DNA of 64,000 nt, from assembly GCF_030690345.1 (NCBI RefSeq), contig NZ_JAUYGV010000008.1, positions 188,433-252,432 on the forward strand, in the 5' to 3' direction. Of the stretch, positions 1 through 64,000 are shown in pieces; position 1 is the first letter of the stretch; each line of letters opens with the position of its first letter. A model generated the notes under the pieces. The model was not told where the DNA came from and ran no database searches. It was given only the letters and a program-made list of their open reading frames with translations. Position numbers and translations under genes: made by a program. The DNA is from Rheinheimera sp. GTDB lineage: Bacteria > Pseudomonadota > Gammaproteobacteria > Enterobacterales > Alteromonadaceae.

Positions 1-290
1 CCGGTAGTCAGCGCCAGTTGTTGCAGCATCGGCAATGCCTGCTGCTGCAAACGCTGCGAGCTGAGCAAACTCAGGCCCATTTTAAACAGCTGGGCCCCCA
101 CCAGATAACGTTTGCCGTGCTTTTCCAGCACCTGCTCCTGGCACAGTGTTTGTAAAATACGAAATGCTGTGGTGCGCGGTACCGCTAAGCGCTGTTCCAG
201 TTCAGTTAAACTCAGGCCCTGGTCCGACTCTGTCACCAGCGACAGAATACGACAAGCATTGGCCAGATTGGGGATCACGTAGCTTACCAT
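1..290 (-). CDS. IclR-family transcriptional regulator (N-terminal part, runs off the left edge)
   Basis: Reading leftward from ATG at 288-290, the first 96 codons encode an IclR-type winged helix-turn-helix: a helix beginning NACRILSLV, a segment with SLTELEQRLAVPRTTAFRIL as recognition region, then the wing. The effector domain lies outside the window. A perfect Shine-Dalgarno (AGGAGGT) sits 5 bases before the ATG. The gene follows dctM by 25 bases on the same strand, so it is probably the last gene of the kduD-kduI-dctPQM operon. IclR proteins such as KdgR control pectin and uronate genes in enterobacteria, which makes a local KdgR-like role plausible. That role is inference. Confidence 0.85.
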   Translation of the reverse strand, partial: MVSYVIPNLANACRILSLVTESDQGLSLTELEQRLAVPRTTAFRILQTLCQEQVLEKHGKRYLVGAQLFKMGLSLLSSQRLQQQALPMLQQLALTT

Positions 291-315
291 CGGTTACCTC
301 CTGAGTTTACCAACA

Positions 316-1611
316 TTAAAAGCCAAACTGGGCCGGCAGCCATTCACTGATCGCCGGCACATAGGTTACCAACATCAGCACGACAAACATCGCCAGATAT
401 AACGGCATTAATGGCCGGATAATGGACTCGAGCTTAGTTTTAGCAATAGCACAGCTGACAAACAGCACGCTGCCCACCGGTGGTGACACCAGGCCAATGG
501 ATAAGTTAAGCACCATCATAATGCCGAAATGCAGCGGGCTCATGCCCAGTTCTACTGCCACCGGCAGAAAAATCGGCGTAAAAATCAGCACCGCCGGCGT
601 CATATCCATAAAAGCGCCGACCAGCAGTAAGATCAGGTTAATCATCAGCAAAATCAGCAATGGGTTATCACTGAGTGCCAGCATGCCTGCACTGATGGCC
701 TGTGGAATTTGCTCGTAAGATAAAATCCACGACATCGCCGACGAGGTGGCAATCAGCGCCAGCACAATGGCGGTGGTTTCAGCCGCTTTCATTAAAATAG
801 CCGGCAGCTCAGTGGTGTTAACTTCGCGGTAAATACCTACCGCTAATATCAGTGAATACACCACCGCAATAGCGCCGGCCTCAGTGGCAGTAAATACGCC
901 GCTGACAATGCCGCCGATAACGAGGAAAATCATAAACAGGCTGGGCAAGGCTGCCGCCACTTTTTGTACCACCAGTTTCAGCGGTAACCGCGCCCCCACC
1001 GGATAGCCCTTTAGCTTGGCGTAACCGGCACACACCAGCATCAGCGACACCCCCAGCAAAATACCCGGCAGATAACCGGCAATAAACAGTGCCGCTATCG
1101 ACACCCCGCCACTGGCAATGGCATACACAATTAAAATATTGCTTGGCGGAATAAGCATGCCGGTGGTGGCCGCTGCGGCTGTTACGGCCGCACTGTAATT
1201 CACGTCGTAACCCTGTTTTTTCATCTCCGGCAGCATAAAGCTGCCAATCGCCGAGGTAGCCGCCACCGCAGAGCCGGAAATAGCGCCAAAAAACATACAG
1301 GACACTACATTCACCAGTGCCAGGCCGCCCGGCAGCATACCCACCAGCGCCATCGCGCATTCGATTAAACGTTTGGCAATGCCGCCGCGGCCCATAATAA
1401 GCCCGGACAAGACAAAAAACGGGATCGCCAGCAGCGCAAAGCTGTTAATACCACCGGCCATGCGCTGTGCCATCGTCGTCACTGCCGGCATAAAATCTAC
1501 GCTTAGCAGCATGGTGGCCAAGGTAGCTAAACCAATACAAAATGAAATAGGTACGTTTAGCAGTAATAAGCCGAAAAATACCAGCAACAAAACCAGAATG
1601 GCCATTTCCAT
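316..1611 (-). CDS. dctM: TRAP transporter large permease (DctM family)
   Basis: 431 residues, the usual length for a DctM/SiaM-type subunit, made almost entirely of hydrophobic segments (about 12 membrane spans). The PPSN motif near residue 150 and the SPPVG motif near 380 are typical of this family. It forms the sodium- or proton-driven channel of a tripartite ATP-independent periplasmic transporter in the inner membrane. The start overlaps the stop of dctQ (ATGA), so the two are translationally coupled. Because the operon also holds kduI and kduD, the likely cargo is an unsaturated or keto-uronate from pectin breakdown. The substrate is inferred from context only. Confidence 0.93.
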   Translation of the reverse strand: MEMAILVLLLVFFGLLLLNVPISFCIGLATLATMLLSVDFMPAVTTMAQRMAGGINSFALLAIPFFVLSGLIMGRGGIAKRLIECAMALVGMLPGGLALVNVVSCMFFGAISGSAVAATSAIGSFMLPEMKKQGYDVNYSAAVTAAAATTGMLIPPSNILIVYAIASGGVSIAALFIAGYLPGILLGVSLMLVCAGYAKLKGYPVGARLPLKLVVQKVAAALPSLFMIFLVIGGIVSGVFTATEAGAIAVVYSLILAVGIYREVNTTELPAILMKAAETTAIVLALIATSSAMSWILSYEQIPQAISAGMLALSDNPLLILLMINLILLLVGAFMDMTPAVLIFTPIFLPVAVELGMSPLHFGIMMVLNLSIGLVSPPVGSVLFVSCAIAKTKLESIIRPLMPLYLAMFVVLMLVTYVPAISEWLPAQFGF

Positions 1612-2111
1612 CAGTGCATCCCCTCAACCTGCTGCATCGGCTTATGCACCAGCATAAAGTACAGCTGGCACACGCCATAAAACGCAATCAGCAGCCCGGA
1701 TAACGGCAGTACCGTGTAGATATAGGCCATCTTAATATTCAGCGCAGCCGACATCTGGTTCAGCTCCCACGTCAGCGCCACCAGATTACCGCCGCCTATC
1801 ACCATTACGGCGATAGCGAAAATTACCACCGCAGCCGTCAGCACCATCGCTAAGCGTCGTTGTATTGCCGGCGCAAATTTTTGCGTTACGATATCTAACC
1901 CCAAATGCACCCCGGTGCGATACGCAAAGGCTGCCCCTACCATACCAATCCAAATCAGTAAGGTGCGCGACAACTCTTCGGTAATGGAACTGGGCGCATT
2001 TAACACGTAGCGAGACACCACCTGCCAGCACACCACCACTACAATGCCGGCCATTAACGACGCCAGAAACCACTTCAATACGCTATCAACCCAATGCACT
2101 AACTTAGTCAT
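1611..2111 (-). CDS. dctQ: TRAP transporter small permease (DctQ family)
   Basis: 166 residues with four predicted membrane spans and the family signature around residues 50-65 (SITEELSRTLLIW-like). It is the small membrane subunit that partners DctM. An upstream in-frame ATG at 2144 exists, but the ATG at 2111 is preferred: it overlaps the stop of dctP in an ATGACTAA arrangement and gives the normal DctQ length, beginning MTKLVHWVD. It is coupled on both sides within the dctPQM block. Confidence 0.92.
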   Translation of the reverse strand: MTKLVHWVDSVLKWFLASLMAGIVVVVCWQVVSRYVLNAPSSITEELSRTLLIWIGMVGAAFAYRTGVHLGLDIVTQKFAPAIQRRLAMVLTAAVVIFAIAVMVIGGGNLVALTWELNQMSAALNIKMAYIYTVLPLSGLLIAFYGVCQLYFMLVHKPMQQVEGMH

Positions 2112-3111
2112 GGCTTTGCTCCATTTGCGCGCCCACTTCGGCAATTTGCTGCAATAAAGGCCCGATATCGGTTTGCTGCAAGCTTTGATGAAATGGCGCT
2201 ACAGCGTCACGAAACGGCTGTTTATCCGGGTAAATCACCGTGACACCGGCGGCTTTTACCGCTGCTAAAGCATCATCAGAAACCTGCTGCCAGGCGGCAC
2301 GCTGATAGGCTATAGAATCGTTGGCGGCCTGTTGCAGCCACTGCTGCTGCTGTGGGTTTAAACTCTTCCACACCGGCAGGCTGACAATCAGCACATCCGG
2401 CACCGCGGTGTGTTCATCCAGGGTGTAGTATTTGCTCAGCTCATAATGGCGCGATAAGTAAAAACTCGGTGGGTTATTCTCGGCGCCATCTACTACGCCC
2501 TGCTGCAGCGCGGTGTATAGCTCGCCCCAATCTACCGGCGTGGCGGCACCGCCCAGCTCCTCCACCATCCGCACCGCAGTTTGGCTGGCCAGCACGCGGA
2601 ATTTTTTGCCACGTAAATCAGCCGGGGTATGAATTTCCGTATTGGTAGAGTAAAAACTGCGGCTGCCGGCATCATAGTAACCCAAGCCAAGTAAGCGCGC
2701 CGGCTGCAACGCCATTAATAACTCTGTGCCGGTTTTGCCGTTTAATATCTGCCACAGGTGGGCATTGTCGTTAAAAATATAGGGCACGCTGAATACGCGC
2801 ATTTGCGGTACAAAGCTTTCCACCGAACTGGCCGATACTTTGGTCATTGCCAAACTGCCGATTTGCAGCAGCTCAACTAATTCGCGTTCATTGCCAAGCT
2901 GGCCGCCGCTGTAGATCTCTATTTGCATAGTGCCGTTAGAATAGTGCTCAAGGCGTTCGCCCATCAGTACCATGGCTTTGTGCACCACATGTTGCTGATC
3001 CAGCGCATGTGCCAGCCGTAAGGTGGTAACCTCCTGCTGAGGCTTGCAGCCTGCCAGCAGCGCAATGCTGGCCAGCAGCATGGCGCAAGCCTGCCGGGTG
3101 AAATTTTTCAT
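2104..3111 (-). CDS. dctP: TRAP transporter substrate-binding protein (DctP family), predicted lipoprotein
   Basis: 335 residues from the ATG at 3111, starting MKNFTRQ. An upstream in-frame ATG would put nine residues before the signal peptide and is less likely. The signal ends in a lipobox (ALLAGC), so the mature protein may be lipid-anchored, which is less common for DctP proteins than free secretion. DctP features include the region near residue 155-175 (GSRSFYSTNTEI, TPADLRGKKFRV) that contributes the conserved arginine binding the substrate carboxylate. It captures an organic acid in the periplasm for DctQM. Downstream of kduI, it most likely binds a pectin-derived uronate. Confidence 0.92.
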   Translation of the reverse strand: MKNFTRQACAMLLASIALLAGCKPQQEVTTLRLAHALDQQHVVHKAMVLMGERLEHYSNGTMQIEIYSGGQLGNERELVELLQIGSLAMTKVSASSVESFVPQMRVFSVPYIFNDNAHLWQILNGKTGTELLMALQPARLLGLGYYDAGSRSFYSTNTEIHTPADLRGKKFRVLASQTAVRMVEELGGAATPVDWGELYTALQQGVVDGAENNPPSFYLSRHYELSKYYTLDEHTAVPDVLIVSLPVWKSLNPQQQQWLQQAANDSIAYQRAAWQQVSDDALAAVKAAGVTVIYPDKQPFRDAVAPFHQSLQQTDIGPLLQQIAEVGAQMEQSHD

Positions 3112-3133
3112 AACTCGTCCTACCCTGTTGAGT

Positions 3134-3179
3134 GGCATGTCTTATTGCATGCCTTTACTTAATGCCTGCCAATGGCAGG
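3134..3179. other. two small hairpins between kduI and dctP
   Basis: GGCATG (3134) pairs with CATGCC (3153), and CCTGCC (3165-3170) pairs with GGCAGG (3174-3179) around a three-base loop. Neither has a T-tract on the leftward strand, so these look like intercistronic RNA processing or stabilising structures rather than terminators. They lie in the 82-base gap that separates kduI from the TRAP genes. Confidence 0.4.
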
Positions 3180-3193
3180 TGCGTATTCAGGTA

Positions 3194-4036
3194 TTACTTC
3201 ATTGCACTGGCCGGGAATTTATCCATATCGTGGTAATCCAGGTTCTCACCGGCCATGCCCCAGATAAAGGCATAGTTACTGGTGCCACAGCCACTGTGAA
3301 TAGACCAGGCCGGCGATACTACGGCTTGCTCATTGGCGACCCAAATATGCCGGGTTTGCTGCGGTTGGCCCATAAAATGGCACACCCGCTGCTCATCCCC
3401 GAGGTTAAAATAGAAATAAGCCTCCATCCGGCGGTCATGCTGGTGCGCCGGCATGGTGTTCCACACACTGCCGGGTTTCAGCACCGTTAAGCCCATTTGC
3501 AACTGACAAGTTTCAACCACGTCATTAATCATCAGTTGGTGAATCGCCCGCTCGTTCGAGGTTTCCAACGCGCCCATCTGCAGCACAGTGCAGTTATCCA
3601 TAGTCAGATGTTTAGTCGGGTACGCATGATGCGCCGGAGCTGAGTTTAAATAGAATTTCGCCGGCGTTGCGCTATCAGCGCTGTGGAAGCTGACCTCACG
3701 TGCGCCCATCCCCACATATAGTGCTTCAGTGTTTTTCAGCTCGTAATCCGTGCCATCAACCGTTACTTTACCCGTGCCACCCACGTTGATAATGCCCAGC
3801 TCACGGCGCTGCAGAAAATATTGCGCTTTAAGTGGCTCCGGTGCGTCAAGCTTAACCGCAGCCTTTACCGGCACGGCGCTGCCGACAATCACCCGCTCGT
3901 AGTGGGTATAACACAGTACCAGCTTGTCAGCCTGCATCAGGTTGTCTACCAAAAAATGCTGGCGCAGCTCGTCAGTATCGTAGTGTTTTACGTCATCCGG
4001 ATGGGTCGGGTAACGGCTTTCAAATAAAACAGTCAT
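3194..4036 (-). CDS. kduI: 5-dehydro-4-deoxy-D-glucuronate isomerase (KduI)
   Basis: 280 residues, matching the usual length. KduI converts 5-keto-4-deoxyuronate (DKI), the spontaneous product of unsaturated galacturonate, into 2,5-diketo-3-deoxygluconate in the cytoplasm. The zinc-binding cupin motif is visible: H198, H200 and E205 (AHQHDRRMEAYFYF region), equivalent to the metal ligands of E. coli KduI. A GAGG ribosome site precedes the ATG by 6 bases. It lies 27 bases after kduD and before the TRAP genes, so transport and isomerisation are co-expressed. Confidence 0.97.
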   Translation of the reverse strand: MTVLFESRYPTHPDDVKHYDTDELRQHFLVDNLMQADKLVLCYTHYERVIVGSAVPVKAAVKLDAPEPLKAQYFLQRRELGIINVGGTGKVTVDGTDYELKNTEALYVGMGAREVSFHSADSATPAKFYLNSAPAHHAYPTKHLTMDNCTVLQMGALETSNERAIHQLMINDVVETCQLQMGLTVLKPGSVWNTMPAHQHDRRMEAYFYFNLGDEQRVCHFMGQPQQTRHIWVANEQAVVSPAWSIHSGCGTSNYAFIWGMAGENLDYHDMDKFPASAMK

Positions 4037-4063
4037 AAAAACCTCAGTTAAAAGTAAAATGTG

Positions 4064-4822
4064 TCAGCGCGCCAGCCAGCCGCCATCTACCGCAAGTACA
4101 TGGCCATTGACATAGTTAGCCGCATTGGACGCCAAGAATACTGCTGCACCGGCTAAGTCTTCCGGCTCGCCCCAGCGACCGGCCGGGATCCGCGCTGTAA
4201 TAGCCGCGTTACGCTCCGTATCCGCCTGCAGTGCAGCCGTGTTGTCGGTACTGAAATAGCCGGGCGCAATGGCGTTAACCTGAATATTATGTTGCGCCCA
4301 TTCGTTGGCCAGCGCCTTGGTGACACCGGCAATAGCATGTTTGCTGGCGGTATAGGCCGGCACGGTAATACCGCCGCTGTAAGATAACATCGAGGCGATA
4401 TTAATAATTTTGCCCTGCTTACGCTTAATCATCTCAGCGCCCAGGCGTTGGCTCAGTAAAAACGCTGCATCTAAATTCACTGCTATTACTTTATGCCATT
4501 CGTTCATCGGAAACTGGTGCGCCGGGGCGCGAAAAATAGTGCCGCCGCAATTCACCAGAATATGCACCGGCCCTTGTGCCAGCGCTTGCTGCGCCAATTG
4601 CTCTACTGCCGCTTCGTTACTTAAATCGGCCGCCAGCGCGCTGGCTGTGCCGCCGGCACTGTTAATAGCCGCCACGGTGTCACTACTGCCGTCCGCAGTT
4701 GAACTGGCACACAATACGCTGGCGCCGGCCTCTGCCAATGCCACCGCTATTGCCCGGCCTAAACCGCGACTGGCGCCGGTGACTAAAGCGGTCTGTCCTG
4801 CCAGTGAAAATAAGCTTGCCAT
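4064..4822 (-). CDS. kduD: 2-dehydro-3-deoxy-D-gluconate 5-dehydrogenase (KduD), SDR family
   Basis: 252 residues, a classical short-chain dehydrogenase/reductase. The glycine-rich nucleotide motif TGASRGLG is at residues 15-22, and the catalytic YTASK tetrad segment lies near residue 156, followed by NAIAPGYF. KduD reduces 2,5-diketo-3-deoxygluconate (the KduI product) to KDG, which then feeds KdgK/KdgA; neither of those genes is in this window. It is first in the leftward operon, with an AGGAG ribosome site 7 bases from the ATG. A perfect 8-base inverted repeat 42 bases upstream of its start is a likely operator. Confidence 0.95.
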   Translation of the reverse strand: MASLFSLAGQTALVTGASRGLGRAIAVALAEAGASVLCASSTADGSSDTVAAINSAGGTASALAADLSNEAAVEQLAQQALAQGPVHILVNCGGTIFRAPAHQFPMNEWHKVIAVNLDAAFLLSQRLGAEMIKRKQGKIINIASMLSYSGGITVPAYTASKHAIAGVTKALANEWAQHNIQVNAIAPGYFSTDNTAALQADTERNAAITARIPAGRWGEPEDLAGAAVFLASNAANYVNGHVLAVDGGWLAR

Positions 4823-4863
4823 AGGGCTCTCCTGTTAGCTCGTTTAGCTTGCTGCAGCAATAG

Positions 4864-4886
4864 AATTGTTCAAATATGGAACAATT
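4864..4886. promoter_or_regulatory. palindromic operator candidate upstream of kduD
   Basis: AATTGTTC (4864-4871) and GAACAATT (4879-4886) form a perfect 8-base inverted repeat around a 7-base AT-rich spacer. The site lies 42 bases before the kduD ATG, where a repressor of the kdu-dct operon would sit. The operon's own IclR-type regulator is the obvious candidate binder. The pairing is seen directly; the binding protein is inferred. Confidence 0.55.
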
Positions 4887-5017
4887 TAAAAAATCAAAAT
4901 CCGCAACAAACCTTTAAAATCATAAACTTAATCAAAAGTGACATAATTCAGTTACAAATTACACCGATTTAACCTCTATCAATAATTGACAGATTTTAGT
5001 TGATGGTGTTAGCTTTT

Positions 5018-5064
5018 TGCCATCGGTGGCACAAAATTGCAAGTTTTTTTTGCCACCGGTAGAC
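5018..5064. promoter_or_regulatory. LacI-family-like operator plus an imperfect second copy, upstream of the TonB receptor gene
   Basis: TGCCATCGGTGGCA at 5018-5031 fits the general LacI-family half-site pattern (TG..A.CG.T..CA). A related sequence, TGCCACCGGTAGAC, follows at 5051-5064, 33 bases centre to centre. Both are preceded by a run of T and followed by ACAAA-like sequence, so the two 20-base units form an imperfect direct repeat. They also contain CGGTGGCA/TGCCACCG, which can pair as a hairpin. The site could control the receptor gene at 5194. No LacI-family gene is in the window. Confidence 0.45.
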
Positions 5065-5193
5065 AAAGCATATAAGCTGAATACAAAACAAGCAAATCGA
5101 CAGGGAGCAGCAAGCTTTGCTCCGTAAAAACACTTAAGGCCCGGCATGACCCGGGCTACGACAACAAGTCAATTCAGGACGAGGTGAACACAG

Positions 5194-7980
5194 ATGGCTT
5201 ATCGCAATACACAATTTCGCCCGACTAAACTGGTACGGGCGCTTACCCTGGCCGGTTTAGCAACAATTCTCGGCGCGGCGCCGGCACTGCAGGCGCAACA
5301 AGCCGAGCAGAAAACTCCGGCACAAGTGCAGGAAGAAGATATCGAAGTGATCACCGTCACCGGTGGCTTTCGCGGCAGTTTAGCCAGCGCGTTGAACCAA
5401 AAGCGTTTTGAAACCGGCTCTACCGACACTATTAAAGCAGAAGATATCGCCGACTTTCCGGATCTAAACTTAGCAGAATCATTACAGCGCATTCCGGGCG
5501 TGGCGATAAGCCGTGCCGCCGGTGAAGGCCGGCAAATCTCGGTACGTGGCTTAGGCCCGGATTTTACCCGGGTACGTATTAACGGTATGGAAGCCCAATC
5601 GACCAGCGGCGGTACCGACCAAATTGGCGGCGCGAACCGTGGCCGTGGCTTTGACTTTAATACTTTCTCATCGGATTTATTCAGCGAACTGACCGTACGT
5701 AAAACAGCGTCGGCTAACGTAGAGGAAGGCTCACTCGGCGCCACAGTAGACCTGCGCACCGCGCGGCCGTTTGATTATGACGGCTTAACCTTTGCTGCCA
5801 ACGTGCAGGCCGGTTACAACGATTTATCCGAAGAAGTGGATCCTAAAGCGTCGTTTTTAGTCAGTAATATTTTTGCTGATGGTAAATTTGGTGCCTTGTT
5901 CTCACTGGCGATGTCCGAGCGTAATGTCAAAGATGAAGGCGCCAGTACAGTACGTTGGAATAACGTTAACGACTTCGGTAGTTATCAGGGTATCACCGAC
6001 TTAGAAAATGAAGATTTAGCCGCCATCAACGAAGGGTTCCGCCCACGTTTACCGCGCTATGACTCTTACAGCCATAATGTAAAACGCACCGGTGCCGCAG
6101 CAGCGTTTGAATTCCGCCCCAGTATGGAAACCAGGTTTAATCTGGATATTTTGTATTCCAAAGACGATTCAACCCGTAATGAAGTGTTTACCCAAGGCAT
6201 ACTCAACGGCAACGGCCAGACCGGGGCAATGAATGTACTGGATTACGAAATTGATGACAGCAACACGGTAACCTACGCTGCGTTTGAAAATGCCACTGTG
6301 CGTAACGAAAACCGCTACGACGAGCTGGGTACCGAGTTTTTGCAATTTAGTTTAAGCGGCCAGCATCAGCTGACTGATAACCTGAAAATTGACGCCATGA
6401 TTGGCCGCGCCAAATCAGAATTTGATAACCCGGTGCAAACTACAGTGGTGATGCAAAAAACCGGTGTCGATTTCAGCTACGACTATCGCGGAGGCAAGCG
6501 TCAGGCACCGGAATTATTGTTTGGTAGCGGCGTGTATGAGACGGATGACTGGACTATCAACAGCGTACGCTTACGTCCGCTGGGCGCAGAAAACACCTTT
6601 GATAATGCTGCCCTGAATCTGGAGTATGTGCTGAGCGAAAGCCTGACGCTGCGCGGTGGCCTGCACTATAAAACCTTTGAATTTGAAACCCGTGAAGCAC
6701 GTTTAAGTAGTGAGGGTGGATTACCCGGCGTAGAAGGCACAGTGCCTATGCCGGAAAACCTTATTATGCAGTATAACTCCGGCTTAGGCTCACAAGGCGC
6801 TTGGCTGGTACCGGATTTAAATGCTTTTGCATCTGAATATGGTATTTACAGCAACACCGATCCTTTTGTAGTTAGCATAGAAAACCGCCGCGTAGATAAC
6901 TATTCCGCTGAAGAGAAAACCTTAGGCGCCTATCTGCAACTGGCGTTTGAAACGGAAGTCGGCGATACCGTGATTCGTGGTGATGTTGGCGGCCGTTATG
7001 TTAAAACCGATCAATCTTCTACTGCCTTTGCAAATCTTGGCGGCACCCAAACCCTGGTTACAGCCAAACACGACTATAACGACTTTTTGCCGTCATTAAA
7101 CCTGGTATTTGAACCCTTAGAAGATGTGATTATCCGCTTTGGTTATGCCGAAGTAATGGCCCGTGCCGGTTTAGGTAGCCTGCGCCCTAACGTGTCGGTA
7201 TCCGTATCCGGCGGCTCACGCAGTGTTAGTGGTGGTAACCCGACACTGGAGCCTACCAAAGCCAAAACCTATGACTTAGGCTTAGAGCTTTATTTTGACA
7301 ATGAGTCACTGCTGGGTGTAGCGGTATTCCGTAAAGATATCGACAGCTATGTGCAGGGCCTGCGCGAAACCAAGCTGTTTACCGAAACCGGTTTACCGAC
7401 TCAGGCGGCGATTGATGCCTGTAATGCCGGCCCGGGCTATGGCGTAGACTGTAATGAAAACCTGGAGTGGCAAACCAATACGCCGTTAAATGGCCCGGGC
7501 GGTAACCTGTATGGCTTTGAAGTGCAATACCAGATGCCATTTACCTTTCTGCCGGAAGGCTGGGATCGTTTTGGCTTTATCGGTAACTTTACTTACGTAA
7601 AAGCCCAGCTTGATTACGTAAATGCCGACGGCCAAATTCTGGCCACCCGTGACCTGCAGGGTTTATCAGAAAATACACGTAGCGCCACCCTGTACTACGA
7701 GGATGATAAGTTCAGCGCCCGCGTATCACTAACCGACCGTTCAGAATATCTGACTAACGCTATTGGTCGTGATAACAATGATATGGAAGGCACCAACGCC
7801 ACCCGTAATATCGATGCGGCACTGTCATACCAACTGACAGATAAATGGAAAGTCAGCCTTGAAGCGCTTAACCTGACCGACGAAGTAGATGATCAATGGG
7901 TTGATTCCAGCGGTAACCGCTTAACCTACTACCATGCTACCGGCCGTCAGTACTACTTAGGCGCCCAGTACAAGTTCTGA
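5194..7980 (+). CDS. TonB-dependent outer-membrane receptor, likely for pectin oligosaccharides
   Basis: 928 residues. A signal peptide ends near residue 35 (ALQAQQ), followed by a TonB box-like EVITVTG at about residues 52-58, a plug domain (about 70-200, with RIPGVAISR and QISVRGLGPDFTRV) and a C-terminal beta-barrel ending in phenylalanine (GAQYKF), as expected for outer-membrane assembly. The plug resembles the receptor subfamily common in Xanthomonas and Alteromonadales carbohydrate loci. It is transcribed divergently from kduD, and its stop is followed by a strong terminator. The neighbouring enzymes point to pectin or rhamnogalacturonan fragments as cargo; the exact ligand cannot be read from sequence. 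Confidence 0.93.
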   Translation: MAYRNTQFRPTKLVRALTLAGLATILGAAPALQAQQAEQKTPAQVQEEDIEVITVTGGFRGSLASALNQKRFETGSTDTIKAEDIADFPDLNLAESLQRIPGVAISRAAGEGRQISVRGLGPDFTRVRINGMEAQSTSGGTDQIGGANRGRGFDFNTFSSDLFSELTVRKTASANVEEGSLGATVDLRTARPFDYDGLTFAANVQAGYNDLSEEVDPKASFLVSNIFADGKFGALFSLAMSERNVKDEGASTVRWNNVNDFGSYQGITDLENEDLAAINEGFRPRLPRYDSYSHNVKRTGAAAAFEFRPSMETRFNLDILYSKDDSTRNEVFTQGILNGNGQTGAMNVLDYEIDDSNTVTYAAFENATVRNENRYDELGTEFLQFSLSGQHQLTDNLKIDAMIGRAKSEFDNPVQTTVVMQKTGVDFSYDYRGGKRQAPELLFGSGVYETDDWTINSVRLRPLGAENTFDNAALNLEYVLSESLTLRGGLHYKTFEFETREARLSSEGGLPGVEGTVPMPENLIMQYNSGLGSQGAWLVPDLNAFASEYGIYSNTDPFVVSIENRRVDNYSAEEKTLGAYLQLAFETEVGDTVIRGDVGGRYVKTDQSSTAFANLGGTQTLVTAKHDYNDFLPSLNLVFEPLEDVIIRFGYAEVMARAGLGSLRPNVSVSVSGGSRSVSGGNPTLEPTKAKTYDLGLELYFDNESLLGVAVFRKDIDSYVQGLRETKLFTETGLPTQAAIDACNAGPGYGVDCNENLEWQTNTPLNGPGGNLYGFEVQYQMPFTFLPEGWDRFGFIGNFTYVKAQLDYVNADGQILATRDLQGLSENTRSATLYYEDDKFSARVSLTDRSEYLTNAIGRDNNDMEGTNATRNIDAALSYQLTDKWKVSLEALNLTDEVDDQWVDSSGNRLTYYHATGRQYYLGAQYKF

Positions 7981-7998
7981 GCTGAACCTTGATATAGC

Positions 7999-8030
7999 CA
8001 CTGCTATGCTCCGGCATAGCAGTGTTGTTT
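7999..8030 (+). terminator. rho-independent terminator after the TonB receptor gene
   Basis: CACTGCTATGC (7999-8009) and GCATAGCAGTG (8014-8024) form a perfect 11-base stem with a four-base loop, followed by TTGTTT. It lies 20 bases after the receptor stop and separates it from the GH105 gene. Confidence 0.85.
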
Positions 8031-8105
8031 CTCCCGCAAAACGCTGAGCCACGGAAGGCCGGTTTTATTTAGTATGGACGAACGAATTGTAATAACAGGT
8101 ATTTT

Positions 8106-10571
8106 ATGGCCCGCATTCTTTTTGGCAAAACCTTGTTAAGCCTGAGCATTGCCGCTGTTGTCAGCGCCTGCTCGCCACAACCTGCTGCCACAGCACCAGC
8201 TGCACAGCAAGATGACACTGTAGCCACGCTTACTGTCAGCAACCCTTCTACTTTTGTGCGCAAAGAGCAAAACCTGCTGCTGCCGTTTAGTGATCTGGGT
8301 GTAACTACAGACCAGGCACAGGCGCTGGTGGCGGTAGATGGCAATAATACGCTGGCATCGCAACTGATAGACCACAGCGGCGACGGCAACAAAGATAGCC
8401 TGTTATTACAGTTTGATTTAACTGACGCAGAGCACAAACAGCTGCGTATTGTTAATGACCAAGCGCGGTTTAACGCTCAACAGTTACCCAAACGCAGCCA
8501 GGCAGAAATATCACATAAAACCGGCGGCCAGTGGCAGGATGCTAAATACGTCGGTGGCGAGTTTCAAAACGTCACTGAGCTGACACCACCGCCACAATAT
8601 ACCGACCATTCCGAATGGATCCGCTACGAGGGCCCGGGCATAGAATCCGATAAAGTCGGCTATCGTATTTATCTGGATTGGCGTAACGGCTTTGATGTAT
8701 TTGGTAATAAAACCGGCAAGCCGGTATTGCACCAGGTCGGGCTGGACGGCTATCAGTCGTACCATAAAATGGCCGACTGGGGCATGGACTTATTAAAAGT
8801 GGGTAAATCGCTCGGCGCCGGCGGCTTTGGTTACTGGGATGGCGAAAAAGTGCAACTGGTGTCCAAACTCAGTGGCCACAGCGCCAAAGTGATTGAAAAC
8901 GGCGCTTTATATTCAGCACTGCAAATTCAGTACAAAGACTGGCAAATTGCCGGTAAAACCACCAACTTAACCGCCAACCTGGGTATGACCGCCGGTAGCC
9001 GCTTAGTGCATACCCGGCTCTCACTTAGCGAGCCACTGGACAATATCGCCATTGGCCTGGTACGGTTACCCGACACCAAGGTGCTGCATGGCAAATCAGA
9101 AATTACCGGCCACAGCTGGACCTATCTGGCCACCTGGGGCGAACAAACTCTGACCGGTGGCAAGGATAAACTGGGCATGGCGATCTTATACAAACGCGGT
9201 GCCAATAAACAACTGACCGGCGACGAACACAGCCATGTCGCGGTAATGACCCCGGCCGGCAATGAACTGGAGTATTATTTCCTGTCGGCGTGGGACGGAG
9301 AGCCCGGCGGCATTAAAACCGAAGCAGAATTTGTTGACTATCTTGAGCAGGAAGTGGCAAAGCTGACGCTGACACCCAGGCTCACGCTGAAAACCGCCTT
9401 ATCTGAGCAGCAAAAAGCCGGCGAGCTGACAGCAAAAGCAGCATTGGATTGGAGTGAACGTTTAGCCGCCAGCGAAATGACGCGGCAAACCCCGTTTTAT
9501 GCTTACGGTGGTTGGGACCATGAGCGCAAACGCCCGAGTAAGTGGGAATATACTACCGGCCTGCAGCTGCAAGCCTATGACGACCTGCTGAAACTGCGGC
9601 CTAACCCGGCGTGGCAACAGGTGCTGAGCGATGTTATCGACTCTTTTATCACTGAGGATGGCGATATCCGCACTTACAAAATCAGTAACTACAATATTGA
9701 CAGCTTAAACAGCGGCAATATGCTGCTGCGCGAATACCAGCGTAACCCTAAGCCGCAGTATAAGCAGGCGCTGGATTTACTGCGTAAACAGTTAAGCGAA
9801 CACCCGCGCACTTCTGAGGGCGCCTTCTGGCATAAGAAAATATACCCGCATCAGTTGTGGCTCGACGGTGTCTATATGGGTATGCCATTTCTGGCCAACT
9901 ACAGCAAAACTTTTGAGCAGGGCCATGCCTTTGATGAAGTGGTAAAAGAATTTAGCATCAGCCGCGCTAAGCTGCGCGACCCCAACACCGGTTTGTACTA
10001 TCACGCCTGGGATGAAGAGCGCGCGCAGGACTGGGCCGATAAAAACACCGGCCTGGCCAGTCAGTTTTGGGGCCGCGGTTTAGGCTGGTTAGCGATGGCG
10101 CTGGTGGATGTACTGGAGATTATTCCTGCAGAGCAAACTGAGTTGCGCCAGCCTTTGCTGGAGATGAGCGCCGAATTAGCCGAAGCACTGGTAAAGGTGC
10201 AAGATAGCAAAACCGGTACCTGGTACCAGATCTTGGATAAACCCGCTGCGCCGGGTAACTATTTAGAGTCATCTGCCAGCAGTATGTTTACCTACTTCTT
10301 TGCCAAAGGCGTAAACAACGGCTATCTGGACGCGCGTTATAAAGACACTGCCGTTAAAGCCTACCAAGGCCTGGTAGATGAATTTATTCTGGTGCATCCG
10401 GATAACAGCATAAGCTTAGTCAACACCTGCCAGGTGGCCGGTTTAGGTTTTGGCCGCGATGGCAGCTATAACTACTATATGAGTGAGCCGGTATTTCGTA
10501 ACGACGCCAAAGCCAACGGCCCCTTTATTATGGCCGGTGTGCAAATAGCGAAACTGCTTGGTACTCACTAA
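8106..10571 (+). CDS. DUF4861 - GH105 fusion lipoprotein (unsaturated rhamnogalacturonyl/galacturonyl hydrolase)
   Basis: 821 residues. The signal peptide ends in a lipobox (VVSAC, Cys near residue 22), so it is a periplasmic or outer-membrane lipoprotein. Residues about 45-430 resemble DUF4861, a beta-rich domain found in pectin loci. Residues about 445-815 form an alpha/alpha-barrel of glycoside hydrolase family 105 (YteR/RhiN-like), with WLDGVYMGMPF and the FWGRGLGW segment typical of that family. GH105 enzymes remove the 4,5-unsaturated uronyl unit that polysaccharide lyases leave at the non-reducing end. The released sugar would feed KduI and KduD. The role of the DUF4861 half is unknown to me; it may bind or modify the substrate. 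Confidence 0.85.
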   Translation: MARILFGKTLLSLSIAAVVSACSPQPAATAPAAQQDDTVATLTVSNPSTFVRKEQNLLLPFSDLGVTTDQAQALVAVDGNNTLASQLIDHSGDGNKDSLLLQFDLTDAEHKQLRIVNDQARFNAQQLPKRSQAEISHKTGGQWQDAKYVGGEFQNVTELTPPPQYTDHSEWIRYEGPGIESDKVGYRIYLDWRNGFDVFGNKTGKPVLHQVGLDGYQSYHKMADWGMDLLKVGKSLGAGGFGYWDGEKVQLVSKLSGHSAKVIENGALYSALQIQYKDWQIAGKTTNLTANLGMTAGSRLVHTRLSLSEPLDNIAIGLVRLPDTKVLHGKSEITGHSWTYLATWGEQTLTGGKDKLGMAILYKRGANKQLTGDEHSHVAVMTPAGNELEYYFLSAWDGEPGGIKTEAEFVDYLEQEVAKLTLTPRLTLKTALSEQQKAGELTAKAALDWSERLAASEMTRQTPFYAYGGWDHERKRPSKWEYTTGLQLQAYDDLLKLRPNPAWQQVLSDVIDSFITEDGDIRTYKISNYNIDSLNSGNMLLREYQRNPKPQYKQALDLLRKQLSEHPRTSEGAFWHKKIYPHQLWLDGVYMGMPFLANYSKTFEQGHAFDEVVKEFSISRAKLRDPNTGLYYHAWDEERAQDWADKNTGLASQFWGRGLGWLAMALVDVLEIIPAEQTELRQPLLEMSAELAEALVKVQDSKTGTWYQILDKPAAPGNYLESSASSMFTYFFAKGVNNGYLDARYKDTAVKAYQGLVDEFILVHPDNSISLVNTCQVAGLGFGRDGSYNYYMSEPVFRNDAKANGPFIMAGVQIAKLLGTH

Positions 10572-10609
10572 GTTTCTTCCTGTGTTTAGCCGGTAAATCA
10601 CCTGAACGA

Positions 10610-10706
10610 GAACCGGCTTACCCTAAACTAACCGTTGAAGGCATGGATGCCTGAATCGAGCCTACAAGGACGTATTCACGGCGTGTTAGTGTGGGTAAAC
10701 CGGTTC
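10610..10706. repeat. 97-bp intergenic repeat, copy 1
   Basis: The element starts GAACCGGCTTACCC and ends GGGTAAACCGGTTC, which are inverted copies of each other with one mismatch. It aligns without gaps to 50585-50681, with 84 of 97 bases identical by my count. A central hairpin (AGGCAT/ATGCCT) is present here. It occupies most of the gap between the GH105 gene and the pectinesterase gene. It resembles a short non-autonomous (MITE- or REP-like) element; family and mobility are not established. Confidence 0.8.
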
Positions 10707-10758
10707 GTGTCAGATGCATAAAACTTGCAGCCGGCTGCTTTTTTTGGAACCTGATACT

Positions 10759-11763
10759 ATGCAACTACGCCTCTGGTCTTTGTTATTTCTGCTATTTAGC
10801 ACAACCAGCTTCGCCGATATCATCCGCCTGCAGGTAGCACAAAGCGGCGATGCGCCCTTTCGCAGTATTCAGCAAGCGATAAACAGCCTGCCGGACAACG
10901 ATACTCAGGCCATTATTCAGATTGGCCCCGGGGTGTATGCGGAAAAAATTTATCTGACCCGCAACAAGGTGGCGCTGATTGGCGCAGGAATGGATAAAAC
11001 CGAAATCCGCGTCGCCGAACTGCGCACTAACTGGTTAAAACAGCACCCGTCCGATTGGGGCGCGGCCGTGGTGAATATCCGCGCCAGTGATATTGCGCTG
11101 CTGAATATCAGCATTGTAAACAGCTACGGTGAGCTGACCGGTGATAACGAACACCAATTTGCGGTACGCGGCTTTGAGCAGGCCACGCGCATTATCACCG
11201 CCAACTGCCGCATTATCGCCGGCGGCGCCGATACCTTAAGCCTGTGGAATAAAACCGACGGCATGTATTACCACGATAACTGTTACTTTGAAGGCCATAC
11301 CGATATGGTGTGCCCACGCGGTTGGGCGTTTTTCAGTAACAGCACCTTTATCAATAAAAAAGCCTACGCGACGTTGTGGCATGACGGCGAATTAAACCAG
11401 CAGCAAAAAATGGTGGTGCGTGACTCACGCTTTGACGGCGTGCCGGGCTTTATGCTGGGCCGGCGCCACTATGATGCGCAGTTTTATCTGATTAATAACC
11501 AGTACAGTGCCAACATGGCCGACACGCCGATCTTCCGCCACACCTACCCGACGGAGCCAGAGCGCGACCGCGCCAACCTGTGGGGCGACCGGTATTACTT
11601 TAGCCACACAGATAATAAGCAGGTTATTTATCCGTGGTTGAAAACTCACTTGCCTGATGATGTAACCGCAGAGCAAATCACCGCTAAGTGGACCTTTGCC
11701 GGGCGCTGGGATCCAGAGCTGCAACTAAAATCCCTGCTGGAACTAAATGAGGAAAATCAATGA
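10759..11763 (+). CDS. pectin methylesterase-like protein (CE8 family), exported
   Basis: 334 residues from ATG 10759, which gives a clean signal peptide (MQLRLWSLLFLLFSTTSFA); an upstream in-frame ATG at 10714 would add 15 residues. The right-handed beta-helix pectinesterase pattern is present: FRSIQQAINSLP near the N terminus, GVYAEKIYL, GADTL and GHTDMV (positions of the two catalytic aspartates), and LGRRHY in place of the usual LGRPW. The normal DFIFG sequence reads TDMVCPRG, so this is a divergent member. It would remove methyl groups from homogalacturonan in the periplasm. Its stop overlaps the next gene by ATGA, so the two are coupled. Confidence 0.85.
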   Translation: MQLRLWSLLFLLFSTTSFADIIRLQVAQSGDAPFRSIQQAINSLPDNDTQAIIQIGPGVYAEKIYLTRNKVALIGAGMDKTEIRVAELRTNWLKQHPSDWGAAVVNIRASDIALLNISIVNSYGELTGDNEHQFAVRGFEQATRIITANCRIIAGGADTLSLWNKTDGMYYHDNCYFEGHTDMVCPRGWAFFSNSTFINKKAYATLWHDGELNQQQKMVVRDSRFDGVPGFMLGRRHYDAQFYLINNQYSANMADTPIFRHTYPTEPERDRANLWGDRYYFSHTDNKQVIYPWLKTHLPDDVTAEQITAKWTFAGRWDPELQLKSLLELNEENQ

Positions 11764-12512
11764 AATTCCTGGTCTCGCTGTTTTTTTGCCTTGCTTTTAC
11801 TCAGGCTCAGGCTGATGAGCTTAAGCCGCTGACACTGCATTTAGTCGGCGACTCTACCATGTCGGATAAACCTAATCTGGCCTATCCCGAGCGCGGCTGG
11901 GGCCAGCTGCTGCCGCAGTTTTTATTGCCACAGCTTAGCGTGGTTAACCATGCCGCCAATGGCCGCAGTACGCGACGCTTTCTCAATGAAGGCCGCTGGC
12001 AGCTGCTGTTAAGCGAGCTGGGCCGCGGCGATTATGTGCTGATCCAGTTTGGCCATAACGACTCAAAACAGTCGGACCCGGCACGGTATGCCGCCTTTGA
12101 CAGTGATTATCAGACATTTTTAACGCAATTTATTGCCGATGTGCGTGAGCGTGGTGCCACGCCGATGTTGGCCAGCTCAGTTTGCCGGCGCAATTTTGCC
12201 GAAGATGGCAGCTTAAAGCGTGATTTAGCCGACTATGCCAGCGCCGCAGCGCAAGTGGCCAAAGCCGCAGAGGTCAGTTTTTTTGATTTGCAGCAGCACA
12301 GCTGTGACTTATGGCAACAACTGGGCAAAGCGAACAGCCAGCCGTATTTTATTCAGGTACCGGCCGGGTTATATCAGAAATTCCCCGCCGGCAAAGTGGA
12401 TAACACTCACCTGACGCTGCAGGGCGCGAGCAAAATTGCGCAGTTTTTTGTGCAGGAGTTGAAAAAGCAGCAACATCCGCTGGCTAATTATGTGTACCGG
12501 GAATTGCTGTAA
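11760..12512 (+). CDS. rhamnogalacturonan acetylesterase-like SGNH hydrolase (CE12)
   Basis: 250 residues with a signal peptide (cleavage after about residue 18, TQAQA). The four SGNH blocks are visible: GDST with the nucleophile serine at residue 32, AANGRST (Gly/Asn oxyanion), FGHNDSK, and DNTHLTLQG carrying the catalytic Asp and His. The order and wording match the RhgT/RGAE group that deacetylates rhamnogalacturonan I. It is coupled to the upstream pectinesterase gene by an ATGA overlap, so de-methylation and de-acetylation are made together, clearing the polymer for lyases and GH105. Confidence 0.9.
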   Translation: MKFLVSLFFCLAFTQAQADELKPLTLHLVGDSTMSDKPNLAYPERGWGQLLPQFLLPQLSVVNHAANGRSTRRFLNEGRWQLLLSELGRGDYVLIQFGHNDSKQSDPARYAAFDSDYQTFLTQFIADVRERGATPMLASSVCRRNFAEDGSLKRDLADYASAAAQVAKAAEVSFFDLQQHSCDLWQQLGKANSQPYFIQVPAGLYQKFPAGKVDNTHLTLQGASKIAQFFVQELKKQQHPLANYVYRELL

Positions 12513-12618
12513 GCGAATAATGTCAGCTCGGCAGGTGAACCTTAATAATTGTCTCGGTACAACAAGTTAGGTACTATTGCGCGGCAGTAAACGGCTGTTA
12601 AAAAGGATAGTACATTAT

Positions 12619-14490
12619 ATGAAAGGTTTTCCCGCCATGCTGAAGATAGCAGTGTTCAGCTCGCTTGCTTTTATGCTGCTCGCCTGCCAGTCTGACACCG
12701 CGAAAGACGTCACCACCCTGACACTCACCAGCAGTGACACCCTGCTGGATACCGCCTTTCCGCAACGTTTTGCTACTGTTACCGCTACCGCGCGCGACAG
12801 TGAAGGCAATTTACTGCGCAATGCTACTATCGAATTCAACACTGACCTGGGCAGCTTTAGCGACAGTAGCTTAAACCGCAGTGTAACAGCGACCACCTCG
12901 CGCGGAGATGCCAGCGGTGACGGTGAAGGCCAGGCTAAGGTCAGGCTGTACCCGGCAGCAGATGCCGGCACGGCTAATGTTACTGCCTATGTTAATGGTT
13001 ACCGCCAAAGTGTCGCCTTAACCATTACCGGAACTCCGCCCACACCGCCGCCACAGGCGCCTGCCGGCATTGCATTAACCGTAGCGGAAAAAGCCCTGCT
13101 GGTTGCAGGCGTCAATGGCAGCGACAGTACCACTGTTACGCTGCGATTACTGCAAGCCAATGGCGACCCTGCGCAAGATGCTGCCGAAGGCGTTGATAAT
13201 CTGCAAGTCAGCTTTGTCAGCCAACCCGGCGGTGGCGAATACCTTAGTGGCCAGAACGCAGAGAACGAGGTAGTGCAAAGCGATACGGTCATTAGGGTAA
13301 ATAGCAGAAACGGCACTACGGTATTAACGCTGAATGCCGGCACCTTACCGGGTGTAGTGGAGCTGCAGGCAGAAGCGCTGGATAACAACGGTAACAGTTA
13401 CTCACCAGCGGTGATCACTACCGTATCTGCTGTAAGCATTGCTTCAGGTCCGGCGCATTCTATTGCCATCAGTTACCCAACCCAAGACGCTATTACTGAT
13501 CTGGGCAACGGTATCTACCGGCGTGTAGGCGGCTTATTGGTTACCGATCGCTACGGCAATAAAGTGTCTGATGGCACTGTGGTTAACCTCGGTGTGCTGG
13601 ACAGCGTAATGTTGTCCAACACTGCACCGGTAATTAACTATGGTTTTGCCAGCAGCGTTGCCGACAATGCTGCGACAACCAGTGCCGGTGTCAGTACTTT
13701 ATCTGATGCCGGTAACAGCCTGTTCAGCAGTGCTTATATTACGCGCAACAGCAGCGAGCGCTATATCGAACCAAGCGACAGAGTACTTATATTAAACGCT
13801 CAGGCCGCCGATAAAAGCCGGTTTGTTGCTGCAAAACCACAACAGGTGTCGGAACTGAGCGTTAACCTGCCCTATACCGCTAACGCCACAGAGCTGAGTT
13901 ATATCGTCGGTGCGTCTTTGCTCGGTGCTCAGGTATCCGGCGTCGACCCCGACAAAACAGAACTGGTCAGCGGCCAGGCGATAACGGATGATGGCAATGC
14001 CACCTTTTACCTGACCTATCCTGCCAACCGTCATACTATTCTTACCGGCTGCCTTGATCCGTTGGTTGATACCAGGCATCAACCGGCCGGCTCCGCTCAG
14101 GTTTGGCTGGTGGCCGGTGTCAGCAACAGTGGTGCCACCACGGTGAACAATGAGGCTTGTTTCAGCGCTATGCGCGAGCTGAAACTGCTTAATCTGTCCG
14201 GCAACAGTAATTTGTCAGAATCGGCTACTGTGCAGCTGCAGGCGCTGGATGCAACGGATATTGAACTGCCGTTTTTGAACATTAGCGCCACTGTTAGCTA
14301 CAGCAAGAATGATGGTGGTTTAAATGTAGTGGTGGTCAATTGTCAAAGCAGAGCGGATAAGCGCACTAACCTGCAAGGGCAATGCGAGTTGCCGGTACTG
14401 ATCAGTGGCGGCACAAGCGGAGACAGCGCAGAGCTGTCATTAAGCATTGGCCAGGACACGCCACTGCAAATCAGCATCAAGATCCCCTAA
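12619..14490 (+). CDS. large predicted lipoprotein with bacterial Ig-like repeats
   Basis: 623 residues from ATG 12619 (MKGFPAMLKIAVF); the later ATG at 12637 is an alternative. The signal peptide ends in a lipobox (FMLLAC). The rest is beta-rich and low in charge, with Big_1/invasin-type Ig-like units: residues about 30-140 contain DSEGNLLRNATIEF and DLGSFSDSS, and similar patterns recur at about 160-290 and in the C-terminal third. It is probably surface- or periplasm-exposed. It follows the acetylesterase on the same strand but after a 106-base gap, so membership of the pectin operon is uncertain. No catalytic motif was recognised; substrate or cell-surface binding is a guess. Confidence 0.6.
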   Translation: MKGFPAMLKIAVFSSLAFMLLACQSDTAKDVTTLTLTSSDTLLDTAFPQRFATVTATARDSEGNLLRNATIEFNTDLGSFSDSSLNRSVTATTSRGDASGDGEGQAKVRLYPAADAGTANVTAYVNGYRQSVALTITGTPPTPPPQAPAGIALTVAEKALLVAGVNGSDSTTVTLRLLQANGDPAQDAAEGVDNLQVSFVSQPGGGEYLSGQNAENEVVQSDTVIRVNSRNGTTVLTLNAGTLPGVVELQAEALDNNGNSYSPAVITTVSAVSIASGPAHSIAISYPTQDAITDLGNGIYRRVGGLLVTDRYGNKVSDGTVVNLGVLDSVMLSNTAPVINYGFASSVADNAATTSAGVSTLSDAGNSLFSSAYITRNSSERYIEPSDRVLILNAQAADKSRFVAAKPQQVSELSVNLPYTANATELSYIVGASLLGAQVSGVDPDKTELVSGQAITDDGNATFYLTYPANRHTILTGCLDPLVDTRHQPAGSAQVWLVAGVSNSGATTVNNEACFSAMRELKLLNLSGNSNLSESATVQLQALDATDIELPFLNISATVSYSKNDGGLNVVVVNCQSRADKRTNLQGQCELPVLISGGTSGDSAELSLSIGQDTPLQISIKIP

Positions 14491-14512
14491 CCGACTGACA
14501 GCTCGTTTTAAC

Positions 14513-14540
14513 AAAAAACCGGCTGTACGCCGGTTTTTTT
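14513..14540. terminator. bidirectional terminator between the Ig-like lipoprotein gene and grpE
   Basis: A-run, ACCGGC, TGTAC loop, GCCGGT and a T-run form a stem that works in both directions. It ends the rightward gene at 14490 and the leftward hrcA-grpE operon. Confidence 0.85.
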
Positions 14541-14560
14541 ATTGTCACAAATACTGTGAT

Positions 14561-15124
14561 TTATTCCGGTGCTTTAGATACACCTACCATCGCCGGGCGC
14601 AATAAGCGGCCGTTTAACTCGTAGCCTTTTTGCATCACAAAGGTAACGGTATTAGGCGCAACATCGGCAGATGGCTGAATGCTCATGGCCTGGTGGTGTT
14701 CAGGATTAAATGGCTGGCCCTGCGGGTCAATTTGATTCACGCCGTATTTGGCTACAGTATCCAGGAAGCTTTTCAGTGTTAGCTCAACCCCTTCCACTAC
14801 GCCTTTTAAGCTGTCATCGGCACGATCAATAAAGCCCAGCGCCCGCTCCAAATTGTCTACTACCGGCAGCAAGTCGCCGGCGAATTTTTCCAGCGCAAAT
14901 TTATGTGCTTTTTCCACGTCCATACTGGCACGACGGCGCACGTTTTCAGATTCTGCCTTAATTCGCAGCATCAGGTCCTGCTGCTCTGCCACCTTTGCAT
15001 TAGCGTCGGCTAATTCAGCTTCCAGTTTGGCAATTACCGCCTGCTCACCCGACAGCTCTACTGTGTCGGCATGCTCATTGGCTTGCTCTGTCGCGTTGTC
15101 GTTTGGCTGTTGTTGCTCTGTCAT
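14561..15124 (-). CDS. grpE: GrpE, nucleotide exchange factor of DnaK
   Basis: 187 residues. A long N-terminal coiled coil (about residues 20-85, [13 protein letters not shown] onward) leads into the conserved segment with [12 protein letters not shown], then [13 protein letters not shown] and the C-terminal beta domain ([21 protein letters not shown]). It drives ADP release from DnaK in the cytoplasm during protein folding. It is transcribed after hrcA with a 30-base gap, so it is probably under the same heat-shock promoter. Convergent with the Ig-like lipoprotein gene. Confidence 0.97.
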
Positions 15125-15154
15125 GCGTTACTACTCCCAAATTAAGTAGGTGTA

Positions 15155-16186
15155 TTATGGGGATGCTTGCCGCCGATTCAAGTTTAAATTTAATTGTCGG
15201 GCACAGGCTTCTACTAAGGGTATTAAGCGCGCGTAGTTCATCCGCCGCGGCCCCAGCAAGGCAATAAAGCGCTGCGGCTGGTTTTGATAACGCTGCGCTA
15301 TCAGGCTGACATTGGCCAGCTCAATAAAACCGGACTCTTTACCCAGTAATAACTTGGGTTTGTCATCCTTGGTCAGGCTTTGCAATAAACGAATTAAGCC
15401 CTCGGGCCGCTCCAGCATATCCATCACTTGCTGTAAGGCCGGGTTTTGCTGATATTCCGGTGTTAACAACAGCTGGTGCTGGCCGAAAATAAGCGGCTGG
15501 TGCTGTTGCAGCTCATCTAAACTGAGCTGGCCCAACACTTTTTGCAGCAATTGCTGACACAAGCCGGTTTCATTGCGCACTATAGTACCTAAGCGCTCAA
15601 TACCATCCTGCCACTGACCGCCGCCACCGAGCGCGGCATTAAGCAAGCACAATACTTTACTCAGCGTGTTGTTATCTATCGCACTTTCGCAGTGCAGCAC
15701 ACGGTGCAAAATATCGCCGTCTTCATCAATCACCACCAGCAACAAGCGGTCACTGGCCAGGCGGACTAAATCTATCTGCCGCACAATACGGCCATCGGCC
15801 TTGGGCGCACTGACAATAGCGACAAAGCCGGTAAGGTTGGTCAGCAACTGGCCGGCCTGCTGGCATAATAGCGAAATAGGCAGTTGCGGCGTAATTTTAC
15901 GCTGCAGCTCGTTAATCCAAAACCCGGATAACGGCTGCAACTGCAGCATTTTATCAATAAATAACCGAATACCGGCCGTGGTAGGAATGCGCCCGGCCGA
16001 GGTGTGTGGCGAGCGGATCAAGCCTTGTTGCTCCAATGCCATCATGGTATTACGCACCGTAGCAGAGCTGACCGCCAGTTGGGCGTTATCCGCCAGCAAT
16101 TTTGACGATACCGGCTGACCGTCTAACAGGTACTGCTCTACTATCAGCTTTAAAATCAGCTCGGGTCTGCTAAGGCTTAACGTCAT
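15155..16186 (-). CDS. hrcA: HrcA heat-inducible transcription repressor
   Basis: 343 residues from ATG 16186 (MTLSLSRPE); an upstream start would add 14 residues overlapping the promoter. The N-terminal winged helix holds QPVSSKLLADN and SSATVRNTMMALE, with SPHTSAGRIPT just after it, all typical of HrcA; the GAF-like and dimerisation domains follow. HrcA represses chaperone operons by binding CIRCE elements and is stabilised by GroEL. Many gammaproteobacteria lack it. I found no CIRCE inverted repeat in this window; instead a sigma-32 type promoter precedes the gene. Confidence 0.95.
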   Translation of the reverse strand: MTLSLSRPELILKLIVEQYLLDGQPVSSKLLADNAQLAVSSATVRNTMMALEQQGLIRSPHTSAGRIPTTAGIRLFIDKMLQLQPLSGFWINELQRKITPQLPISLLCQQAGQLLTNLTGFVAIVSAPKADGRIVRQIDLVRLASDRLLLVVIDEDGDILHRVLHCESAIDNNTLSKVLCLLNAALGGGGQWQDGIERLGTIVRNETGLCQQLLQKVLGQLSLDELQQHQPLIFGQHQLLLTPEYQQNPALQQVMDMLERPEGLIRLLQSLTKDDKPKLLLGKESGFIELANVSLIAQRYQNQPQRFIALLGPRRMNYARLIPLVEACARQLNLNLNRRQASP

Positions 16187-16218
16187 GCGCCACACTCGTT
16201 TTATTCTTGTCAACGGAT

Positions 16219-16244
16219 ATGGGGGCATCAGGTTTTAATTCAAG
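16219..16244 (-). promoter_or_regulatory. sigma-32 (RpoH) heat-shock promoter for hrcA-grpE
   Basis: On the leftward strand, CTTGAA (16244-16239) is followed 14 bases later by CCCCAT (16224-16219). Both match the RpoH consensus elements at a normal spacing. The predicted transcript begins about 25 bases before the hrcA ATG. Confidence 0.8.
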
Positions 16245-16313
16245 CGCTACAAGCATCTGGTTTGCACCGCGTCCTGCCGTTATACTGCGTTAACGCCGTG
16301 CAAGGAAATCCTT

Positions 16314-17195
16314 ATGCAACACGCCTTTAATACCGTTGGCCTGATTGGCAAACCACATCACCCGGGGGCTAACCACACCCTGGTTAGCCTGTACAATTTT
16401 CTGCAACAACAGGGCCTGACGGTCTATGTTGAAGAGCGGGTCGCTGAATCGCTGGCGCTGCCCGGCGTTGAAGTGCTGGACCTGGTGGAACTGGGCAAAA
16501 AATGCGATCTGGCCATTGTTGTTGGCGGCGACGGCAATATGCTCGGTGCCGCCAGGGTATTGGCGCGCTTTGATGTGGCGGTGCTGGGGGTAAACCGCGG
16601 TAATTTAGGCTTTCTGACTGATTTGGCGCCGGAAGATTTCCAGCAACCACTCAGCGAGGTGCTGGCCGGCAACTTTGTTACCGAAAAGCGTAACCTGCTG
16701 GAGATCTCGGTACACCGCCACGGTACAGTAAAAAGCAGCAACAGCGCAGTAAACGAAGCCGTGCTGCACGCCGATAAAGTGGCGCACATGATTGAGTTTG
16801 AAGCCTATATTAATGACGAGTTTGTTTACAGCCAACGTTCCGACGGCTTAATTATCAGCACCCCTACCGGCTCTACCGCCTACTCGTTATCCGGCGGCGG
16901 GCCGATCCTGACACCGGATTTAGACGCCGTTTGTCTGGTGCCGATGTTTCCGCACACCTTAAGCAGTCGGCCGCTGGTGGTCTCAGCCAACAGCGAAATC
17001 CGCTTAAAAGTGGCCAGCACCAACGACGCCCACCTGCAAATCAGCTGCGACAGCCATGTTATCCTCGCGGTAATGCCGGGTGATGATATCTATATCCGCA
17101 AACACCCTACCCCGCTGCGGCTGGTGCATCCGCCCGGTTACAGCTACTTTCATGTACTGCGCAATAAATTAGGCTGGGGCAGCAAACTTTATTAA
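16314..17195 (+). CDS. nadK: NAD kinase
   Basis: 293 residues, the standard bacterial length. It phosphorylates NAD to NADP in the cytoplasm using ATP. The GGDG motif is at residues 71-74, followed by the conserved [13 protein letters not shown] segment, the NEAVLH motif and [16 protein letters not shown], which completes the nucleotide site. It is divergent from hrcA with a 127-base gap, and an AAGGA ribosome site lies just upstream. The gene order hrcA/grpE - nadK - recN - bamE is a common arrangement in gammaproteobacteria. Confidence 0.98.
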
Positions 17196-17234
17196 CCGCC
17201 TGCTTGCTAAGTAGCCAATACCTGTATAAAGTTA

Positions 17235-17250
17235 CTGTATAAATAAACAC
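17235..17250. promoter_or_regulatory. LexA-box-like site before recN
   Basis: CTGT, 8 AT-rich bases, then ACAC: this differs by one base from the CTGT-N8-ACAG LexA consensus and lies 48 bases before the recN ATG. recN is one of the strongest SOS genes in relatives, which supports the reading. Binding is inferred. Confidence 0.5.
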
Positions 17251-17297
17251 TGTTATTTTTACCAGTAACTTTAACCTGTTCAGGTCTGGAGCATCGC

Positions 17298-18971
17298 ATG
17301 CTGTGTCATCTGCATATCAGTAACTTTGCCATTGTTCGCGCGCTGGAAATCGATTGGGCCGGCGGCATGTCTACCATTACCGGCGAAACCGGTGCCGGTA
17401 AATCTATCGCTATTGATGCGCTGTCGTTGTGCTTGGGCGAGCGGGCGGACGCCAGCGTAGTGCGGCCAGGCGCTGAGAAAGCCGATATCGTCGCCAGCTT
17501 TGACGTCAGTAAACTAACGGCGGCGCAAAAATGGCTGGCAGAGCAAGACCTGGCCATGGGCAGCGAATGCATAGTGCGGCGGGTGGTAAGCAATGAAGGC
17601 CGCTCGCGCGGTTATATTAACGGTGTGCAGGTGCCGGCGCAGCAACTTAAAGCCCTGGGCCAGCATTTACTCAGTATCCATGGTCAGCATGCGCACCAAC
17701 AATTACTGAAAAACGATTACCAACGCCAGTTAATCGACGCCTTTGCCGGCCATGCCGACACTCTGGAGGCTACTCGTACCGCCTGGCGCGGCTGGCAGCA
17801 ACTGCAACGCGAATACAGCGAGCTGGAGCAGTCGCAACAACAGCGCGATGCCCAGCGCCAGTTGCTGGAATACCAGGTAGCCGAGCTGGATAATTTCGCA
17901 CCGCTGGATGCGGAATATCCCGTCCTGGAAGCCGAACACAGCCGTTTAAGCCATGGCCATACCTTGCTTAGCCAAAGCCAGCAATGTCTGCAGCTGCTGT
18001 ATGACGATGAGCAGCAAAATATCTATCAGGCACTGTCTGTGGCAGCCGCGCAATTAGAGCAACTCAGTGCACTGGACCCGGCGTTAAGCAGTATTCAGCA
18101 AATGCTCAACGATGCGCTGGTACAAACCGAAGAAGCCAGCCGCGAGCTGCGCCGCTATGCCGATAAAGTGGAATTAGACCCCGAGCGCCTGCAGCAGGTA
18201 GATGAGCGTCTTAGCCTGTGGCTGAATTTATCGCGTAAACATCAGGTAGCGCATGAAGAACTGCCGGCACTGCATCAGCAATTGTCCGCGCAGTTAGCCA
18301 GTCTGACCGGCGATGACAAACGCTTGCTGCAATTGGCCGCAGACATCGACAGCGCCCAACAGCAGTATCTGGCACAGGCGCAGCTGTTAAGCGAACAGCG
18401 CCGTGAAGCGGCGGCCATATTAAGTAGCCAGGTCAGCAGCAGCATGCACGAGCTGAGCATGGCCAATGCGCGGTTTGAAATTGTGCTTAGCCCACTGGAT
18501 GCTGAGCACGCCGGCGCTAACGGTACCGACGCTATTGAGTTTCAGGTATCTACTAACCCGGGCCAGCCGCTGCAAGCGATGCACAAAGTGGCCTCCGGTG
18601 GCGAATTGTCACGTATCAGCCTGGCGATCCAGGTTATTTTGGCTGACAAAGTGACTACGCCTACGCTTATTTTTGACGAAGTGGACGTTGGTATCAGTGG
18701 CCCTGTAGCCGCCGGTGTCGGCCGCCTGTTGCGCCAGTTAGGCGACAGCACGCAAATTATTTGCGTAACGCATTTACCGCAGGTCGCCAGCCAGGGCCAT
18801 CAGCAATTGTTTGTTGAAAAGTACACCGATGGCATAGCTACCGAGACACGGATGCGCACCCTGAACGATGAAGAACGGATCAGCGAAATTGCCCGCTTGC
18901 TGGCCGGTGAGAATATCAGCGCCAGCGCGCTGGCTAACGCACGCGAACTTTTATGCGCACCGGTAGTCTGA
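17298..18971 (+). CDS. recN: RecN, SMC-like DNA repair ATPase
   Basis: 557 residues. The Walker A motif GETGAGKS is at residues 29-36; the long central region is rich in Gln, Glu and Leu and forms the coiled-coil arms. Near the C terminus are the ABC signature region (KVASGGELSRISLAIQ) and Walker B (TLIFDEVDVGISG), then the VTHLPQVAS switch segment. RecN acts in recombinational repair of double-strand breaks. Expression under LexA is likely given the upstream box. Confidence 0.97.
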   Translation: MLCHLHISNFAIVRALEIDWAGGMSTITGETGAGKSIAIDALSLCLGERADASVVRPGAEKADIVASFDVSKLTAAQKWLAEQDLAMGSECIVRRVVSNEGRSRGYINGVQVPAQQLKALGQHLLSIHGQHAHQQLLKNDYQRQLIDAFAGHADTLEATRTAWRGWQQLQREYSELEQSQQQRDAQRQLLEYQVAELDNFAPLDAEYPVLEAEHSRLSHGHTLLSQSQQCLQLLYDDEQQNIYQALSVAAAQLEQLSALDPALSSIQQMLNDALVQTEEASRELRRYADKVELDPERLQQVDERLSLWLNLSRKHQVAHEELPALHQQLSAQLASLTGDDKRLLQLAADIDSAQQQYLAQAQLLSEQRREAAAILSSQVSSSMHELSMANARFEIVLSPLDAEHAGANGTDAIEFQVSTNPGQPLQAMHKVASGGELSRISLAIQVILADKVTTPTLIFDEVDVGISGPVAAGVGRLLRQLGDSTQIICVTHLPQVASQGHQQLFVEKYTDGIATETRMRTLNDEERISEIARLLAGENISASALANARELLCAPVV

Positions 18972-19038
18972 AAGAAGGTTTTTCACCGCGCTTGTCATAG
19001 GGTATGATGGGCGCAATCAGATAAAGCAGATGTGACAA

Positions 19039-19389
19039 ATGAAAGCAGTGATTAAAACATTCGTATTGGTTGCCGGCTTAATCAGCCTTAGCGCCTGCAG
19101 CAGTTGGGTATACCGCATAGATATTCCACAGGGTAACTTTTTAGAGCAAAAAGATATCGATAAACTGCGCGTGGCCATGACCAAAGAGCAGGTTAAATAT
19201 GTACTGGGCTCACCGGTGGCAGACAACGCCTTTGACAATAATACCTGGCATTATTTTTACGCCCTCAAAGGTGGCCGCGGCGCTAACTTTGAAAAACAAC
19301 TGATTGTTGAGTTTAAAGACGACAAGCTGCAAGACATTAAAGGCGACTTTGACAAGTCTGCCGAGTTTAATACGCCGCTGGATATTTAA
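19039..19389 (+). CDS. bamE: BamE (SmpA/OmlA), outer-membrane assembly lipoprotein
   Basis: 116 residues. The signal peptide ends in a lipobox (SLSAC, Cys20), and the mature protein has the SmpA/OmlA fold: YRIDIPQGNFLEQKDIDKL, then MTKEQVKYVLGSP and the WHYFY strand. BamE is the small lipoprotein of the BAM complex that folds beta-barrel proteins such as the TonB receptors in this window. A strong terminator follows 24 bases after the stop. Confidence 0.96.
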   Translation: MKAVIKTFVLVAGLISLSACSSWVYRIDIPQGNFLEQKDIDKLRVAMTKEQVKYVLGSPVADNAFDNNTWHYFYALKGGRGANFEKQLIVEFKDDKLQDIKGDFDKSAEFNTPLDI

Positions 19390-19412
19390 GATTTAAGCCA
19401 GGGGCAGCTAAG

Positions 19413-19441
19413 TAAAAAACCAGCATTATGCTGGTTTTTTG
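19413..19441. terminator. bidirectional terminator between bamE and rnfH
   Basis: An A-run, CCAGCA, a three-base loop, TGCTGG and a T-run. It ends bamE rightward and ratA-rnfH leftward. Confidence 0.85.
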
Positions 19442-19789
19442 TTATTCCGTGCCGGCTTTTACCTCGTGTGGCCGGCCACCGGTAACTTTATCGGCACGGC
19501 CCTCTTCTTTGGCTTTCTCGGCACGACGGCGGCGCAAGTCTTTTGGATCGGCTATCAGCGGCCGGTAAATTTCCACTCTGTCGCCGGCTTTTAACAGCTC
19601 GTCCAGCTTTACCGGCCGGCTCCAGATGCCGACCTTTTGCACATCAAGGTCAATATCAGTAAATTGCTGCAATATACCAGATTGTTCAATGGCTTCGCGC
19701 ACCGTACAGTACCGGCTAACCGACAAGGTTAGCAAACTCTGGCGCTGTGGTAAGGCGTAGGCCACTTCTACCGTGATCTGCTCAGCCAT
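19442..19789 (-). CDS. rnfH: RnfH-family ubiquitin-like protein
   Basis: 115 residues. Residues 1-85 carry the small beta-grasp RnfH fold ([11 protein letters not shown] at the start, [20 protein letters not shown] near the end), followed by a charged tail. The family is widespread next to ratA, with a name taken from the rnf cluster of Rhodobacter; its function is poorly defined. The start overlaps the end of ratA by 8 bases, so the two are co-translated. The tail after about residue 90 is longer and more charged than the core fold requires. Confidence 0.9.
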
Positions 19790-20225
19790 GCTGCTCTCCG
19801 TATACCTGTTTTGCCCGCTGGGTAAAAGCCTGCACCATAGAGGCGGTTACCTCGGCAAAAATTTTGCCAAAGGCAAATTGCACCAACTTGTTGGAAAATT
19901 CAAACTCCAGTTTCAGGATCACTTTGCAAGCAGTGTCGTTTAGTGGTTGAAACTCCCAGCCGCCTTGCAACTGTTTAAACGGGCCGTCAACCAGCTGCAT
20001 AGCAATGCGTTGATTGGGGTAAAGCGTATTGCGGGTGGTAAAAGTATGGCCGATACCGGCCTTGGAAACGGTAAGCGATGCCACCATCTCTGTTTCAGAC
20101 CGGCTGACAATACGTGCAGAGCTGCAGCCGGGCAAAAATTGCGGGTAGTCAGGTACGGCGTTGACTAAGTCAAACATCTGCTGCGCGCTGTAAAAAACCA
20201 GCGCACTGCGCTCAATTTGTGGCAT
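19782..20225 (-). CDS. ratA: RatA / COQ10-like START-domain protein
   Basis: 147 residues, one START/Bet v 1-like domain typical of the RatA/YfjG/Coq10 family: [26 protein letters not shown] at the N terminus and [16 protein letters not shown] near residue 110. In E. coli RatA was described as inhibiting 70S ribosome association; homologues bind ubiquinone, so the role may be lipid or quinone handling. It is adjacent to and divergent from smpB, as in E. coli. Confidence 0.93.
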
Positions 20226-20331
20226 ACTCTATCCCCTTAAAATCCGCCGCCGATTGTAACAGAATAACGCGCTGCAACAAGGCTTGAGCCATCGCTGACC
20301 CATAAAACAGAGCTGCGACAAATAACCAATT

Positions 20332-20814
20332 ATGAGTAAAAAACAAACTAGTAAAAACAAAAACGGCACCATAGCGCAGAACAGAAAAGCACGGCACGAG
20401 TACTTTCTGGAAGACCGCTATGAAGCGGGCATGGCGCTGCAGGGCTGGGAATTAAAAAGTATCCGCGAGGGTAAAGTTAACCTGTCGGATTCTTATGTCA
20501 TCTTACACAATGGCGAAGCTTTCCTGCAGGGTGCGCAAATTCAGCCGCTAAACAGTGCCTCCAGCCACGTAGTGTGTGACCCGGAGCGTAGCCGCAAGTT
20601 GCTGCTGCACAAACGCGAACTGGATAAGTTAATTGGCTTAAAAGAGCGCGAAGGTTTTACCCTGATAGCTACCGCCATGTACTGGAAAGCCTGCTGGGTA
20701 AAGCTGGAATTTCACTTAGCCAAAGGTAAAAAAACCTTTGATAAGCGTGACGATATTAAAGACAGAGACTGGTCACGCGAAAAAGAACGCATGATGAAAC
20801 ACAGTAAACGTTAA
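20332..20814 (+). CDS. smpB: SmpB, tmRNA-binding protein
   Basis: 160 residues. It has the family landmarks: an N-terminal basic tail, [32 protein letters not shown], then the C-terminal basic tail ([23 protein letters not shown] region) that enters the ribosomal mRNA channel. SmpB delivers tmRNA to stalled ribosomes. The tmRNA gene ssrA lies 162 bases downstream on the same strand. A hairpin at 20831-20863 (CTGTCGC/GCGACAG) follows the stop, but it has no T-tract. Confidence 0.98.
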
Positions 20815-20906
20815 AAGATACTTGAAACTTCTGTCGCTTAACCCCATCTAATTAAGGCGACAGGAACAACGGCTAAGCGTTAAAGCAAAGTTGTACCAAG
20901 CTTCCC

Positions 20907-20935
20907 TTGTGTAAAGCAAAGCGGCTGCGTACAAT
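20907..20935 (+). promoter_or_regulatory. sigma-70 promoter for ssrA
   Basis: TTGTGT (20907-20912), a 17-base spacer, then TACAAT (20930-20935). Transcription would start near 20942, and the 5' end of tmRNA at 20976 would then be made by RNase P-type processing, as in relatives. Confidence 0.65.
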
Positions 20936-20975
20936 AGCCAAACACTGTAAGTGTAAGTGTAACACCACAGAATTC

Positions 20976-21336
20976 GGGGCTGATTCTGGATTCGACGGGA
21001 TTCACGAACTCTTAGGTGCATGCCGAGGTGCGGTAGGCCTCGTAAAAAAACCGCAAAAAACTAGTCGCAAACGACGAAACATACGCAATCGCTGCTTAAT
21101 AGGCAGTAGATAGCTCTTCCCCTCACGCATGTCTGTAAGCTGAGACTCTGGAAGATCACCCCTAACAGAATCGCGTCGCGTCTTCGCCTGGAGACAACAC
21201 GTTAAAACCAATCAGGCTCGCCCGACGAAAGCCTGCCATTCGGCGCTCATAGGGTTAACTAAATGAATGTGCTAAGCATGTAGTACCGACGATGTAGGTT
21301 TTTCGGACGCGGGTTCAACTCCCGCCAGCTCCACCA
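20976..21336 (+). ncRNA. ssrA: transfer-messenger RNA (tmRNA, SsrA)
   Basis: 361 bases. The 5' end GGGGCTGATTCTGGATTCGA and the 3' end with GGGTTCAACTCCCGCC and CTCCACCA form the alanine-tRNA-like domain, with CCA encoded. The tag reading frame is at 21067-21099 and encodes ANDETYAIAA, ending in TAA; AANDETYAIAA-like tags are usual in Alteromonadales. It rescues stalled ribosomes with SmpB. The 3' end also serves as the apparent integration point of the following accessory stretch, and a terminator follows at 21345-21377. Confidence 0.98.
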
Positions 21337-21382
21337 AATAGCAAAGGCCAGCAGAAATGCTGGCCTTTTGTTTTTCTGCTTT
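21325..21382. repeat. direct repeat copy 1: ssrA 3' end plus terminator (attL-like)
   Basis: This 58-base segment includes the last 12 bases of tmRNA (CAGCTCCACCA) and the ssrA terminator (GGCCAGCA/TGCTGGCC plus T-run, 21345-21377). It recurs at 23052-23110 with one inserted A as the only difference, and in shortened form at 25801-25832. Recurrence of a tmRNA 3' end downstream is the usual trace of site-specific integration into ssrA. Confidence 0.85.
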
Positions 21383-21439
21383 TGCACACTAATGCCAATA
21401 TCGGTATATGCTTTTGTTAGCAAGCAAACGGAGGTGTTT

Positions 21440-21637
21440 ATGGCTATTGGCAAGGTGATAAACTACAACAACTCTCAGTTAGTTGAACTGCCGGCTGAAG
21501 CGCATTTCCCGGATAGCGTTACGCAAGTAACCGTGCGGGTGAATGGCACAGACCGCATACTCAGCCCCGCCACCAACAGCTGGGATTCGTTTTTTAAACA
21601 AGGCCCAGCGGTAACTGATGATTTTATGGCTGAGTAA
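21440..21637 (+). CDS. vapB: VapB-like antitoxin, orphan and probably truncated
   Basis: 65 residues from ATG 21440, preceded by GGAGG at 6 bases; an earlier in-frame ATG at 21368 lies inside the ssrA terminator and is rejected. The protein has the swapped-hairpin AbrB/MazE-like DNA-binding half (NYNNSQLVELPAEAHFPDS) and a C-terminal toxin-binding tail (SWDSFFKQGPAVTDDFM) typical of VapB. Family members usually continue with ER..QP and are followed directly by a VapC PIN toxin gene. Here the frame stops after DDFMAE and no PIN gene follows, so the toxin has been lost. Confidence 0.75.
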   Translation: MAIGKVINYNNSQLVELPAEAHFPDSVTQVTVRVNGTDRILSPATNSWDSFFKQGPAVTDDFMAE

Positions 21638-21763
21638 GCATCGGTCACCCAAGTCAGACTAAAAAATCTACAAACGAGATAATCATTCCACATTCCTTAC
21701 ATGTTAAAACTTTGGCATATGAAAGCATCATGCACGAGCGCTTTAGGTCGACGGCATTTAGCA

Positions 21764-22870
21764 TTATTTGAAAAGCTTCTCTCGCAGTGCCTGACAAGCA
21801 CCATCAAGTCCGGGAAACATGCTGCTGTGTGTAATCCCCATATGCCTTAACTCCGTCATTACAGTATTTCGCTCACTGTAAGGTATATCAAAATACCGAA
21901 TCACCTTACGATCACTTTGGCCTTCAAAGTACTGAATACAGTTTTCTATGTTAGCCATATTACTGAACATCACGATTGATTGCTGAGGAGTGGCTCGAAG
22001 ATTATCTCGGCTCAAAACCTCAAGGATTCGCAATGCTGGTCTCGGATCTAAGACAGAATCAGCTGCATGGGGACCAGTTAATTTCCACCCTTCTCGGTCA
22101 AAGACAAAAACACGAGCGTAACCCTCGGTTTTGGTATTTTTTTCTATGTCTTTGAAAGCAAAAAATGCAGCAACAAATGGTGAGAAGCTCCAATCAAGAA
22201 GCGGTGTCGGAAATCCATGATGTTGGCCTAAAAACATGAGTTCAGTGAACTCTTCCGGATTGTTTAAATCCAGCTTCCGATTTTGAGTTGCCGCAACTAC
22301 ATGTTGCAAATAGATAAGGTCATTAAAAAAGCGTCTCATGTTTCGGCGCCCCAGCCGATGAAAATGAGTTGTTAAATCAAAATCAGAACTTTTTTGTCCT
22401 CGAAAAATGAGATTTCCACTTAGCATTTCATCGCTTAAAGCTCTTTCTCTGAACTCCTTCCAACTAACAATTGAGTCTTGCGAGACTTCAAAAGTTTTCT
22501 GGGGCTCGCGATACGTAAGGATAAAGCGGCCTTTAGTTCCGATATCACTAGTCCAATCCCCTACTATTTCAAGGTTGTCATCTATTGTTCCAATAAGCTG
22601 AGCTGAGGCAGGAATACTATTTTGGAAAGGCGCGCAGTCGTCTGCAGTGTGCCAAGCATGAGCATGGAAAGTAAAATTGCTCATCTGGCCTTTAACTGTT
22701 TGTCCTTCAAGCTCCAATTTAACGTCAGAAATGGTAGAAGCCTTATCAGTATCAATATCGAAAACTAAAATGACACCAGAATTCGGAGTATCACTGTCGA
22801 TATTCAATGTAACCAATCCATCGTTTGTTCCGTCATGTATGCGCCCGATCCATTGCCCTTTAAGTTCCAC
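21764..22870 (-). CDS. FRG-domain protein with an N-terminal beta-rich domain
   Basis: 368 residues with a GTG start preceded by GGGGTG. Residues 1-125 are beta-rich (GQWIGRIHDGTNDGLVTL; EIVGDWTSDIGTKGRFIL), like a small barrel or sandwich of unknown kind. The FRG motif that names the domain is at F156-R157-G158 (NLIFRGQ), followed by the family's helical part with LGQHHGFPTPLLDWSFSP around residue 225. FRG proteins are scattered in bacteria, often in mobile islands; their biochemical role is unsettled, and a defence role is only a suggestion. It is AT-rich compared with neighbours, inside the ssrA island, and alone on its strand. Confidence 0.8.
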   Translation of the reverse strand: MELKGQWIGRIHDGTNDGLVTLNIDSDTPNSGVILVFDIDTDKASTISDVKLELEGQTVKGQMSNFTFHAHAWHTADDCAPFQNSIPASAQLIGTIDDNLEIVGDWTSDIGTKGRFILTYREPQKTFEVSQDSIVSWKEFRERALSDEMLSGNLIFRGQKSSDFDLTTHFHRLGRRNMRRFFNDLIYLQHVVAATQNRKLDLNNPEEFTELMFLGQHHGFPTPLLDWSFSPFVAAFFAFKDIEKNTKTEGYARVFVFDREGWKLTGPHAADSVLDPRPALRILEVLSRDNLRATPQQSIVMFSNMANIENCIQYFEGQSDRKVIRYFDIPYSERNTVMTELRHMGITHSSMFPGLDGACQALREKLFK

Positions 22871-23051
22871 CCATCACCCCAAATAAAGTACAAAAATTCA
22901 ATAGCTTGATTCTGGCTTATGTTTACGTTTTCAACAATAGTTAGGAAAAAACGAAAATTGTTTAATAGACAATTCCCATAGACCTTAAACCTTTAGAAAA
23001 CCTTGCAGAAATTGAAAATAAAGACGTCAGAGAAAAAAGAACGAAACCTCC

Positions 23052-23110
23052 CCAGCTCCACCAAATAGCAAAAGGCCAGCAGAAATGCTGGCCTTTTGTT
23101 TTTCTGCTTT
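23052..23110. repeat. direct repeat copy 2: duplicate of the ssrA 3' end and terminator (attR-like)
   Basis: Begins CCAGCTCCACCAAATAGC and runs through the duplicated terminator to CTGCTTT. It matches 21325-21382 except for one extra A in the A-run. No tmRNA body precedes it: upstream is AT-rich non-coding DNA. It most likely marks the far end of the first island module. Confidence 0.85.
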
Positions 23111-23578
23111 AAGCAATGTTAACTTTAGGTAAATTTCAGTATCCCTATTGCTGGCAGGATAATTATGCTGTAGTTTCGGTTGTGCGGCTTGCCCAGACAA
23201 TTCGCTGCCAAATACCGAAAATACGATACGTACGCATGACCATCCTAAGTAACGGTCACGTAATGAATATCAAAAACTACTGCACAAAAGCGACTGGGCT
23301 ATTAACTAAACTAAGACGATATGATGCTTGCATAATAGCGTGGCAAGCCTTCGCAAATACTAACTCCTAATATCACGCCGCCGCAAACCAAAACCCAAAC
23401 TGATAGCCTCGATGTTATGGCTTTGCTATTGCAGAAAAGCATTTACTCCATACAGGAGTCCGGCTTTGCTGACAATTGGCGAAGATCCAACATGGTTGGC
23501 TAAATATATGGAACACAAAAACTGGGCATGATCCGCATGCTTTAGACCCGTTGGATTGATAATTAGTAGGTGATTCAA
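23111..23578. other. non-coding or decayed stretch inside the island
   Basis: No convincing gene. One short frame at 23473-23559 (28 codons, ending HDPHALDPLD and a stop) directly precedes the 103-residue gene and reads like a protein C terminus. It is too short to assign, and stop codons block it upstream. The rest shows no recognisable structure. Confidence 0.4.
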
Positions 23579-23890
23579 ATGAATAACAAAATTGAAAAAA
23601 TACAAATTTCGGAAGTTTTAGAAGAGTTAGGCTTACCACCTGATTCAGAGTATTTGGGATATCTCATACACCGGCCTGATACAGACGATTTTGTCATGTT
23701 GGCTTCTGACAATAAAGAGTGCTCTTTATGGATGTGGAGTGACACACCCGAAGGCGCATTTAAATTTCAGGATTACTCATATGTCACTAAGTTGGCTTCA
23801 ATATATAACAAAGCGCCAGTAATGGTTGGGTTAGTATTCGACACTGGCAACATGCTCGTATTTACTTCGAGTACTGGGCAACTTCACTAA
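23579..23890 (+). CDS. uncharacterised small protein in the ssrA island
   Basis: 103 residues from ATG 23579, with AGGTG 7 bases upstream; a GTG at 23570 would add three residues. It is soluble and acidic, with no membrane span or signal peptide: residues 1-15 look helical (IEKIQISEVLEELG), then alternating strands (YLGYLIHRP, FVMLASD, SLWMWSDTP, PVMVGLVFDTGNMLVF). I do not recognise the family. The size, acidity and position after a possible gene remnant would suit an immunity or antitoxin-like protein, but that is speculation. A terminator-like inverted repeat follows it. Confidence 0.6.
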   Translation: MNNKIEKIQISEVLEELGLPPDSEYLGYLIHRPDTDDFVMLASDNKECSLWMWSDTPEGAFKFQDYSYVTKLASIYNKAPVMVGLVFDTGNMLVFTSSTGQLH

Positions 23891-23897
23891 GATGCAC

Positions 23898-23950
23898 AAG
23901 CAGCCTATTACCCCAAAACAGCAAAGGAGTGGTTCCGCAGGCTGCTTTTC
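23898..23950 (+). terminator. terminator-like inverted repeat after the 103-residue gene
   Basis: AAGCAGCCT (23898-23906) pairs perfectly with AGGCTGCTT (23939-23947), followed by TT. The 32-base loop is long for an intrinsic terminator, so efficiency is uncertain. It separates the small gene from the following two-gene pair. Confidence 0.5.
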
Positions 23951-24026
23951 AAGAAACAATGATGTACCTATTGCAAAAAATCAATTATACCATTACTTTT
24001 TGAACAAAGAGTTATGGAGATAAAAA

Positions 24027-25178
24027 ATGAGTGATGGAATTGTTTCGTTTTTCAACTATACGCAATTAGGATTTTACAGAGTTGGGGATGAATACAATGA
24101 ACCACTCACCATGTCTGAAATGTTATCTTCCCTACATGAATGGTTTGCGGCACGAATTTCACTAGAGGACACATTACTCTGGGATGATGAGACGCCAGGT
24201 TACTCACATAGAAAAAAAGTGTACTTGAAATCCATAAAAGTAGATCCCGACACTGGTGATTATATGCTAATTCTCTGGCGAGCAGTCGGGAATGGAGATG
24301 GTGTATATGGCATAAAAGCCGATGCAAGTTTGGACGATTCACAGCTTTATGATGCTGATGCTGCTGCCGATGGTGAGCGAGTTATATGGGGCGAAGCGTC
24401 GTATTACTGGTTTATCCCCAGTCTAGATATATTTGCCTCTATTCGATTTCCAAAATCAGTAGCGGATACAGAAATGTTGCATCGCTATTTTCGCGACTTC
24501 ATTGAGTTACATAGCAACATCCGGCAGAAAGTTAGAGAAGAAAAAACTGGGGTACAAGGTGCATATATTAGTATCCATTTTCCTCCTAAAACTCCCGGTG
24601 AAACTGGCAGACTATGGTTGAGAATTAGATCAAGACAATACACCAAACTCACTACTGGAGCGGACTTAAGCAAAATAGCCAAAGACATTACCCATTTTGT
24701 ATACCGTGAAGTAATTAGCGCGAGAGCAAATACTCAGAAAGATTGGACAAGATACTTCGGACATTTACCTTTTATATCAGGCACTGTTGAGAAAGAAACT
24801 AGGAAAGTTGAAGTTAATATTGAAGCAAAACCAACTGTAGCTGAACTGCGGAAAATATTCGAAAACTATGCTGCTGAGTACGGACTAGGCAAAGACAGTT
24901 GGAGAAATATAGGCTTTAGAAAAGATGGTGTTGGAGGTATTTGCTGGTTAAATAGTTTTGTCATTAAAAATACTTTGCCGGTCAACGACTCTACCGCAGG
25001 TGGTCGTGATGATAATGGTCACTACACTGTGGACAGATTGTTCAACGCATTAACTTTCACTCGTGATAGGCTATTAGCACCTTTCGCTGCAACAGAAGCT
25101 GGGGCAATAGATGTACCTGAGGCTGAGGCAGAGAATCAAGTTAAGAACTTAATTAATGAAGAATCTCACGTATCATAG
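24027..25178 (+). CDS. uncharacterised soluble protein, first gene of a possible RexAB-like pair
   Basis: 383 residues, GGAG ribosome site 7 bases before the ATG. No signal peptide or membrane span. The N-terminal 170 residues contain short strands and an aromatic cluster (GEASYYWFIPSLDIFASIRFP, about 127-147) before a helical stretch (ADTEMLHRYFRDFIEL). The middle holds a basic beta-rich part (YISIHFPP, RLWLRIRSRQY). The C-terminal part has KPTVAELRKIFENYAAEYG. I do not recognise it by family. The order of elements, together with the four-TM protein that follows after 24 bases, recalls the phage-exclusion proteins RexA and RexB, though RexA is shorter (279). That link rests on architecture only. 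Confidence 0.6.
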   Translation: MSDGIVSFFNYTQLGFYRVGDEYNEPLTMSEMLSSLHEWFAARISLEDTLLWDDETPGYSHRKKVYLKSIKVDPDTGDYMLILWRAVGNGDGVYGIKADASLDDSQLYDADAAADGERVIWGEASYYWFIPSLDIFASIRFPKSVADTEMLHRYFRDFIELHSNIRQKVREEKTGVQGAYISIHFPPKTPGETGRLWLRIRSRQYTKLTTGADLSKIAKDITHFVYREVISARANTQKDWTRYFGHLPFISGTVEKETRKVEVNIEAKPTVAELRKIFENYAAEYGLGKDSWRNIGFRKDGVGGICWLNSFVIKNTLPVNDSTAGGRDDNGHYTVDRLFNALTFTRDRLLAPFAATEAGAIDVPEAEAENQVKNLINEESHVS

Positions 25179-25202
25179 ACTAGAAGCATTCAAGGCCATT
25201 AC

Positions 25203-25727
25203 ATGAACAAGGCAATATTTTGGCATATAGGAATAATAACCGTAATCAGTTATCTGAGTTACACATACGGAGCTAAGATTACAAGCAACGACTTGCAACC
25301 ACTTATCGCTATTTTACAAAACACATCCGCGATGATTTTTACAATTATGGGTATCTGGGTTGCATATGTTTATCCCAATGCTGTATTGAGAATTGTTCAA
25401 CCATCTAAAGTTATAGCCGTATATTCAAAAGATGATCTATCACAAGTGAAAATGCTAATAGGCATAATAATATTTTCCGCCCTCATTCTATTTTTACTAC
25501 TAATTGGAACAACAATTGCGACCTTCGTATCAAAAACAAACATATACAATAATAACAGCGAATTATTTTTAATTACGACAACTTTCTCTATTTTATCATT
25601 AACGTATGGGCAGTTATTTTGCATTTACCTTGTTATTGCGACGAGTGTAAACTTTGTAATTGAGCTTGAAAATATTAAAACTAAAAAAGAGCTCTCCCAA
25701 AAACTGGATGGTAAACCAGGGCCATAA
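25203..25727 (+). CDS. four-TM inner-membrane protein, second gene of a possible RexAB-like pair
   Basis: 174 residues, AAGG 8 bases before the ATG, 24 bases after the 383-residue gene. Hydrophobic spans are at about 4-23, 33-57, 82-108 and 120-151; a short polar loop (QPSKVIAVYSKDDLSQ) separates spans two and three, and a basic tail follows the last. No catalytic motif is visible. Size and topology are close to RexB (144 residues, four spans), the ion channel of the lambda RexAB abortive-infection system, but I cannot show sequence homology by eye. It may instead be an unrelated small channel or anchor. It has the lowest GC in the region. Confidence 0.6.
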   Translation: MNKAIFWHIGIITVISYLSYTYGAKITSNDLQPLIAILQNTSAMIFTIMGIWVAYVYPNAVLRIVQPSKVIAVYSKDDLSQVKMLIGIIIFSALILFLLLIGTTIATFVSKTNIYNNNSELFLITTTFSILSLTYGQLFCIYLVIATSVNFVIELENIKTKKELSQKLDGKPGP

Positions 25728-25800
25728 TTATTTATTCTGCGTTTGAAGTCAATTAATCTTAACTGACTGATATAAGAATAATATTATTAATCAAACTTCC

Positions 25801-25832
25801 GCCAGCAGAAATGCCGGCCTTTTGTTTTTCTG
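25801..25832. repeat. direct repeat copy 3: shortened terminator copy (island edge scar)
   Basis: This 32-base segment, beginning GCCAGCAGAAATGC, equals the ssrA terminator part of copies 1 and 2 with one base change in the stem (GCTGGC to GCCGGC). The tmRNA CCA-end portion is missing. It lies 160 bases before mlaA and marks where core-like base composition resumes. Confidence 0.7.
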
Positions 25833-25991
25833 TGGTTGCCACTTCCCCTGCTGCGTCCTATCCGCTGCAGCCACCGGCTATGTTATTACAAATTCTTAAT
25901 TTATTTACCGACCGGTTAACCTGAGGTTCTGTTATGGTGTGCTATAGCCTTACTTTCGGCACTTGTGCGCCGGATATCAGCGGAGTGTTTA

Positions 25992-26885
25992 ATGAAACCT
26001 GCAATCTTATTAACCGGGCTGTGTTTACTGACGCTGGCCGGTTGTGCTACCAAGCCGGTGCAACCTGAAGCTGTGCCGGTTGACGTTGCGCCGGCTGAGA
26101 CTACGCAACCAACAACCAAGCCTGTTGAGTTGTCGGCAACAGAGCAGCTTAGCAGCGGCAAAACCACCACTATTGAAACCTCCCAGGGCAGCATTGAAAT
26201 TCAGCCTACCGTGGTGGATATGGCCAACCGCGACGACCCCGAAACGCCGGCAGATGAAGCAGCAGAGCAATACAATGATCCGCTGGAGGGCTGGAACCGC
26301 GCCATATTCGGTTTTAACCATGTGGCCTACTCTTATGCCTTGATCCCGCTGGTAAAAGGCTACGAGTATGTGTTGCCGGATGTGGTACGCAGCAAAATAG
26401 GTAATGCCTTTCGCAATATCCGCGAGCCACTGAGCCTGCTAAACAACCTGGCTGCCGGTGAGGTAAAAGATGCCGGTACTAACCTTGGCCGCTTTTTAAT
26501 TAACAGCACAGTAGGCCTGTTGGGGTTGTTTGACCCGGCTAGCGCCTGGTTTAATTTACCGCCGGCAAAACAATCGCTGGCCGATACGCTGGCAGGCTAT
26601 GACGTAGGCCCGGGCCCTTATCTGGTGCTGCCTATCCTGGGACAGAATAATCTGCGCGGCTCTACTTCTGTAGTCAGCGAAGTGCTGCTGGACCCATTGC
26701 GCCAGGTTACCTCGACACCTGATACCTATTATTTGCAAGGCGTGGATGCCGTTGACAACTTTACTGACCGCGCCAGAGTGTACGAGACACTGTACCAGCA
26801 GGCGGACGACCCCTACCTGTATTTTCGCAATCAGTTTTTACAGGGAGTAAAGCGCGATGACGCCTTCAACAACCAAACAGAGTAA
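25992..26885 (+). CDS. mlaA: MlaA (VacJ) phospholipid-transport lipoprotein
   Basis: 297 residues from ATG 25992 with GGAG upstream; an earlier ATG at 25965 would precede the signal peptide with nine unlikely residues. The lipobox is LTLAGC (Cys18). After a Pro/Thr-rich linker to about residue 85 comes the MlaA domain (DPLEGWNRAIFGFNHVAYSY; RNIREPLSLLNNLAAGEVK; YDVGPGPYLVLPILGQNNLRG). MlaA removes misplaced phospholipids from the outer leaflet of the outer membrane. Its 3' end overlaps the next gene by 29 bases. Confidence 0.96.
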   Translation: MKPAILLTGLCLLTLAGCATKPVQPEAVPVDVAPAETTQPTTKPVELSATEQLSSGKTTTIETSQGSIEIQPTVVDMANRDDPETPADEAAEQYNDPLEGWNRAIFGFNHVAYSYALIPLVKGYEYVLPDVVRSKIGNAFRNIREPLSLLNNLAAGEVKDAGTNLGRFLINSTVGLLGLFDPASAWFNLPPAKQSLADTLAGYDVGPGPYLVLPILGQNNLRGSTSVVSEVLLDPLRQVTSTPDTYYLQGVDAVDNFTDRARVYETLYQQADDPYLYFRNQFLQGVKRDDAFNNQTE

Positions 26886-29283
26886 CGCTTGCTTCAGCGC
26901 CTGGCTGGCACAGCGCATTGTGCAGCTACGGCTGGCGATATTGCTGCTATTTACCGTACTGATCGGCGCCGCCGCATTTTTTGTGCAGCAGTTCCGCATT
27001 GATGCCTCGGCCGAAACCCTGCTGGTAAAAAACAATGCGCTGTACATTAAAACCCAGCAGGCCAATCAGCGTTTTTCACCGGACGAGTTTATTCTGGTGG
27101 CGTATAAACCGCGCAACGGCGAGCTGTTCAGTGCTGCAACGTTTGCCGATTTAACCACGCTAAGTGAGCAATACCGCAAACTGCCGCGGGTGCAAAGTGT
27201 TACCTCAATGCTCAACGTGCCGCTGCTTGCCGATGCGTCTGTGCTGACCACAGATGCCGATGTGTCAGCGCTTACCTGGCAACAGCAGCAGTACTCGCCG
27301 GCACAAATGCAACAGCTGCTGAGCAAGCACCCAATTTTTACCGATTTGCTGCTCAATAGCGCCGAAACCGCCGCCGCCATGCAGATTGTGTTTAAACCCG
27401 ACGCGCAATTAGTGGCGTTGGAGCGCGATATGCTGGCCATTGAGCAACACGCCTTGCAGCGTGAACTCAGTGCAGAAGAAGATGCAGCCCTGGCACAACT
27501 GCAAAAACAAGCAGACCCGCTGCGCCAGGCGCTGGTTAAGCAGCGGCAGCAGGAAATTGCGCAGATAGAACAGATTAACCAGCAGGTGCAGCAGCGCGCC
27601 CAAACCTTTAGTGGCGGCGCCTATGTGGTAGCACAGCATCTGGTGGATATTATCAGCAGCGATTTAACCGTGTTTGGCAGTGCCATCGCCATCATTATTG
27701 CCCTGCTGTTGTTGCTGCTGTACCGCAGCCTGCGCTGGGTACTGTTTCCGCTGTTAGCCTGTACGGTCAGCGTCTGGCTTACGCTTGGCCTGTTTGCACT
27801 GCTGGATATTCGCGCTACCGTTATCTCGGCCAACTTTATTGCGCTGCAGCTTATTTTAACCCTGGCGGTGATGATCCACCTTATCGGTGCCTATCGCGAC
27901 ATCGCCCGCAATAACAGCACGGCCAGCCAGCAGCAACGGGTAATAATGACGTTACAGCAAAAGCTGGCGCCCTGCTTTTACGCCGCTGTTACCACCTCAA
28001 TCGGCTTTGGCTCGTTAGTTTTCAGCGGTATTCAGCCGGTGGTTGATTTTGGCTTTATGATGCTGATTGCCATGCTGCTGACCATGAGTGTCAGCCTGCT
28101 GCTGTTCCCTGCTCTGCTTAGCCTGCTGAAAGCTAAAGCCGAAACCACCGACTACGCCATCCTCAGCCGTGTATTGCAGGCTGTCCGGCGTTTGGTAGCG
28201 CGTGCGCCGCTGCGTACGGCTTTTGCCGGCTTACTGCTATTTGCCCTGCTGCTGCCGGGCCTGGCGCAATTGAATGTGGAAAACAGCTTTATTAATTATT
28301 TTGCCAAAGATACCCAGGTATACCGCGAACTTAAGTTTATTGATCAGGAGTTTGGCGGTTCTACCCCGCTGGATATTGTTATTACCCTTGACCCGGCAAA
28401 AGCCAAAGCAGATTTACTGCTAAGCGCAGAGCAGTTTAATCAACTGCATCTGGCCCACGCTGTGGTGGCAGAATTTGCCGCCAGCGGTAATGTAACGTCG
28501 CTGGTTAATTTTACCACCCTGGCCAGCCAACTGAATGATGGCAAGCCGCTGACAGAGTATGAACTAAATTCTATTTACCTGTTGCTGGAGCAAAAGGTAG
28601 TTAACCAACTGGTGGGGGCTTACCTGGCCGAACAGCCGTTGCAGGTGCGTATTGCCAGCCGTATTCAGGACACGACAGAGGGGCTTAACCGCGAACTGCT
28701 GATGCAACAACTGCATCAGGATTTACAATCGGTGGGGCTGACAACCGAAGATTACAGCCTGACTAACCTGTTTGTACTGTATCAGGATATTTTATCGCGC
28801 CTGTTTGACTCGCAAATTATGACTTTAGGTTTGGTGTATCTGGCCATGGCCGTTCTTTTGCTGCTGATCTTCCGCTCGTTAAAAATTGCGCTGATAGCAT
28901 TGGTGCCGAATGTATGTACCACTCTGGGGATTCTGGGCCTGATTGGCTGGCTGGGTATTCCGCTGGATATTATGACCATTACCATCGCCGCCATTGCTAT
29001 GGGTATTGCCATTGATGACACCATTCACTTTGTACACAGCTATTTGCAAGCTCCGGCAGGTAAAGCTTTGCACTATGCCTTTGCCCATACCGGGCTGGCC
29101 ATGCTGTTTACTTCGGTGGTTATTGCCGCCGGTTTTGCCGTTTTTGGCTTTTCCGGCTTTTTACCCAGCGTGTATTTTGGCTTACTTACCGCCGCAGCCA
29201 TGCTAATGGCGCTGGCCGCCGATTTAACCATACTGCCGGCGTTGTTAAGCCGTTTTGTGCCACCGGCAACCAAGCCAGCCTGA
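26857..29283 (+). CDS. RND-superfamily (MMPL-type) membrane transporter
   Basis: 808 residues. Two symmetrical halves each have one span, a large periplasmic loop and a bundle of five spans (about 12 in all). Typical segments are the cluster near residue 270 (IAIIIALLLLLLYRS) and, in the second half, MGIAIDDTIHFVH, carrying the acidic residues for proton coupling. It overlaps mlaA by 29 bases, so the two are co-translated. MlaA and an MMPL-type exporter often neighbour each other in Alteromonadales and a role in lipid or hopanoid-like export is possible, but the substrate is unknown. The first loop holds a Gln/Glu-rich coiled segment (about 190-260). Confidence 0.9.
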   Translation: MTPSTTKQSNACFSAWLAQRIVQLRLAILLLFTVLIGAAAFFVQQFRIDASAETLLVKNNALYIKTQQANQRFSPDEFILVAYKPRNGELFSAATFADLTTLSEQYRKLPRVQSVTSMLNVPLLADASVLTTDADVSALTWQQQQYSPAQMQQLLSKHPIFTDLLLNSAETAAAMQIVFKPDAQLVALERDMLAIEQHALQRELSAEEDAALAQLQKQADPLRQALVKQRQQEIAQIEQINQQVQQRAQTFSGGAYVVAQHLVDIISSDLTVFGSAIAIIIALLLLLLYRSLRWVLFPLLACTVSVWLTLGLFALLDIRATVISANFIALQLILTLAVMIHLIGAYRDIARNNSTASQQQRVIMTLQQKLAPCFYAAVTTSIGFGSLVFSGIQPVVDFGFMMLIAMLLTMSVSLLLFPALLSLLKAKAETTDYAILSRVLQAVRRLVARAPLRTAFAGLLLFALLLPGLAQLNVENSFINYFAKDTQVYRELKFIDQEFGGSTPLDIVITLDPAKAKADLLLSAEQFNQLHLAHAVVAEFAASGNVTSLVNFTTLASQLNDGKPLTEYELNSIYLLLEQKVVNQLVGAYLAEQPLQVRIASRIQDTTEGLNRELLMQQLHQDLQSVGLTTEDYSLTNLFVLYQDILSRLFDSQIMTLGLVYLAMAVLLLLIFRSLKIALIALVPNVCTTLGILGLIGWLGIPLDIMTITIAAIAMGIAIDDTIHFVHSYLQAPAGKALHYAFAHTGLAMLFTSVVIAAGFAVFGFSGFLPSVYFGLLTAAAMLMALAADLTILPALLSRFVPPATKPA

Positions 29284-29287
29284 TGCA

Positions 29288-29317
29288 AAAAGCCGGCAAT
29301 ATTGCCGGCTCTGTTTT
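29288..29317. terminator. bidirectional terminator between the RND gene and ohr
   Basis: AGCCGGCAAT and ATTGCCGGCT (29291-29310) form a perfect 20-base palindrome, flanked by AAAA on one side and CTGTTTT on the other. Confidence 0.75.
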
Positions 29318-29330
29318 AGCTCTGCCAGGT

Positions 29331-29747
29331 TTATACGCTAACGTGTAAACGCACGTCGACATTGCTGCGGGTAGCGTTTGAATAAGGGCACACCTGGTGT
29401 GCTTTAGCTACTAAATCGTCTGCTGCGGCTTTATCCATGCCAGGCAGGCTGACGAATAAATCCACATCCAGGCCAAAGCCGCCTTCAATTTTACCGATAC
29501 CCACTTCTGCACGCAGGCTAAGATCTGCCGGCAGGGTTTGCTTGCTCTGGCCGGCAACAAACTTCATTGCACCGATAAAGCAGGCAGAATAACCGGCAGC
29601 AAATAACTGCTCGGGGTTAGTTGCACCGCCGCCACCACCTAACTCTTTTGGTGCGGCCAGTTTAACTTCTAATAAACCATCATTTGATTTAGCTGCACCA
29701 TCACGGCCGCCGGTTGACGTTACTACTGCTTTATAAAGAATATCCAT
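29331..29747 (-). CDS. ohr: Ohr, organic hydroperoxide resistance protein
   Basis: 138 residues. The two redox cysteines of the Ohr/OsmC family are at C56 (GYSACFIGA) and C120 (HQVCPYSNATR); the start MDILYKAVVTSTGGRDG is also typical. Ohr reduces organic peroxides with lipoylated proteins as electron donor in the cytoplasm. It is divergent from ohrR across 175 bases that contain a 16-base palindrome, the classical arrangement for OhrR control. An AGGA ribosome site lies 8 bases upstream. Confidence 0.97.
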   Translation of the reverse strand: MDILYKAVVTSTGGRDGAAKSNDGLLEVKLAAPKELGGGGGATNPEQLFAAGYSACFIGAMKFVAGQSKQTLPADLSLRAEVGIGKIEGGFGLDVDLFVSLPGMDKAAADDLVAKAHQVCPYSNATRSNVDVRLHVSV

Positions 29748-29808
29748 CGTTATTTCCTCAGTTAAGGTTAGTTGCCGTTAGCGAACATCTGCATAATAGC
29801 TACATTTA

Positions 29809-29824
29809 ATCTTGCGCGCAAGAT
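29809..29824. promoter_or_regulatory. OhrR operator candidate
   Basis: ATCTTGCGCGCAAGAT is a perfect 16-base palindrome centred in the ohr/ohrR gap, 62 bases before the ohr start. Placement and symmetry fit a MarR/OhrR-type dimer site; the regulator pairing is inferred. Confidence 0.65.
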
Positions 29825-29922
29825 AGTTGCATATAACTTTATTGCCTGAAATATAATTTGCGGTGCTATAACGTGGCCGGTTAAGTTTGCTACACTGGCG
29901 CAAAATTGCCGGATGAATACAG

Positions 29923-30372
29923 ATGAATAAAACCTTACCACTGGAAGAGCAGCTGTGCTTTGCGCTGTACAGTGCCTCTAATGCCGTAGTACGGCTGTAC
30001 CGGCCACTGCTGCAACCATTCGATCTTACCTATCCGCAGTACGTGGTACTGTTAGCCTTATGGCAACAAGATGATATCAGCCTGGGAGAACTGGGCAGTA
30101 AAACCCTGTTCGACTCCGGCACCTTAACGCCGCTGGTTAAAAAGCTGGAACTCAAAGGCTGGTTAAAGCGTATACCGTCAGCACAGGATGAACGGGTAAA
30201 AAAGGTTGTATTAACGGTTGCCGGAAAAAACCTGGAAACCAAGGTAGCTGCGGTAATGCCGGCGCTGCGCTGCCAAATTTCACTCAGCAACGAGCGCCTG
30301 ATTCAGCTGCGGGCGCTGGCAAGGCAGGTTCAGCAAGATATTCAACAGCTTGAACAGTGTGTTAGCGGCTAA
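29923..30372 (+). CDS. ohrR: OhrR, MarR-family organic peroxide sensor
   Basis: 149 residues. The reactive N-terminal cysteine is C12 (QLCFALYSASN), matching Cys15 of B. subtilis OhrR. The winged helix follows (LGELGSKTLFDSGTLTPLVKKLE, with wing DERVKK). Oxidation of the cysteine by organic peroxides releases it from DNA and turns on ohr. A further Cys is present near residue 117 (ALRCQIS), which could allow the two-cysteine mechanism seen in Xanthomonas-type OhrR. Confidence 0.95.
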   Translation: MNKTLPLEEQLCFALYSASNAVVRLYRPLLQPFDLTYPQYVVLLALWQQDDISLGELGSKTLFDSGTLTPLVKKLELKGWLKRIPSAQDERVKKVVLTVAGKNLETKVAAVMPALRCQISLSNERLIQLRALARQVQQDIQQLEQCVSG

Positions 30373-30705
30373 GCTCGAGCTAACGGGTTGCCATATTCCT
30401 GTTTCGGTGCCCGGCAACTGAATAACCGCTGAATAACATTTAATTACAGTCGTTAAAAAGTAAAGTTTTTTTCTTGCATTAAAATCATTACGTTAGCCTA
30501 AAAACCTTATAAAACGGCGCCTTCACGCCTTTTTCAGGTTTGACGTCAGCGCTAATCAAACGCATAGTAATTCCTGCCTGTGGTTTTGCAACGGAATTGA
30601 CTGCGTTTATACCCCCCGGATTTGGTGTTTTCAGGCATGAAGTTCACACAATGTACATATGACTGCCTGACAATAACGGCGGCATTAACCTTTTTGGGGC
30701 GCGCA
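30373..30705. other. gap after ohrR: no gene seen
   Basis: 333 bases, AT-rich in the middle. A weak stem with a T-run (GGCG...CGCC-TTTTT near 30515-30532) could end ohrR transcription. An in-frame extension of the next gene back to 30637 or 30622 is possible. Nothing else is recognisable. Confidence 0.4.
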
Positions 30706-31548
30706 ATGACTTTGCTTTCCGCAGTGCACGACACTGCTTTTATGCCATGGCTGGAACCGGCGCAAATACCTGTCAACCGGGCTGATACAGCGTTACAGTA
30801 TTTTTCGCATTTTTTTCAAGCCGCGCTTGCCCGCAGTGCCGCGCAGCAGCGCGACATCTTTCGTCTACGCCATAAGGTGTATTGTGAAGAAATGGCCTTT
30901 GAACCCTGCCGCGCGAACAAACTGGAACACGACAGTTTCGACCCGCGTTCTTTACATGCCTGCATCAAATATTGTGACAAAGATACCCTGGCCGGCACAG
31001 TCAGATTAATTACCTCAGAGAATAAAGACGAACTGCTGCCGATTGAGCAGTATTTTGGCCACTGCATTACTAATCCGGTACTAACACCGCATAATTTCGA
31101 CCGCCGCCATATTTGTGAAATATCCAGGTTGGCAGTGCCGGTGGAAATCCGCTGCAAACAAAGCGTGATGTCCAACGATCGCATGACAGGCCTGAATACG
31201 CGGGAAAGCCAGTGTCGCAGTGCCGTGGCGGTATCGTTGTACCTTCTTGCCATGCTGATGAGCCTGCAGTCAAAGCGGCACCATGTGTTTGTGATGATAG
31301 AACCGGCGCTGGCCAGAGTACTAAAGCGGATTGGCATTCATTTCCAGCAAATTGGCGATGTTATCCACTTTAACGGCAAGCGCGCGCCTTACTACATAGA
31401 CGCCAGAACCACTTACGACACCCTGCAACATGATTATGTCGAACTGGGTAAAGTATTGGCACAGCAGTTGTTTAACGAAAAAGCAGCAGCGGCACAAACA
31501 ACAGACAGCGCCGTTGCAGCTGAACTGTGCTTTAGTGCCGCCAGTTAA
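30706..31548 (+). CDS. PEP-CTERM/exosortase system-associated acyltransferase-like protein (GNAT fold)
   Basis: 280 residues from ATG 30706; earlier ATGs in frame at 30637 and 30622 cannot be excluded. It resembles the autoinducer-synthase-like acyltransferases named for PEP-CTERM/exosortase loci: IFRLRHKVYCEEMAFEP near residue 50 is the LuxI-like core, followed by CEISRLAV (about residue 138), and a conserved arginine/acidic set. Such enzymes are thought to make N-acyl amino acid-type products. No exosortase, PEP-CTERM protein or other partner is in this window, so the gene stands alone. It ends four bases before the end of anmK, which converges on it. Confidence 0.8.
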   Translation: MTLLSAVHDTAFMPWLEPAQIPVNRADTALQYFSHFFQAALARSAAQQRDIFRLRHKVYCEEMAFEPCRANKLEHDSFDPRSLHACIKYCDKDTLAGTVRLITSENKDELLPIEQYFGHCITNPVLTPHNFDRRHICEISRLAVPVEIRCKQSVMSNDRMTGLNTRESQCRSAVAVSLYLLAMLMSLQSKRHHVFVMIEPALARVLKRIGIHFQQIGDVIHFNGKRAPYYIDARTTYDTLQHDYVELGKVLAQQLFNEKAAAAQTTDSAVAAELCFSAAS

Positions 31549-31552
31549 TCAG

Positions 31553-32755
31553 TTAATCGGCAAAACTCACCTTGCCCATAGTAACGCCCGGTATGCCCTC
31601 ACGGGCATTGCTGAATTTTTGCTTACCGCCGACTAAACATTCATTCGCCAATACGGCAAATAATACCGCTTCTTTGGCGTCAGGGTTGATGCCCAAATCT
31701 GCTGTGGTTTTAATACTGACACCCGGCAGGGCCGCCTGAATTTGTGCCATTAACAGCGGGTTATGAATACCGCCGCCGCTGGCGTAAATAACAAACTTAT
31801 CCAGCTTTGCTGTAGTTTGCTTAATGGCGCTGATAATCATGTCGGCGCTAAAGCAGTTTAGCGTGGCCATAATATCGGCATGGCTTAACAGCTCTGTGCC
31901 GCTGAGCTGTTGCGCGCGCGCCAAATAAGCCAGGTTAAACACTTCCGGCCCGGTGGTTTTGGGGAAATCCAGCGCAAAAAAACCATCTTGTTTTAATGCG
32001 TCAAGTAAAGGCTCGCTTAGCTTACCGGCTTTAGCCAAGGCCGAGTCTGCATCAAAATACTGGCCAGGGTAATGCTGCTGAATAAACGCATCCATCATGG
32101 TATTGCCAGGGCCAATATCGCTGCTGAACACCGCTTCAGCGTCCAGCGTTTGCGGCAGCCAGGTAAAGTTAGCTATACCGCCGATATTCAGCATAATGCG
32201 GTTTTCTGCGCTGCTGCTAAACAATAAATAATCGCCGTATACCGCTAAAGGTGCGCCCTCGCCGCCGGCGGCAATGTGCTTTTGCCGGAAATCACTCAGG
32301 GTAATAATACCGCTGGCCATGGCTAAATGGTCACCATCGCCGATTTGCAACGTGGCATTGCCATAGTCGGCCAACTGATGCTGGCGCTTCGGGCAGTGAA
32401 AAATGGTTTGGCCGTGGCTGGCAATAATATCGACATCTGCTGCGCTTAACTGCCACTGTGCCAGGCATTGGTTAATCATGCGGCCGTGCTCCAGGCCTAT
32501 CCACGGGTTTAGCAAGGTTACCGCCTGCAAGTCTACCTCACGTTTGGAAAACACCGCCTTTACCCGCTGTTTGTAGCTGCTGTCGTAGTCTACCGTGGTG
32601 AATTGCAGCAGCTTAATGCCGGTGTTCAGGCCATCGCCGCTAAGTTCACACAAGGCCACATCGAGGCCATCAAGCGAGGTGCCGCTCATCAGGCCTATTA
32701 CCTTACGGCTGGGTTTGGCGGCAATAGCATACAACTGCTGAATATGACTGTGCAT
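31553..32755 (-). CDS. anmK: AnmK, anhydro-N-acetylmuramic acid kinase
   Basis: 400 residues. The phosphate-binding MSGTSLDGLD is at residues 23-32. Further ASKHA-kinase parts are ASHGQTIFH, the adenosine segment LNIGGIANFTWLP and DIGPGNTMMDAF. It converts 1,6-anhydro-MurNAc released from the cell wall into MurNAc-6-phosphate. MurQ, the next enzyme, is not in the window. It is divergent from a TonB receptor that is followed by a MurR-like regulator, which suggests a sugar-recovery cluster. Confidence 0.97.
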   Translation of the reverse strand: MHSHIQQLYAIAAKPSRKVIGLMSGTSLDGLDVALCELSGDGLNTGIKLLQFTTVDYDSSYKQRVKAVFSKREVDLQAVTLLNPWIGLEHGRMINQCLAQWQLSAADVDIIASHGQTIFHCPKRQHQLADYGNATLQIGDGDHLAMASGIITLSDFRQKHIAAGGEGAPLAVYGDYLLFSSSAENRIMLNIGGIANFTWLPQTLDAEAVFSSDIGPGNTMMDAFIQQHYPGQYFDADSALAKAGKLSEPLLDALKQDGFFALDFPKTTGPEVFNLAYLARAQQLSGTELLSHADIMATLNCFSADMIISAIKQTTAKLDKFVIYASGGGIHNPLLMAQIQAALPGVSIKTTADLGINPDAKEAVLFAVLANECLVGGKQKFSNAREGIPGVTMGKVSFAD

Positions 32756-32821
32756 AGGCGTTTCCTGTGATAGTTAAAACTGACAAGCAAACTGTAGCAT
32801 GAATAATTTATCCGACAACAG

Positions 32822-32848
32822 ATGCAAAGTAACTAAATAAAATTGCAT
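32822..32848. promoter_or_regulatory. inverted repeat in the anmK/TonB-receptor gap
   Basis: ATGCAA (32822-32827) and TTGCAT (32843-32848) pair across a 15-base AT-rich spacer between the two divergent genes. It could be the target of the nearby RpiR/MurR-like regulator. Six-base arms are short, so chance is possible. Confidence 0.3.
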
Positions 32849-32954
32849 AAAACGGTGCATTGGGTTATATATTCAGAAGAAAGCAAAATTAAATGTATAA
32901 AAAATTCATAAACCCTAACCCGACATTTTGCCCAGCAACAGGGAGTATACCCGG

Positions 32955-35711
32955 ATGACATCTTACCTCAGCAAAAAAACTCACAGCTATAATCTGCGTC
33001 GCGCGTCTAAACTGGCACTGGCGATCAATCTGGCTTTGTTCAGCCAACTTAGCATGGCACAGCAGGCCGACAGCACTGCCGGCGCAGAAAAAACCGAAGT
33101 GATCACCATTACCGGCTCGCGCATTGCCCGCACTGAACTGGTGTCTTCCAGTCCGGTGGCATCAGTAGATGAAGTGCAAATTCAGCTCGACCGCGCAGTA
33201 AACGTGGAAGACATTACCGCCAAATTACCGCAAGCCGCTGCCGGTGCCAATGCAACCGGCGCCACAGTGGGTGACTCTTTAGGCTCATCCACTATTGACC
33301 TGCGTAGCCTGGGTCAAAACCGCACCCTGGTGCTGATTAACGGCACCCGTGCGGTACCGTTCAGCTTTCGTAACTCGGTAGATGTAAACATTATTCCGGC
33401 CGGTTTAATTAAACGGGTTGACGTATTAACCGGCGGTGCAGCAGCAGTATACGGTGCCGATGCCGTAGCCGGCGTGGTGAACTTTATTATGGACGACCAG
33501 TTTAACGGTGTTGAACTGTCGGCCAGCTATGAAGCCGCTGACGGCGGTGGTGAAAAACTCAATACCGAAGCTGTATTTGGCGGTGATATTGCCAACGGCC
33601 GTGGCCATATTACCGGCTACATTGGTTACTCTGAACGTAAAGCCCTGCTGGCCGGCGAGCGCAGCTGGGCCATGCAAAACAGCGGCAGCATGATTAACAC
33701 CGGCGGCTTTTATACCGACGTTGCCACGGGCAACAGCTTTGGTATCGACGATAACGGCGGCGTAACCGGCGAACGTAATACGGTAAATGTTACCGGCCAG
33801 CGCTACCTGACCCAACCGATGGACCGTTTATCGGCCGGGTTATTTTTCGGCGCTGAGCTAAACGATTATGCCGAGCTGTATGGCCGCGGCATGTACGCCA
33901 AAATAACCGTAACCGGCGCCGGTGCCAGCGGCCAAACGCCTGTTTCAGTTAATGAGCAGGTTACCTTAACGGCAGACAACCCATTTATTCCTGAGGCGGC
34001 ACGCGATTTAATCAGTTTTGATGCCAACGGCAATGCATTGGTAAATGTGGAGCGAAATCTGGGGTTAGGTGTGCAAACCACCGAAGCGGTGCGTGAATCC
34101 AGCCAGTTCCAACTGGGGTTAAAAGGTGTGCTTACCGACAGCTTAAGCTACGATATTTACGCCCAGTATGGCCGTACCGACGAAACCTCCAGCATTCATA
34201 ACAATGCCTATAAAAACAACAACAGCGGTGCCAGCCGTTTTGCTGCGCTGGCCAATACGGTAGATATTTTTGACCCACTGCTGGATTTAAGCTCGTTCAG
34301 CTCACCTTTGCTGTACTCCAATCGCGAGCGCACGCAAAGTGTAATGGCCGCTACGCTGTCGGGTGATTCTGCGCCACTGTTTGAATTACCGGCCGGCAGC
34401 GTTAGTTATGCACTGGGTTATGAATACCGCAAAGAAACCGGTAAACAGCTGCCTGGCGATGCGTTTCGTAACGGCACCAGTTTTGCGGCAGTAAGTGTGT
34501 TTGATATGGACGCCGGCTTTGACAGCAAAGAAGTGTATGCCGAAGTACTGGTGCCGCTGCTGTTTGATAAACCGTTTTTCGACCAGCTGGATTTTGAAGG
34601 GGCGTACCGCATTTCAGAATATTCCAATACCGATGCCGAAAACACCTGGAAGCTGGGCCTGAACTGGGCGATTAACAGCGATGTGCGTATTCGCGCCAGC
34701 CGCCAAACCGCCTTTCGCGCGCCTAATTTAGGTGAGTTTGCCAGCCCGATCACGGCCTTGTCACTGGCGTTATTTGACCAAACCAGCGAACAGTTTGTGC
34801 CGCGCTTTGCCGGCCGCTTTGACGGCGACCCGTGCTTACTGGGCACCGGCAATGCTGAGCAGTGTGCCCGCTACGGTGCCGCGCCGGCCGGCACACCGTT
34901 TGATGCCGCTACCGCCAGCTACACCTTTGGCGGTAACCCGGACATTAAGCCGGAACAGGCCGAATCCTCGACCCTGGGCGTGGTGTATACCCCATCTTAC
35001 CTCAGTGGTTTTGATGTTACGCTGGATTACTACACGATAAAAATTACCGATGCGGTAAGCCAAATTCAACCGGCAGCAGCACTTAAAAACTGCTACATCG
35101 ACAACCCGGTAGCCGGCAACCCTTTGTGTGATGCAGTGCAGCGTGACCCGCAAACCGGCCTGATCAGCACAGCTATAGTAAATGACTTTAACCTGGCAGC
35201 AGTACGCCAGGACGGTGTTGACCTGGCGGCCAACTATCGCTTTACCGCTCCTGAGGTAATGGGTGGCAGCATGAAGTTGGCGTATCATGCCACTATAATT
35301 ACCAAACAAACGCGGCAGAATAACGCCACTGTAGCGGCGATTGACTGTAAAGGCACCTTTGGTAGTGCCTGCTCCGGCGACTTTGCCAGTGTGCTGCAGG
35401 CCGACTACAAGCACCGCGTTACGCTGGACTGGAACCTCGACACTGTTGGCGTGCAGTTAGGCTGGCGCCGTATTGGTGAGGTAGAAAATGCAGCGGATCG
35501 CAGTATCAGCATCAGCGCACAAAACTACCTTGATCTGGCCGCATCCTGGCAAGCCAGTGATGAGCTGAGCCTGACCGCCGGTATCGACAACCTGCTGGAC
35601 AAAGAGCCGCCACTGCCGTTGTCCGGTGCCAACCACTTTAATACCGTAAGCGACTACCCGGTAACGGGCCGTACCTTAGGTGTTTCACTGCGTTACACAC
35701 CCGCGTTCTAA
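32955..35711 (+). CDS. TonB-dependent outer-membrane receptor (oar-like/peptidoglycan or amino-sugar candidate)
   Basis: 918 residues from ATG 32955; a TTG at 32928 gives nine extra residues and is less likely. The signal peptide ends near LFSQLSMAQQ. A TonB box-like EVITITGSRI (about residue 49-58) is followed by the plug, with SSTIDLRSLGQNRTLVLING and VDVLTGGAAAVYGADAVAGVVNFI, then a barrel ending LRYTPAF. Two cysteine pairs lie in the extracellular-loop region. Position between anmK and a MurR-like regulator suggests muropeptide or amino-sugar uptake, by context only. A strong terminator follows. Confidence 0.92.
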   Translation: MTSYLSKKTHSYNLRRASKLALAINLALFSQLSMAQQADSTAGAEKTEVITITGSRIARTELVSSSPVASVDEVQIQLDRAVNVEDITAKLPQAAAGANATGATVGDSLGSSTIDLRSLGQNRTLVLINGTRAVPFSFRNSVDVNIIPAGLIKRVDVLTGGAAAVYGADAVAGVVNFIMDDQFNGVELSASYEAADGGGEKLNTEAVFGGDIANGRGHITGYIGYSERKALLAGERSWAMQNSGSMINTGGFYTDVATGNSFGIDDNGGVTGERNTVNVTGQRYLTQPMDRLSAGLFFGAELNDYAELYGRGMYAKITVTGAGASGQTPVSVNEQVTLTADNPFIPEAARDLISFDANGNALVNVERNLGLGVQTTEAVRESSQFQLGLKGVLTDSLSYDIYAQYGRTDETSSIHNNAYKNNNSGASRFAALANTVDIFDPLLDLSSFSSPLLYSNRERTQSVMAATLSGDSAPLFELPAGSVSYALGYEYRKETGKQLPGDAFRNGTSFAAVSVFDMDAGFDSKEVYAEVLVPLLFDKPFFDQLDFEGAYRISEYSNTDAENTWKLGLNWAINSDVRIRASRQTAFRAPNLGEFASPITALSLALFDQTSEQFVPRFAGRFDGDPCLLGTGNAEQCARYGAAPAGTPFDAATASYTFGGNPDIKPEQAESSTLGVVYTPSYLSGFDVTLDYYTIKITDAVSQIQPAAALKNCYIDNPVAGNPLCDAVQRDPQTGLISTAIVNDFNLAAVRQDGVDLAANYRFTAPEVMGGSMKLAYHATIITKQTRQNNATVAAIDCKGTFGSACSGDFASVLQADYKHRVTLDWNLDTVGVQLGWRRIGEVENAADRSISISAQNYLDLAASWQASDELSLTAGIDNLLDKEPPLPLSGANHFNTVSDYPVTGRTLGVSLRYTPAF

Positions 35712-35728
35712 TCCCGGACCGGTGTTTC

Positions 35729-35756
35729 CCGGCCTGTATTGCAGGCCGGGCTTTTC
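35729..35756 (+). terminator. terminator after the second TonB receptor gene
   Basis: CCCGGCCTG (35729-35737), a five-base loop, CAGGCCGGG (35743-35751), then CTTTT. A clear intrinsic terminator. Confidence 0.85.
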
Positions 35757-35836
35757 AATTTGCTCCGGTCATAATAAGCTGCGGGTTAAACCCGTTTTAT
35801 TACGCTGTGCTCTGTGCCGGCAAACAGGACTACCGG

Positions 35837-36697
35837 ATGTCTGTACTTGATAAAATTGAAGCACTGCGCGAGAAATTCCCCCGCGCCGAACAACAACTGG
35901 CGGAATATATCCTCGCTAATCCTCAACAAATCCGCGATATGCCGTCGCAGTTGCTGGCGCAAATGGTTGGCATCAGTCAGGCCAGTGTGGTGCGTTTCAG
36001 CCAAAAGCTGGGCTATAAAGGTTACCCCGATTTTAAATTTGCCCTAAGCGACACCCTGCACCTGCAAACACCGACTGACAGCACCGCTAAATTACACGGC
36101 GAAATTTCGCTGGACGACAATTTCAGTATCATGAGCCAAAAGCTGTTGGCCGGTAAAATCAATGTGCTGCAAAAAACCCATGCTGTTAACCCGCAAGCCA
36201 GTTATGAGCAAGCTACCGCACTGCTGCTGAATGCCAAGCGCGTGCTGTTATGCGGTAAGGGCGGCTCAGCCCTGGTAGCAAAAGACTTTTCCTACAAGCT
36301 GCAAAAACTGGGCATGGCGGCACTGGCCGAAACCGACACTCATGTGCAGCTGGCTAATATTGCCAACTACACCGGCGAAGATGTGCTGGTGGTGTTAAGT
36401 GAGTCGGGCGAAACCGCCGATAGCGTAAAAATTACCGAGCAAGCCGCCATTAACGGCGTGCAAATTATCAGTATTACCGCCTATGGCAACAACAGCGTAA
36501 CCAAACTGGCCGGGGTAAAACTTTATACCGTGGCCGATGAAAGCTCAGCGCGGTTATCGTCAATATTAGCCCGCAATGCCCAGGAGCTGGTGATTGACAC
36601 CCTGTTTATTCTGCTCACCCAAAGCTGCCCGCAAGGTCGTAAAAAGCTGGCTGCCTCTAACCTGGCGGTAGATACCTTTTTGGCACGCAAACGCTGA
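35837..36697 (+). CDS. RpiR/MurR-type transcriptional regulator with SIS domain
   Basis: 286 residues from ATG 35837; an upstream start is in frame but lies close to the previous terminator. Residues 1-77 form the RpiR helix-turn-helix (LLAQMVGISQASVVRFSQKLGYKGYPDFKF). Residues about 130-265 form a sugar-isomerase (SIS) domain: LLCGKGGSALVAKDFSYKL and VLVVLSESGETADSV, which bind phosphosugars. MurR of E. coli has the same layout and senses MurNAc-6-phosphate, the product of AnmK encoded nearby. HexR is the other candidate relative. The effector is inferred from neighbours. Confidence 0.88.
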   Translation: MSVLDKIEALREKFPRAEQQLAEYILANPQQIRDMPSQLLAQMVGISQASVVRFSQKLGYKGYPDFKFALSDTLHLQTPTDSTAKLHGEISLDDNFSIMSQKLLAGKINVLQKTHAVNPQASYEQATALLLNAKRVLLCGKGGSALVAKDFSYKLQKLGMAALAETDTHVQLANIANYTGEDVLVVLSESGETADSVKITEQAAINGVQIISITAYGNNSVTKLAGVKLYTVADESSARLSSILARNAQELVIDTLFILLTQSCPQGRKKLAASNLAVDTFLARKR

Positions 36698-36730
36698 TAA
36701 CGTAACCAGCAACATCAGGCAACGCAAAAT

Positions 36731-36758
36731 AAAAAACCCCGCGCCAAACGGCACGGGG
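36731..36758 (-). terminator. leftward terminator, far end of the glnK-amtB transcript
   Basis: CCCCG and CGGGG (36737-36741 and 36754-36758) bracket an inner GCC/GGC; on the leftward strand the stem is followed by TTTTTTATTTT. It lies 138 bases after the amtB stop and faces the regulator gene at 36697. Confidence 0.75.
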
Positions 36759-36796
36759 TGTCAGATGAAAAGACAAAGGACAAGGATAGACGTAGT

Positions 36797-36880
36797 TTGG
36801 TGGTGACGTTCAGTTCGCGGGGGAAGTAGCAGATCCAGCTGCTACCCCCTCGCTCACTCGCTCCCGAAAAGTTCCACCAA
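36797..36880. other. nested hairpin structure downstream of amtB
   Basis: TTGGTGG (36797-36803) pairs with CCACCAA (36874-36880), enclosing a strong inner stem: GGGG plus GTAGCAG (36819-36832) against CTGCTAC plus CCCC (36839-36849). It sits in the amtB 3' untranslated region ahead of the terminator. This could be RNA protection or a 3'-derived small RNA. No known family was recognised. Confidence 0.45.
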
Positions 36881-36895
36881 CTCTTTCCGGGCTGC

Positions 36896-38167
36896 TTACT
36901 TTACCGACGCGACGAATTCAGGGTAGGCTTCAATACCACACTCTGACGCATCAACGCCTTCATACTCGGCTTCTTCGCTAACACGAATGCCTATTGCCAG
37001 TTTCAATACGTACCACACCACCAGGCTGGTAACGAATACCCAGGCGAAAATCGCCGCGGCGCCAACCAACTGGCCAACAAAACTGCTACCTTCTTTGGTC
37101 AGCGGCACTAATAACAGGCCGAATAAGCCAACCACACCGTGCACTGAAATCGCGCCTACAGGGTCATCAATTTTCAGCTTATCCAGACCGATAATAGAGG
37201 CCACAACCAAGACACCGCCAACAGCACCAAACAAGGTTGCCTGCAGTGCAGTAGGCGTGGATGGCTCAGCAGTTATGGCCACTAAACCCGCCAGCGCACC
37301 GTTTAATGCCATGGTTAAATCCGCTTTACGGAACAGCACTACCGACAATGCCAACGCAGCTATAGCACCTGCAGCAGCAGCGGCATTGGTGTTCAAAAAT
37401 ACTACCGCTACAGCATTGGCGTTGCTGATATCGCCCAGTTTTAATACCGAGCCACCGTTAAAGCCAAACCAACCCATCCACAAAATTAAGGTACCCAGGG
37501 TAGCCATTGGCATATTGGCACCGGGGATGGCATTTACTTTACCTTCTTTGCTGTACTTGCCTTTACGTGCGCCCAACAGCAATACACCCGCCAGGGCAGC
37601 AGCGGCACCGGCCATATGCACTATGCCTGAGCCGGCAAAGTCAGAGAAACCGAACTGATCATCCAGATTAATACCAAACATGCCCTCTGCGCCCCAAGTC
37701 CAGGAGCCGTGTACCGGATAGATAAAACCGGTCATCACCACAGCAAACGCAAGGAAAGCCCACAGTTTCATCCGCTCTGCTACTGCACCGGAGACAATTG
37801 ACATGGCGGTAGCCACAAACACTACCTGGAAGAAGAAGTCAGAGGCTGTTGAATACACCGCACCGCCGGTGAAGCCGTCTTCGCGTTCGGCAAAGCTGGT
37901 TAGCGTAGCGTCAACATCAACACCGCCAATACCGCTTAAGAAGAACTCACCGCCATACATAAAGGCGTAACCGCATATCAGGTACATAATGCAGGCGATA
38001 GAATACAGGGCCACGTTTTTCGTTAAAATTTCTGTGGTGTTTTTTGCCCGCACCAAGCCTGCTTCTAACATCGAAAAGCCGGCCGCCATCCACATCACCA
38101 ATACTCCGCAGATCAGGAAGTAAAAGGTGTCCATCGCATATTGTAAGTGATAAATTTGCTCTTGCAT
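36896..38167 (-). CDS. amtB: AmtB ammonium channel
   Basis: 423 residues with about 11-12 membrane spans. It begins with a non-cleaved-looking N-terminal span (FYFLICGVLVMWMAAGFSMLEAGLVR), followed by the Amt signature region (DFAGSGIVHMAGAAAALAG) and the twin-histidine pore region; the second, near residue 340, reads ISVHGVVGLFGLLLVPL. It conducts ammonium across the inner membrane and is blocked by GlnK. It lies 12 bases after glnK, the usual pair. Expression is likely nitrogen-controlled through the NtrC and sigma-54 sites upstream of glnK. Confidence 0.97.
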   Translation of the reverse strand: MQEQIYHLQYAMDTFYFLICGVLVMWMAAGFSMLEAGLVRAKNTTEILTKNVALYSIACIMYLICGYAFMYGGEFFLSGIGGVDVDATLTSFAEREDGFTGGAVYSTASDFFFQVVFVATAMSIVSGAVAERMKLWAFLAFAVVMTGFIYPVHGSWTWGAEGMFGINLDDQFGFSDFAGSGIVHMAGAAAALAGVLLLGARKGKYSKEGKVNAIPGANMPMATLGTLILWMGWFGFNGGSVLKLGDISNANAVAVVFLNTNAAAAAGAIAALALSVVLFRKADLTMALNGALAGLVAITAEPSTPTALQATLFGAVGGVLVVASIIGLDKLKIDDPVGAISVHGVVGLFGLLLVPLTKEGSSFVGQLVGAAAIFAWVFVTSLVVWYVLKLAIGIRVSEEAEYEGVDASECGIEAYPEFVASVK

Positions 38168-38179
38168 GATAACAGCTCC

Positions 38180-38530
<351 letters not shown>

Positions 38531-38561
38531 TTACTTTTCTTGTGCGATTGCACAATAGACA

Positions 38562-38577
38562 AGAAAACCTTGTGCCA
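38562..38577 (-). promoter_or_regulatory. sigma-54 promoter of glnK-amtB
   Basis: On the leftward strand, TGGCAC (38577-38572) is followed at the right spacing by TTTCT (38566-38562), one base off the -12 consensus TTGCW. It lies 44 bases before the glnK ATG. Confidence 0.75.
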
Positions 38578-38640
38578 CTTTTATTTTTATGTTTAATATC
38601 AACTATATAAAAATACAAACGCAACTATTAGCTTATAAAA

Positions 38641-38657
38641 TGCACCACTATGGTGCA
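38641..38657. promoter_or_regulatory. NtrC-binding site (enhancer) for glnK-amtB
   Basis: TGCACCACTATGGTGCA matches the NtrC consensus TGCACY-N4-TGGTGCA at every defined base. It lies about 65-80 bases upstream of the sigma-54 -24 element, a normal enhancer distance. It is also 124 bases before the divergent kinase gene, which might be affected. Confidence 0.85.
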
Positions 38658-38781
38658 GTTAATCCCTCTGGCTGTGCAGCAGAAATTGCTGCGACTGCTG
38701 TATTGCGCAGCAAGTAATTACTACTATGCTTAAGGCATTAACTGCAGATACTTAACCGTGTCAGTACCCAAGGCTTTTGTT

Positions 38782-41700
38782 ATGCACCGGGTTTTCACCA
38801 GGCAGCGCCCGTTATCATTGTTACGGTTGGCTATCCTCACATTGGCGCTGTCATTTTCGCTGTATCCGTCGGCTTCTCCTGTATCACCACCGACATCGCG
38901 TTTTGCGAGACTGGATATTCAGCACGGCTTATCTCAAACCACTGTCACCGCCCTGGCGCAGGATAACGCCGGCAATATCTGGATTGGCACGCAAAATGGC
39001 CTGAACCGTTATGATGGCTTTGCGGTAACCGTGTTCCGGCCCGAGCCGAAACAGAGCAACGCTATCAGTGATAACTTTGTTACCGCACTGCAGGTGGATC
39101 AGCAAGGCGTGATTTGGGTTGGCACCCTGAACGGCCTGAACCGGTTTGACCCCGAACAGGGCCGGTTTGAAAGTATCCGCCTGGCCGGCACCGATGCCGG
39201 GGCAGAAGACGTGGTGTTGTCCTTGCATCTGGATACACAGCAACAGCTCTGGGTTGGCACTAATCAGGGCCTGGCGAAGTGGCATGCGCCATCGCAAAGT
39301 CTGCAGCGGCAAAGCCATAACGGTCAACACAGCACAGTGCCGGCAAACAGCAATATCACCGCCATATCTGCCGATACTGCAGGCCGGTTATGGCTGGGTA
39401 CGCCGCGTGGTTTGGCACGCTTTGAGCCGCACAATGGCCAACTTAACACCGTGCCGGACTTTCCGTTGCCGCATGCCTCAGTGATGGCGCTACACCATGA
39501 CAAAGCCGGCCGGCTCTGGGTAGGGCTGGAACATGACGGGCTGCTGATGCACGACCCCGCCACCGGGCGCTGGACGCAAATTGCTGTCAGCAGTTACGCC
39601 AGCGGTGTCAGCAGTAACGAAATTCGCAGTATTACCATGGCAACAGACGGCGATGTCTGGGTTGGCAGCCAGCATGAATTGAGCCGGTTACGCCTGGTTG
39701 ACGGTCGCTGGCAACAGCAGGCGAGCTACTATCATCAGCGCCACAATCCGGCCAGCCTTGGTAGCGGTAAAGTGGTATCGTTACTGGAAGATCGTGACGG
39801 CAGCATCTGGGTCGGCACCTGGAATGGCGGCGTATCGCGTCTTAACCGTGCCAATAACCTGTTTGCCAGTATTACGCCGGACTTGCCGTTAATGGCAGCC
39901 GCACGCAACCCTGCCACCATTAGTCTGGTTACCGATAAAGATCGGCTCTGGGCCGGCACCGCAGACGGCCTGTTTCAGCTTAATGTAGCCGACAGCAGCT
40001 TTACACCGGTGGCGGATGACACTCTGCGCTATACCTTTTACAGCGCCCTGGCCCGACAGCAGCACCTTTGGTTTGGCCATGCGCGGGGGATCAGCACGCT
40101 TAACAAGCAAAGCGGACAATATCAGGATCTGACACTGCCGCCCTCTGTCCGTGCCGGCCCGGTGCGGCGAATGTGGGCCAATGCAGAGCAGCTGTGGCTG
40201 GCGATAGATCAGTTTGGTATCGTCATTTTGGATTACAGTGCTAAGCACCTGCTGGCACAACAGCCGCTTAGTCGTGCTGTTACCTTTATCCGCCCGTTAG
40301 GGCAACGTTATGTGTTAGTAGGCTCGTATAGTGGCTTATCCTGGTTTGATGCCCAAAGCGGACGGCTGCTGTTTGAACACAAACTGGCCGCCGGCGGCGA
40401 TAACAGTGCCGCTACCCTGCCGTCGGCACCGATGGCATACCTGAGCGGCGCGGACGGTCGCCACTGGCTGGCCAGCAATGGCAATGGTTTATTAGAGCTG
40501 CTGGTACACGACAGCGCCATAACACCAGCCAAAGTCAGCTTTAAGCAGTATGCTGAGGCTCAAGGCCTGGCCAGTGGCCAGTTAAAAGCCGCCGCGTTGG
40601 ATAGCAAGGGCAATATCTGGCTGAGCACAGCCTTTGGTATCTCGGTGTTTAATCCGGCCACAGCGCACTTTCGCAACTTCGGTTATCGCCATGGTACGCT
40701 GCGCCGCGATTACATTAACGCCTCTGCGGCCAGCTTTGCCGATGGCACTATCGCCTTTGGTGGTATTGACGGCTTCACCCTGTTCCAACCAGAGCAGGTA
40801 TTGGCTTATCATCCCGGGCCAATTGCTGCGCCAGCCATAGTGGCGCTGGATATTAATGACACCGGCACAGAACGCAGCAACAGCAGCCGCGAGGCGATAC
40901 TGGCAAATGTGCTGTATAAGCAGCATAAACTGACAGTTCCTGCTGCCGGCGCGCGCAGTTTCAGCGTCGGTTATTCTACCCGCGAGTTTATTGAAACCGA
41001 TCAGGTGCAATTTCAATACCGGTTGGATCCGGTATCTGACGATTGGCTCAGTCAGGATAGCGCTAACCGTACCGCCCGCTTCGAGCGTTTGCCACCGGGA
41101 CATTATCAGTTAAGGTTGCGTGCCGGTTTACCACAAACCGGTTGGAGCGACGAAACCCGGCTTGACGTTGAGGTACTGCCACTGTGGTGGGAAACCTGGT
41201 GGGCGCGGGTACTGCTGCTTAGCCTGCTGCTATCAGTGCCGCTGGGCTTACATTTTTTGCGCTTAACCCGGCTGAAAAAGCAGCAGGAAGAACTGGCGTG
41301 GCTGGTGAGGGCACGCACCGAAGCGCTGAACGACAGAACCAAAGCACTGGAGGAGTCGAAGAACAAAGCCGAGCAAACGCTACAGCAGCTGGAATCGACG
41401 ATGAAAGAGCTGGTGCGCACCGAAAAAATGGCTGCGCTGGGACAATTGGTGGCAGGTGTAGCACATGAGGTGAATACCCCGCTGGGTGTAGCGTTAACTG
41501 CCAACAGCGTGGTAACGGAAGAAAGTGTACTACTACAGAAAAAACTGGCCAGCGGTAATATCCGCCGTCAGGAGCTGGACGATTATTTGTATAAACTGAC
41601 CCAAGCCGGACGTTTGCTGGATCACAACCTGCAACGCGCAGCGCAATTGGTGGCTAACTTTAAACAAGTATCAGTTGATCGCACCGCCGACAACCAGCGC

Positions 41701-42162
41701 CGGTTTAATCTGGCGCTGTACTTAGATGAGCTGCTGGAGAGCTTAAGTTTAATGTGGCGCAGCCAGCAAATCCGTCTGCGGGTTAACTGCCCCGACGACA
41801 TCGAAATGGAGAGCTTCCCCGGCACTATTGGCCAGATCATTACTAATATGACGCAAAATGCCATAGTGCATGGCTTTAAAGACAGCGACAGTGGCGAGAT
41901 TATCCTCAGTTGCACCAACAAAGAGCAGTGGGTCGAAATTATCTTTGCTGATAACGGCGCAGGTATCAGCAGCGATAACCTGGAGCAGATTTTCGATCCG
42001 TTCTTTACCACTAATCGTCATCAGGGTGGTACCGGGCTGGGCCTGCATATTGTGTTTAATCTGATCACGCAAAAGCTGGGCGGCAGTATCACGGTGGCCA
42101 GTACGCCCGGCGCCGGCACCCGCTTTACATTGCTGTTACCCCGCCAGCTAAAACAGCCTTAA
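38782..42162 (+). CDS. large sensor histidine kinase with two-component beta-propeller sensor domain
   Basis: 1126 residues from ATG 38782; a GTG 24 bases earlier is in frame. Signal peptide or span at about 9-30. Residues about 40-690 hold repeated propeller blades (N.WIGTQNGLNRYDG, WVGTLNGLNRFDP, WLGTPRGLARFEP and others). Then come a Y_Y_Y domain (about 730-800), a span near 815-835, a coiled coil, the HisKA region with phospho-acceptor H895 (HEVNTPLGVALTANS) and an HATPase domain ending with GGTGLGLHIVFNL. No receiver or DNA-binding domain is attached, and no response-regulator gene is adjacent. Such sensors often detect extracellular sugars; the ligand here is unknown. Confidence 0.92.
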   Translation: MHRVFTRQRPLSLLRLAILTLALSFSLYPSASPVSPPTSRFARLDIQHGLSQTTVTALAQDNAGNIWIGTQNGLNRYDGFAVTVFRPEPKQSNAISDNFVTALQVDQQGVIWVGTLNGLNRFDPEQGRFESIRLAGTDAGAEDVVLSLHLDTQQQLWVGTNQGLAKWHAPSQSLQRQSHNGQHSTVPANSNITAISADTAGRLWLGTPRGLARFEPHNGQLNTVPDFPLPHASVMALHHDKAGRLWVGLEHDGLLMHDPATGRWTQIAVSSYASGVSSNEIRSITMATDGDVWVGSQHELSRLRLVDGRWQQQASYYHQRHNPASLGSGKVVSLLEDRDGSIWVGTWNGGVSRLNRANNLFASITPDLPLMAAARNPATISLVTDKDRLWAGTADGLFQLNVADSSFTPVADDTLRYTFYSALARQQHLWFGHARGISTLNKQSGQYQDLTLPPSVRAGPVRRMWANAEQLWLAIDQFGIVILDYSAKHLLAQQPLSRAVTFIRPLGQRYVLVGSYSGLSWFDAQSGRLLFEHKLAAGGDNSAATLPSAPMAYLSGADGRHWLASNGNGLLELLVHDSAITPAKVSFKQYAEAQGLASGQLKAAALDSKGNIWLSTAFGISVFNPATAHFRNFGYRHGTLRRDYINASAASFADGTIAFGGIDGFTLFQPEQVLAYHPGPIAAPAIVALDINDTGTERSNSSREAILANVLYKQHKLTVPAAGARSFSVGYSTREFIETDQVQFQYRLDPVSDDWLSQDSANRTARFERLPPGHYQLRLRAGLPQTGWSDETRLDVEVLPLWWETWWARVLLLSLLLSVPLGLHFLRLTRLKKQQEELAWLVRARTEALNDRTKALEESKNKAEQTLQQLESTMKELVRTEKMAALGQLVAGVAHEVNTPLGVALTANSVVTEESVLLQKKLASGNIRRQELDDYLYKLTQAGRLLDHNLQRAAQLVANFKQVSVDRTADNQRRFNLALYLDELLESLSLMWRSQQIRLRVNCPDDIEMESFPGTIGQIITNMTQNAIVHGFKDSDSGEIILSCTNKEQWVEIIFADNGAGISSDNLEQIFDPFFTTNRHQGGTGLGLHIVFNLITQKLGGSITVASTPGAGTRFTLLLPRQLKQP

Positions 42163-42175
42163 CCTTGCTGCTGCG

Positions 42176-42565
42176 TTAATCTGCCAGAAACTGCTGCCAT
42201 TCGCGCAGCAGTTTCAGTAAATCTTCCAGACCGCATTGCGTTTGCATGCCATGCTCGTCCAGCTGTAAATCGTCATCCGCCAATTTATCTTGTTGTCGCT
42301 GCGGCAACTGCTCTGTGCCGGTATAGAACAGTGTGTTGTGGCTTAATGTCACCTCGCCGTTTTCTACCTCCAGCAAAAACTCCCTGCCCTGATATTGCAT
42401 ACTCTGGCGCGGTTTAAGCGCGTTTAATTGCTGCAACAGCGGCGTATAGGCCTCAGCTTGCTGGCCAAATTCGTCCAGCAAAAAACGGCCCAACACCTCA
42501 TGCTCTGCCGCCAGCCTGATGCTGAACTGCAAGGTATTGCGATCGTAAATAAAGTCGTATTCCAT
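42176..42565 (-). CDS. yacL: YacL/UPF0231-family protein
   Basis: 129 residues, small, acidic and soluble, starting MEYDFIYDRNTLQFSIRLAAEHEVLGRF, which matches the YacL/UPF0231 pattern. In E. coli yacL lies next to acnB, as here; its function is not known. It converges on the sensor-kinase gene with only 13 bases between stops. The acnB-yacL gap holds a 132-base palindromic repeat. Confidence 0.9.
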   Translation of the reverse strand: MEYDFIYDRNTLQFSIRLAAEHEVLGRFLLDEFGQQAEAYTPLLQQLNALKPRQSMQYQGREFLLEVENGEVTLSHNTLFYTGTEQLPQRQQDKLADDDLQLDEHGMQTQCGLEDLLKLLREWQQFLAD

Positions 42566-42598
42566 ACATCTCGTCCGTACAAAGGAAATGGCTGATGG

Positions 42599-42730
42599 TT
42601 ATTTGCGCAGCTTCTCCATGGCGGGTTTGCATCCCCAATGGGGCGACACAGGGTGTCTGAGCGAACGCGCAGCGGGCGCGAGTTACTGTGGCGAGCCCGG
42701 TGGGCGTTGCAATTCCGCCCGCGCAAATAA
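42599..42730. repeat. large palindromic intergenic repeat, copy A (between yacL and acnB)
   Basis: Outer arms TTATTTGCGC (42599-42608) and GCGCAAATAA (42721-42730) pair perfectly. Inside, GGCGGGTTTGCA/TGCAATTCCGCC and CACAG/CTGTG continue the stem almost to the centre. The core CACAGGGTGTCTGAGC ... GCGAGTTACTGTGGCGAGCC recurs at copy B (45627-45743) with single-base changes. A short repeat family of MITE or REP/BIME type; the family name is not known to me. Confidence 0.75.
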
Positions 42731-42787
42731 TCTTTCAGCCGGTCGCTGCTAAAATTGTAGCCGCTCGCCGTATATTAGCGAGCAGAA

Positions 42788-42812
42788 AAAAGGCCTGCAG
42801 TGGCAGGCCTTT
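42788..42812 (-). terminator. terminator of acnB
   Basis: AAAGGCCTGC, four-base loop, GCAGGCCTTT; on the leftward strand it is followed by a T-run. It lies 17 bases after the acnB stop. Confidence 0.85.
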
Positions 42813-42828
42813 AGCATTACAGGGCTAG

Positions 42829-45426
42829 TTACACCGCTTGCTGGATAATCACGTTATCCGCTTTTTTGGTGTACTGCTCCATGCGGTGGAAGTTCAGGTA
42901 ACGATAAGTATCGGCCGCAGTAGCATCGATTTGCTTCGCGTATTCCATATACTCGGCTACTGTTGGCAGTTTACCGATAATAGAAGCAACTGCTGCCAGC
43001 TCGGCTGAAGCTAAGTACACGTTTGCGCCCTGACCTAAACGGTTCGGGAAGTTACGCGTAGAGGTAGATACTACTGTTGAGTTCTCCGCTACCCGTGCCT
43101 GGTTACCCATACACAGTGAACAACCCGGCATTTCAGTGCGGGCACCTACTTTACCGAAAATGCTGTAGTAACCTTCTTCGGTCAACTGCGCCTGGTCCAT
43201 CTTGGTTGGCGGTGCAATCCACAGACGGGTTGGCAGCTGGCCTTTGTATTTATCCAGCAGCTTACCGGCGGCGCGGAAGTGGCCGATGTTGGTCATACAA
43301 GAACCGATAAACACTTCGTCGATTTTGTCGCCGGCTACGTCAGACAGTAAACGCGCATCGTCCGGATCGTTTGGTGCACACAGCACCGGCTCTTTAATGT
43401 CAGCAAGGTCAATCTCGATAATTTCGCTGTACTCAGCATCGGCATCGGCAGACATCAGCTGTGGATCTTTCAGCCAGGCCTGCATTGCGTTAATACGACG
43501 CTCGATAGTGCGCACATCGCCGTAGCCTTCAGCAATCATCCACTTCAGCATAACAATGTTTGATTCTAAGTATTCAGCAATAGAGGCATCTGACAGCTTG
43601 ATACTGCAACCGGCAGCAGAGCGCTCTGCAGACGCATCAGATAACTCAAACGCTTGTTCTACTGTTAAATTTGGTAAACCTTCGATTTCCAGAATACGGC
43701 CGGAGAAGATGTTCTTCTTGCCTTTCTTATCAACGGTTAACAAGCCTTTTTGGATGGCTACGTACGGAATAGCATGTACTAAGTCGCGCAGGGTAATACC
43801 CGGCTGCATTTCGCCTTTAAAGCGTACCAGTACTGATTCCGGCATATCCAGTGGCATTACACCGGTTGCAGCTGCGAACGCTACCAGGCCAGAACCGGCC
43901 GGGAACGAAATACCAATCGGGAAACGGGTGTGCGAGTCACCACCGGTACCTACGGTATCAGGCAGTAACATACGGTTTAACCAGCTGTGGATAATACCAT
44001 CGCCCGGACGCAGTGATACACCGCCGCGATTCATAATAAAGTCCGGCAGCGTGTGGTGCGTATCAACATCAACCGGCTTCGGATAAGCGGCAGTGTGACA
44101 GAACGACTGCATGGTTAAATCGGCCGAAAAACCCAAACAGGCTAAGTCTTTTAACTCGTCGCGCGTCATCGGGCCGGTGGTATCTTGCGAGCCCACTGTG
44201 GTCATTTTTGGCTCACAGTATGTGCCGGGGCGTACGCCTTTCACGCCGCAAGCTTTACCGACCATTTTCTGCGCCAGCGTAAAGCCTTTACCTGAGTCCA
44301 CTTTAGCTTGTGGCCGGCGGAATTTGTCCGACGGGCCATGGCCTAAGAATTCACGCGCACGGTCAGTTAAGCCACGGCCGATAATCAGCGGAATACGGCC
44401 ACCGGCACGTACTTCGTCAATTAACACGTCGGTTGCCAGGCTAAATTCAGCCAGCACTTCACCACTACCGTGACGAACCACTTTGCCTTCGAACGGCAGA
44501 ATGTCGATCACATCACCCATTTCCAGCTTGGAAACATCAACTTCAATTGGCAGCGCACCTGAGTCTTCCATAGTGTTAAAGAAGATAGGTGCAATTTTGC
44601 CACCCAGCACAAAACCACCGCCGCGCTTGTTCGGCACGTATGGAATGTCGTCACCCATAAACCACAGCACAGAGTTAGTGGCGGATTTACGTGACGAACC
44701 GGTACCCACTACATCGCCAACATAAGCCAGCGGGAAGCCTTTTTTGTTCAGCTCGTCTAACTGTTTGATTGGGCCAACAGTGCCCGGCTGATCCGGGTTA
44801 ATGCCTTCACGGGCATTTTTCAGCATGGCTAAGGCATGCAGTGGAATATCCGGCCGTGACCAGGCATCCGGTGCCGGTGATAAATCATCAGTGTTGGTTT
44901 CACCCGACACTTTAAATACGGTAACAGTAATTTTTTCCGCTAAGGCTGGTTTGGCTTCAAACCACTCGGCATCGGCCCAGCTTTGTACTACTTGCTTGGC
45001 ATGCACATTACCGGCATCGGCTTTTTCGGTGACATCATGGAAAGCATCGAAAATCAGCAAGGTGTGCGACAGCGCTTTGGCAGCAATAGGCGCCAGCTTG
45101 TCGTTGTCCAGCAGGCTGATTAACGGCTGAATATTGTAGCCGCCCATCATGGTGCCTAATAACTCAGTAGCGTATTCGGCACTGATCAGGCTGCTTGACG
45201 CTTCGCCATTAGCCAGAGCGGCTAAAAAGCCGGCTTTAACATAAGCCGCTTCGTCTACGCCCGGTGGTACGCGGTTTACTAATAAATCAACTAAGGTGTC
45301 TTCTTCACCTTTTGGCGGGTTCTTTAACAGTTCAACTAAGGCGGCTACCTGCTCAGCATTGAGCGGTTTTGGCGGGATACCTTGCGCAGCGCGCTCGGCC
45401 ACATGTTCGCGATATTGTTGTAGCAC
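42829..45426 (-). CDS. acnB: aconitate hydratase B (also 2-methylisocitrate dehydratase activity)
   Basis: 865 residues, the standard AcnB length. The order is AcnB-specific: N-terminal HEAT-like domain (1-160), swivel domain (about 170-380), then the catalytic domains. Iron-sulfur ligands are the cysteines of [12 protein letters not shown] and of PGCSLCMGN near the C terminus. It isomerises citrate and isocitrate in the TCA cycle and binds mRNA as an apo-protein. It stands alone with its own promoter region and terminator, flanked by two palindromic repeats. Link to the DUF3612/malate-synthase-like pair 5 kb away is only thematic. Confidence 0.98.
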
Positions 45427-45626
45427 AGTATGATCCTCTTGGTCGTTGCCGGCAGTCTTGCTACTGCGGCGTCATTCTTAGAATGAATGGGCGTAATTAT
45501 ATGAAAATTCGGGCCAGATTGACATCGGGCCGTTAACCACCCTACTTATAGTGGGTATAAATACGGTGAATATGAAACCGGATGTTATATACTCTTCGTT
45601 ATAGTGGTCTGACCTCGCTAGCTATG

Positions 45627-45743
45627 ACAGAGGTTGGAATCCCGAGCCGGGCGCCACAGAGTGTCTGAGCCCTGCCGCAGGCAGTAGGGCGAGTTGCTGT
45701 GGCGAGCCGGAGCGGGAATTGCAACCGGCGGGCTAAACTCTGT
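45627..45743. repeat. large palindromic intergenic repeat, copy B (between pepO and acnB)
   Basis: GGTTGGAATCCCG (45632 onward) pairs with CGGGAATTGCAACC (to 45726), with outer ACAGAG/CTCTGT. An inner hairpin CTGCC-GCA-GGCAG lies at the tip. It shares with copy A the motifs CACAG(G/A)GTGTCTGAGC and GCGAGTT(A/G)CTGTGGCGAGCC. The rest of the 395-base acnB upstream gap (45427-45822) holds the acnB promoter region and the pepO terminator; I see nothing else. Confidence 0.75.
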
Positions 45744-45760
45744 TAACTATTATAGATATA

Positions 45761-45790
45761 AAAAAGGCTGAGTAGTCACCTACTCAGCCT
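45761..45790 (-). terminator. terminator of the PepO gene
   Basis: AGGCTGAGTAG, TCAC loop, CTACTCAGCCT (45765-45790), followed on the leftward strand by TTTTTATATC. Perfect 11-base stem. Confidence 0.9.
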
Positions 45791-45822
45791 GTGCAGTGTA
45801 GCAGATTTTTGTTATCCAGCGA

Positions 45823-47892
45823 TTACCAGATCTTAACGCGCTGCTCTGGTGCAATATACATCGCATCGCCTTCTTTAATATCAAAAGCCGTGTAAAACTC
45901 CGGAATATTTGGCAGTACACCGATAACACGATAATGCGCCGGTGAGTGTGGCCCCGTGCTTAACTGGCGCTTTAACGCCTCTTCGCGGTACTGTGAACGC
46001 CATACCTGCGCCCAGCTTAAAAAGAAACGTTGCTGACCGCTAAAACCATCCAGTACCGGCGCTTCTTTGCCTTCCAACGACAGTTGATAGGCTTTCAGAG
46101 CTACCGTCATACCGCCTAAGTCACCGATGTTTTCACCCAGCGCCAGCGCACCGTTAATGCTCAGGCCAGGCAAAGGTTCAAACTTATTGTACTGGCCAAT
46201 TAACTTGGCGCCACGCGCCTGGAACTGCATTTTGTCCTGCTCGGTCCACCAGTTGCGCAGGTTACCATTACCGTCGTACTTAGCGCCCTGATCATCAAAA
46301 CCATGGCCGATTTCGTGGCCAATAACACCACCGATACCGCCGTAGTTTACCGCATCATCTGCTGCCATATTAAAGAATGGTGGTTGCAGAATAGCCGCCG
46401 GAAACACAATCTCGTTATTTACCGGGTTGTAGTAAGCATTCACCGTTTGTGGCGTCATAAACCACTCGCTCTTGTCGATTGGCTGACCCAGCTTATTGAT
46501 CATGTCGTCGTAGCCCCAATGGCTGGCGCGGACAAAGTTACCGACTAAATCGTCGGCTTTAATTTCCAGGGCAGAGTAATCTTTCCATTTATCCGGGTAA
46601 CCGATTTTCGGTGTGAAGGTGCTGAGTTTTTCCAGCGCCGCAACCTTGGTTTCCTCTGTCATCCACTCCAGCTCTTTAATCGAGATTTCGTAGGCTTTAA
46701 TCAGGTTAGCTACCAGCTGTTCCATCCGCGCTTTGGCTTCCGGTTTAAAGTGGCGCTCAACGTACAGCTTACCGGTCAACTCACCTAATACCTGGTCTGA
46801 GGCATCAACCGCCCGTTTCCAACGCGGTTGCTGCTGTTCAATGCCGCTCAAGGTGGTGCCGTAAAAAGCAAAACGCCGCTCGGCAAAGTTGCTGCTGAGT
46901 TTATCGGCATAGCTGTTAATGGTTTTGATGCTTAAATAATCCTGCCAGCTTTGTAAGTCTGTGCTGTCCAGCACCTTAGCAAAACCGTCGAAGTAGCTTG
47001 GTTGACGCACAATAATGTCAGTTACGCCGGCAAGTTTGGCACCGTTAGCAAAGGCAGCCCAATCAAAGCTACCCATTTGGCTATCGAGCTCTGTAGCGGC
47101 AATTTTGTTATAGGTTTTATCGGCGTTGCGGCTCTCTACCCGCGTCCAGTGATGTTCGGCCAGCGCTTTTTCCAGTGCATAAACGCGCTCAGCCGCTGCA
47201 GCAGCATCGGTGTGACCGGCCAGGCTAAACATATCGGCTAAATAGGCTTTGTAATCGGCAATCAGCTTTAATGAGGCTTCATCATCTTTAAAGTAATAAT
47301 CGCGATCCGGTAAACCTAAACCACCCTGGTTCAGATACACGGCGTACTCAGAAGAGTTCTTCGCATCGTTATTAACATACCAGCCAAACGGAATGGCTAC
47401 GCCATCGCGCTGCAAGCTGGCAAATAACGACGCCAGTTGCGCTTTGTCAGTAACGGCTTTAATGGCATCCAGTTGTGGTGCCAGCGGACTGATGCCCAGT
47501 TTTTCAATAGTGGCTTCATCCATAAAGCTGTTGAAAAAGCTGCCCAGCTTTTGCTCATCAGAGCCGGTTTTTAAATCGGTACGGGCCGACACTTCATCAA
47601 TAATGGCCTTAACTGCCTGCTGTGAATTGTCGTTCAGAATGTGGAACGAGCCGTAAGAGGCTTTATCGGCCGGGATCGGCGTTTCAGCTAACCACTTGCC
47701 GTTTACTGCGAGGAAGAAGTCTTCACTGAATTTTACCGCCGGGTCAAAGTATTGCTGGTCGATGCCCGATACTAACGGGGCTTTCACTTCAGCAACTGCC
47801 GCAGTTTGGGTTTGAGTGGCATCCTGTTTGTTACACGCCGTAAGGCCAAGTGCCAGCGCCACTGAGGCGGCGGCTAAGGTAAGTTTTTTCAT
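45823..47892 (-). CDS. pepO: M13-family zinc metallopeptidase, PepO-like lipoprotein
   Basis: 689 residues. The lipobox LGLTAC places it in the periplasm on a membrane anchor. The zinc motif HEIGH is at residues 526-530, followed by GFDDQGAKYD; the third ligand motif ENIGDLGG is near residue 588, and the substrate motif NAYYNP near 487. Neprilysin-type peptidases cut peptides of up to about 30-40 residues. It is leftward with its own terminator and divergent from the DUF2157 gene. Confidence 0.95.
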   Translation of the reverse strand: MKKLTLAAASVALALGLTACNKQDATQTQTAAVAEVKAPLVSGIDQQYFDPAVKFSEDFFLAVNGKWLAETPIPADKASYGSFHILNDNSQQAVKAIIDEVSARTDLKTGSDEQKLGSFFNSFMDEATIEKLGISPLAPQLDAIKAVTDKAQLASLFASLQRDGVAIPFGWYVNNDAKNSSEYAVYLNQGGLGLPDRDYYFKDDEASLKLIADYKAYLADMFSLAGHTDAAAAAERVYALEKALAEHHWTRVESRNADKTYNKIAATELDSQMGSFDWAAFANGAKLAGVTDIIVRQPSYFDGFAKVLDSTDLQSWQDYLSIKTINSYADKLSSNFAERRFAFYGTTLSGIEQQQPRWKRAVDASDQVLGELTGKLYVERHFKPEAKARMEQLVANLIKAYEISIKELEWMTEETKVAALEKLSTFTPKIGYPDKWKDYSALEIKADDLVGNFVRASHWGYDDMINKLGQPIDKSEWFMTPQTVNAYYNPVNNEIVFPAAILQPPFFNMAADDAVNYGGIGGVIGHEIGHGFDDQGAKYDGNGNLRNWWTEQDKMQFQARGAKLIGQYNKFEPLPGLSINGALALGENIGDLGGMTVALKAYQLSLEGKEAPVLDGFSGQQRFFLSWAQVWRSQYREEALKRQLSTGPHSPAHYRVIGVLPNIPEFYTAFDIKEGDAMYIAPEQRVKIW

Positions 47893-48041
47893 TGTTGTTA
47901 TCCTGTTGGGTTACATAAAATACAGCCGCTTTATACTACTCTGTTGCTGCCTGGATGCCAAACCGCCGGCGGCGCGAAGTTGTAACAAGTTATAAAATCG
48001 CTATGATGCTATTCACTTAATACAAACAAGCCAGACCAAAT

Positions 48042-49016
48042 ATGGATCAACTGCGCCGCGCCGATCAACTGTTGCAGTGGACAGAGCAACAGCAACTCAA
48101 CACTAACCAGCTGCAACAGGCCGCCGGCCGTTATGCGCTGCAGCCGGCAACCGAACTCTGGCTGCTACTGGCCAACCGCGTGTTACTGTTTAGCAGTGTA
48201 GTCCTGTTAAGCAGTGCGCTGATTTTCTTTCTCGCCCATAACTGGCCGTTAATGCATTATTTTGCCAAATTTGCGCTGGCAGGCGCTGCTGTGCTGACAG
48301 CCGGTGCCGTAGCCTTTTTCAGCAAGGCGCACAGCCTGCTACAACGTGCAGCCTTGCTGGCAACGGCGATAACGACGGGCGCCTTATTGGCACTGATCGG
48401 CCAAACTTACCAAACCGGTGCCGATATCTGGCAGCTATTTGCCGGCTGGGCGGCATTGATAACGCCGCTGGTGCTGCTGTCCGGCAGTCGTGCCTGCTAT
48501 CTACTGTGGTTTTTGCTGCTGGAGCTGGCGCTGAGCCGTTATCTGCATACTCAGTCTGATTTTTTCTGGCTGCCGGCAAGCCCACCTATGATACTGAATC
48601 TGGCATTGGCGAACCTGTTGCTATTGGTATTTGCCGAATTTGCCCTGCCCCGGCTTCGGGTTAAAGCCAACCAGGCGCTGGTTTGGCTGGCAGCGCTGCT
48701 GTTAATAGCGCCGTTAACTTACGGCGCAGCTATCGGCACATGGGACAGCGACTACCGGCCCAACTTGCTGGCTTATCTGCTGCTGACAGCCGCGCTGATG
48801 CTGTGGTATTGGCGCCGGCGCCGCGATGTGCTGTTGTTAGCCTTACTGACATTCAGTGCCATTAGCGTGGCAACCTCAATGCTGGCAAGCGTGCTGGAAA
48901 ATGCTGATGAGTTTGTTGCGATGAATTTGTTGGCACTGTTTGTTATCGGCAGCAGCACCGGCGCGGTGATCTGGCTGAAAAAGCTGCTGCAAGCCCCTGT
49001 AGAGACCACCGTATGA
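48042..49016 (+). CDS. DUF2157-type membrane protein
   Basis: 324 residues. A short cytoplasmic N terminus (about 1-45, with LLQWTEQQQLNTNQLQQAAGRY) leads into about eight to nine membrane spans. The segment GQTYQTGADIWQLFAGWA near residue 125 is typical of DUF2157 proteins. The function is unknown. It overlaps the next gene by ATGA and forms a three-gene unit with the DUF4401 and GDYXXLXY proteins, an arrangement seen in other bacteria. Confidence 0.85.
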   Translation: MDQLRRADQLLQWTEQQQLNTNQLQQAAGRYALQPATELWLLLANRVLLFSSVVLLSSALIFFLAHNWPLMHYFAKFALAGAAVLTAGAVAFFSKAHSLLQRAALLATAITTGALLALIGQTYQTGADIWQLFAGWAALITPLVLLSGSRACYLLWFLLLELALSRYLHTQSDFFWLPASPPMILNLALANLLLLVFAEFALPRLRVKANQALVWLAALLLIAPLTYGAAIGTWDSDYRPNLLAYLLLTAALMLWYWRRRRDVLLLALLTFSAISVATSMLASVLENADEFVAMNLLALFVIGSSTGAVIWLKKLLQAPVETTV

Positions 49017-50077
49017 AGCCAAACGCCGAACTCACCACACAGCTCACCGCTGAACTCGCCACACAATTGCAGCAAGCCGGTATTGTTGACCAGGCCGCCG
49101 CAGCGCAGTTGCTTAATCCGGCAAGCCCCTGGTGGCTGCAAATTATGCAGGGCATCGCCGCCTGGATAGCATCGATATTTATTATCAGCGCCTTTGTCGG
49201 CCCGCTACTGGCGCTGACAGGCAGCAACGTAGTGTACTTAGTTACCGGCTTGCTGTTATTAGCCGGCGCTATCTGGTTGGCGTTGCGGCCGCAAGAGTTT
49301 TTGCAGCATATGTCGGTCGCTGTAGCATTAGCAGGCCAGGGCTTGCTGGTGTACAGCAGCTATGAACTGTTTGCGCATTCTATCGACGTACCGCGCTATG
49401 CCTGCGCCCTTATCAGCGCGCTACTGCTGTTAAGCCCGCTTAACCGGCTGCACCAGCGGGCCAGCTTAAGCATTGCCTTGCTGTGTCTGTTGTCGTTAAT
49501 TGACTCTGCGCCGGCAATAGCCGTTATCAGCTCAGTGCTGGCGGCGCTGGCGGTTGTGTTGTGGTGCAGCCGGCCGCAGTGGAGCGGCCTGGCCTTTGCC
49601 GGCCGGATAAAAAGCCTGCTGGAAGTTGCCACCCTGGCCGGGTTTGGCCTGAGTTTATTTGGCCAGTGCCTGCTGTTTATTGACAGCAGCCACTGGCTGG
49701 ACAACAAGCTGATGCTGGCCCGCGCTTTATGCAGTGCACTTGGCAGTGTACTGTTAATTGCTACCGTATTTTGGCTCAGCCGGCTGGCAACAGTGCCCAG
49801 CCGGCTGGCACTACTGACCGTAACCACGCTGCTGTGTATTTTACTGTACCCGGCGTCGGGTTTATTGGTTAGCTGCGCCTTAATGCTGGCGTGTTTTTAC
49901 GGCTGCAGCCGGCGCTGGTGCGCGCTGGCTTTACTGAGCATGCTGTTTGCCATCAGCCAGTTCTATTACAGCCTTGAGCTTAATTTGCTGCACAAATCCG
50001 GCCTGCTGGCATTATCGGGCCTGCTGGTACTGGCAGCCTGGTTATTACTGCAACGTTACCAGCGGAGGTTAGCATGA
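49013..50077 (+). CDS. DUF4401-type membrane protein
   Basis: 354 residues. After a 45-residue N terminus, about ten membrane spans run to the end. It resembles DUF4401 proteins, which occur between DUF2157 and GDYXXLXY genes. ATGA overlaps at both ends couple translation of all three. No active-site motif is visible, and its role is unknown. Confidence 0.82.
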   Translation: MKPNAELTTQLTAELATQLQQAGIVDQAAAAQLLNPASPWWLQIMQGIAAWIASIFIISAFVGPLLALTGSNVVYLVTGLLLLAGAIWLALRPQEFLQHMSVAVALAGQGLLVYSSYELFAHSIDVPRYACALISALLLLSPLNRLHQRASLSIALLCLLSLIDSAPAIAVISSVLAALAVVLWCSRPQWSGLAFAGRIKSLLEVATLAGFGLSLFGQCLLFIDSSHWLDNKLMLARALCSALGSVLLIATVFWLSRLATVPSRLALLTVTTLLCILLYPASGLLVSCALMLACFYGCSRRWCALALLSMLFAISQFYYSLELNLLHKSGLLALSGLLVLAAWLLLQRYQRRLA

Positions 50078-50568
50078 TATTAACGCGGCACAGGCTGGCC
50101 ATTGCCGCCGCCGTATTACTTGTTCTGGCCACGGCAGGCGCAGCAATTGCGCAGTTTGAGCACACGCTGAAAACCGGCCGCGTGGTTAATATCGCGCTGG
50201 CACCGCTGGACCCCCGCTCGATTATGCAGGGAGATTATATGGCGCTGGCCTATGCCATTGACCGCGAATTACCGGAAGATGCCGCGCAGTATAAATACGC
50301 CTGGCTAAGTGTAGATGCCCGGCAACTGGCCAGCTTGCACAGCCTGAGTAACAGTTTGCCGCAACAGCCGCAGTTGGTTGCCGTATTGCTGCGCCGGCGC
50401 GACGGTATATTCAGTGTTGGCCCCAATGCGTTCTTTTTTGCTGAGGGCACAGGCGCGCTATATGAACAGGCACCGTATGGTCAGTTCCGGGTAGATGCCG
50501 GCGGCAAAGCATTGCTGGTAAGTTTACTGGATGAAAATTTGCAGTTATTAGGGGAGAATAGCCGCTGA
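50074..50568 (+). CDS. GDYXXLXY-domain exported protein
   Basis: 164 residues. An N-terminal hydrophobic stretch (8-30) acts as signal or anchor; the domain name motif is read directly as GDYMALAY near residue 52-59, just after LDPRSIMQ. The rest is beta-rich and periplasmic. It probably works with the two membrane proteins before it; the function is not established. Confidence 0.88.
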   Translation: MILTRHRLAIAAAVLLVLATAGAAIAQFEHTLKTGRVVNIALAPLDPRSIMQGDYMALAYAIDRELPEDAAQYKYAWLSVDARQLASLHSLSNSLPQQPQLVAVLLRRRDGIFSVGPNAFFFAEGTGALYEQAPYGQFRVDAGGKALLVSLLDENLQLLGENSR

Positions 50569-50584
50569 AACCTGCACCAGGCGA

Positions 50585-50681
50585 GAACCGGATTGCCCTA
50601 AGCCAACCGTTGCAGGCCAGGACGGCCGAATCGAGCCTACAGGGACGTATTTACGGCGTGTTGGTGTGGGTAAACCGGTTC
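50585..50681. repeat. 97-bp intergenic repeat, copy 2
   Basis: Ends GAACCGGATTGCCC and GGGTAAACCGGTTC are near-inverted copies. It aligns without gaps to 10610-10706 (13 differences of 97 by my count). The central hairpin is kept with different bases (GGCC/GGCC here, GGCAT/ATGCC in copy 1). It lies between the end of the GDYXXLXY gene and the end of the DUF3612 regulator gene, a convergent gap. Confidence 0.8.
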
Positions 50682-50698
50682 GACGCCCCTCAAACTGT

Positions 50699-52201
50699 TT
50701 AATCTTGACACTGATAACAGCCGGGGCTACGCGGGCAACTGTTACCGCGGGCGCAAATCAGTTGCACCGGCTTTTGTAAGCTGCGTGCCACCCAGTTAAT
50801 ATTCAGAATATTCGCCACACTGGTCAGCGCGGTTTGAATAGTTTTCGGCACCCTGGCACCACCGCTGCTGCCAACACACAACTGCTTTAATTCACCGGCC
50901 ATGCTATCGGCATCGACACCCTGCGCCAGCAACGCCGGGTTTAAATCGATACCGGCGCACAATACATGGGTATTGCCGGCCAAATCGCTTACTTTGGTAG
51001 ACTCGCAGCAGTAAATACGCGGCGCGCCGTTTACATCCAGCAACGACAGCTGCGCACTGCTGGCTACGCCTTCTACGTCAAACATCCGAAACACCGCCCA
51101 ATGCTGACACGGATCTTCAACCTGACGCATATTACCCCAAGGCAGCGGTATTCCGTTGCCGCGATACACCGCTTTAAGTTTACCCGGTGTATAGGCATCA
51201 AAATAATGCCAGTGCGTGTAGGGCGATACTGCCGTCATGCGGCGCATTGCCACCGATGCCGACACCCCGGCTTGCTGATGCGTGCTGATCTCATAACCAT
51301 GGCGGTCCAGCAACTGGCGAAACGGTAATTTGGGGCATAAAAGCGCGCCGGCAAAAAAGCTCGATTCAAAATCACGCCAGGCGTGCAAAATATCCTGCGG
51401 CTGCACGGCGGTAGAGCTGGACAGCTCATCATCATGCGCACCGCCCACTGTCATGCTGCTTTTTACACCGTCTTTATTGTGCAGCACGGCATGGCCGATA
51501 TGCACCGCCAGCTCGTATTTTAACCGTGTAGGAAACTGCTGCAGCAAGCTGTTTAAATGCAGGGTATTGGGCGGACTGAAAAACGACGTGGAGACGTTTT
51601 TTGACAATACCCCCAATTCATCCAGCAGCTCTTTCGGGGCTTCGGTAAACCAGCTGATCTGCAGCCCAAGCTGTTTTACGATCGCCAGCAACTCTTCCAC
51701 ACTCAGCGGCATACGTTTTTGGCCAACGTCTTCGGCCGCACGTTCCAGCTCAGGGAAGTGGTTTTGATGGTGCTCCTGATGCGCGCGAATAAGCAACTGG
51801 GCAAACTGCTTGCCACTGGTACCGGTTTGCGACAGCATTTCCGGAATGGCAATTTGCAAAATATCATTGGAAAACAAAAAACCCGGCTCCAGCGCCATAC
51901 CGCTGATACCGCCACGGCTGCCTTTTTGTGGCGTTAAATCCTGGCCGTCGTCTTCACCATCGAGAAACCAGTCGATGTCTTTTTGAAATACTTCAGCAAT
52001 AACCTGCAGCATTTCCACACCGGGCACCCGTTTACCGCGTTCAATCATGGACAGATAAGACACCGACGGCGCCTGCTCCGGATCGACGCGGATACAGCGG
52101 GTGGATAAATCTTCCATGGTTAAGTTATTGCGCTTTCTCAGGTTTCTGATCTTGGTTCCGAGAAAATGCGACTTTCTGAGCAGGCTTTTATTTGCTTTCA
52201 T
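50699..52201 (-). CDS. XRE-family regulator with DUF3612 / ImmA-like region
   Basis: 500 residues. The N-terminal HTH (about 14-75: GTKIRNLRKRNNLTMEDLS, PSVSYLSMIERGKRVPGVEML) resembles the ScfR/RamB class of regulators. The middle holds an IrrE/ImmA-like stretch (YELAVHIGHAVLH, although the usual HExxH is not obvious), then a DUF3612-like C-terminal half. The protein ends with a Cys cluster (GNSCPRSPGCYQCQD) that could bind metal. In Vibrio and Shewanella such genes neighbour glyoxylate-shunt genes, from memory. Here the divergent gene encodes a malate synthase G-like domain, which fits. Confidence 0.8.
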   Translation of the reverse strand: MKANKSLLRKSHFLGTKIRNLRKRNNLTMEDLSTRCIRVDPEQAPSVSYLSMIERGKRVPGVEMLQVIAEVFQKDIDWFLDGEDDGQDLTPQKGSRGGISGMALEPGFLFSNDILQIAIPEMLSQTGTSGKQFAQLLIRAHQEHHQNHFPELERAAEDVGQKRMPLSVEELLAIVKQLGLQISWFTEAPKELLDELGVLSKNVSTSFFSPPNTLHLNSLLQQFPTRLKYELAVHIGHAVLHNKDGVKSSMTVGGAHDDELSSSTAVQPQDILHAWRDFESSFFAGALLCPKLPFRQLLDRHGYEISTHQQAGVSASVAMRRMTAVSPYTHWHYFDAYTPGKLKAVYRGNGIPLPWGNMRQVEDPCQHWAVFRMFDVEGVASSAQLSLLDVNGAPRIYCCESTKVSDLAGNTHVLCAGIDLNPALLAQGVDADSMAGELKQLCVGSSGGARVPKTIQTALTSVANILNINWVARSLQKPVQLICARGNSCPRSPGCYQCQD

Positions 52202-52268
52202 TTTGTAAAATTCACACTGTAAAATTTTTATTGTGAAATTATGCTGATTTTTAGCCTAGACTAGTTTT

Positions 52269-52477
52269 TAACCGATAGCAACTGGTCTGACATTCAACGT
52301 CAGATTGGCAGATGCTCAGATGCTGACAGCAAAGGTGCCGATCCTTTTCGCATTGGCGAAGGCGGACAACACATTCGTCCGGAACGAATGTGGCCTGCGC
52401 AGCAGGTCCGCCAGGTTGAGGGCCGGATAGCCCGAAACTCCGCGGCACCGGGCATGGCAGCATCTGAGCATCGGTTA
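52269..52477. ncRNA. highly structured intergenic element, candidate regulatory RNA (or MITE)
   Basis: Nested perfect pairs: outer TAACCGAT/ATCGGTTA (52269-52276 with 52470-52477, sharing three bases with the next stem), GATGCTCAGATGCTG (52311-52325) with CAGCATCTGAGCATC (52458-52472), GGTGCCG (52334-52340) with CGGCACC (52443-52449), and GGCGGAC (52361-52367) with GTCCGCC (52406-52412). Local hairpins include TCTGAC/GTCAGA (52286-52304), TTCGC/GCGAA (52347-52360), CACATTCGT/ACGAATGTG (52370-52392) and GGGC/GCCC (52420-52433). This is a multibranch fold. It fills the gap between the divergent DUF3612 and malate-synthase-like genes, reading as a 5' leader of the latter. No known class was recognised. 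Confidence 0.6.
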
Positions 52478-52523
52478 TTAAAGCTAAACACTGCACCTGA
52501 TTACAAGAGACGAGGATGACATC

Positions 52524-53039
52524 ATGACTACATTGGCCCAACAACACAGCACTCCATCACAGAGCCATACCGCCTGGATGGCGACCGAGCTTAGCGTGAT
52601 TAACGAGCTGAACCAGCGCCATGTCAAACAGGTAATGGATTACTCAAAAGGCTTTTTAGATAAAACCTTTCCGCTGCAGCAAGGCTCGCATAAAGACGTA
52701 TGCAGCTATGTGGTGTACTACCAGCAGCTGCTGGCGTTTTTTGCCGACGGCAGCACCAGCGGTTTGCAAACCCCGCCGCAGTTTGTTGCCTTAAGCGGCC
52801 ATCGCGAAGCCCCCTGCTCTATTGTGCTGAACAATAATGGCCGCCACGTCGAGCTGATTTTAAACCGCAGCGGCATTAACGGTTGTCAGGATAAAGCCAG
52901 TATTGACGATATTCAGCTGCAAACCTCAGAGCCGGATTGCGTTTGGTTTAGCATGGTAACCGGCCGCCAGGTAAGTTGCGCCCACAAAGGCAATAAGCAG
53001 TTTACCTGCAAAGACGGCTTGCCATATTCACTGGCATAG
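52524..53039 (+). CDS. stand-alone protein resembling the insertion domain of malate synthase G
   Basis: 171 residues. Residues about 34-135 match, by memory of GlcB sequences, the malate synthase G segment from the FLD..PL..GS..D helix-strand (here FLDKTFPLQQGSHKDV, 44-59), through D.ST.GL..P.QF (GSTSGLQTPPQFVALSG), to L.N.GLH.EI (here NNNGRHVEL, 103-111). The catalytic barrel residues that follow in the enzyme are absent, and the last 35 residues are Cys-containing and unrelated. It is too well kept (clean frame, own ribosome site) to look like decay. It probably has a non-enzymatic role, such as sensing glyoxylate-shunt metabolites; that is inference. Confidence 0.65.
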   Translation: MTTLAQQHSTPSQSHTAWMATELSVINELNQRHVKQVMDYSKGFLDKTFPLQQGSHKDVCSYVVYYQQLLAFFADGSTSGLQTPPQFVALSGHREAPCSIVLNNNGRHVELILNRSGINGCQDKASIDDIQLQTSEPDCVWFSMVTGRQVSCAHKGNKQFTCKDGLPYSLA

Positions 53040-53065
53040 CGTCAGCGCAACTTAACCACCATGAT

Positions 53066-53089
53066 ACCGGGCAACTTGCATTGCCCGGT
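53066..53089 (+). terminator. stem-loop after the malate-synthase-like gene
   Basis: ACCGGGCAA, a six-base loop, TTGCCCGGT; the following TATTC is only weakly T-rich. It lies 27 bases after the stop and probably terminates the gene. Confidence 0.6.
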
Positions 53090-53200
53090 TATTCTGCGTT
53101 CCGGCACGCAAATAGCGCTTTAACATAACACCAGCTTTGTGTAACATCTTTACTTTATTTTCACAGCTTTTTTTAACTTACGGCTTAGCCTTGAGGCGAG

Positions 53201-53503
53201 ATGAAACATTTAACCACTATGCTCATGTTCTGCGCGCTGCTGGCATTAAATGGCTGTACTGTGTTGGGTATCATTGTTGATAATAAAGTGGATAACAGAA
53301 CCATTGACCCGATAGTTCCACCCGGCACTCACGTACCATCAAAAGTGGAACCCTCTTTTGCCAGCGAAGGCCTTGAAGCCGACATTGCCATTGCCAAGCT
53401 GATTAAAGACGCCATTTTCCCGGCTAAACCCCAGCCTAAAGTACGCTGCGCTATGGAGAACGGCCTGCGCATTTGTTACGAAGAAGGCGCCGAGGGCTAC
53501 TAA
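53201..53503 (+). CDS. small uncharacterised lipoprotein
   Basis: 100 residues. The signal peptide with lipobox LALNGC (Cys19) is clear. The mature part has VDNRTIDPIVPPGTHVPSKVEPS and a C-terminal half with two cysteines (KVRCAMENGLRICYEEG) that may form a disulfide. I do not recognise the family. The gene is flanked by a stem-loop upstream and converges on glutaminase. Confidence 0.65.
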   Translation: MKHLTTMLMFCALLALNGCTVLGIIVDNKVDNRTIDPIVPPGTHVPSKVEPSFASEGLEADIAIAKLIKDAIFPAKPQPKVRCAMENGLRICYEEGAEGY

Positions 53504-53525
53504 GTAGCCAACTACAGTGGCGCCG

Positions 53526-54452
53526 TTAAAACAACGACAACCCCAACTCGTCTGCTAACAAACTGATCAACTGCATTGCCACCACGGAGTTACCAAAGCG
53601 GTTTAGCGGCGGGCTCCATGCCGTTATGACACCAAATTGCGGCACTATCGCCACTATGGCACCGCCAACACCGCTTTTCGCCGGCAAGCCCACTTTAAAA
53701 GCAAACTCGCCGGACTGATCATACATGCCACTGGTAGATAAAATAGCGTTAACGCGGTGCGCATCACGCCGGCTGCAAATTTGCTCATTGTTGTGCGGCT
53801 GTACGCCGCGATTGGCCAAAAACAGCAACGAGCGCGCTAACTGCTCGCAGTTAATAGCGGTAGCGCATTGATGAAAGTAGTGCTCCAGCACCTGGGGTAC
53901 TTCAGCTTCAATATTGCCAAAGCTTTTCATCAGATACGCCAGCGCGGCATTGCGGTTACCGTGCTCCAACTCTGACAAATACACCTGCTGATCGGCGTAA
54001 ATGGCCTCAACTCCGGTTAAGCGGCGCAAAAAAGTTAAAAATGCGGTTTTACTGGCCGAATAGTGGCTTACCAACACATCGGCGACCAAAATAGCACCGG
54101 CATTAATTACCGGGTTGCGCGGTATGCCCTGCTCCCATTCCAACTGCACGATAGAATTAAACGGCTGGCCGGACGGCTCCATATTGACCCGCTGCCACAG
54201 CTCATCACCCAGCCGGTTCATCGCCATTACCAGACCAAAAATTTTTGAAATACTTTGCAGTGAAAAGCTTTGCTGTGCCGCCCCGGCACTGTGAATTTTA
54301 CCATCCAGCGTCGCCACTGCCACCGCGGCTTGTTGTGGTGCAACCTGCGCCAGCGCCGGAATATAATCGGCCACTTTGCCCTGGCTATACAGCGGCTGGC
54401 ATTGTGCCAATAACTGCTGTAGCAAGGCATTCAAATCGGAGGAGTTTTTCAT
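53526..54452 (-). CDS. glsA: glutaminase A (serine-dependent beta-lactamase-like fold)
   Basis: 308 residues from ATG 54452, the usual length; an ATG at 54512 adds 20 residues with no family match. The catalytic SxxK motif is in FSLQSISKIFG, followed by MEPSGQPFNSIVQLE and NPVINAGAI, then GLPAKSGVGGAIVAIVP, all typical of GlsA. It hydrolyses glutamine to glutamate and ammonia, used for nitrogen balance or acid response. It stands alone. Confidence 0.96.
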   Translation of the reverse strand: MKNSSDLNALLQQLLAQCQPLYSQGKVADYIPALAQVAPQQAAVAVATLDGKIHSAGAAQQSFSLQSISKIFGLVMAMNRLGDELWQRVNMEPSGQPFNSIVQLEWEQGIPRNPVINAGAILVADVLVSHYSASKTAFLTFLRRLTGVEAIYADQQVYLSELEHGNRNAALAYLMKSFGNIEAEVPQVLEHYFHQCATAINCEQLARSLLFLANRGVQPHNNEQICSRRDAHRVNAILSTSGMYDQSGEFAFKVGLPAKSGVGGAIVAIVPQFGVITAWSPPLNRFGNSVVAMQLISLLADELGLSLF

Positions 54453-54659
54453 CGGCAATGGCCTTATCTGCGCTGTTCCTGTGGCCCGGCAGTATGCCAT
54501 AGCGGCCCGCAATGCAGTAGCGCAGTAAACATACTTCTTAACTTGCCACGGACATAAGTTGCAGCCACGCTATTTTTTCTGTTTAACTGCACCAAATCCC
54601 GTTATCCGCCGTAACCTGTGCGCATAATATTAATCTGCCAATTTACCGGAGCCTTAGCC

Positions 54660-55031
54660 ATGATCAGTTACGTTACCCTGGGTGTCAGTGATTTAACCGC
54701 CGCTAAAGTATTTTATGGCAATTTACTTGCAGAGCTAAATAGCAAAGCGCTGCTGGATATGGGCCGCATTGCGTTTTTTGGCAAAAGTATGGCGCAACCA
54801 ATGCTGGCAGTATGTGTGCCTTTTAACCTGCAACCGGCTAATCCGGGTAACGGCAATATGGTGTCGTTTCAACCGGGTTCAAAAGAAAAAGTCGATGCGC
54901 TGTATCACAAAGCCATAGCACTGGGGGCTACTTGCGACGGCGCACCTGGCCAGCGGGTAGAAAACATGTTTTACGGTGCCTACGTTAAAGATACCGATGG
55001 CAACAAACTGTGTTTTTGTCACTTTGGTTAA
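54660..55031 (+). CDS. VOC-superfamily (glyoxalase/bleomycin-resistance-like) protein
   Basis: 123 residues from ATG 54660 with CGGAG upstream; an ATG at 54618 is in frame but poorer. It shows the beta-alpha-beta-beta-beta repeats of VOC proteins: YVTLGVSDLTAAKVFYGNLLAEL at the start, and the second half with DALYHKAIALGA and VKDTDGNKLCFCHFG. The usual metal ligands are only partly present (no clear N-terminal His). Substrate unknown. Confidence 0.88.
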   Translation: MISYVTLGVSDLTAAKVFYGNLLAELNSKALLDMGRIAFFGKSMAQPMLAVCVPFNLQPANPGNGNMVSFQPGSKEKVDALYHKAIALGATCDGAPGQRVENMFYGAYVKDTDGNKLCFCHFG

Positions 55032-55044
55032 GGCGTAGTATCTG

Positions 55045-55746
55045 ATGCAGCTAAACAGCGATCTTAACCAGCGCGTACTGATACTGCCTGAGCAGTATCA
55101 GTTTGTCAGCTCACCGCTGCAGGGCGTAAGCCGGATGATGCTTGACCGCGCCGGTGCAGAAGTGGCGCGTGCCACCAGCATAGTGCGTTATGCCCCGGGT
55201 AGTGGTTACAGCCGCCACACCCACGATGGAGGGGAAGAAATACTGGTGCTCGATGGCGTATTCAGTGATGAACACGGCGACTATCCGGCCGGTACTTATT
55301 TGCGTAATCCGCCCGGTAGCTCGCATCAACCTTTTTCCCGCGATGGTTGCACCCTATTGGTAAAGCTATGGCAATTTGCCGCTGATGATAATCAGCAATT
55401 GGTTATTAATACGGGTAAGTCTCAGTGGCAGCCGGGGTTGGTGCCGGGACTATCAGTGTTGCCGCTGCACGAGCACAACGGTGTTAGTACTGCACTGGTC
55501 CGCTGGGCGCCCGATACATTATTTAACCGCCACATTCACGTTGGCGGTGAAGAAATACTGGTACTTGAAGGTCTGTTTTGTGATGAGCACGGCCGTTATG
55601 CTGCCAAAAGCTGGTTGCGCAACCCGCGCTACAGCACGCACACTCCGTTTACCCTTGAACAAGGCGCATTAATTTACGTTAAAGTCGGGCATATAGGGGC
55701 AGGCTTATTGGGTAATCAGTTTATTGAAGCGGTAGCTACAACATGA
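55045..55746 (+). CDS. two-cupin ChrR-like protein
   Basis: 233 residues made of two similar cupins. Each carries an H.H.GGEEILVL motif (SRHTHDGGEEILVLDGVF at about 51-68 and NRHIHVGGEEILVLEGLF at about 158-175) and a later His (SSHQPF; STHTPF), so both halves keep a full set of metal ligands. It matches the cupin part of ChrR anti-sigma factors, but lacks the N-terminal zinc-binding anti-sigma domain, so it is probably an enzyme or metal-binding protein. It overlaps the next gene by ATGA. Confidence 0.87.
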   Translation: MQLNSDLNQRVLILPEQYQFVSSPLQGVSRMMLDRAGAEVARATSIVRYAPGSGYSRHTHDGGEEILVLDGVFSDEHGDYPAGTYLRNPPGSSHQPFSRDGCTLLVKLWQFAADDNQQLVINTGKSQWQPGLVPGLSVLPLHEHNGVSTALVRWAPDTLFNRHIHVGGEEILVLEGLFCDEHGRYAAKSWLRNPRYSTHTPFTLEQGALIYVKVGHIGAGLLGNQFIEAVATT

Positions 55747-55997
55747 GCCGGCATTTCAGCGCTGAACAGCTGTCACGCATTATTGAAATGGCGTGGGAAG
55801 ACAGAACCCCTTTTGAGGCTATACAATACCTTTACGGTGTAACAGAGCCTGACTTAATTACATTAATGCGCCGTGAACTTAAGAGCTCATCGTTCAGGTT
55901 GTGGCGTGCGCGTGTCAGTGGCCGCAAAACAAAGCATCTGAAACTACGCAGCCCTGATGTAAGCCGTGCATACTGCCCTACACAATACAAGCGTTAG
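55743..55997 (+). CDS. TIGR03643-type small protein
   Basis: 84 residues. It has the pattern of the small TIGR03643 family: IIEMAWEDRTPFEAI..LYGVTEPDLI.LMR at 12-43 and then a basic C-terminal tail (FRLWRARVSGRKTKH). Helix-turn-helix-like and basic, so nucleic-acid binding is possible, but the function is unknown. It is coupled to the cupin gene by an ATGA overlap. Confidence 0.85.
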   Translation: MSRHFSAEQLSRIIEMAWEDRTPFEAIQYLYGVTEPDLITLMRRELKSSSFRLWRARVSGRKTKHLKLRSPDVSRAYCPTQYKR

Positions 55998-56079
55998 CCG
56001 GTAACACTGTTGTATAAGCAAAGGTGGCTAAGTTTACTTACCTCATTTTATTGTTCTTTGTAAGGTTACTAAGACGTAT

Positions 56080-57096
56080 ATGGATTCGTTAACACAACTT
56101 ACGCTGGGAGCGGCAGTTGCCGTGGTCGCGCTGGGCAAACTGCCCGGCAGCAAGCTAAAGGTAGCGCTTACGGGCGCAGTGCTTGGCACTTTACCCGATT
56201 TAGATGTGATTATTGATTACGGTGATGTGGTCAGTAATATGGTATTGCACCGCACTGAAAGCCATGCCCTGTTTTATCAAACACTGCTGTCGCCACTGCT
56301 GGCCTGGCTGGCGGCGCTGTGCTGCAAACAGCAGCAATATTACCGGCGCTGGTTATTGGCGACCTGGCTTATTTTACTGACCCATACCGGCATTGATGCC
56401 ATGACGGTGTACGGCACCCAATTTGGTTTACCCTTTACCAACACCCCCTTTGCGGTGGGCAGCATTTTTATTATCGACCCGCTGTACACCTTGCCGCTGC
56501 TTATCGGTGTTAGTTGGTTTTTATTCTCCGGCTTAACCAGAGGATACAAGGCAAATATAGCCGGCCTGGTATTATCATCCGTTTATCTGCTGTGGAGTGT
56601 TGCAGCGCAGCAGCATGTCAGTACTATTGCGGCCAGAAATGCACAACAACAATTGCCCGGTTATCAACAAATGCTGGTAACACCGGCCCCGCTGAACACC
56701 CTGCTGTGGCGCATAGTGCTGATGACAGAGCAGGGCTATGCCGAGGGCTTTTATTCATTGCTCGATGATACAGAGCAGATCAGTTTTACGCTGGTACACC
56801 AGGATAACAGGCTGAAACAGCAGTACGCCGCGCTTAAGCCGGTGCAGCAACTGCAATGGTTCAGCCGTGGCTTTTACACCCTGGCACAACAAGGCGACAA
56901 ACTACTGCTGACAGACCTGCGCATGGGCCAGGAAGGCAGTTACGCTTTTCAGTTTGTGCTGGACCCGTTAAACCCTACTGCAGTGACTCAGCTACCGATG
57001 CGACAGGACACTGCCCGGGCTTTGCCGTGGTTGTGGCAACGCATGCTGGGCACAGCGTTGCCATCGCCTTATGCTACTTCAGCGCTTAACCAATGA
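56080..57096 (+). CDS. membrane-bound metal-dependent hydrolase, YdjM/DUF457 type
   Basis: 338 residues. The N-terminal part, residues 1-160, has four to five membrane spans with DSLTQLTLGAA, GTLPDLDVIIDY, HRTESHALFY and LLTHTGIDAMTVYG, whose His and Asp residues match the inner-membrane metal-dependent hydrolase family (YdjM/YfhO-like). The C-terminal half is soluble and less conserved. It overlaps the end of the convergent DUF1543 gene by 11 bases. YdjM of E. coli is LexA-controlled; no LexA box is obvious here. Confidence 0.85.
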   Translation: MDSLTQLTLGAAVAVVALGKLPGSKLKVALTGAVLGTLPDLDVIIDYGDVVSNMVLHRTESHALFYQTLLSPLLAWLAALCCKQQQYYRRWLLATWLILLTHTGIDAMTVYGTQFGLPFTNTPFAVGSIFIIDPLYTLPLLIGVSWFLFSGLTRGYKANIAGLVLSSVYLLWSVAAQQHVSTIAARNAQQQLPGYQQMLVTPAPLNTLLWRIVLMTEQGYAEGFYSLLDDTEQISFTLVHQDNRLKQQYAALKPVQQLQWFSRGFYTLAQQGDKLLLTDLRMGQEGSYAFQFVLDPLNPTAVTQLPMRQDTARALPWLWQRMLGTALPSPYATSALNQ

Positions 57097-57586
57097 TGTT
57101 GTAACCATACCAGTCTGGTTGCATCGGTTGGCTTTGGCCGGACGGAGTAAGGTGAATGTACAAACCCTGCAATTGCTCTACTGCGAAGCAGTCATCCAGC
57201 TCCAGCAAATTATCTTTGTGCGGGCTGCCGGCACCGGGTAACAACAGCTGCTTTGCTTTGGCCTTAGCCTCAGCGGCTGAGCCTGCCACGCACAACATAA
57301 AATCATGCTGCTCAGCTATTTTATCCGTGTGATAACCACCGAAATTGACAAAATATAACTTAACATCAAGCTTTTGCGGCTCGCGCTGCACACTGACACT
57401 GTAACCGTCTATATGTTTTACCTGCATGTAGCTGTCGATATGCAGGCCTTTTACGCTACCAAACCATTGTTGACACAACTGCGTATAAGTATCCTCAATG
57501 CGCTCAGCCGCCACAAAGCGCACATCGTGTAACTCTATATTGGCACCCGGCGCAATACCGCCGAGATAAACTAAAAATAATTGCAT
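57086..57586 (-). CDS. DUF1543 protein
   Basis: 166 residues from ATG 57586 (MQLFLVYLGG), with AAGGA upstream; an earlier in-frame ATG at 57625 is less likely. DUF1543 features include LFLVYLGGIAPGANIELHDVRFV at the start and LYFVNFGGYH near residue 102, suggesting a repeated fold of two similar halves. It is soluble. The function is unknown. Convergent overlap with the YdjM-like gene. Confidence 0.85.
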   Translation of the reverse strand: MQLFLVYLGGIAPGANIELHDVRFVAAERIEDTYTQLCQQWFGSVKGLHIDSYMQVKHIDGYSVSVQREPQKLDVKLYFVNFGGYHTDKIAEQHDFMLCVAGSAAEAKAKAKQLLLPGAGSPHKDNLLELDDCFAVEQLQGLYIHLTPSGQSQPMQPDWYGYNIIG

Positions 57587-57720
57587 CGTTTTTTCATCCT
57601 TGGGCAAAACGCGCAGTATAACCATGGCTTAACTTTGTCACCAGCAGCAGTTGCGTTAAGCTGCTAAGCTAACTGAATAAAACAACATTGATACAACTTT
57701 AGCCGGACGGAAATATCACG

Positions 57721-59331
57721 ATGAAAGCTGCTCTGCCGCATAACGAACAGCAACGATTAGATAGCTTGTATCAATTAAACATTCTCGACACCGCGCAAGA
57801 AGATGCCTTTGATGCCTTAACACAGCTGGCCGGCATGATTTGCGGCGTTCCCATTTCTGTTATCTCACTGGTAGATAAAGACCGTCAGTGGTTTAAATCT
57901 AAACAAGGCATGGACGACGTGCAAACAAGCCGTGATGTCTCTTTTTGCGCTCATGCCATTTTACAGCCTGAGCAAATCCTGCAGGTAGCCGATGCCAGCA
58001 AAGACCGACGTTTTGCCGATAATCCTAATGTACTGGCCCCGGGCGGAATACGCTTTTATGCCGGCGTGCCGTTGGTGCTGGATAAGGGCTTAGCCCTTGG
58101 CACCCTGTGTGTAGTTGATACCGTATGCAAAACCCTGGCACCGGCACAGCTCACCGCCTTGCAACTGCTGGCGCGTCAGGCTACCAAGCTGCTGGAAGCA
58201 CGTAAGCTGGCGCTGGATAATCAACATAAAAGCGCCTTACTGCAGCAAAGCGAACAACGTTACCGCTCTATGCTGGAAAACCTGCCGGGTATTGTATATC
58301 GCTGCCAAAACGATACTGATTGGAATATGTTGTTTATCAGTGATGAAGTCGAAACTCTGACCGGCTTCACCGCTGACGACTTTATTGCCAATCGCGCCGT
58401 AAGTTTTACCCAACTCACCTTTGAAGACGATATTCCAAGGCTATACCACACAGTGCAGCAAGCACTGGCAAAGCAACAAGGCTATGATGTGCAGTACCGC
58501 ATTACCACCCGCCAGGGCGAGGTAAAATGGCTGCAGGAATTGGGGCGGGGTATTTTTACAGCGGATGGCCAGTTGCAATATCTGGATGGCTTTATCTGGG
58601 ACATTACAGAGCAAAAAACCGTAGAGCAATTGAAAAACCAGTTTGTCTCTACCGTAAGCCACGAACTACGCACGCCGCTGACCTCCATCAGCGGCTCACT
58701 CGGCCTGGTACTGGGTGGTGTGGCCGGCAAATTACCGGACGCCGCCAACCAAATGCTGCAAATTGCCAACGACAACTGCGAACGACTCACCCATCTGATC
58801 AACGATTTACTTGATATTGAAAAGCTGATGGCCGGCAAAATACAACTTACTACCAGCACACTACATGCACATACTCTGCTGGAAAAAAGCCTGCAGCAAA
58901 ACCAGCCTTATGCCGGCAAGCACCTGTGTAAACTGGAATTGCAACCCGGGCCGGATCTCTGGCTGCAGGCAGATGAGCGCCGGCTGGAGCAGGTTTTAAC
59001 CAATTTATTATCTAATGCTGCCAAGTTCTCGCCGGCTAACTCCCGTGTGCTGATCAGTGTTAGTCTGCACAACCAGCAGGTGGAAATTGCAGTGCAGGAC
59101 CAGGGTCCGGGCATTGCAGATGGTTTTAAAAGTAAAATATTTCAAAAGTTTTCCCAGGCAGATGCCGCCGATTCACGCTCAAAAGGCGGCACCGGGTTGG
59201 GGCTGGCAATATGCAAAGAGCTGATGCAGGCCATGAGAGGCGAAATAGGTTACCAAAACCTGGAAGACGGTTGCCGCTTTTATATCCGGCTGCCGTTGGC
59301 TAACCAGCCGCTGGCGGTTGTGCCAGAATAA
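57721..59331 (+). CDS. GAF-PAS sensor histidine kinase (soluble)
   Basis: 536 residues with no membrane span. GAF domain at about 10-165 (RLDSLYQLNILDTAQEDAFD, VSFCAHAIL), PAS/PAC domain at about 180-300, then HisKA with phospho-acceptor H314 (VSHELRTPL) and an HATPase domain (N box about 430, GGTGLGLAICKELM). It senses a cytoplasmic signal. No response regulator is attached. Its 3' end overlaps the convergent GGDEF gene by 32 bases. The neighbour's Hpt and REC domains make that protein a plausible partner. Confidence 0.92.
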   Translation: MKAALPHNEQQRLDSLYQLNILDTAQEDAFDALTQLAGMICGVPISVISLVDKDRQWFKSKQGMDDVQTSRDVSFCAHAILQPEQILQVADASKDRRFADNPNVLAPGGIRFYAGVPLVLDKGLALGTLCVVDTVCKTLAPAQLTALQLLARQATKLLEARKLALDNQHKSALLQQSEQRYRSMLENLPGIVYRCQNDTDWNMLFISDEVETLTGFTADDFIANRAVSFTQLTFEDDIPRLYHTVQQALAKQQGYDVQYRITTRQGEVKWLQELGRGIFTADGQLQYLDGFIWDITEQKTVEQLKNQFVSTVSHELRTPLTSISGSLGLVLGGVAGKLPDAANQMLQIANDNCERLTHLINDLLDIEKLMAGKIQLTTSTLHAHTLLEKSLQQNQPYAGKHLCKLELQPGPDLWLQADERRLEQVLTNLLSNAAKFSPANSRVLISVSLHNQQVEIAVQDQGPGIADGFKSKIFQKFSQADAADSRSKGGTGLGLAICKELMQAMRGEIGYQNLEDGCRFYIRLPLANQPLAVVPE

Positions 59332-60940
59332 CCCGGTTGCGGCCGCTGGTTTTAGCCTTGTATAAGGCTTGATCGGCCTTTTCTATCACCACATCAGCTG
59401 CAGTAATGCCTGCTACTGCACTGATACCGGCACTAAAGGTGCAAAAAAAACGTTGCTCGTTGCTACTGAAGGGCAAACCGGCGAATAACTCGCGTATTTG
59501 TTCAATTACTTCAAACGCCCGCTGTAAGGTACACTCCGGTAACACCAGCAAAAACTCCTCACCGCCATAGCGCCCTACCAGGTCAGTTTTACGCAACTGT
59601 TGTTTCAGCAAATTAGCTAAGTTGGCTATAACCTGGTCGCCTACCAGGTGGCCATAGTTATCGTTTACTTTTTTAAAATGATCAATATCCAGCATCACCA
59701 CACTAACAGGCTGACCGCTGCGCTCCGAGCGCAGCATTTCCAACGCAAGCCGCTCTTTAATATGCGCGTGTTGCAGTAAACCGGTAAGGCTGTCCCGCGT
59801 CATAATTTCTGCCAACTGTCGTGCGCGCTGCGCTCTGGCAAATACCGCCACCAACAGGGCCGTGTCAGAAATAGGTTTGGTGATAAAGTCATCGCCGGCT
59901 TTGATTAAAGCCGCCAGCTGCTGCTCGCTGTCGGTTTCAGATGACAGATAAATAATCGGTACACCGAGCCAACTTTGCTGCAAACGTACCAGTTGTGCTA
60001 ACTCCGGGCCACTGCAAAACGGCATATTGACGTCCAGCAAGATCACATCCGGATGAAAACGGTTTAGTGCATCAAAAATATGCGCCGGCTGCGGCAAAAT
60101 CTCTACCATCAACCCGCCCTGCTGCAACACCAGCGCATAGTGTTGCGCCAACATCTGGTCGTCATCAACCAGCATCACCCGAAAAGGTTCGCGTTCAGCG
60201 CCGGATAATTGCTTGCGCACCCCGGCTTCCAGCTCAGTGGTATTTAACGGCCGGCTGTAGTACCCCACCGCGCCAATGCGCACCGCATCAAGGTAACTGT
60301 TAAAGTCTGTTTTATTGCTGACTAACAGCAGCGGCAACGCTGTTTTTTGCTCGTTTTGGATTAATTGTAATTCAGCCACGGCCCCCGGTTGGTCGGCATC
60401 CGCAATCACAACTGCCGGTCGTTGCGCCGCCACCGCCTCGCGCAGCGCAGCAAAGCCGGTAAACTGGCGATTAGCATAACCGAAAATATCCAGCATAATG
60501 CTGATCTGCTCTTTCAGCGCGCTATCGGCGCAACACAAATAAATGCTGGTTGTAGCCGGCTGGCGGCCGGCGTCAACAGTAAACACCGGGCTCTCTGCGC
60601 CGGTTTCACTCAAACGGCTCAGCAAAGTTATGCCGGTTATAACGTCGCGGTACGCCGCAACATCGGGTTGGATACCGGCATGCAACCAGTGTTTAACCTG
60701 CTGTTCCAGCTGTTTTGCACTTTCGCCCAGTTGCGTCAAACCGAAGGTGCCGGCAGAGCCCGCCAGGGTATGTAAAGCCGCCATAAGCTGCGTCGCTTGC
60801 TGCTGCCATAGCTCTGATGGTGTGTCGGGCAATGCCTGTGCCTGTTGCAGTAACGCCGGTAAATCCTGTTGCAGTCGTTCAACATATGCCAGCCGCAGTG
60901 TTTCAAGCTGTTGTTGCAGGTCCGTGGTCGATGCCTTCAT
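59300..60940 (-). CDS. Hpt-REC-REC-GGDEF diguanylate cyclase
   Basis: 546 residues. N-terminal Hpt domain with H57 (LHTLAGSAGTFGL). First receiver-like domain at about 130-245 without a clear acidic pocket at the usual place (VIADADQPG). Second receiver at about 253-370 with phospho-acceptor D303 (ILLDVNMP) and lysine in KPIS. C-terminal GGDEF domain with catalytic GGEEF at 459-463 and an RKTD inhibitory I-site (RxxD) nine residues before it. It should make cyclic di-GMP with product inhibition. The Hpt fusion suggests it can relay phosphate. Convergent with the GAF-PAS kinase. Confidence 0.93.
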   Translation of the reverse strand: MKASTTDLQQQLETLRLAYVERLQQDLPALLQQAQALPDTPSELWQQQATQLMAALHTLAGSAGTFGLTQLGESAKQLEQQVKHWLHAGIQPDVAAYRDVITGITLLSRLSETGAESPVFTVDAGRQPATTSIYLCCADSALKEQISIMLDIFGYANRQFTGFAALREAVAAQRPAVVIADADQPGAVAELQLIQNEQKTALPLLLVSNKTDFNSYLDAVRIGAVGYYSRPLNTTELEAGVRKQLSGAEREPFRVMLVDDDQMLAQHYALVLQQGGLMVEILPQPAHIFDALNRFHPDVILLDVNMPFCSGPELAQLVRLQQSWLGVPIIYLSSETDSEQQLAALIKAGDDFITKPISDTALLVAVFARAQRARQLAEIMTRDSLTGLLQHAHIKERLALEMLRSERSGQPVSVVMLDIDHFKKVNDNYGHLVGDQVIANLANLLKQQLRKTDLVGRYGGEEFLLVLPECTLQRAFEVIEQIRELFAGLPFSSNEQRFFCTFSAGISAVAGITAADVVIEKADQALYKAKTSGRNRVILAQPPAAG

Positions 60941-61152
60941 ATCAGAGCCATTAGTTTTTGTACTTTGTTTATCCGCTGCCGACGCGTTTCCTGAATTCGG
61001 GGCATGGCGCAGATCTGCAATTTATTACAACAAGTGAATGATTAAACTGCGTTAAATTTAGCGCATAAGCTTTAAAGATGCTATACATTGCAGTTACGCA
61101 GCCGGGGTTATTTGTACTGAATCTGAGCTAATACGGAGCGTTGTTTGCCCTT

Positions 61153-62523
61153 ATGCATATTGAACTACAACATATTTTGTCACAGATCAGCCTGAATCCG
61201 GATATTGATAAGGGTGACCTTAGTGCCAGTAACCGGCTTATTTTACAGGGTATTACCAGCGGGCTTGGCACCGATCGTGCCAGCGTTTGGTTAATGTCGT
61301 CTGACAAACAGCAAATGCATTGTGCTTACTTACTGGACTGCGATACCCATCACACTGAGCCGGATATCACCTTATCACGGCAAGATTTTCCGAATTATTT
61401 CTCTGCCTTGGACCTGGAACGTAATATCGTTGCGCAAGACGCCCACACCCATCCACAAACAAGCGAATTTTCAGCGCCTTACCTCACACCACTACAAATA
61501 TGCTCTATGCTGGACACGCCTATCCGGCATCATGGTGTGATGGTAGGTATTATTTGTATTGAGCACCGCCAAGCCAAACATTGGCAAACGGACGAAATTG
61601 TGTTTGCCGGCTTTCTTGCCGACATCTATGGCCGGGCGCTCAGTGCCTCTGAGCGGATGCGGTATCAGTGTGAACTGGAACAGCTCAATAGTGGTCTTGA
61701 ACAGATTATCAGCCAGCGTACTCAGGAGCTGACACAATCGCTGGAACAGTTGCAACATACCCAGCGACGCTTAATTGAAGTAGAAAAGATGGCCAGCTTA
61801 GGCCGGCTGGTGGCCGGTATTGCGCATGAAATCAATACACCATTGGGGGTAGCGGTTACCGCTAACAGCCATGCCGAAACCACTTTGTCAGCCCTGGAAA
61901 AGCTGTTTCAGGCCGGCCAGCTTACCCGGCAGCAATTCAGCCAAAGCGGCGCGGCGATTAAAAGCAGTATCGCCATGGTAAATACCAACTTACAACGTGC
62001 TGTTGATTTGGTTAACAGCTTTAAGCAGACGGCAGCCGGTGGCGCCGACCAGCAGCCGGAGTCGCTGCAGCTCAGCCGCTTTGTGCCTAAGGTATTGTCC
62101 AGCGTAGAGTCGTTGCTGAAACAACATCAGATTGAAGTACAACTGCAGCTGCCACCAACATTGACTGTTCAAAGTTTTGCCAGCCCGTTGGCAACCATCC
62201 TGACACGGTTAATTGAAAATGCCTGCCAGCATGCGTTTGCTGCGCAAAGCGCACGCCAAATTGTGATCCGTGCCAGCAAAAATGCCTACAGCTGGCAGCT
62301 GGAGGTGGCAGATAACGGCAGAGGCATGACAGCTGATGAGCTGAACAGGGCTTTCGAGCCATTTTTTACCACCCAGCGTAACCGCGGCGCCAAAGGCCTG
62401 GGGCTGACACTGGTGTTTAATCTGGTGTCACATTTACTGCAAGGTGAAGTCAGCCTGCGCAATACCGACACAGGCTGTGTCGTTAGCTTAACCTGCCCGC
62501 TGACTATCGACGCTACAGCCTGA
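61153..62523 (+). CDS. GAF-domain sensor histidine kinase (HEINTPLG subclass)
   Basis: 456 residues from ATG 61153; a TTG at 61141 is in frame. GAF at about 10-160 (NRLILQGITSGLGTDRASVW; ICIEHRQAKHWQTDE), a coiled coil (170-205, LEQIISQRTQELTQSLEQLQ), HisKA with phospho-acceptor H225 (GIAHEINTPLGVAVTANS) and HATPase with GAKGLGLTLVFNLV. It is soluble. The HisKA stretch is closely similar to that of the propeller kinase at 38782, so the two belong to the same kinase subgroup. No response regulator follows. The 3' end overlaps the convergent permease gene by 11 bases. Confidence 0.9.
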   Translation: MHIELQHILSQISLNPDIDKGDLSASNRLILQGITSGLGTDRASVWLMSSDKQQMHCAYLLDCDTHHTEPDITLSRQDFPNYFSALDLERNIVAQDAHTHPQTSEFSAPYLTPLQICSMLDTPIRHHGVMVGIICIEHRQAKHWQTDEIVFAGFLADIYGRALSASERMRYQCELEQLNSGLEQIISQRTQELTQSLEQLQHTQRRLIEVEKMASLGRLVAGIAHEINTPLGVAVTANSHAETTLSALEKLFQAGQLTRQQFSQSGAAIKSSIAMVNTNLQRAVDLVNSFKQTAAGGADQQPESLQLSRFVPKVLSSVESLLKQHQIEVQLQLPPTLTVQSFASPLATILTRLIENACQHAFAAQSARQIVIRASKNAYSWQLEVADNGRGMTADELNRAFEPFFTTQRNRGAKGLGLTLVFNLVSHLLQGEVSLRNTDTGCVVSLTCPLTIDATA

Positions 62524-63769
62524 CCGTTAAACCATCCGCCAACGCTTTGCGATAGGCCAATATGCCGGGCAGCGTTGCTAACAGTGCCGATAACAGCAAA
62601 ATGCCAGCGGCCCAATACAGGGTAGTCAGTTTAACAATGTTGAGGCTGATAAACAGGCCAAAGTCTGCTGCCAGCGTATCTTGCAGCAGATATAAACTCA
62701 GCAGCAGCAAAGCGGCAGCCGATAACATAGACAACAAGGTTACCAGTAATACCTCAAGCTGAATAAGCACAAACAAATACCACGGGTGTGCCCCGGTGGC
62801 GCGTAAAATGGCCATTTCACGTTGCCGCTCTTTCATCGATGCCAGTAAGGTGGTGATCATCCCCACCAGCGCCGCCAGCAAAACCAACAGACTGATCAGT
62901 AACAACAGGTTCTCTACCATGCTTAGCATTTGCCACAGCTCGGCCAACGCCACGCCGGGCAAAATAGCCGACAGCGGTTCGTTTTTATACTCATTGATTT
63001 GCCGCTGCAACGTAAAGGTGGCCATGCGCGATTTTAACCCCACCATAAAAGCAGTAATGGATTTCGGCGTTAAATCCATCGCCAATACCTGGTCGCTGCT
63101 CAGTTGCCTGCCCGGCATGGGGGCACCCTGCTGCCAGTCCAGGTGAATAGCTTCTATTGCTTCCAGGCTGACATGCACCGTTTGGTCAACCGGCGTGCCT
63201 GTGGGAGCCAAAATGCCGGCCACGGTAAAAGGTTTGTCTTTGTGCTGGCTAAAACTGACGGCGCCAACGCCATGCGACAACTCAATTTGCTCACCCAACT
63301 TATAACCTAACTTCACCGCCACTTCGGCGCCCAGCACAGTATCAAATACACCGTCAAATGCCTTGCCCTGCGCCAAAACCAGTGGCTGGCTGTTGGCATA
63401 GCGGTAATGATTAAAATAGTCGCCGTTGGTGCCCATCACACGGTAACCCCGATGTGAGTCGCCCAGCGATATCGGAATACTCCAGCTTATTTGCGGATGT
63501 TTAATAATACGCTGATAGGTTGGCCAACTGATATTGGCGGTAGCATTGCCGATGCGAAATACCGAGTACAGCAACAAATTAAGCTGACCGGAACGGGCGC
63601 CAACGATTAAATCGGTACCGGATACGGTGCTGGTAAAGCTGTTTTTGGCTTCAGTGCGTAAATGATCTATACCCAACAACAAGGCAATACTTATTGTCAA
63701 CGATAACCAGGTCATCAGCACTGTGCCGCGCCGGTTCCATAAACTTAACCGCGCCAGTTTCATCAGCAT
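62513..63769 (-). CDS. ABC transporter permease, FtsX/MacB type
   Basis: 418 residues. One N-terminal span (about 13-33), a large periplasmic domain (MacB-PCD-like, about 40-270), then three spans in the C-terminal half (about 285-310, 335-365, 385-405), the FtsX layout. ATG at 63769 follows GGAG and overlaps the ATP-binding gene by 7 bases; ATG two codons on is an alternative. It exports or extracts lipids, peptides or lipoproteins together with the ATPase. Substrate unknown. Confidence 0.9.
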   Translation of the reverse strand: MLMKLARLSLWNRRGTVLMTWLSLTISIALLLGIDHLRTEAKNSFTSTVSGTDLIVGARSGQLNLLLYSVFRIGNATANISWPTYQRIIKHPQISWSIPISLGDSHRGYRVMGTNGDYFNHYRYANSQPLVLAQGKAFDGVFDTVLGAEVAVKLGYKLGEQIELSHGVGAVSFSQHKDKPFTVAGILAPTGTPVDQTVHVSLEAIEAIHLDWQQGAPMPGRQLSSDQVLAMDLTPKSITAFMVGLKSRMATFTLQRQINEYKNEPLSAILPGVALAELWQMLSMVENLLLLISLLVLLAALVGMITTLLASMKERQREMAILRATGAHPWYLFVLIQLEVLLVTLLSMLSAAALLLLSLYLLQDTLAADFGLFISLNIVKLTTLYWAAGILLLSALLATLPGILAYRKALADGLTVRL

Positions 63770-64000
63770 GGTTGTACTCCTTTGGCTAACTGCTGCATAT
63801 CCAGCTGAGTATGAAAATACTGTGTCAGACTCTGATCGTGGCTGACAAAAATAACAGTGCAGCCATTAGCATCGGCTTCTGCCAGCATTACACGCATAAA
63901 AGCATCGCGGTTGTCGCTGTCCAGTGCAGAGGTAGGCTCATCAGCTATCAACAAGGTCGGTTTTGGCAATAATGCCCTGGCAATGGCCACCCGTTGTTGT
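63763..64000 (-). CDS. ABC transporter ATP-binding protein (C-terminal part, runs off the right edge)
   Basis: The visible 78 residues include the end of the signature region (QQRVAIARALL), Walker B with LLIADEPTSALD and the switch histidine in IFVSHD. It belongs to the LolD/MacB/FtsE class. It is the partner of the permease, which follows with a 7-base overlap. The rest lies beyond base 64000. Confidence 0.95.
   Translation of the reverse strand, partial: QQRVAIARALLPKPTLLIADEPTSALDSDNRDAFMRVMLAEADANGCTVIFVSHDQSLTQYFHTQLDMQQLAKGVQPC

Follow-up and report, generated by a model that had tools for sequence, protein, structure and literature searches.

The gene at positions 52524 to 53039 of the 64,000-nucleotide stretch of Rheinheimera DNA analyzed here (the window) encodes a 171-amino-acid protein that sequence and predicted structure confirm to be a free-standing domain III of malate synthase G (GlcB), without its enzyme. 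It is divergent to the gene for a DUF3612 regulator, and we give roughly even weight for and against its being a co-regulator or sensor for DUF3612, left behind by a malate synthase. The argument draws on the following features of the window:

50699 to 52201, minus strand: divergent regulator of 500 amino acids with an HTH, an M78-like region and DUF3612, its predicted fold like that of M. tuberculosis PrpR (Pfam, AF2, Foldseek)
52204 to 52240, plus strand: predicted operator, three direct repeats TGTRWAATT with a 14-bp period (52204 to 52212, 52218 to 52226, 52232 to 52240), two bases from the DUF3612 start codon (sequence, motif search)
52234 to 52262, plus strand: predicted promoter of the domain III gene, with TGAAAT (within repeat 3), a 17-nt spacer and TAGACT (spacing comparison)
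52311 to 52472, no strand assigned: inverted-repeat element between the operator/promoter and the domain III gene, in some genus members only (comparison of loci)
52512 to 52515, plus strand: ribosome site GAGG (sequence; 27 of 27 genus loci)
52524 to 53039, plus strand: stand-alone malate synthase G domain III gene of the PRK08951 family, 171 amino acids (open reading frame, Pfam, NCBIfam, PDB matches, AF2/Foldseek)
52605 to 52925, plus strand: first half of domain III, residues 28 to 134, equivalent to E. coli GlcB about 157 to 263 (alignment)
52941 to 53036, plus strand: second half of domain III, residues 140 to 171, equivalent to E. coli GlcB about 289 to 329, the intervening barrel strand missing (alignment)

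The original prediction described an intact frame with a ribosome site, similar to malate synthase G and lacking its catalytic barrel, and each of these points was borne out. The frame runs unbroken from an ATG, and GAGG occupies the matching position ahead of the start codon at every genus locus compared. Similarity to malate synthase G lies far above chance: the sole family found by Pfam was PF20658 (MSG_insertion; E = 2.8e-20, score 72.7 bits, gathering cut-off 24.8, model positions 2 to 76 of 76), a sequence search of the PDB matched E. coli malate synthase G (MSG) over residues 28 to 134 (E. coli 157 to 263; E = 2.5e-16), and the NCBIfam model NF006511/PRK08951, “malate synthase,” scored 178 bits (cut-off, 173) over positions 5 to 184 of 190. 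The family is already in NCBIfam, as PRK08951, under that enzyme name; the same product name appears on two plasmid records (L033 and L035) despite the lack of any catalytic part. Scores against the malate synthase G equivalogs fell below their cut-offs (NF002825, 77.3 bits versus 565; TIGR01345, 72 versus 989.15). In the alignment to E. coli GlcB, the catalytic barrel and all of the catalytic residues (E272, R338, E427, D455, and D631 in E. coli numbering) fall outside the 171 amino acids.

GlcB-like residues had been placed at about 34 to 135. The homology stands, but the end near residue 135 does not, because residues about 140 to 170 match the second half of domain III. In an alignment that included E. 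coli GlcB and five full-length relatives, the strand DCEDSVAAVDAEDK and the residues around it (about E. coli 265 to 287) have no counterpart in the protein; similarity picks up again with W.S...G...K.FT.KDG..Y.L on E. coli GlcB about 289 to 329. Both halves of domain III are present; neither the barrel strand that separates them nor the remainder of the enzyme is. Domain III of E. coli MSG is itself built from two such segments, apart in the sequence. PMC5207166 gives a single segment, 135 to 265, as domain III of the M. tuberculosis enzyme. Of four residues taken as markers for the second half, each is present in 57 to 59 of 60 nonredundant linked stand-alone proteins; the markers are not kept in linked L123 and L137 (in the latter the second half is poorly conserved) or in unlinked L122 and L159, and L249 has no second half.

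Structure prediction, proposed earlier as a check, gave a confident domain III fold (AF2 model from 53 sequences; pLDDT 89.2, pTM 0.79). All 50 PDB matches listed by Foldseek are malate synthases, with a match to malate synthase G domain III at E = 1.5e-10 and a core superposing at 0.8 Å rmsd over 98 columns on several M. tuberculosis entries. Superpositions spanning both halves gave 7 to 18 Å, versus 0.8 Å for the core, and it is for the 98-column core that the model has the domain III fold.

Among 295 genomes of the order, 72 carry DUF3612, one copy each, and all 72 copies are divergent to a domain III gene. The partner is a stand-alone gene in 44 genomes, a full-length glcB in 25, and another form (an open frame of 346 to 453 amino acids) in 3: in G270 a full-length gene with a broken frame and a further piece in another frame, and in G032 and G314 a 334/342-amino-acid form in which domain III is kept and four of five catalytic columns are gone. 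A contig scan, for which the query was an alignment of stand-alone proteins that contained no DUF3612, agreed: the best 80 of 202 confirmed loci were kept, and all 80 have a divergent DUF3612 gene next door, with 60 stand-alone proteins and 20 full-length GlcB (722 to 742 amino acids). Shewanella sp. ANA-3 (L050) is among the carriers of the pair, and a linked full-length glcB occurs in Marinomonas. Single-domain proteins of this kind do recur beside DUF3612, a point that the original prediction had left to a survey. Within the genus, DUF3612 was found in 30 of 31 genomes and the stand-alone gene, intact, in 29 of 30 relatives. In G020 the regulator, the stand-alone gene, and the perfect operator are missing together; in G004 the domain III gene and DUF3612 lie about 6.8 kb apart, each with its own triple operator.

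A survey of the class detected DUF3612 in 6 of 369 genomes, including that of the window: it faces aceB-aceA in G342, and in G491 it faces aceA, followed by a glcB with an ordinary domain III. In G581 (L249, 6797 to 11250) it is divergent to a gene for a 137-amino-acid stand-alone domain III, of which only the first half is present, and the genes for isocitrate lyase and monomeric isocitrate dehydrogenase follow in that order. In G568 and G676 a contig end truncates the locus.

Second stand-alone copies were also observed. G032 and G314 carry, besides the degenerate malate synthase (L121, 7478 to 8482, minus strand; L158, 3982 to 5010, plus strand), a further stand-alone copy of 150/158 amino acids with an operator of its own. 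In the order survey, nine Vibrionaceae genomes likewise have a second copy away from DUF3612 with its own operator (for instance, L118, 6471 to 9574, and L171, 7276 to 12156). The second copy of G055 immediately follows an ordinary full-length glcB, and that of G319 is about 2 kb away from one.

In the wider neighborhood of the window, aconitase B and an M13 peptidase (42829 to 47892) stand some 3 kb beyond the regulator, and similar M13 and aconitase genes directly follow the regulator in G004. Three adjacent genes (DUF2157, DUF4401, and GDYXXLXY; 48042 to 50568) separate the M13 peptidase from DUF3612.

A decaying glcB fragment, or an annotation artifact, is an obvious alternative, and the original prediction had named decay of a full-length glcB seen in relatives as the finding that would overturn it. 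Full-length glcB does hold the same position in other lineages, and both the shrunken form of G032 and G314 and the broken frame of G270 lend the idea some support. The decay itself did not hold up. Among 28 genus sequences, the stand-alone gene evolves under purifying selection (median dN/dS 0.059, maximum 0.31; 233 of 378 pairs usable, the other 145 having been dropped because dS was outside 0.05 to 2 or saturated), with the second half looser than the first (0.125 versus 0.042). A median of 0.06 speaks against decay, as do the intact gene across the genus, the confident predicted fold, the retention of ribosome site, promoter, and operator, and a distribution that takes in Shewanella, Vibrio, Pseudoalteromonas, Psychrosphaera, and the Rheinheimera group. 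Given purifying selection together with widespread occurrence, we regard the gene as derived rather than decaying and set decay or artifact aside as extremely improbable. The protein was also considered as the missing piece of a split malate synthase. The sole malate synthase C-terminal match of its own genome is AceB (797 bits), which offers no place for domain III, and this reading was therefore rejected.

The divergent neighbor had been called an XRE/DUF3612 regulator, and Pfam does find an HTH, a weak M78-like match, and DUF3612 (PF12268, E = 1.4e-90). Fifty-eight DUF3612 proteins share 61 to 94% identity with it, and DUF3612 proteins have invariant cysteines near the C terminus (C483, C489, and C495). 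Its AF2 model is of moderate confidence (pLDDT 73.9). The six best PDB matches of this model are all entries titled “M. tuberculosis transcriptional regulator” (6cz6, 6cyy, 6cyj, and 6d2s; E = 3e-8 to 1e-7; TMq 0.35 to 0.42), and PprI/IrrE follow. The predicted fold is thus an HTH with a CoA-binding core of the PrpR/RamB type; against the NCBIfam RamB equivalog the protein reached 17.1 bits (cut-off, 700), on the HTH. According to PMC6765138, 6CYJ is PrpR, whose binding of CoA and short acyl-CoA is controlled by a [4Fe4S] cluster, and RamB, a PrpR homologue, has been proposed to repress icl1. Five regulators of Shewanella aceBA are named in PMC3223726, and the term XRE is absent from that article. 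No mention of DUF3612 or PRK08951 was found in the main texts of the open-access literature.

The triple-repeat motif stands at the start of every intergenic stretch examined, usually 1 to 3 bases from the DUF3612 start codon. It was found with at most two mismatches in 157 of 158 stretches and perfect in 124 (some places are counted twice); for the exception, L066 (7 mismatches), the chosen start of the stretch excludes the first repeat. A 17-nt spacing between TGAAAT and TAGACT (or a near variant) was best in 141 of 147 stretches, with TAGACT itself in 96, and reads as a predicted promoter of the partner gene, overlapped by the third operator repeat. The window locus has the full arrangement of divergent DUF3612 gene and triple-repeat operator. 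Between these signals and the domain III gene lies the inverted-repeat element of 162 bp, with 30-nt ends that are 80% complementary; it looks like a small mobile element, and similar copies occupy the same place in L005, L008, L009, L013, and L016 and are absent from the other genus loci examined.

At up to one mismatch, the site was found among 60 relatives in genomes with the pair; G020 has only two one-mismatch sites. In 45 genomes, at the same stringency, an operator lies no more than 1.1 kb upstream of 53 of 54 domain III genes, and the 11 unlinked stand-alone copies found in the order survey (G055, G032, and nine others) are all preceded by one of their own. Eighteen further sites in these 45 genomes lie away from domain III genes (four at aceB, in G179, G226, and twice in G252; three near aceA, in G078, G131, and G098; 11 unexplained), a number to be read against 12 matches to a reversed control pattern in the same genomes. 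In the genome of the window, a clear predicted operator was found at this locus only; a third site has a mismatch, and at that setting the control pattern gives 4 matches.

The original prediction tied the regulator to glyoxylate metabolism, and the content of the putative regulon agrees. In 21 of the 25 genomes with linked full-length glcB, aceA comes after it, so the divergent unit there constitutes the glyoxylate shunt; of the remaining four genomes, three have a one-mismatch site about 520 to 550 nt upstream of a distant aceA. When the stretches upstream of aceB in 43 genomes, 37 of them stand-alone genomes, were scanned with a matrix, 11 proved to hold a strong double repeat (scoring above 24), all 11 in stand-alone genomes, and among 681 control stretches of 1.5 kb none exceeded 24 (highest, 14.0). 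The same scan found no operator at aceB in the genome of the window (score, −12.4), G015, or G020. Direct control of aceBA in the window's own genome was considered and set aside, the operator having been sought there both genome-wide and at aceB. As a separate observation, perfect double repeats in G161 and G055 (L202, 3242, and L203, 3371) lie just downstream of a LysR-type gene; a gene of that kind stands upstream of aceB in G252, and these sites are possibly remnants of a moved or lost aceB.

Catalysis appears to have been taken over elsewhere. All 44 stand-alone genomes own another malate synthase, which is AceB above the cut-off in 41 and an unlinked full-length GlcB in G161, G277, and G319. 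Among the 25 genomes with a full-length linked gene, AceB was found in 5 and a second GlcB in one (G038), and the linked enzyme is the sole malate synthase recognized in 19. Catalytic residues are intact in all 37 linked full-length rows.

This regulon content also feeds the main rival explanation, in which domain III would inhibit, activate, or scaffold isocitrate lyase or AceB post-translationally, and DUF3612 would only set the amount of domain III alongside the shunt genes. The operator before aceB and near aceA, the position of aceA after linked glcB, and the gene order of G581 all suit such a role, which would moreover give the circuit an output where further operators are unseen. Against it, the type of isocitrate lyase varies (strong TIGR01346 matches in four genomes, a weak long form elsewhere), whereas DUF3612 is constant, and the malate synthase of most stand-alone genomes is AceB, a type without its own domain III. 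We consider this reading possible and clearly less probable than a role with the regulator.

Phylogenies point to an origin of the stand-alone gene within linked glcB. In a quick tree, 24 unlinked GlcB rows split from the linked rows (support 98, starred), and all 66 stand-alone rows formed one group (97, starred) within the linked set. A careful tree of 89 rows recovered the linked/unlinked split (100/99, starred) and rejected the linked full-length rows as a clade of their own (p-AU = 0.0009). Five long rows (L122, L123, L137, L159, and L165) and 21 other stand-alone rows were left out of this tree; its 40 stand-alone rows fell on one side of a branch (65/96, not starred). Because the linked rows separate from the unlinked and the stand-alone rows nest among them, the stand-alone gene would derive from linked glcB, most simply once, although a few origins are possible at that branch support. 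Several independent excisions are not needed, given the placement of those 40 rows. The shrunken form of G032 and G314 is a separate loss of catalysis.

The constraint on domain III appears to be older than the excision. In four bins matched for barrel identity (0.66 to 0.82; pairs not independent), domain III identity was 0.55 to 0.56 among linked full-length enzymes versus 0.44 to 0.47 among unlinked ones; domain IV, as a control, showed no gain (0.66 to 0.68 versus 0.65 to 0.75). Six residues (F49, Y65, F73, G80, A89, and Y168) are common to stand-alone and linked full-length proteins and rare in unlinked GlcB. The alignments indicate that a special role of domain III predates excision, as its extra conservation is already present in linked full-length enzymes.

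Sequence comparison thus shows a DUF3612-linked domain III clade, a full-length glcB at the same position elsewhere, a replacement malate synthase, and retention of the predicted operator and promoter. Domain III and DUF3612 are likely to be functionally tied, because linked enzymes carry extra constraint on domain III, the two genes are lost jointly in G020, and operators precede every unlinked copy. We propose that DUF3612 regulates the glyoxylate shunt in response to acyl-CoA, in the manner of PrpR/RamB, and that it would bind the triple repeat, repress itself, and control the partner gene. Its targets would be glcB-aceA in the ancestral arrangement, DUF3612 itself, the stand-alone domain III gene, and, in some genomes, aceB. 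Domain III may bind the DUF3612 protein directly, or a ligand for it, and tune its activity, which is the least certain step; a feedback role of the ancestral malate synthase would then have been kept by selection once catalysis passed to AceB or another GlcB. The specific form of this proposal, in which domain III of the linked enzyme served a PrpR-like acyl-CoA regulator as a module for docking and feedback and a trigger enzyme of the glyoxylate shunt was stripped to that module after the takeover by AceB or another GlcB, we hold somewhat more tentatively, at a little short of even chances.

Several observations weigh against the co-regulator or sensor role. The main one is that no second clear operator was found in the genome of the window, and none besides the pair's own was seen in the genus, so that the pair is without visible output there. 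Two more distant DUF3612 regulators (G342 and G491) manage without a special domain III; some stand-alone forms (L123, L122, L159, and L249) lack the second half, and L137 conserves it poorly; the branch uniting the stand-alone rows is unstarred (65/96); and the regulator model is of moderate confidence. A further alternative is that domain III works, perhaps as a small ligand-binding protein, in a role unrelated to the regulator or the shunt enzymes and was kept through the place of glcB in the regulon. Regulon content alone does not fix a molecular role, and no domain III ligand or partner was found in the open-access literature; yet the co-loss with the regulator in G020 and the operator kept at every unlinked copy are tighter than a random regulon member needs. 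We judge this alternative unlikely, slightly more so than an action on the shunt enzymes.

The docking and feedback proposal, if true, would mean that an accessory domain of an enzyme survives alone as a dedicated co-regulator under the original promoter and operator. We know of no role for domain III of malate synthase G, and a search of the open-access literature for one found none. The locus amounts to a natural domain-deletion experiment, in which many marine and freshwater gammaproteobacteria have kept domain III alone, along with its regulator, promoter, and operator, and offers a direct route to asking what the domain does. For the DUF3612 family it points to a probable function and DNA site, and for the glyoxylate shunt to a probable further regulator. 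It shows as well that a group of proteins carrying the annotation malate synthase cannot be such enzymes, and the wrong enzyme name misleads metabolic models. New here are the DUF3612/domain III pairing (72 of 72), the replacement malate synthase (44 of 44), the triple operator, the PrpR-like DUF3612 model, and the extra conservation of domain III before excision.

Compared with known systems, the protein matches malate synthase G (PDB 1d8c, 1p7t, and 5oas) in domain III, by sequence as by Foldseek, and differs in having no N-terminal clasp, barrel, C-terminal domain, catalytic residues, or barrel strand between the two halves. It belongs to the same family as NF006511/PRK08951, the name of which implies an enzyme and which carries nothing on regulator, operator, or origin. 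DUF3612 resembles PrpR/RamB in predicted fold and in a connection to control of the glyoxylate shunt or isocitrate lyase (for RamB and icl1, PMC6765138), and its three invariant cysteines are a possible further likeness; it differs in having the DUF3612 C-terminal domain instead and in matching the RamB model at 17 bits, through the HTH only. As in trigger enzymes and enzyme-derived regulators, a part of an enzyme has a proposed regulatory role; unlike them, a noncatalytic accessory domain is kept here alone, and the intact parent enzyme occupies the same gene position in sister lineages.
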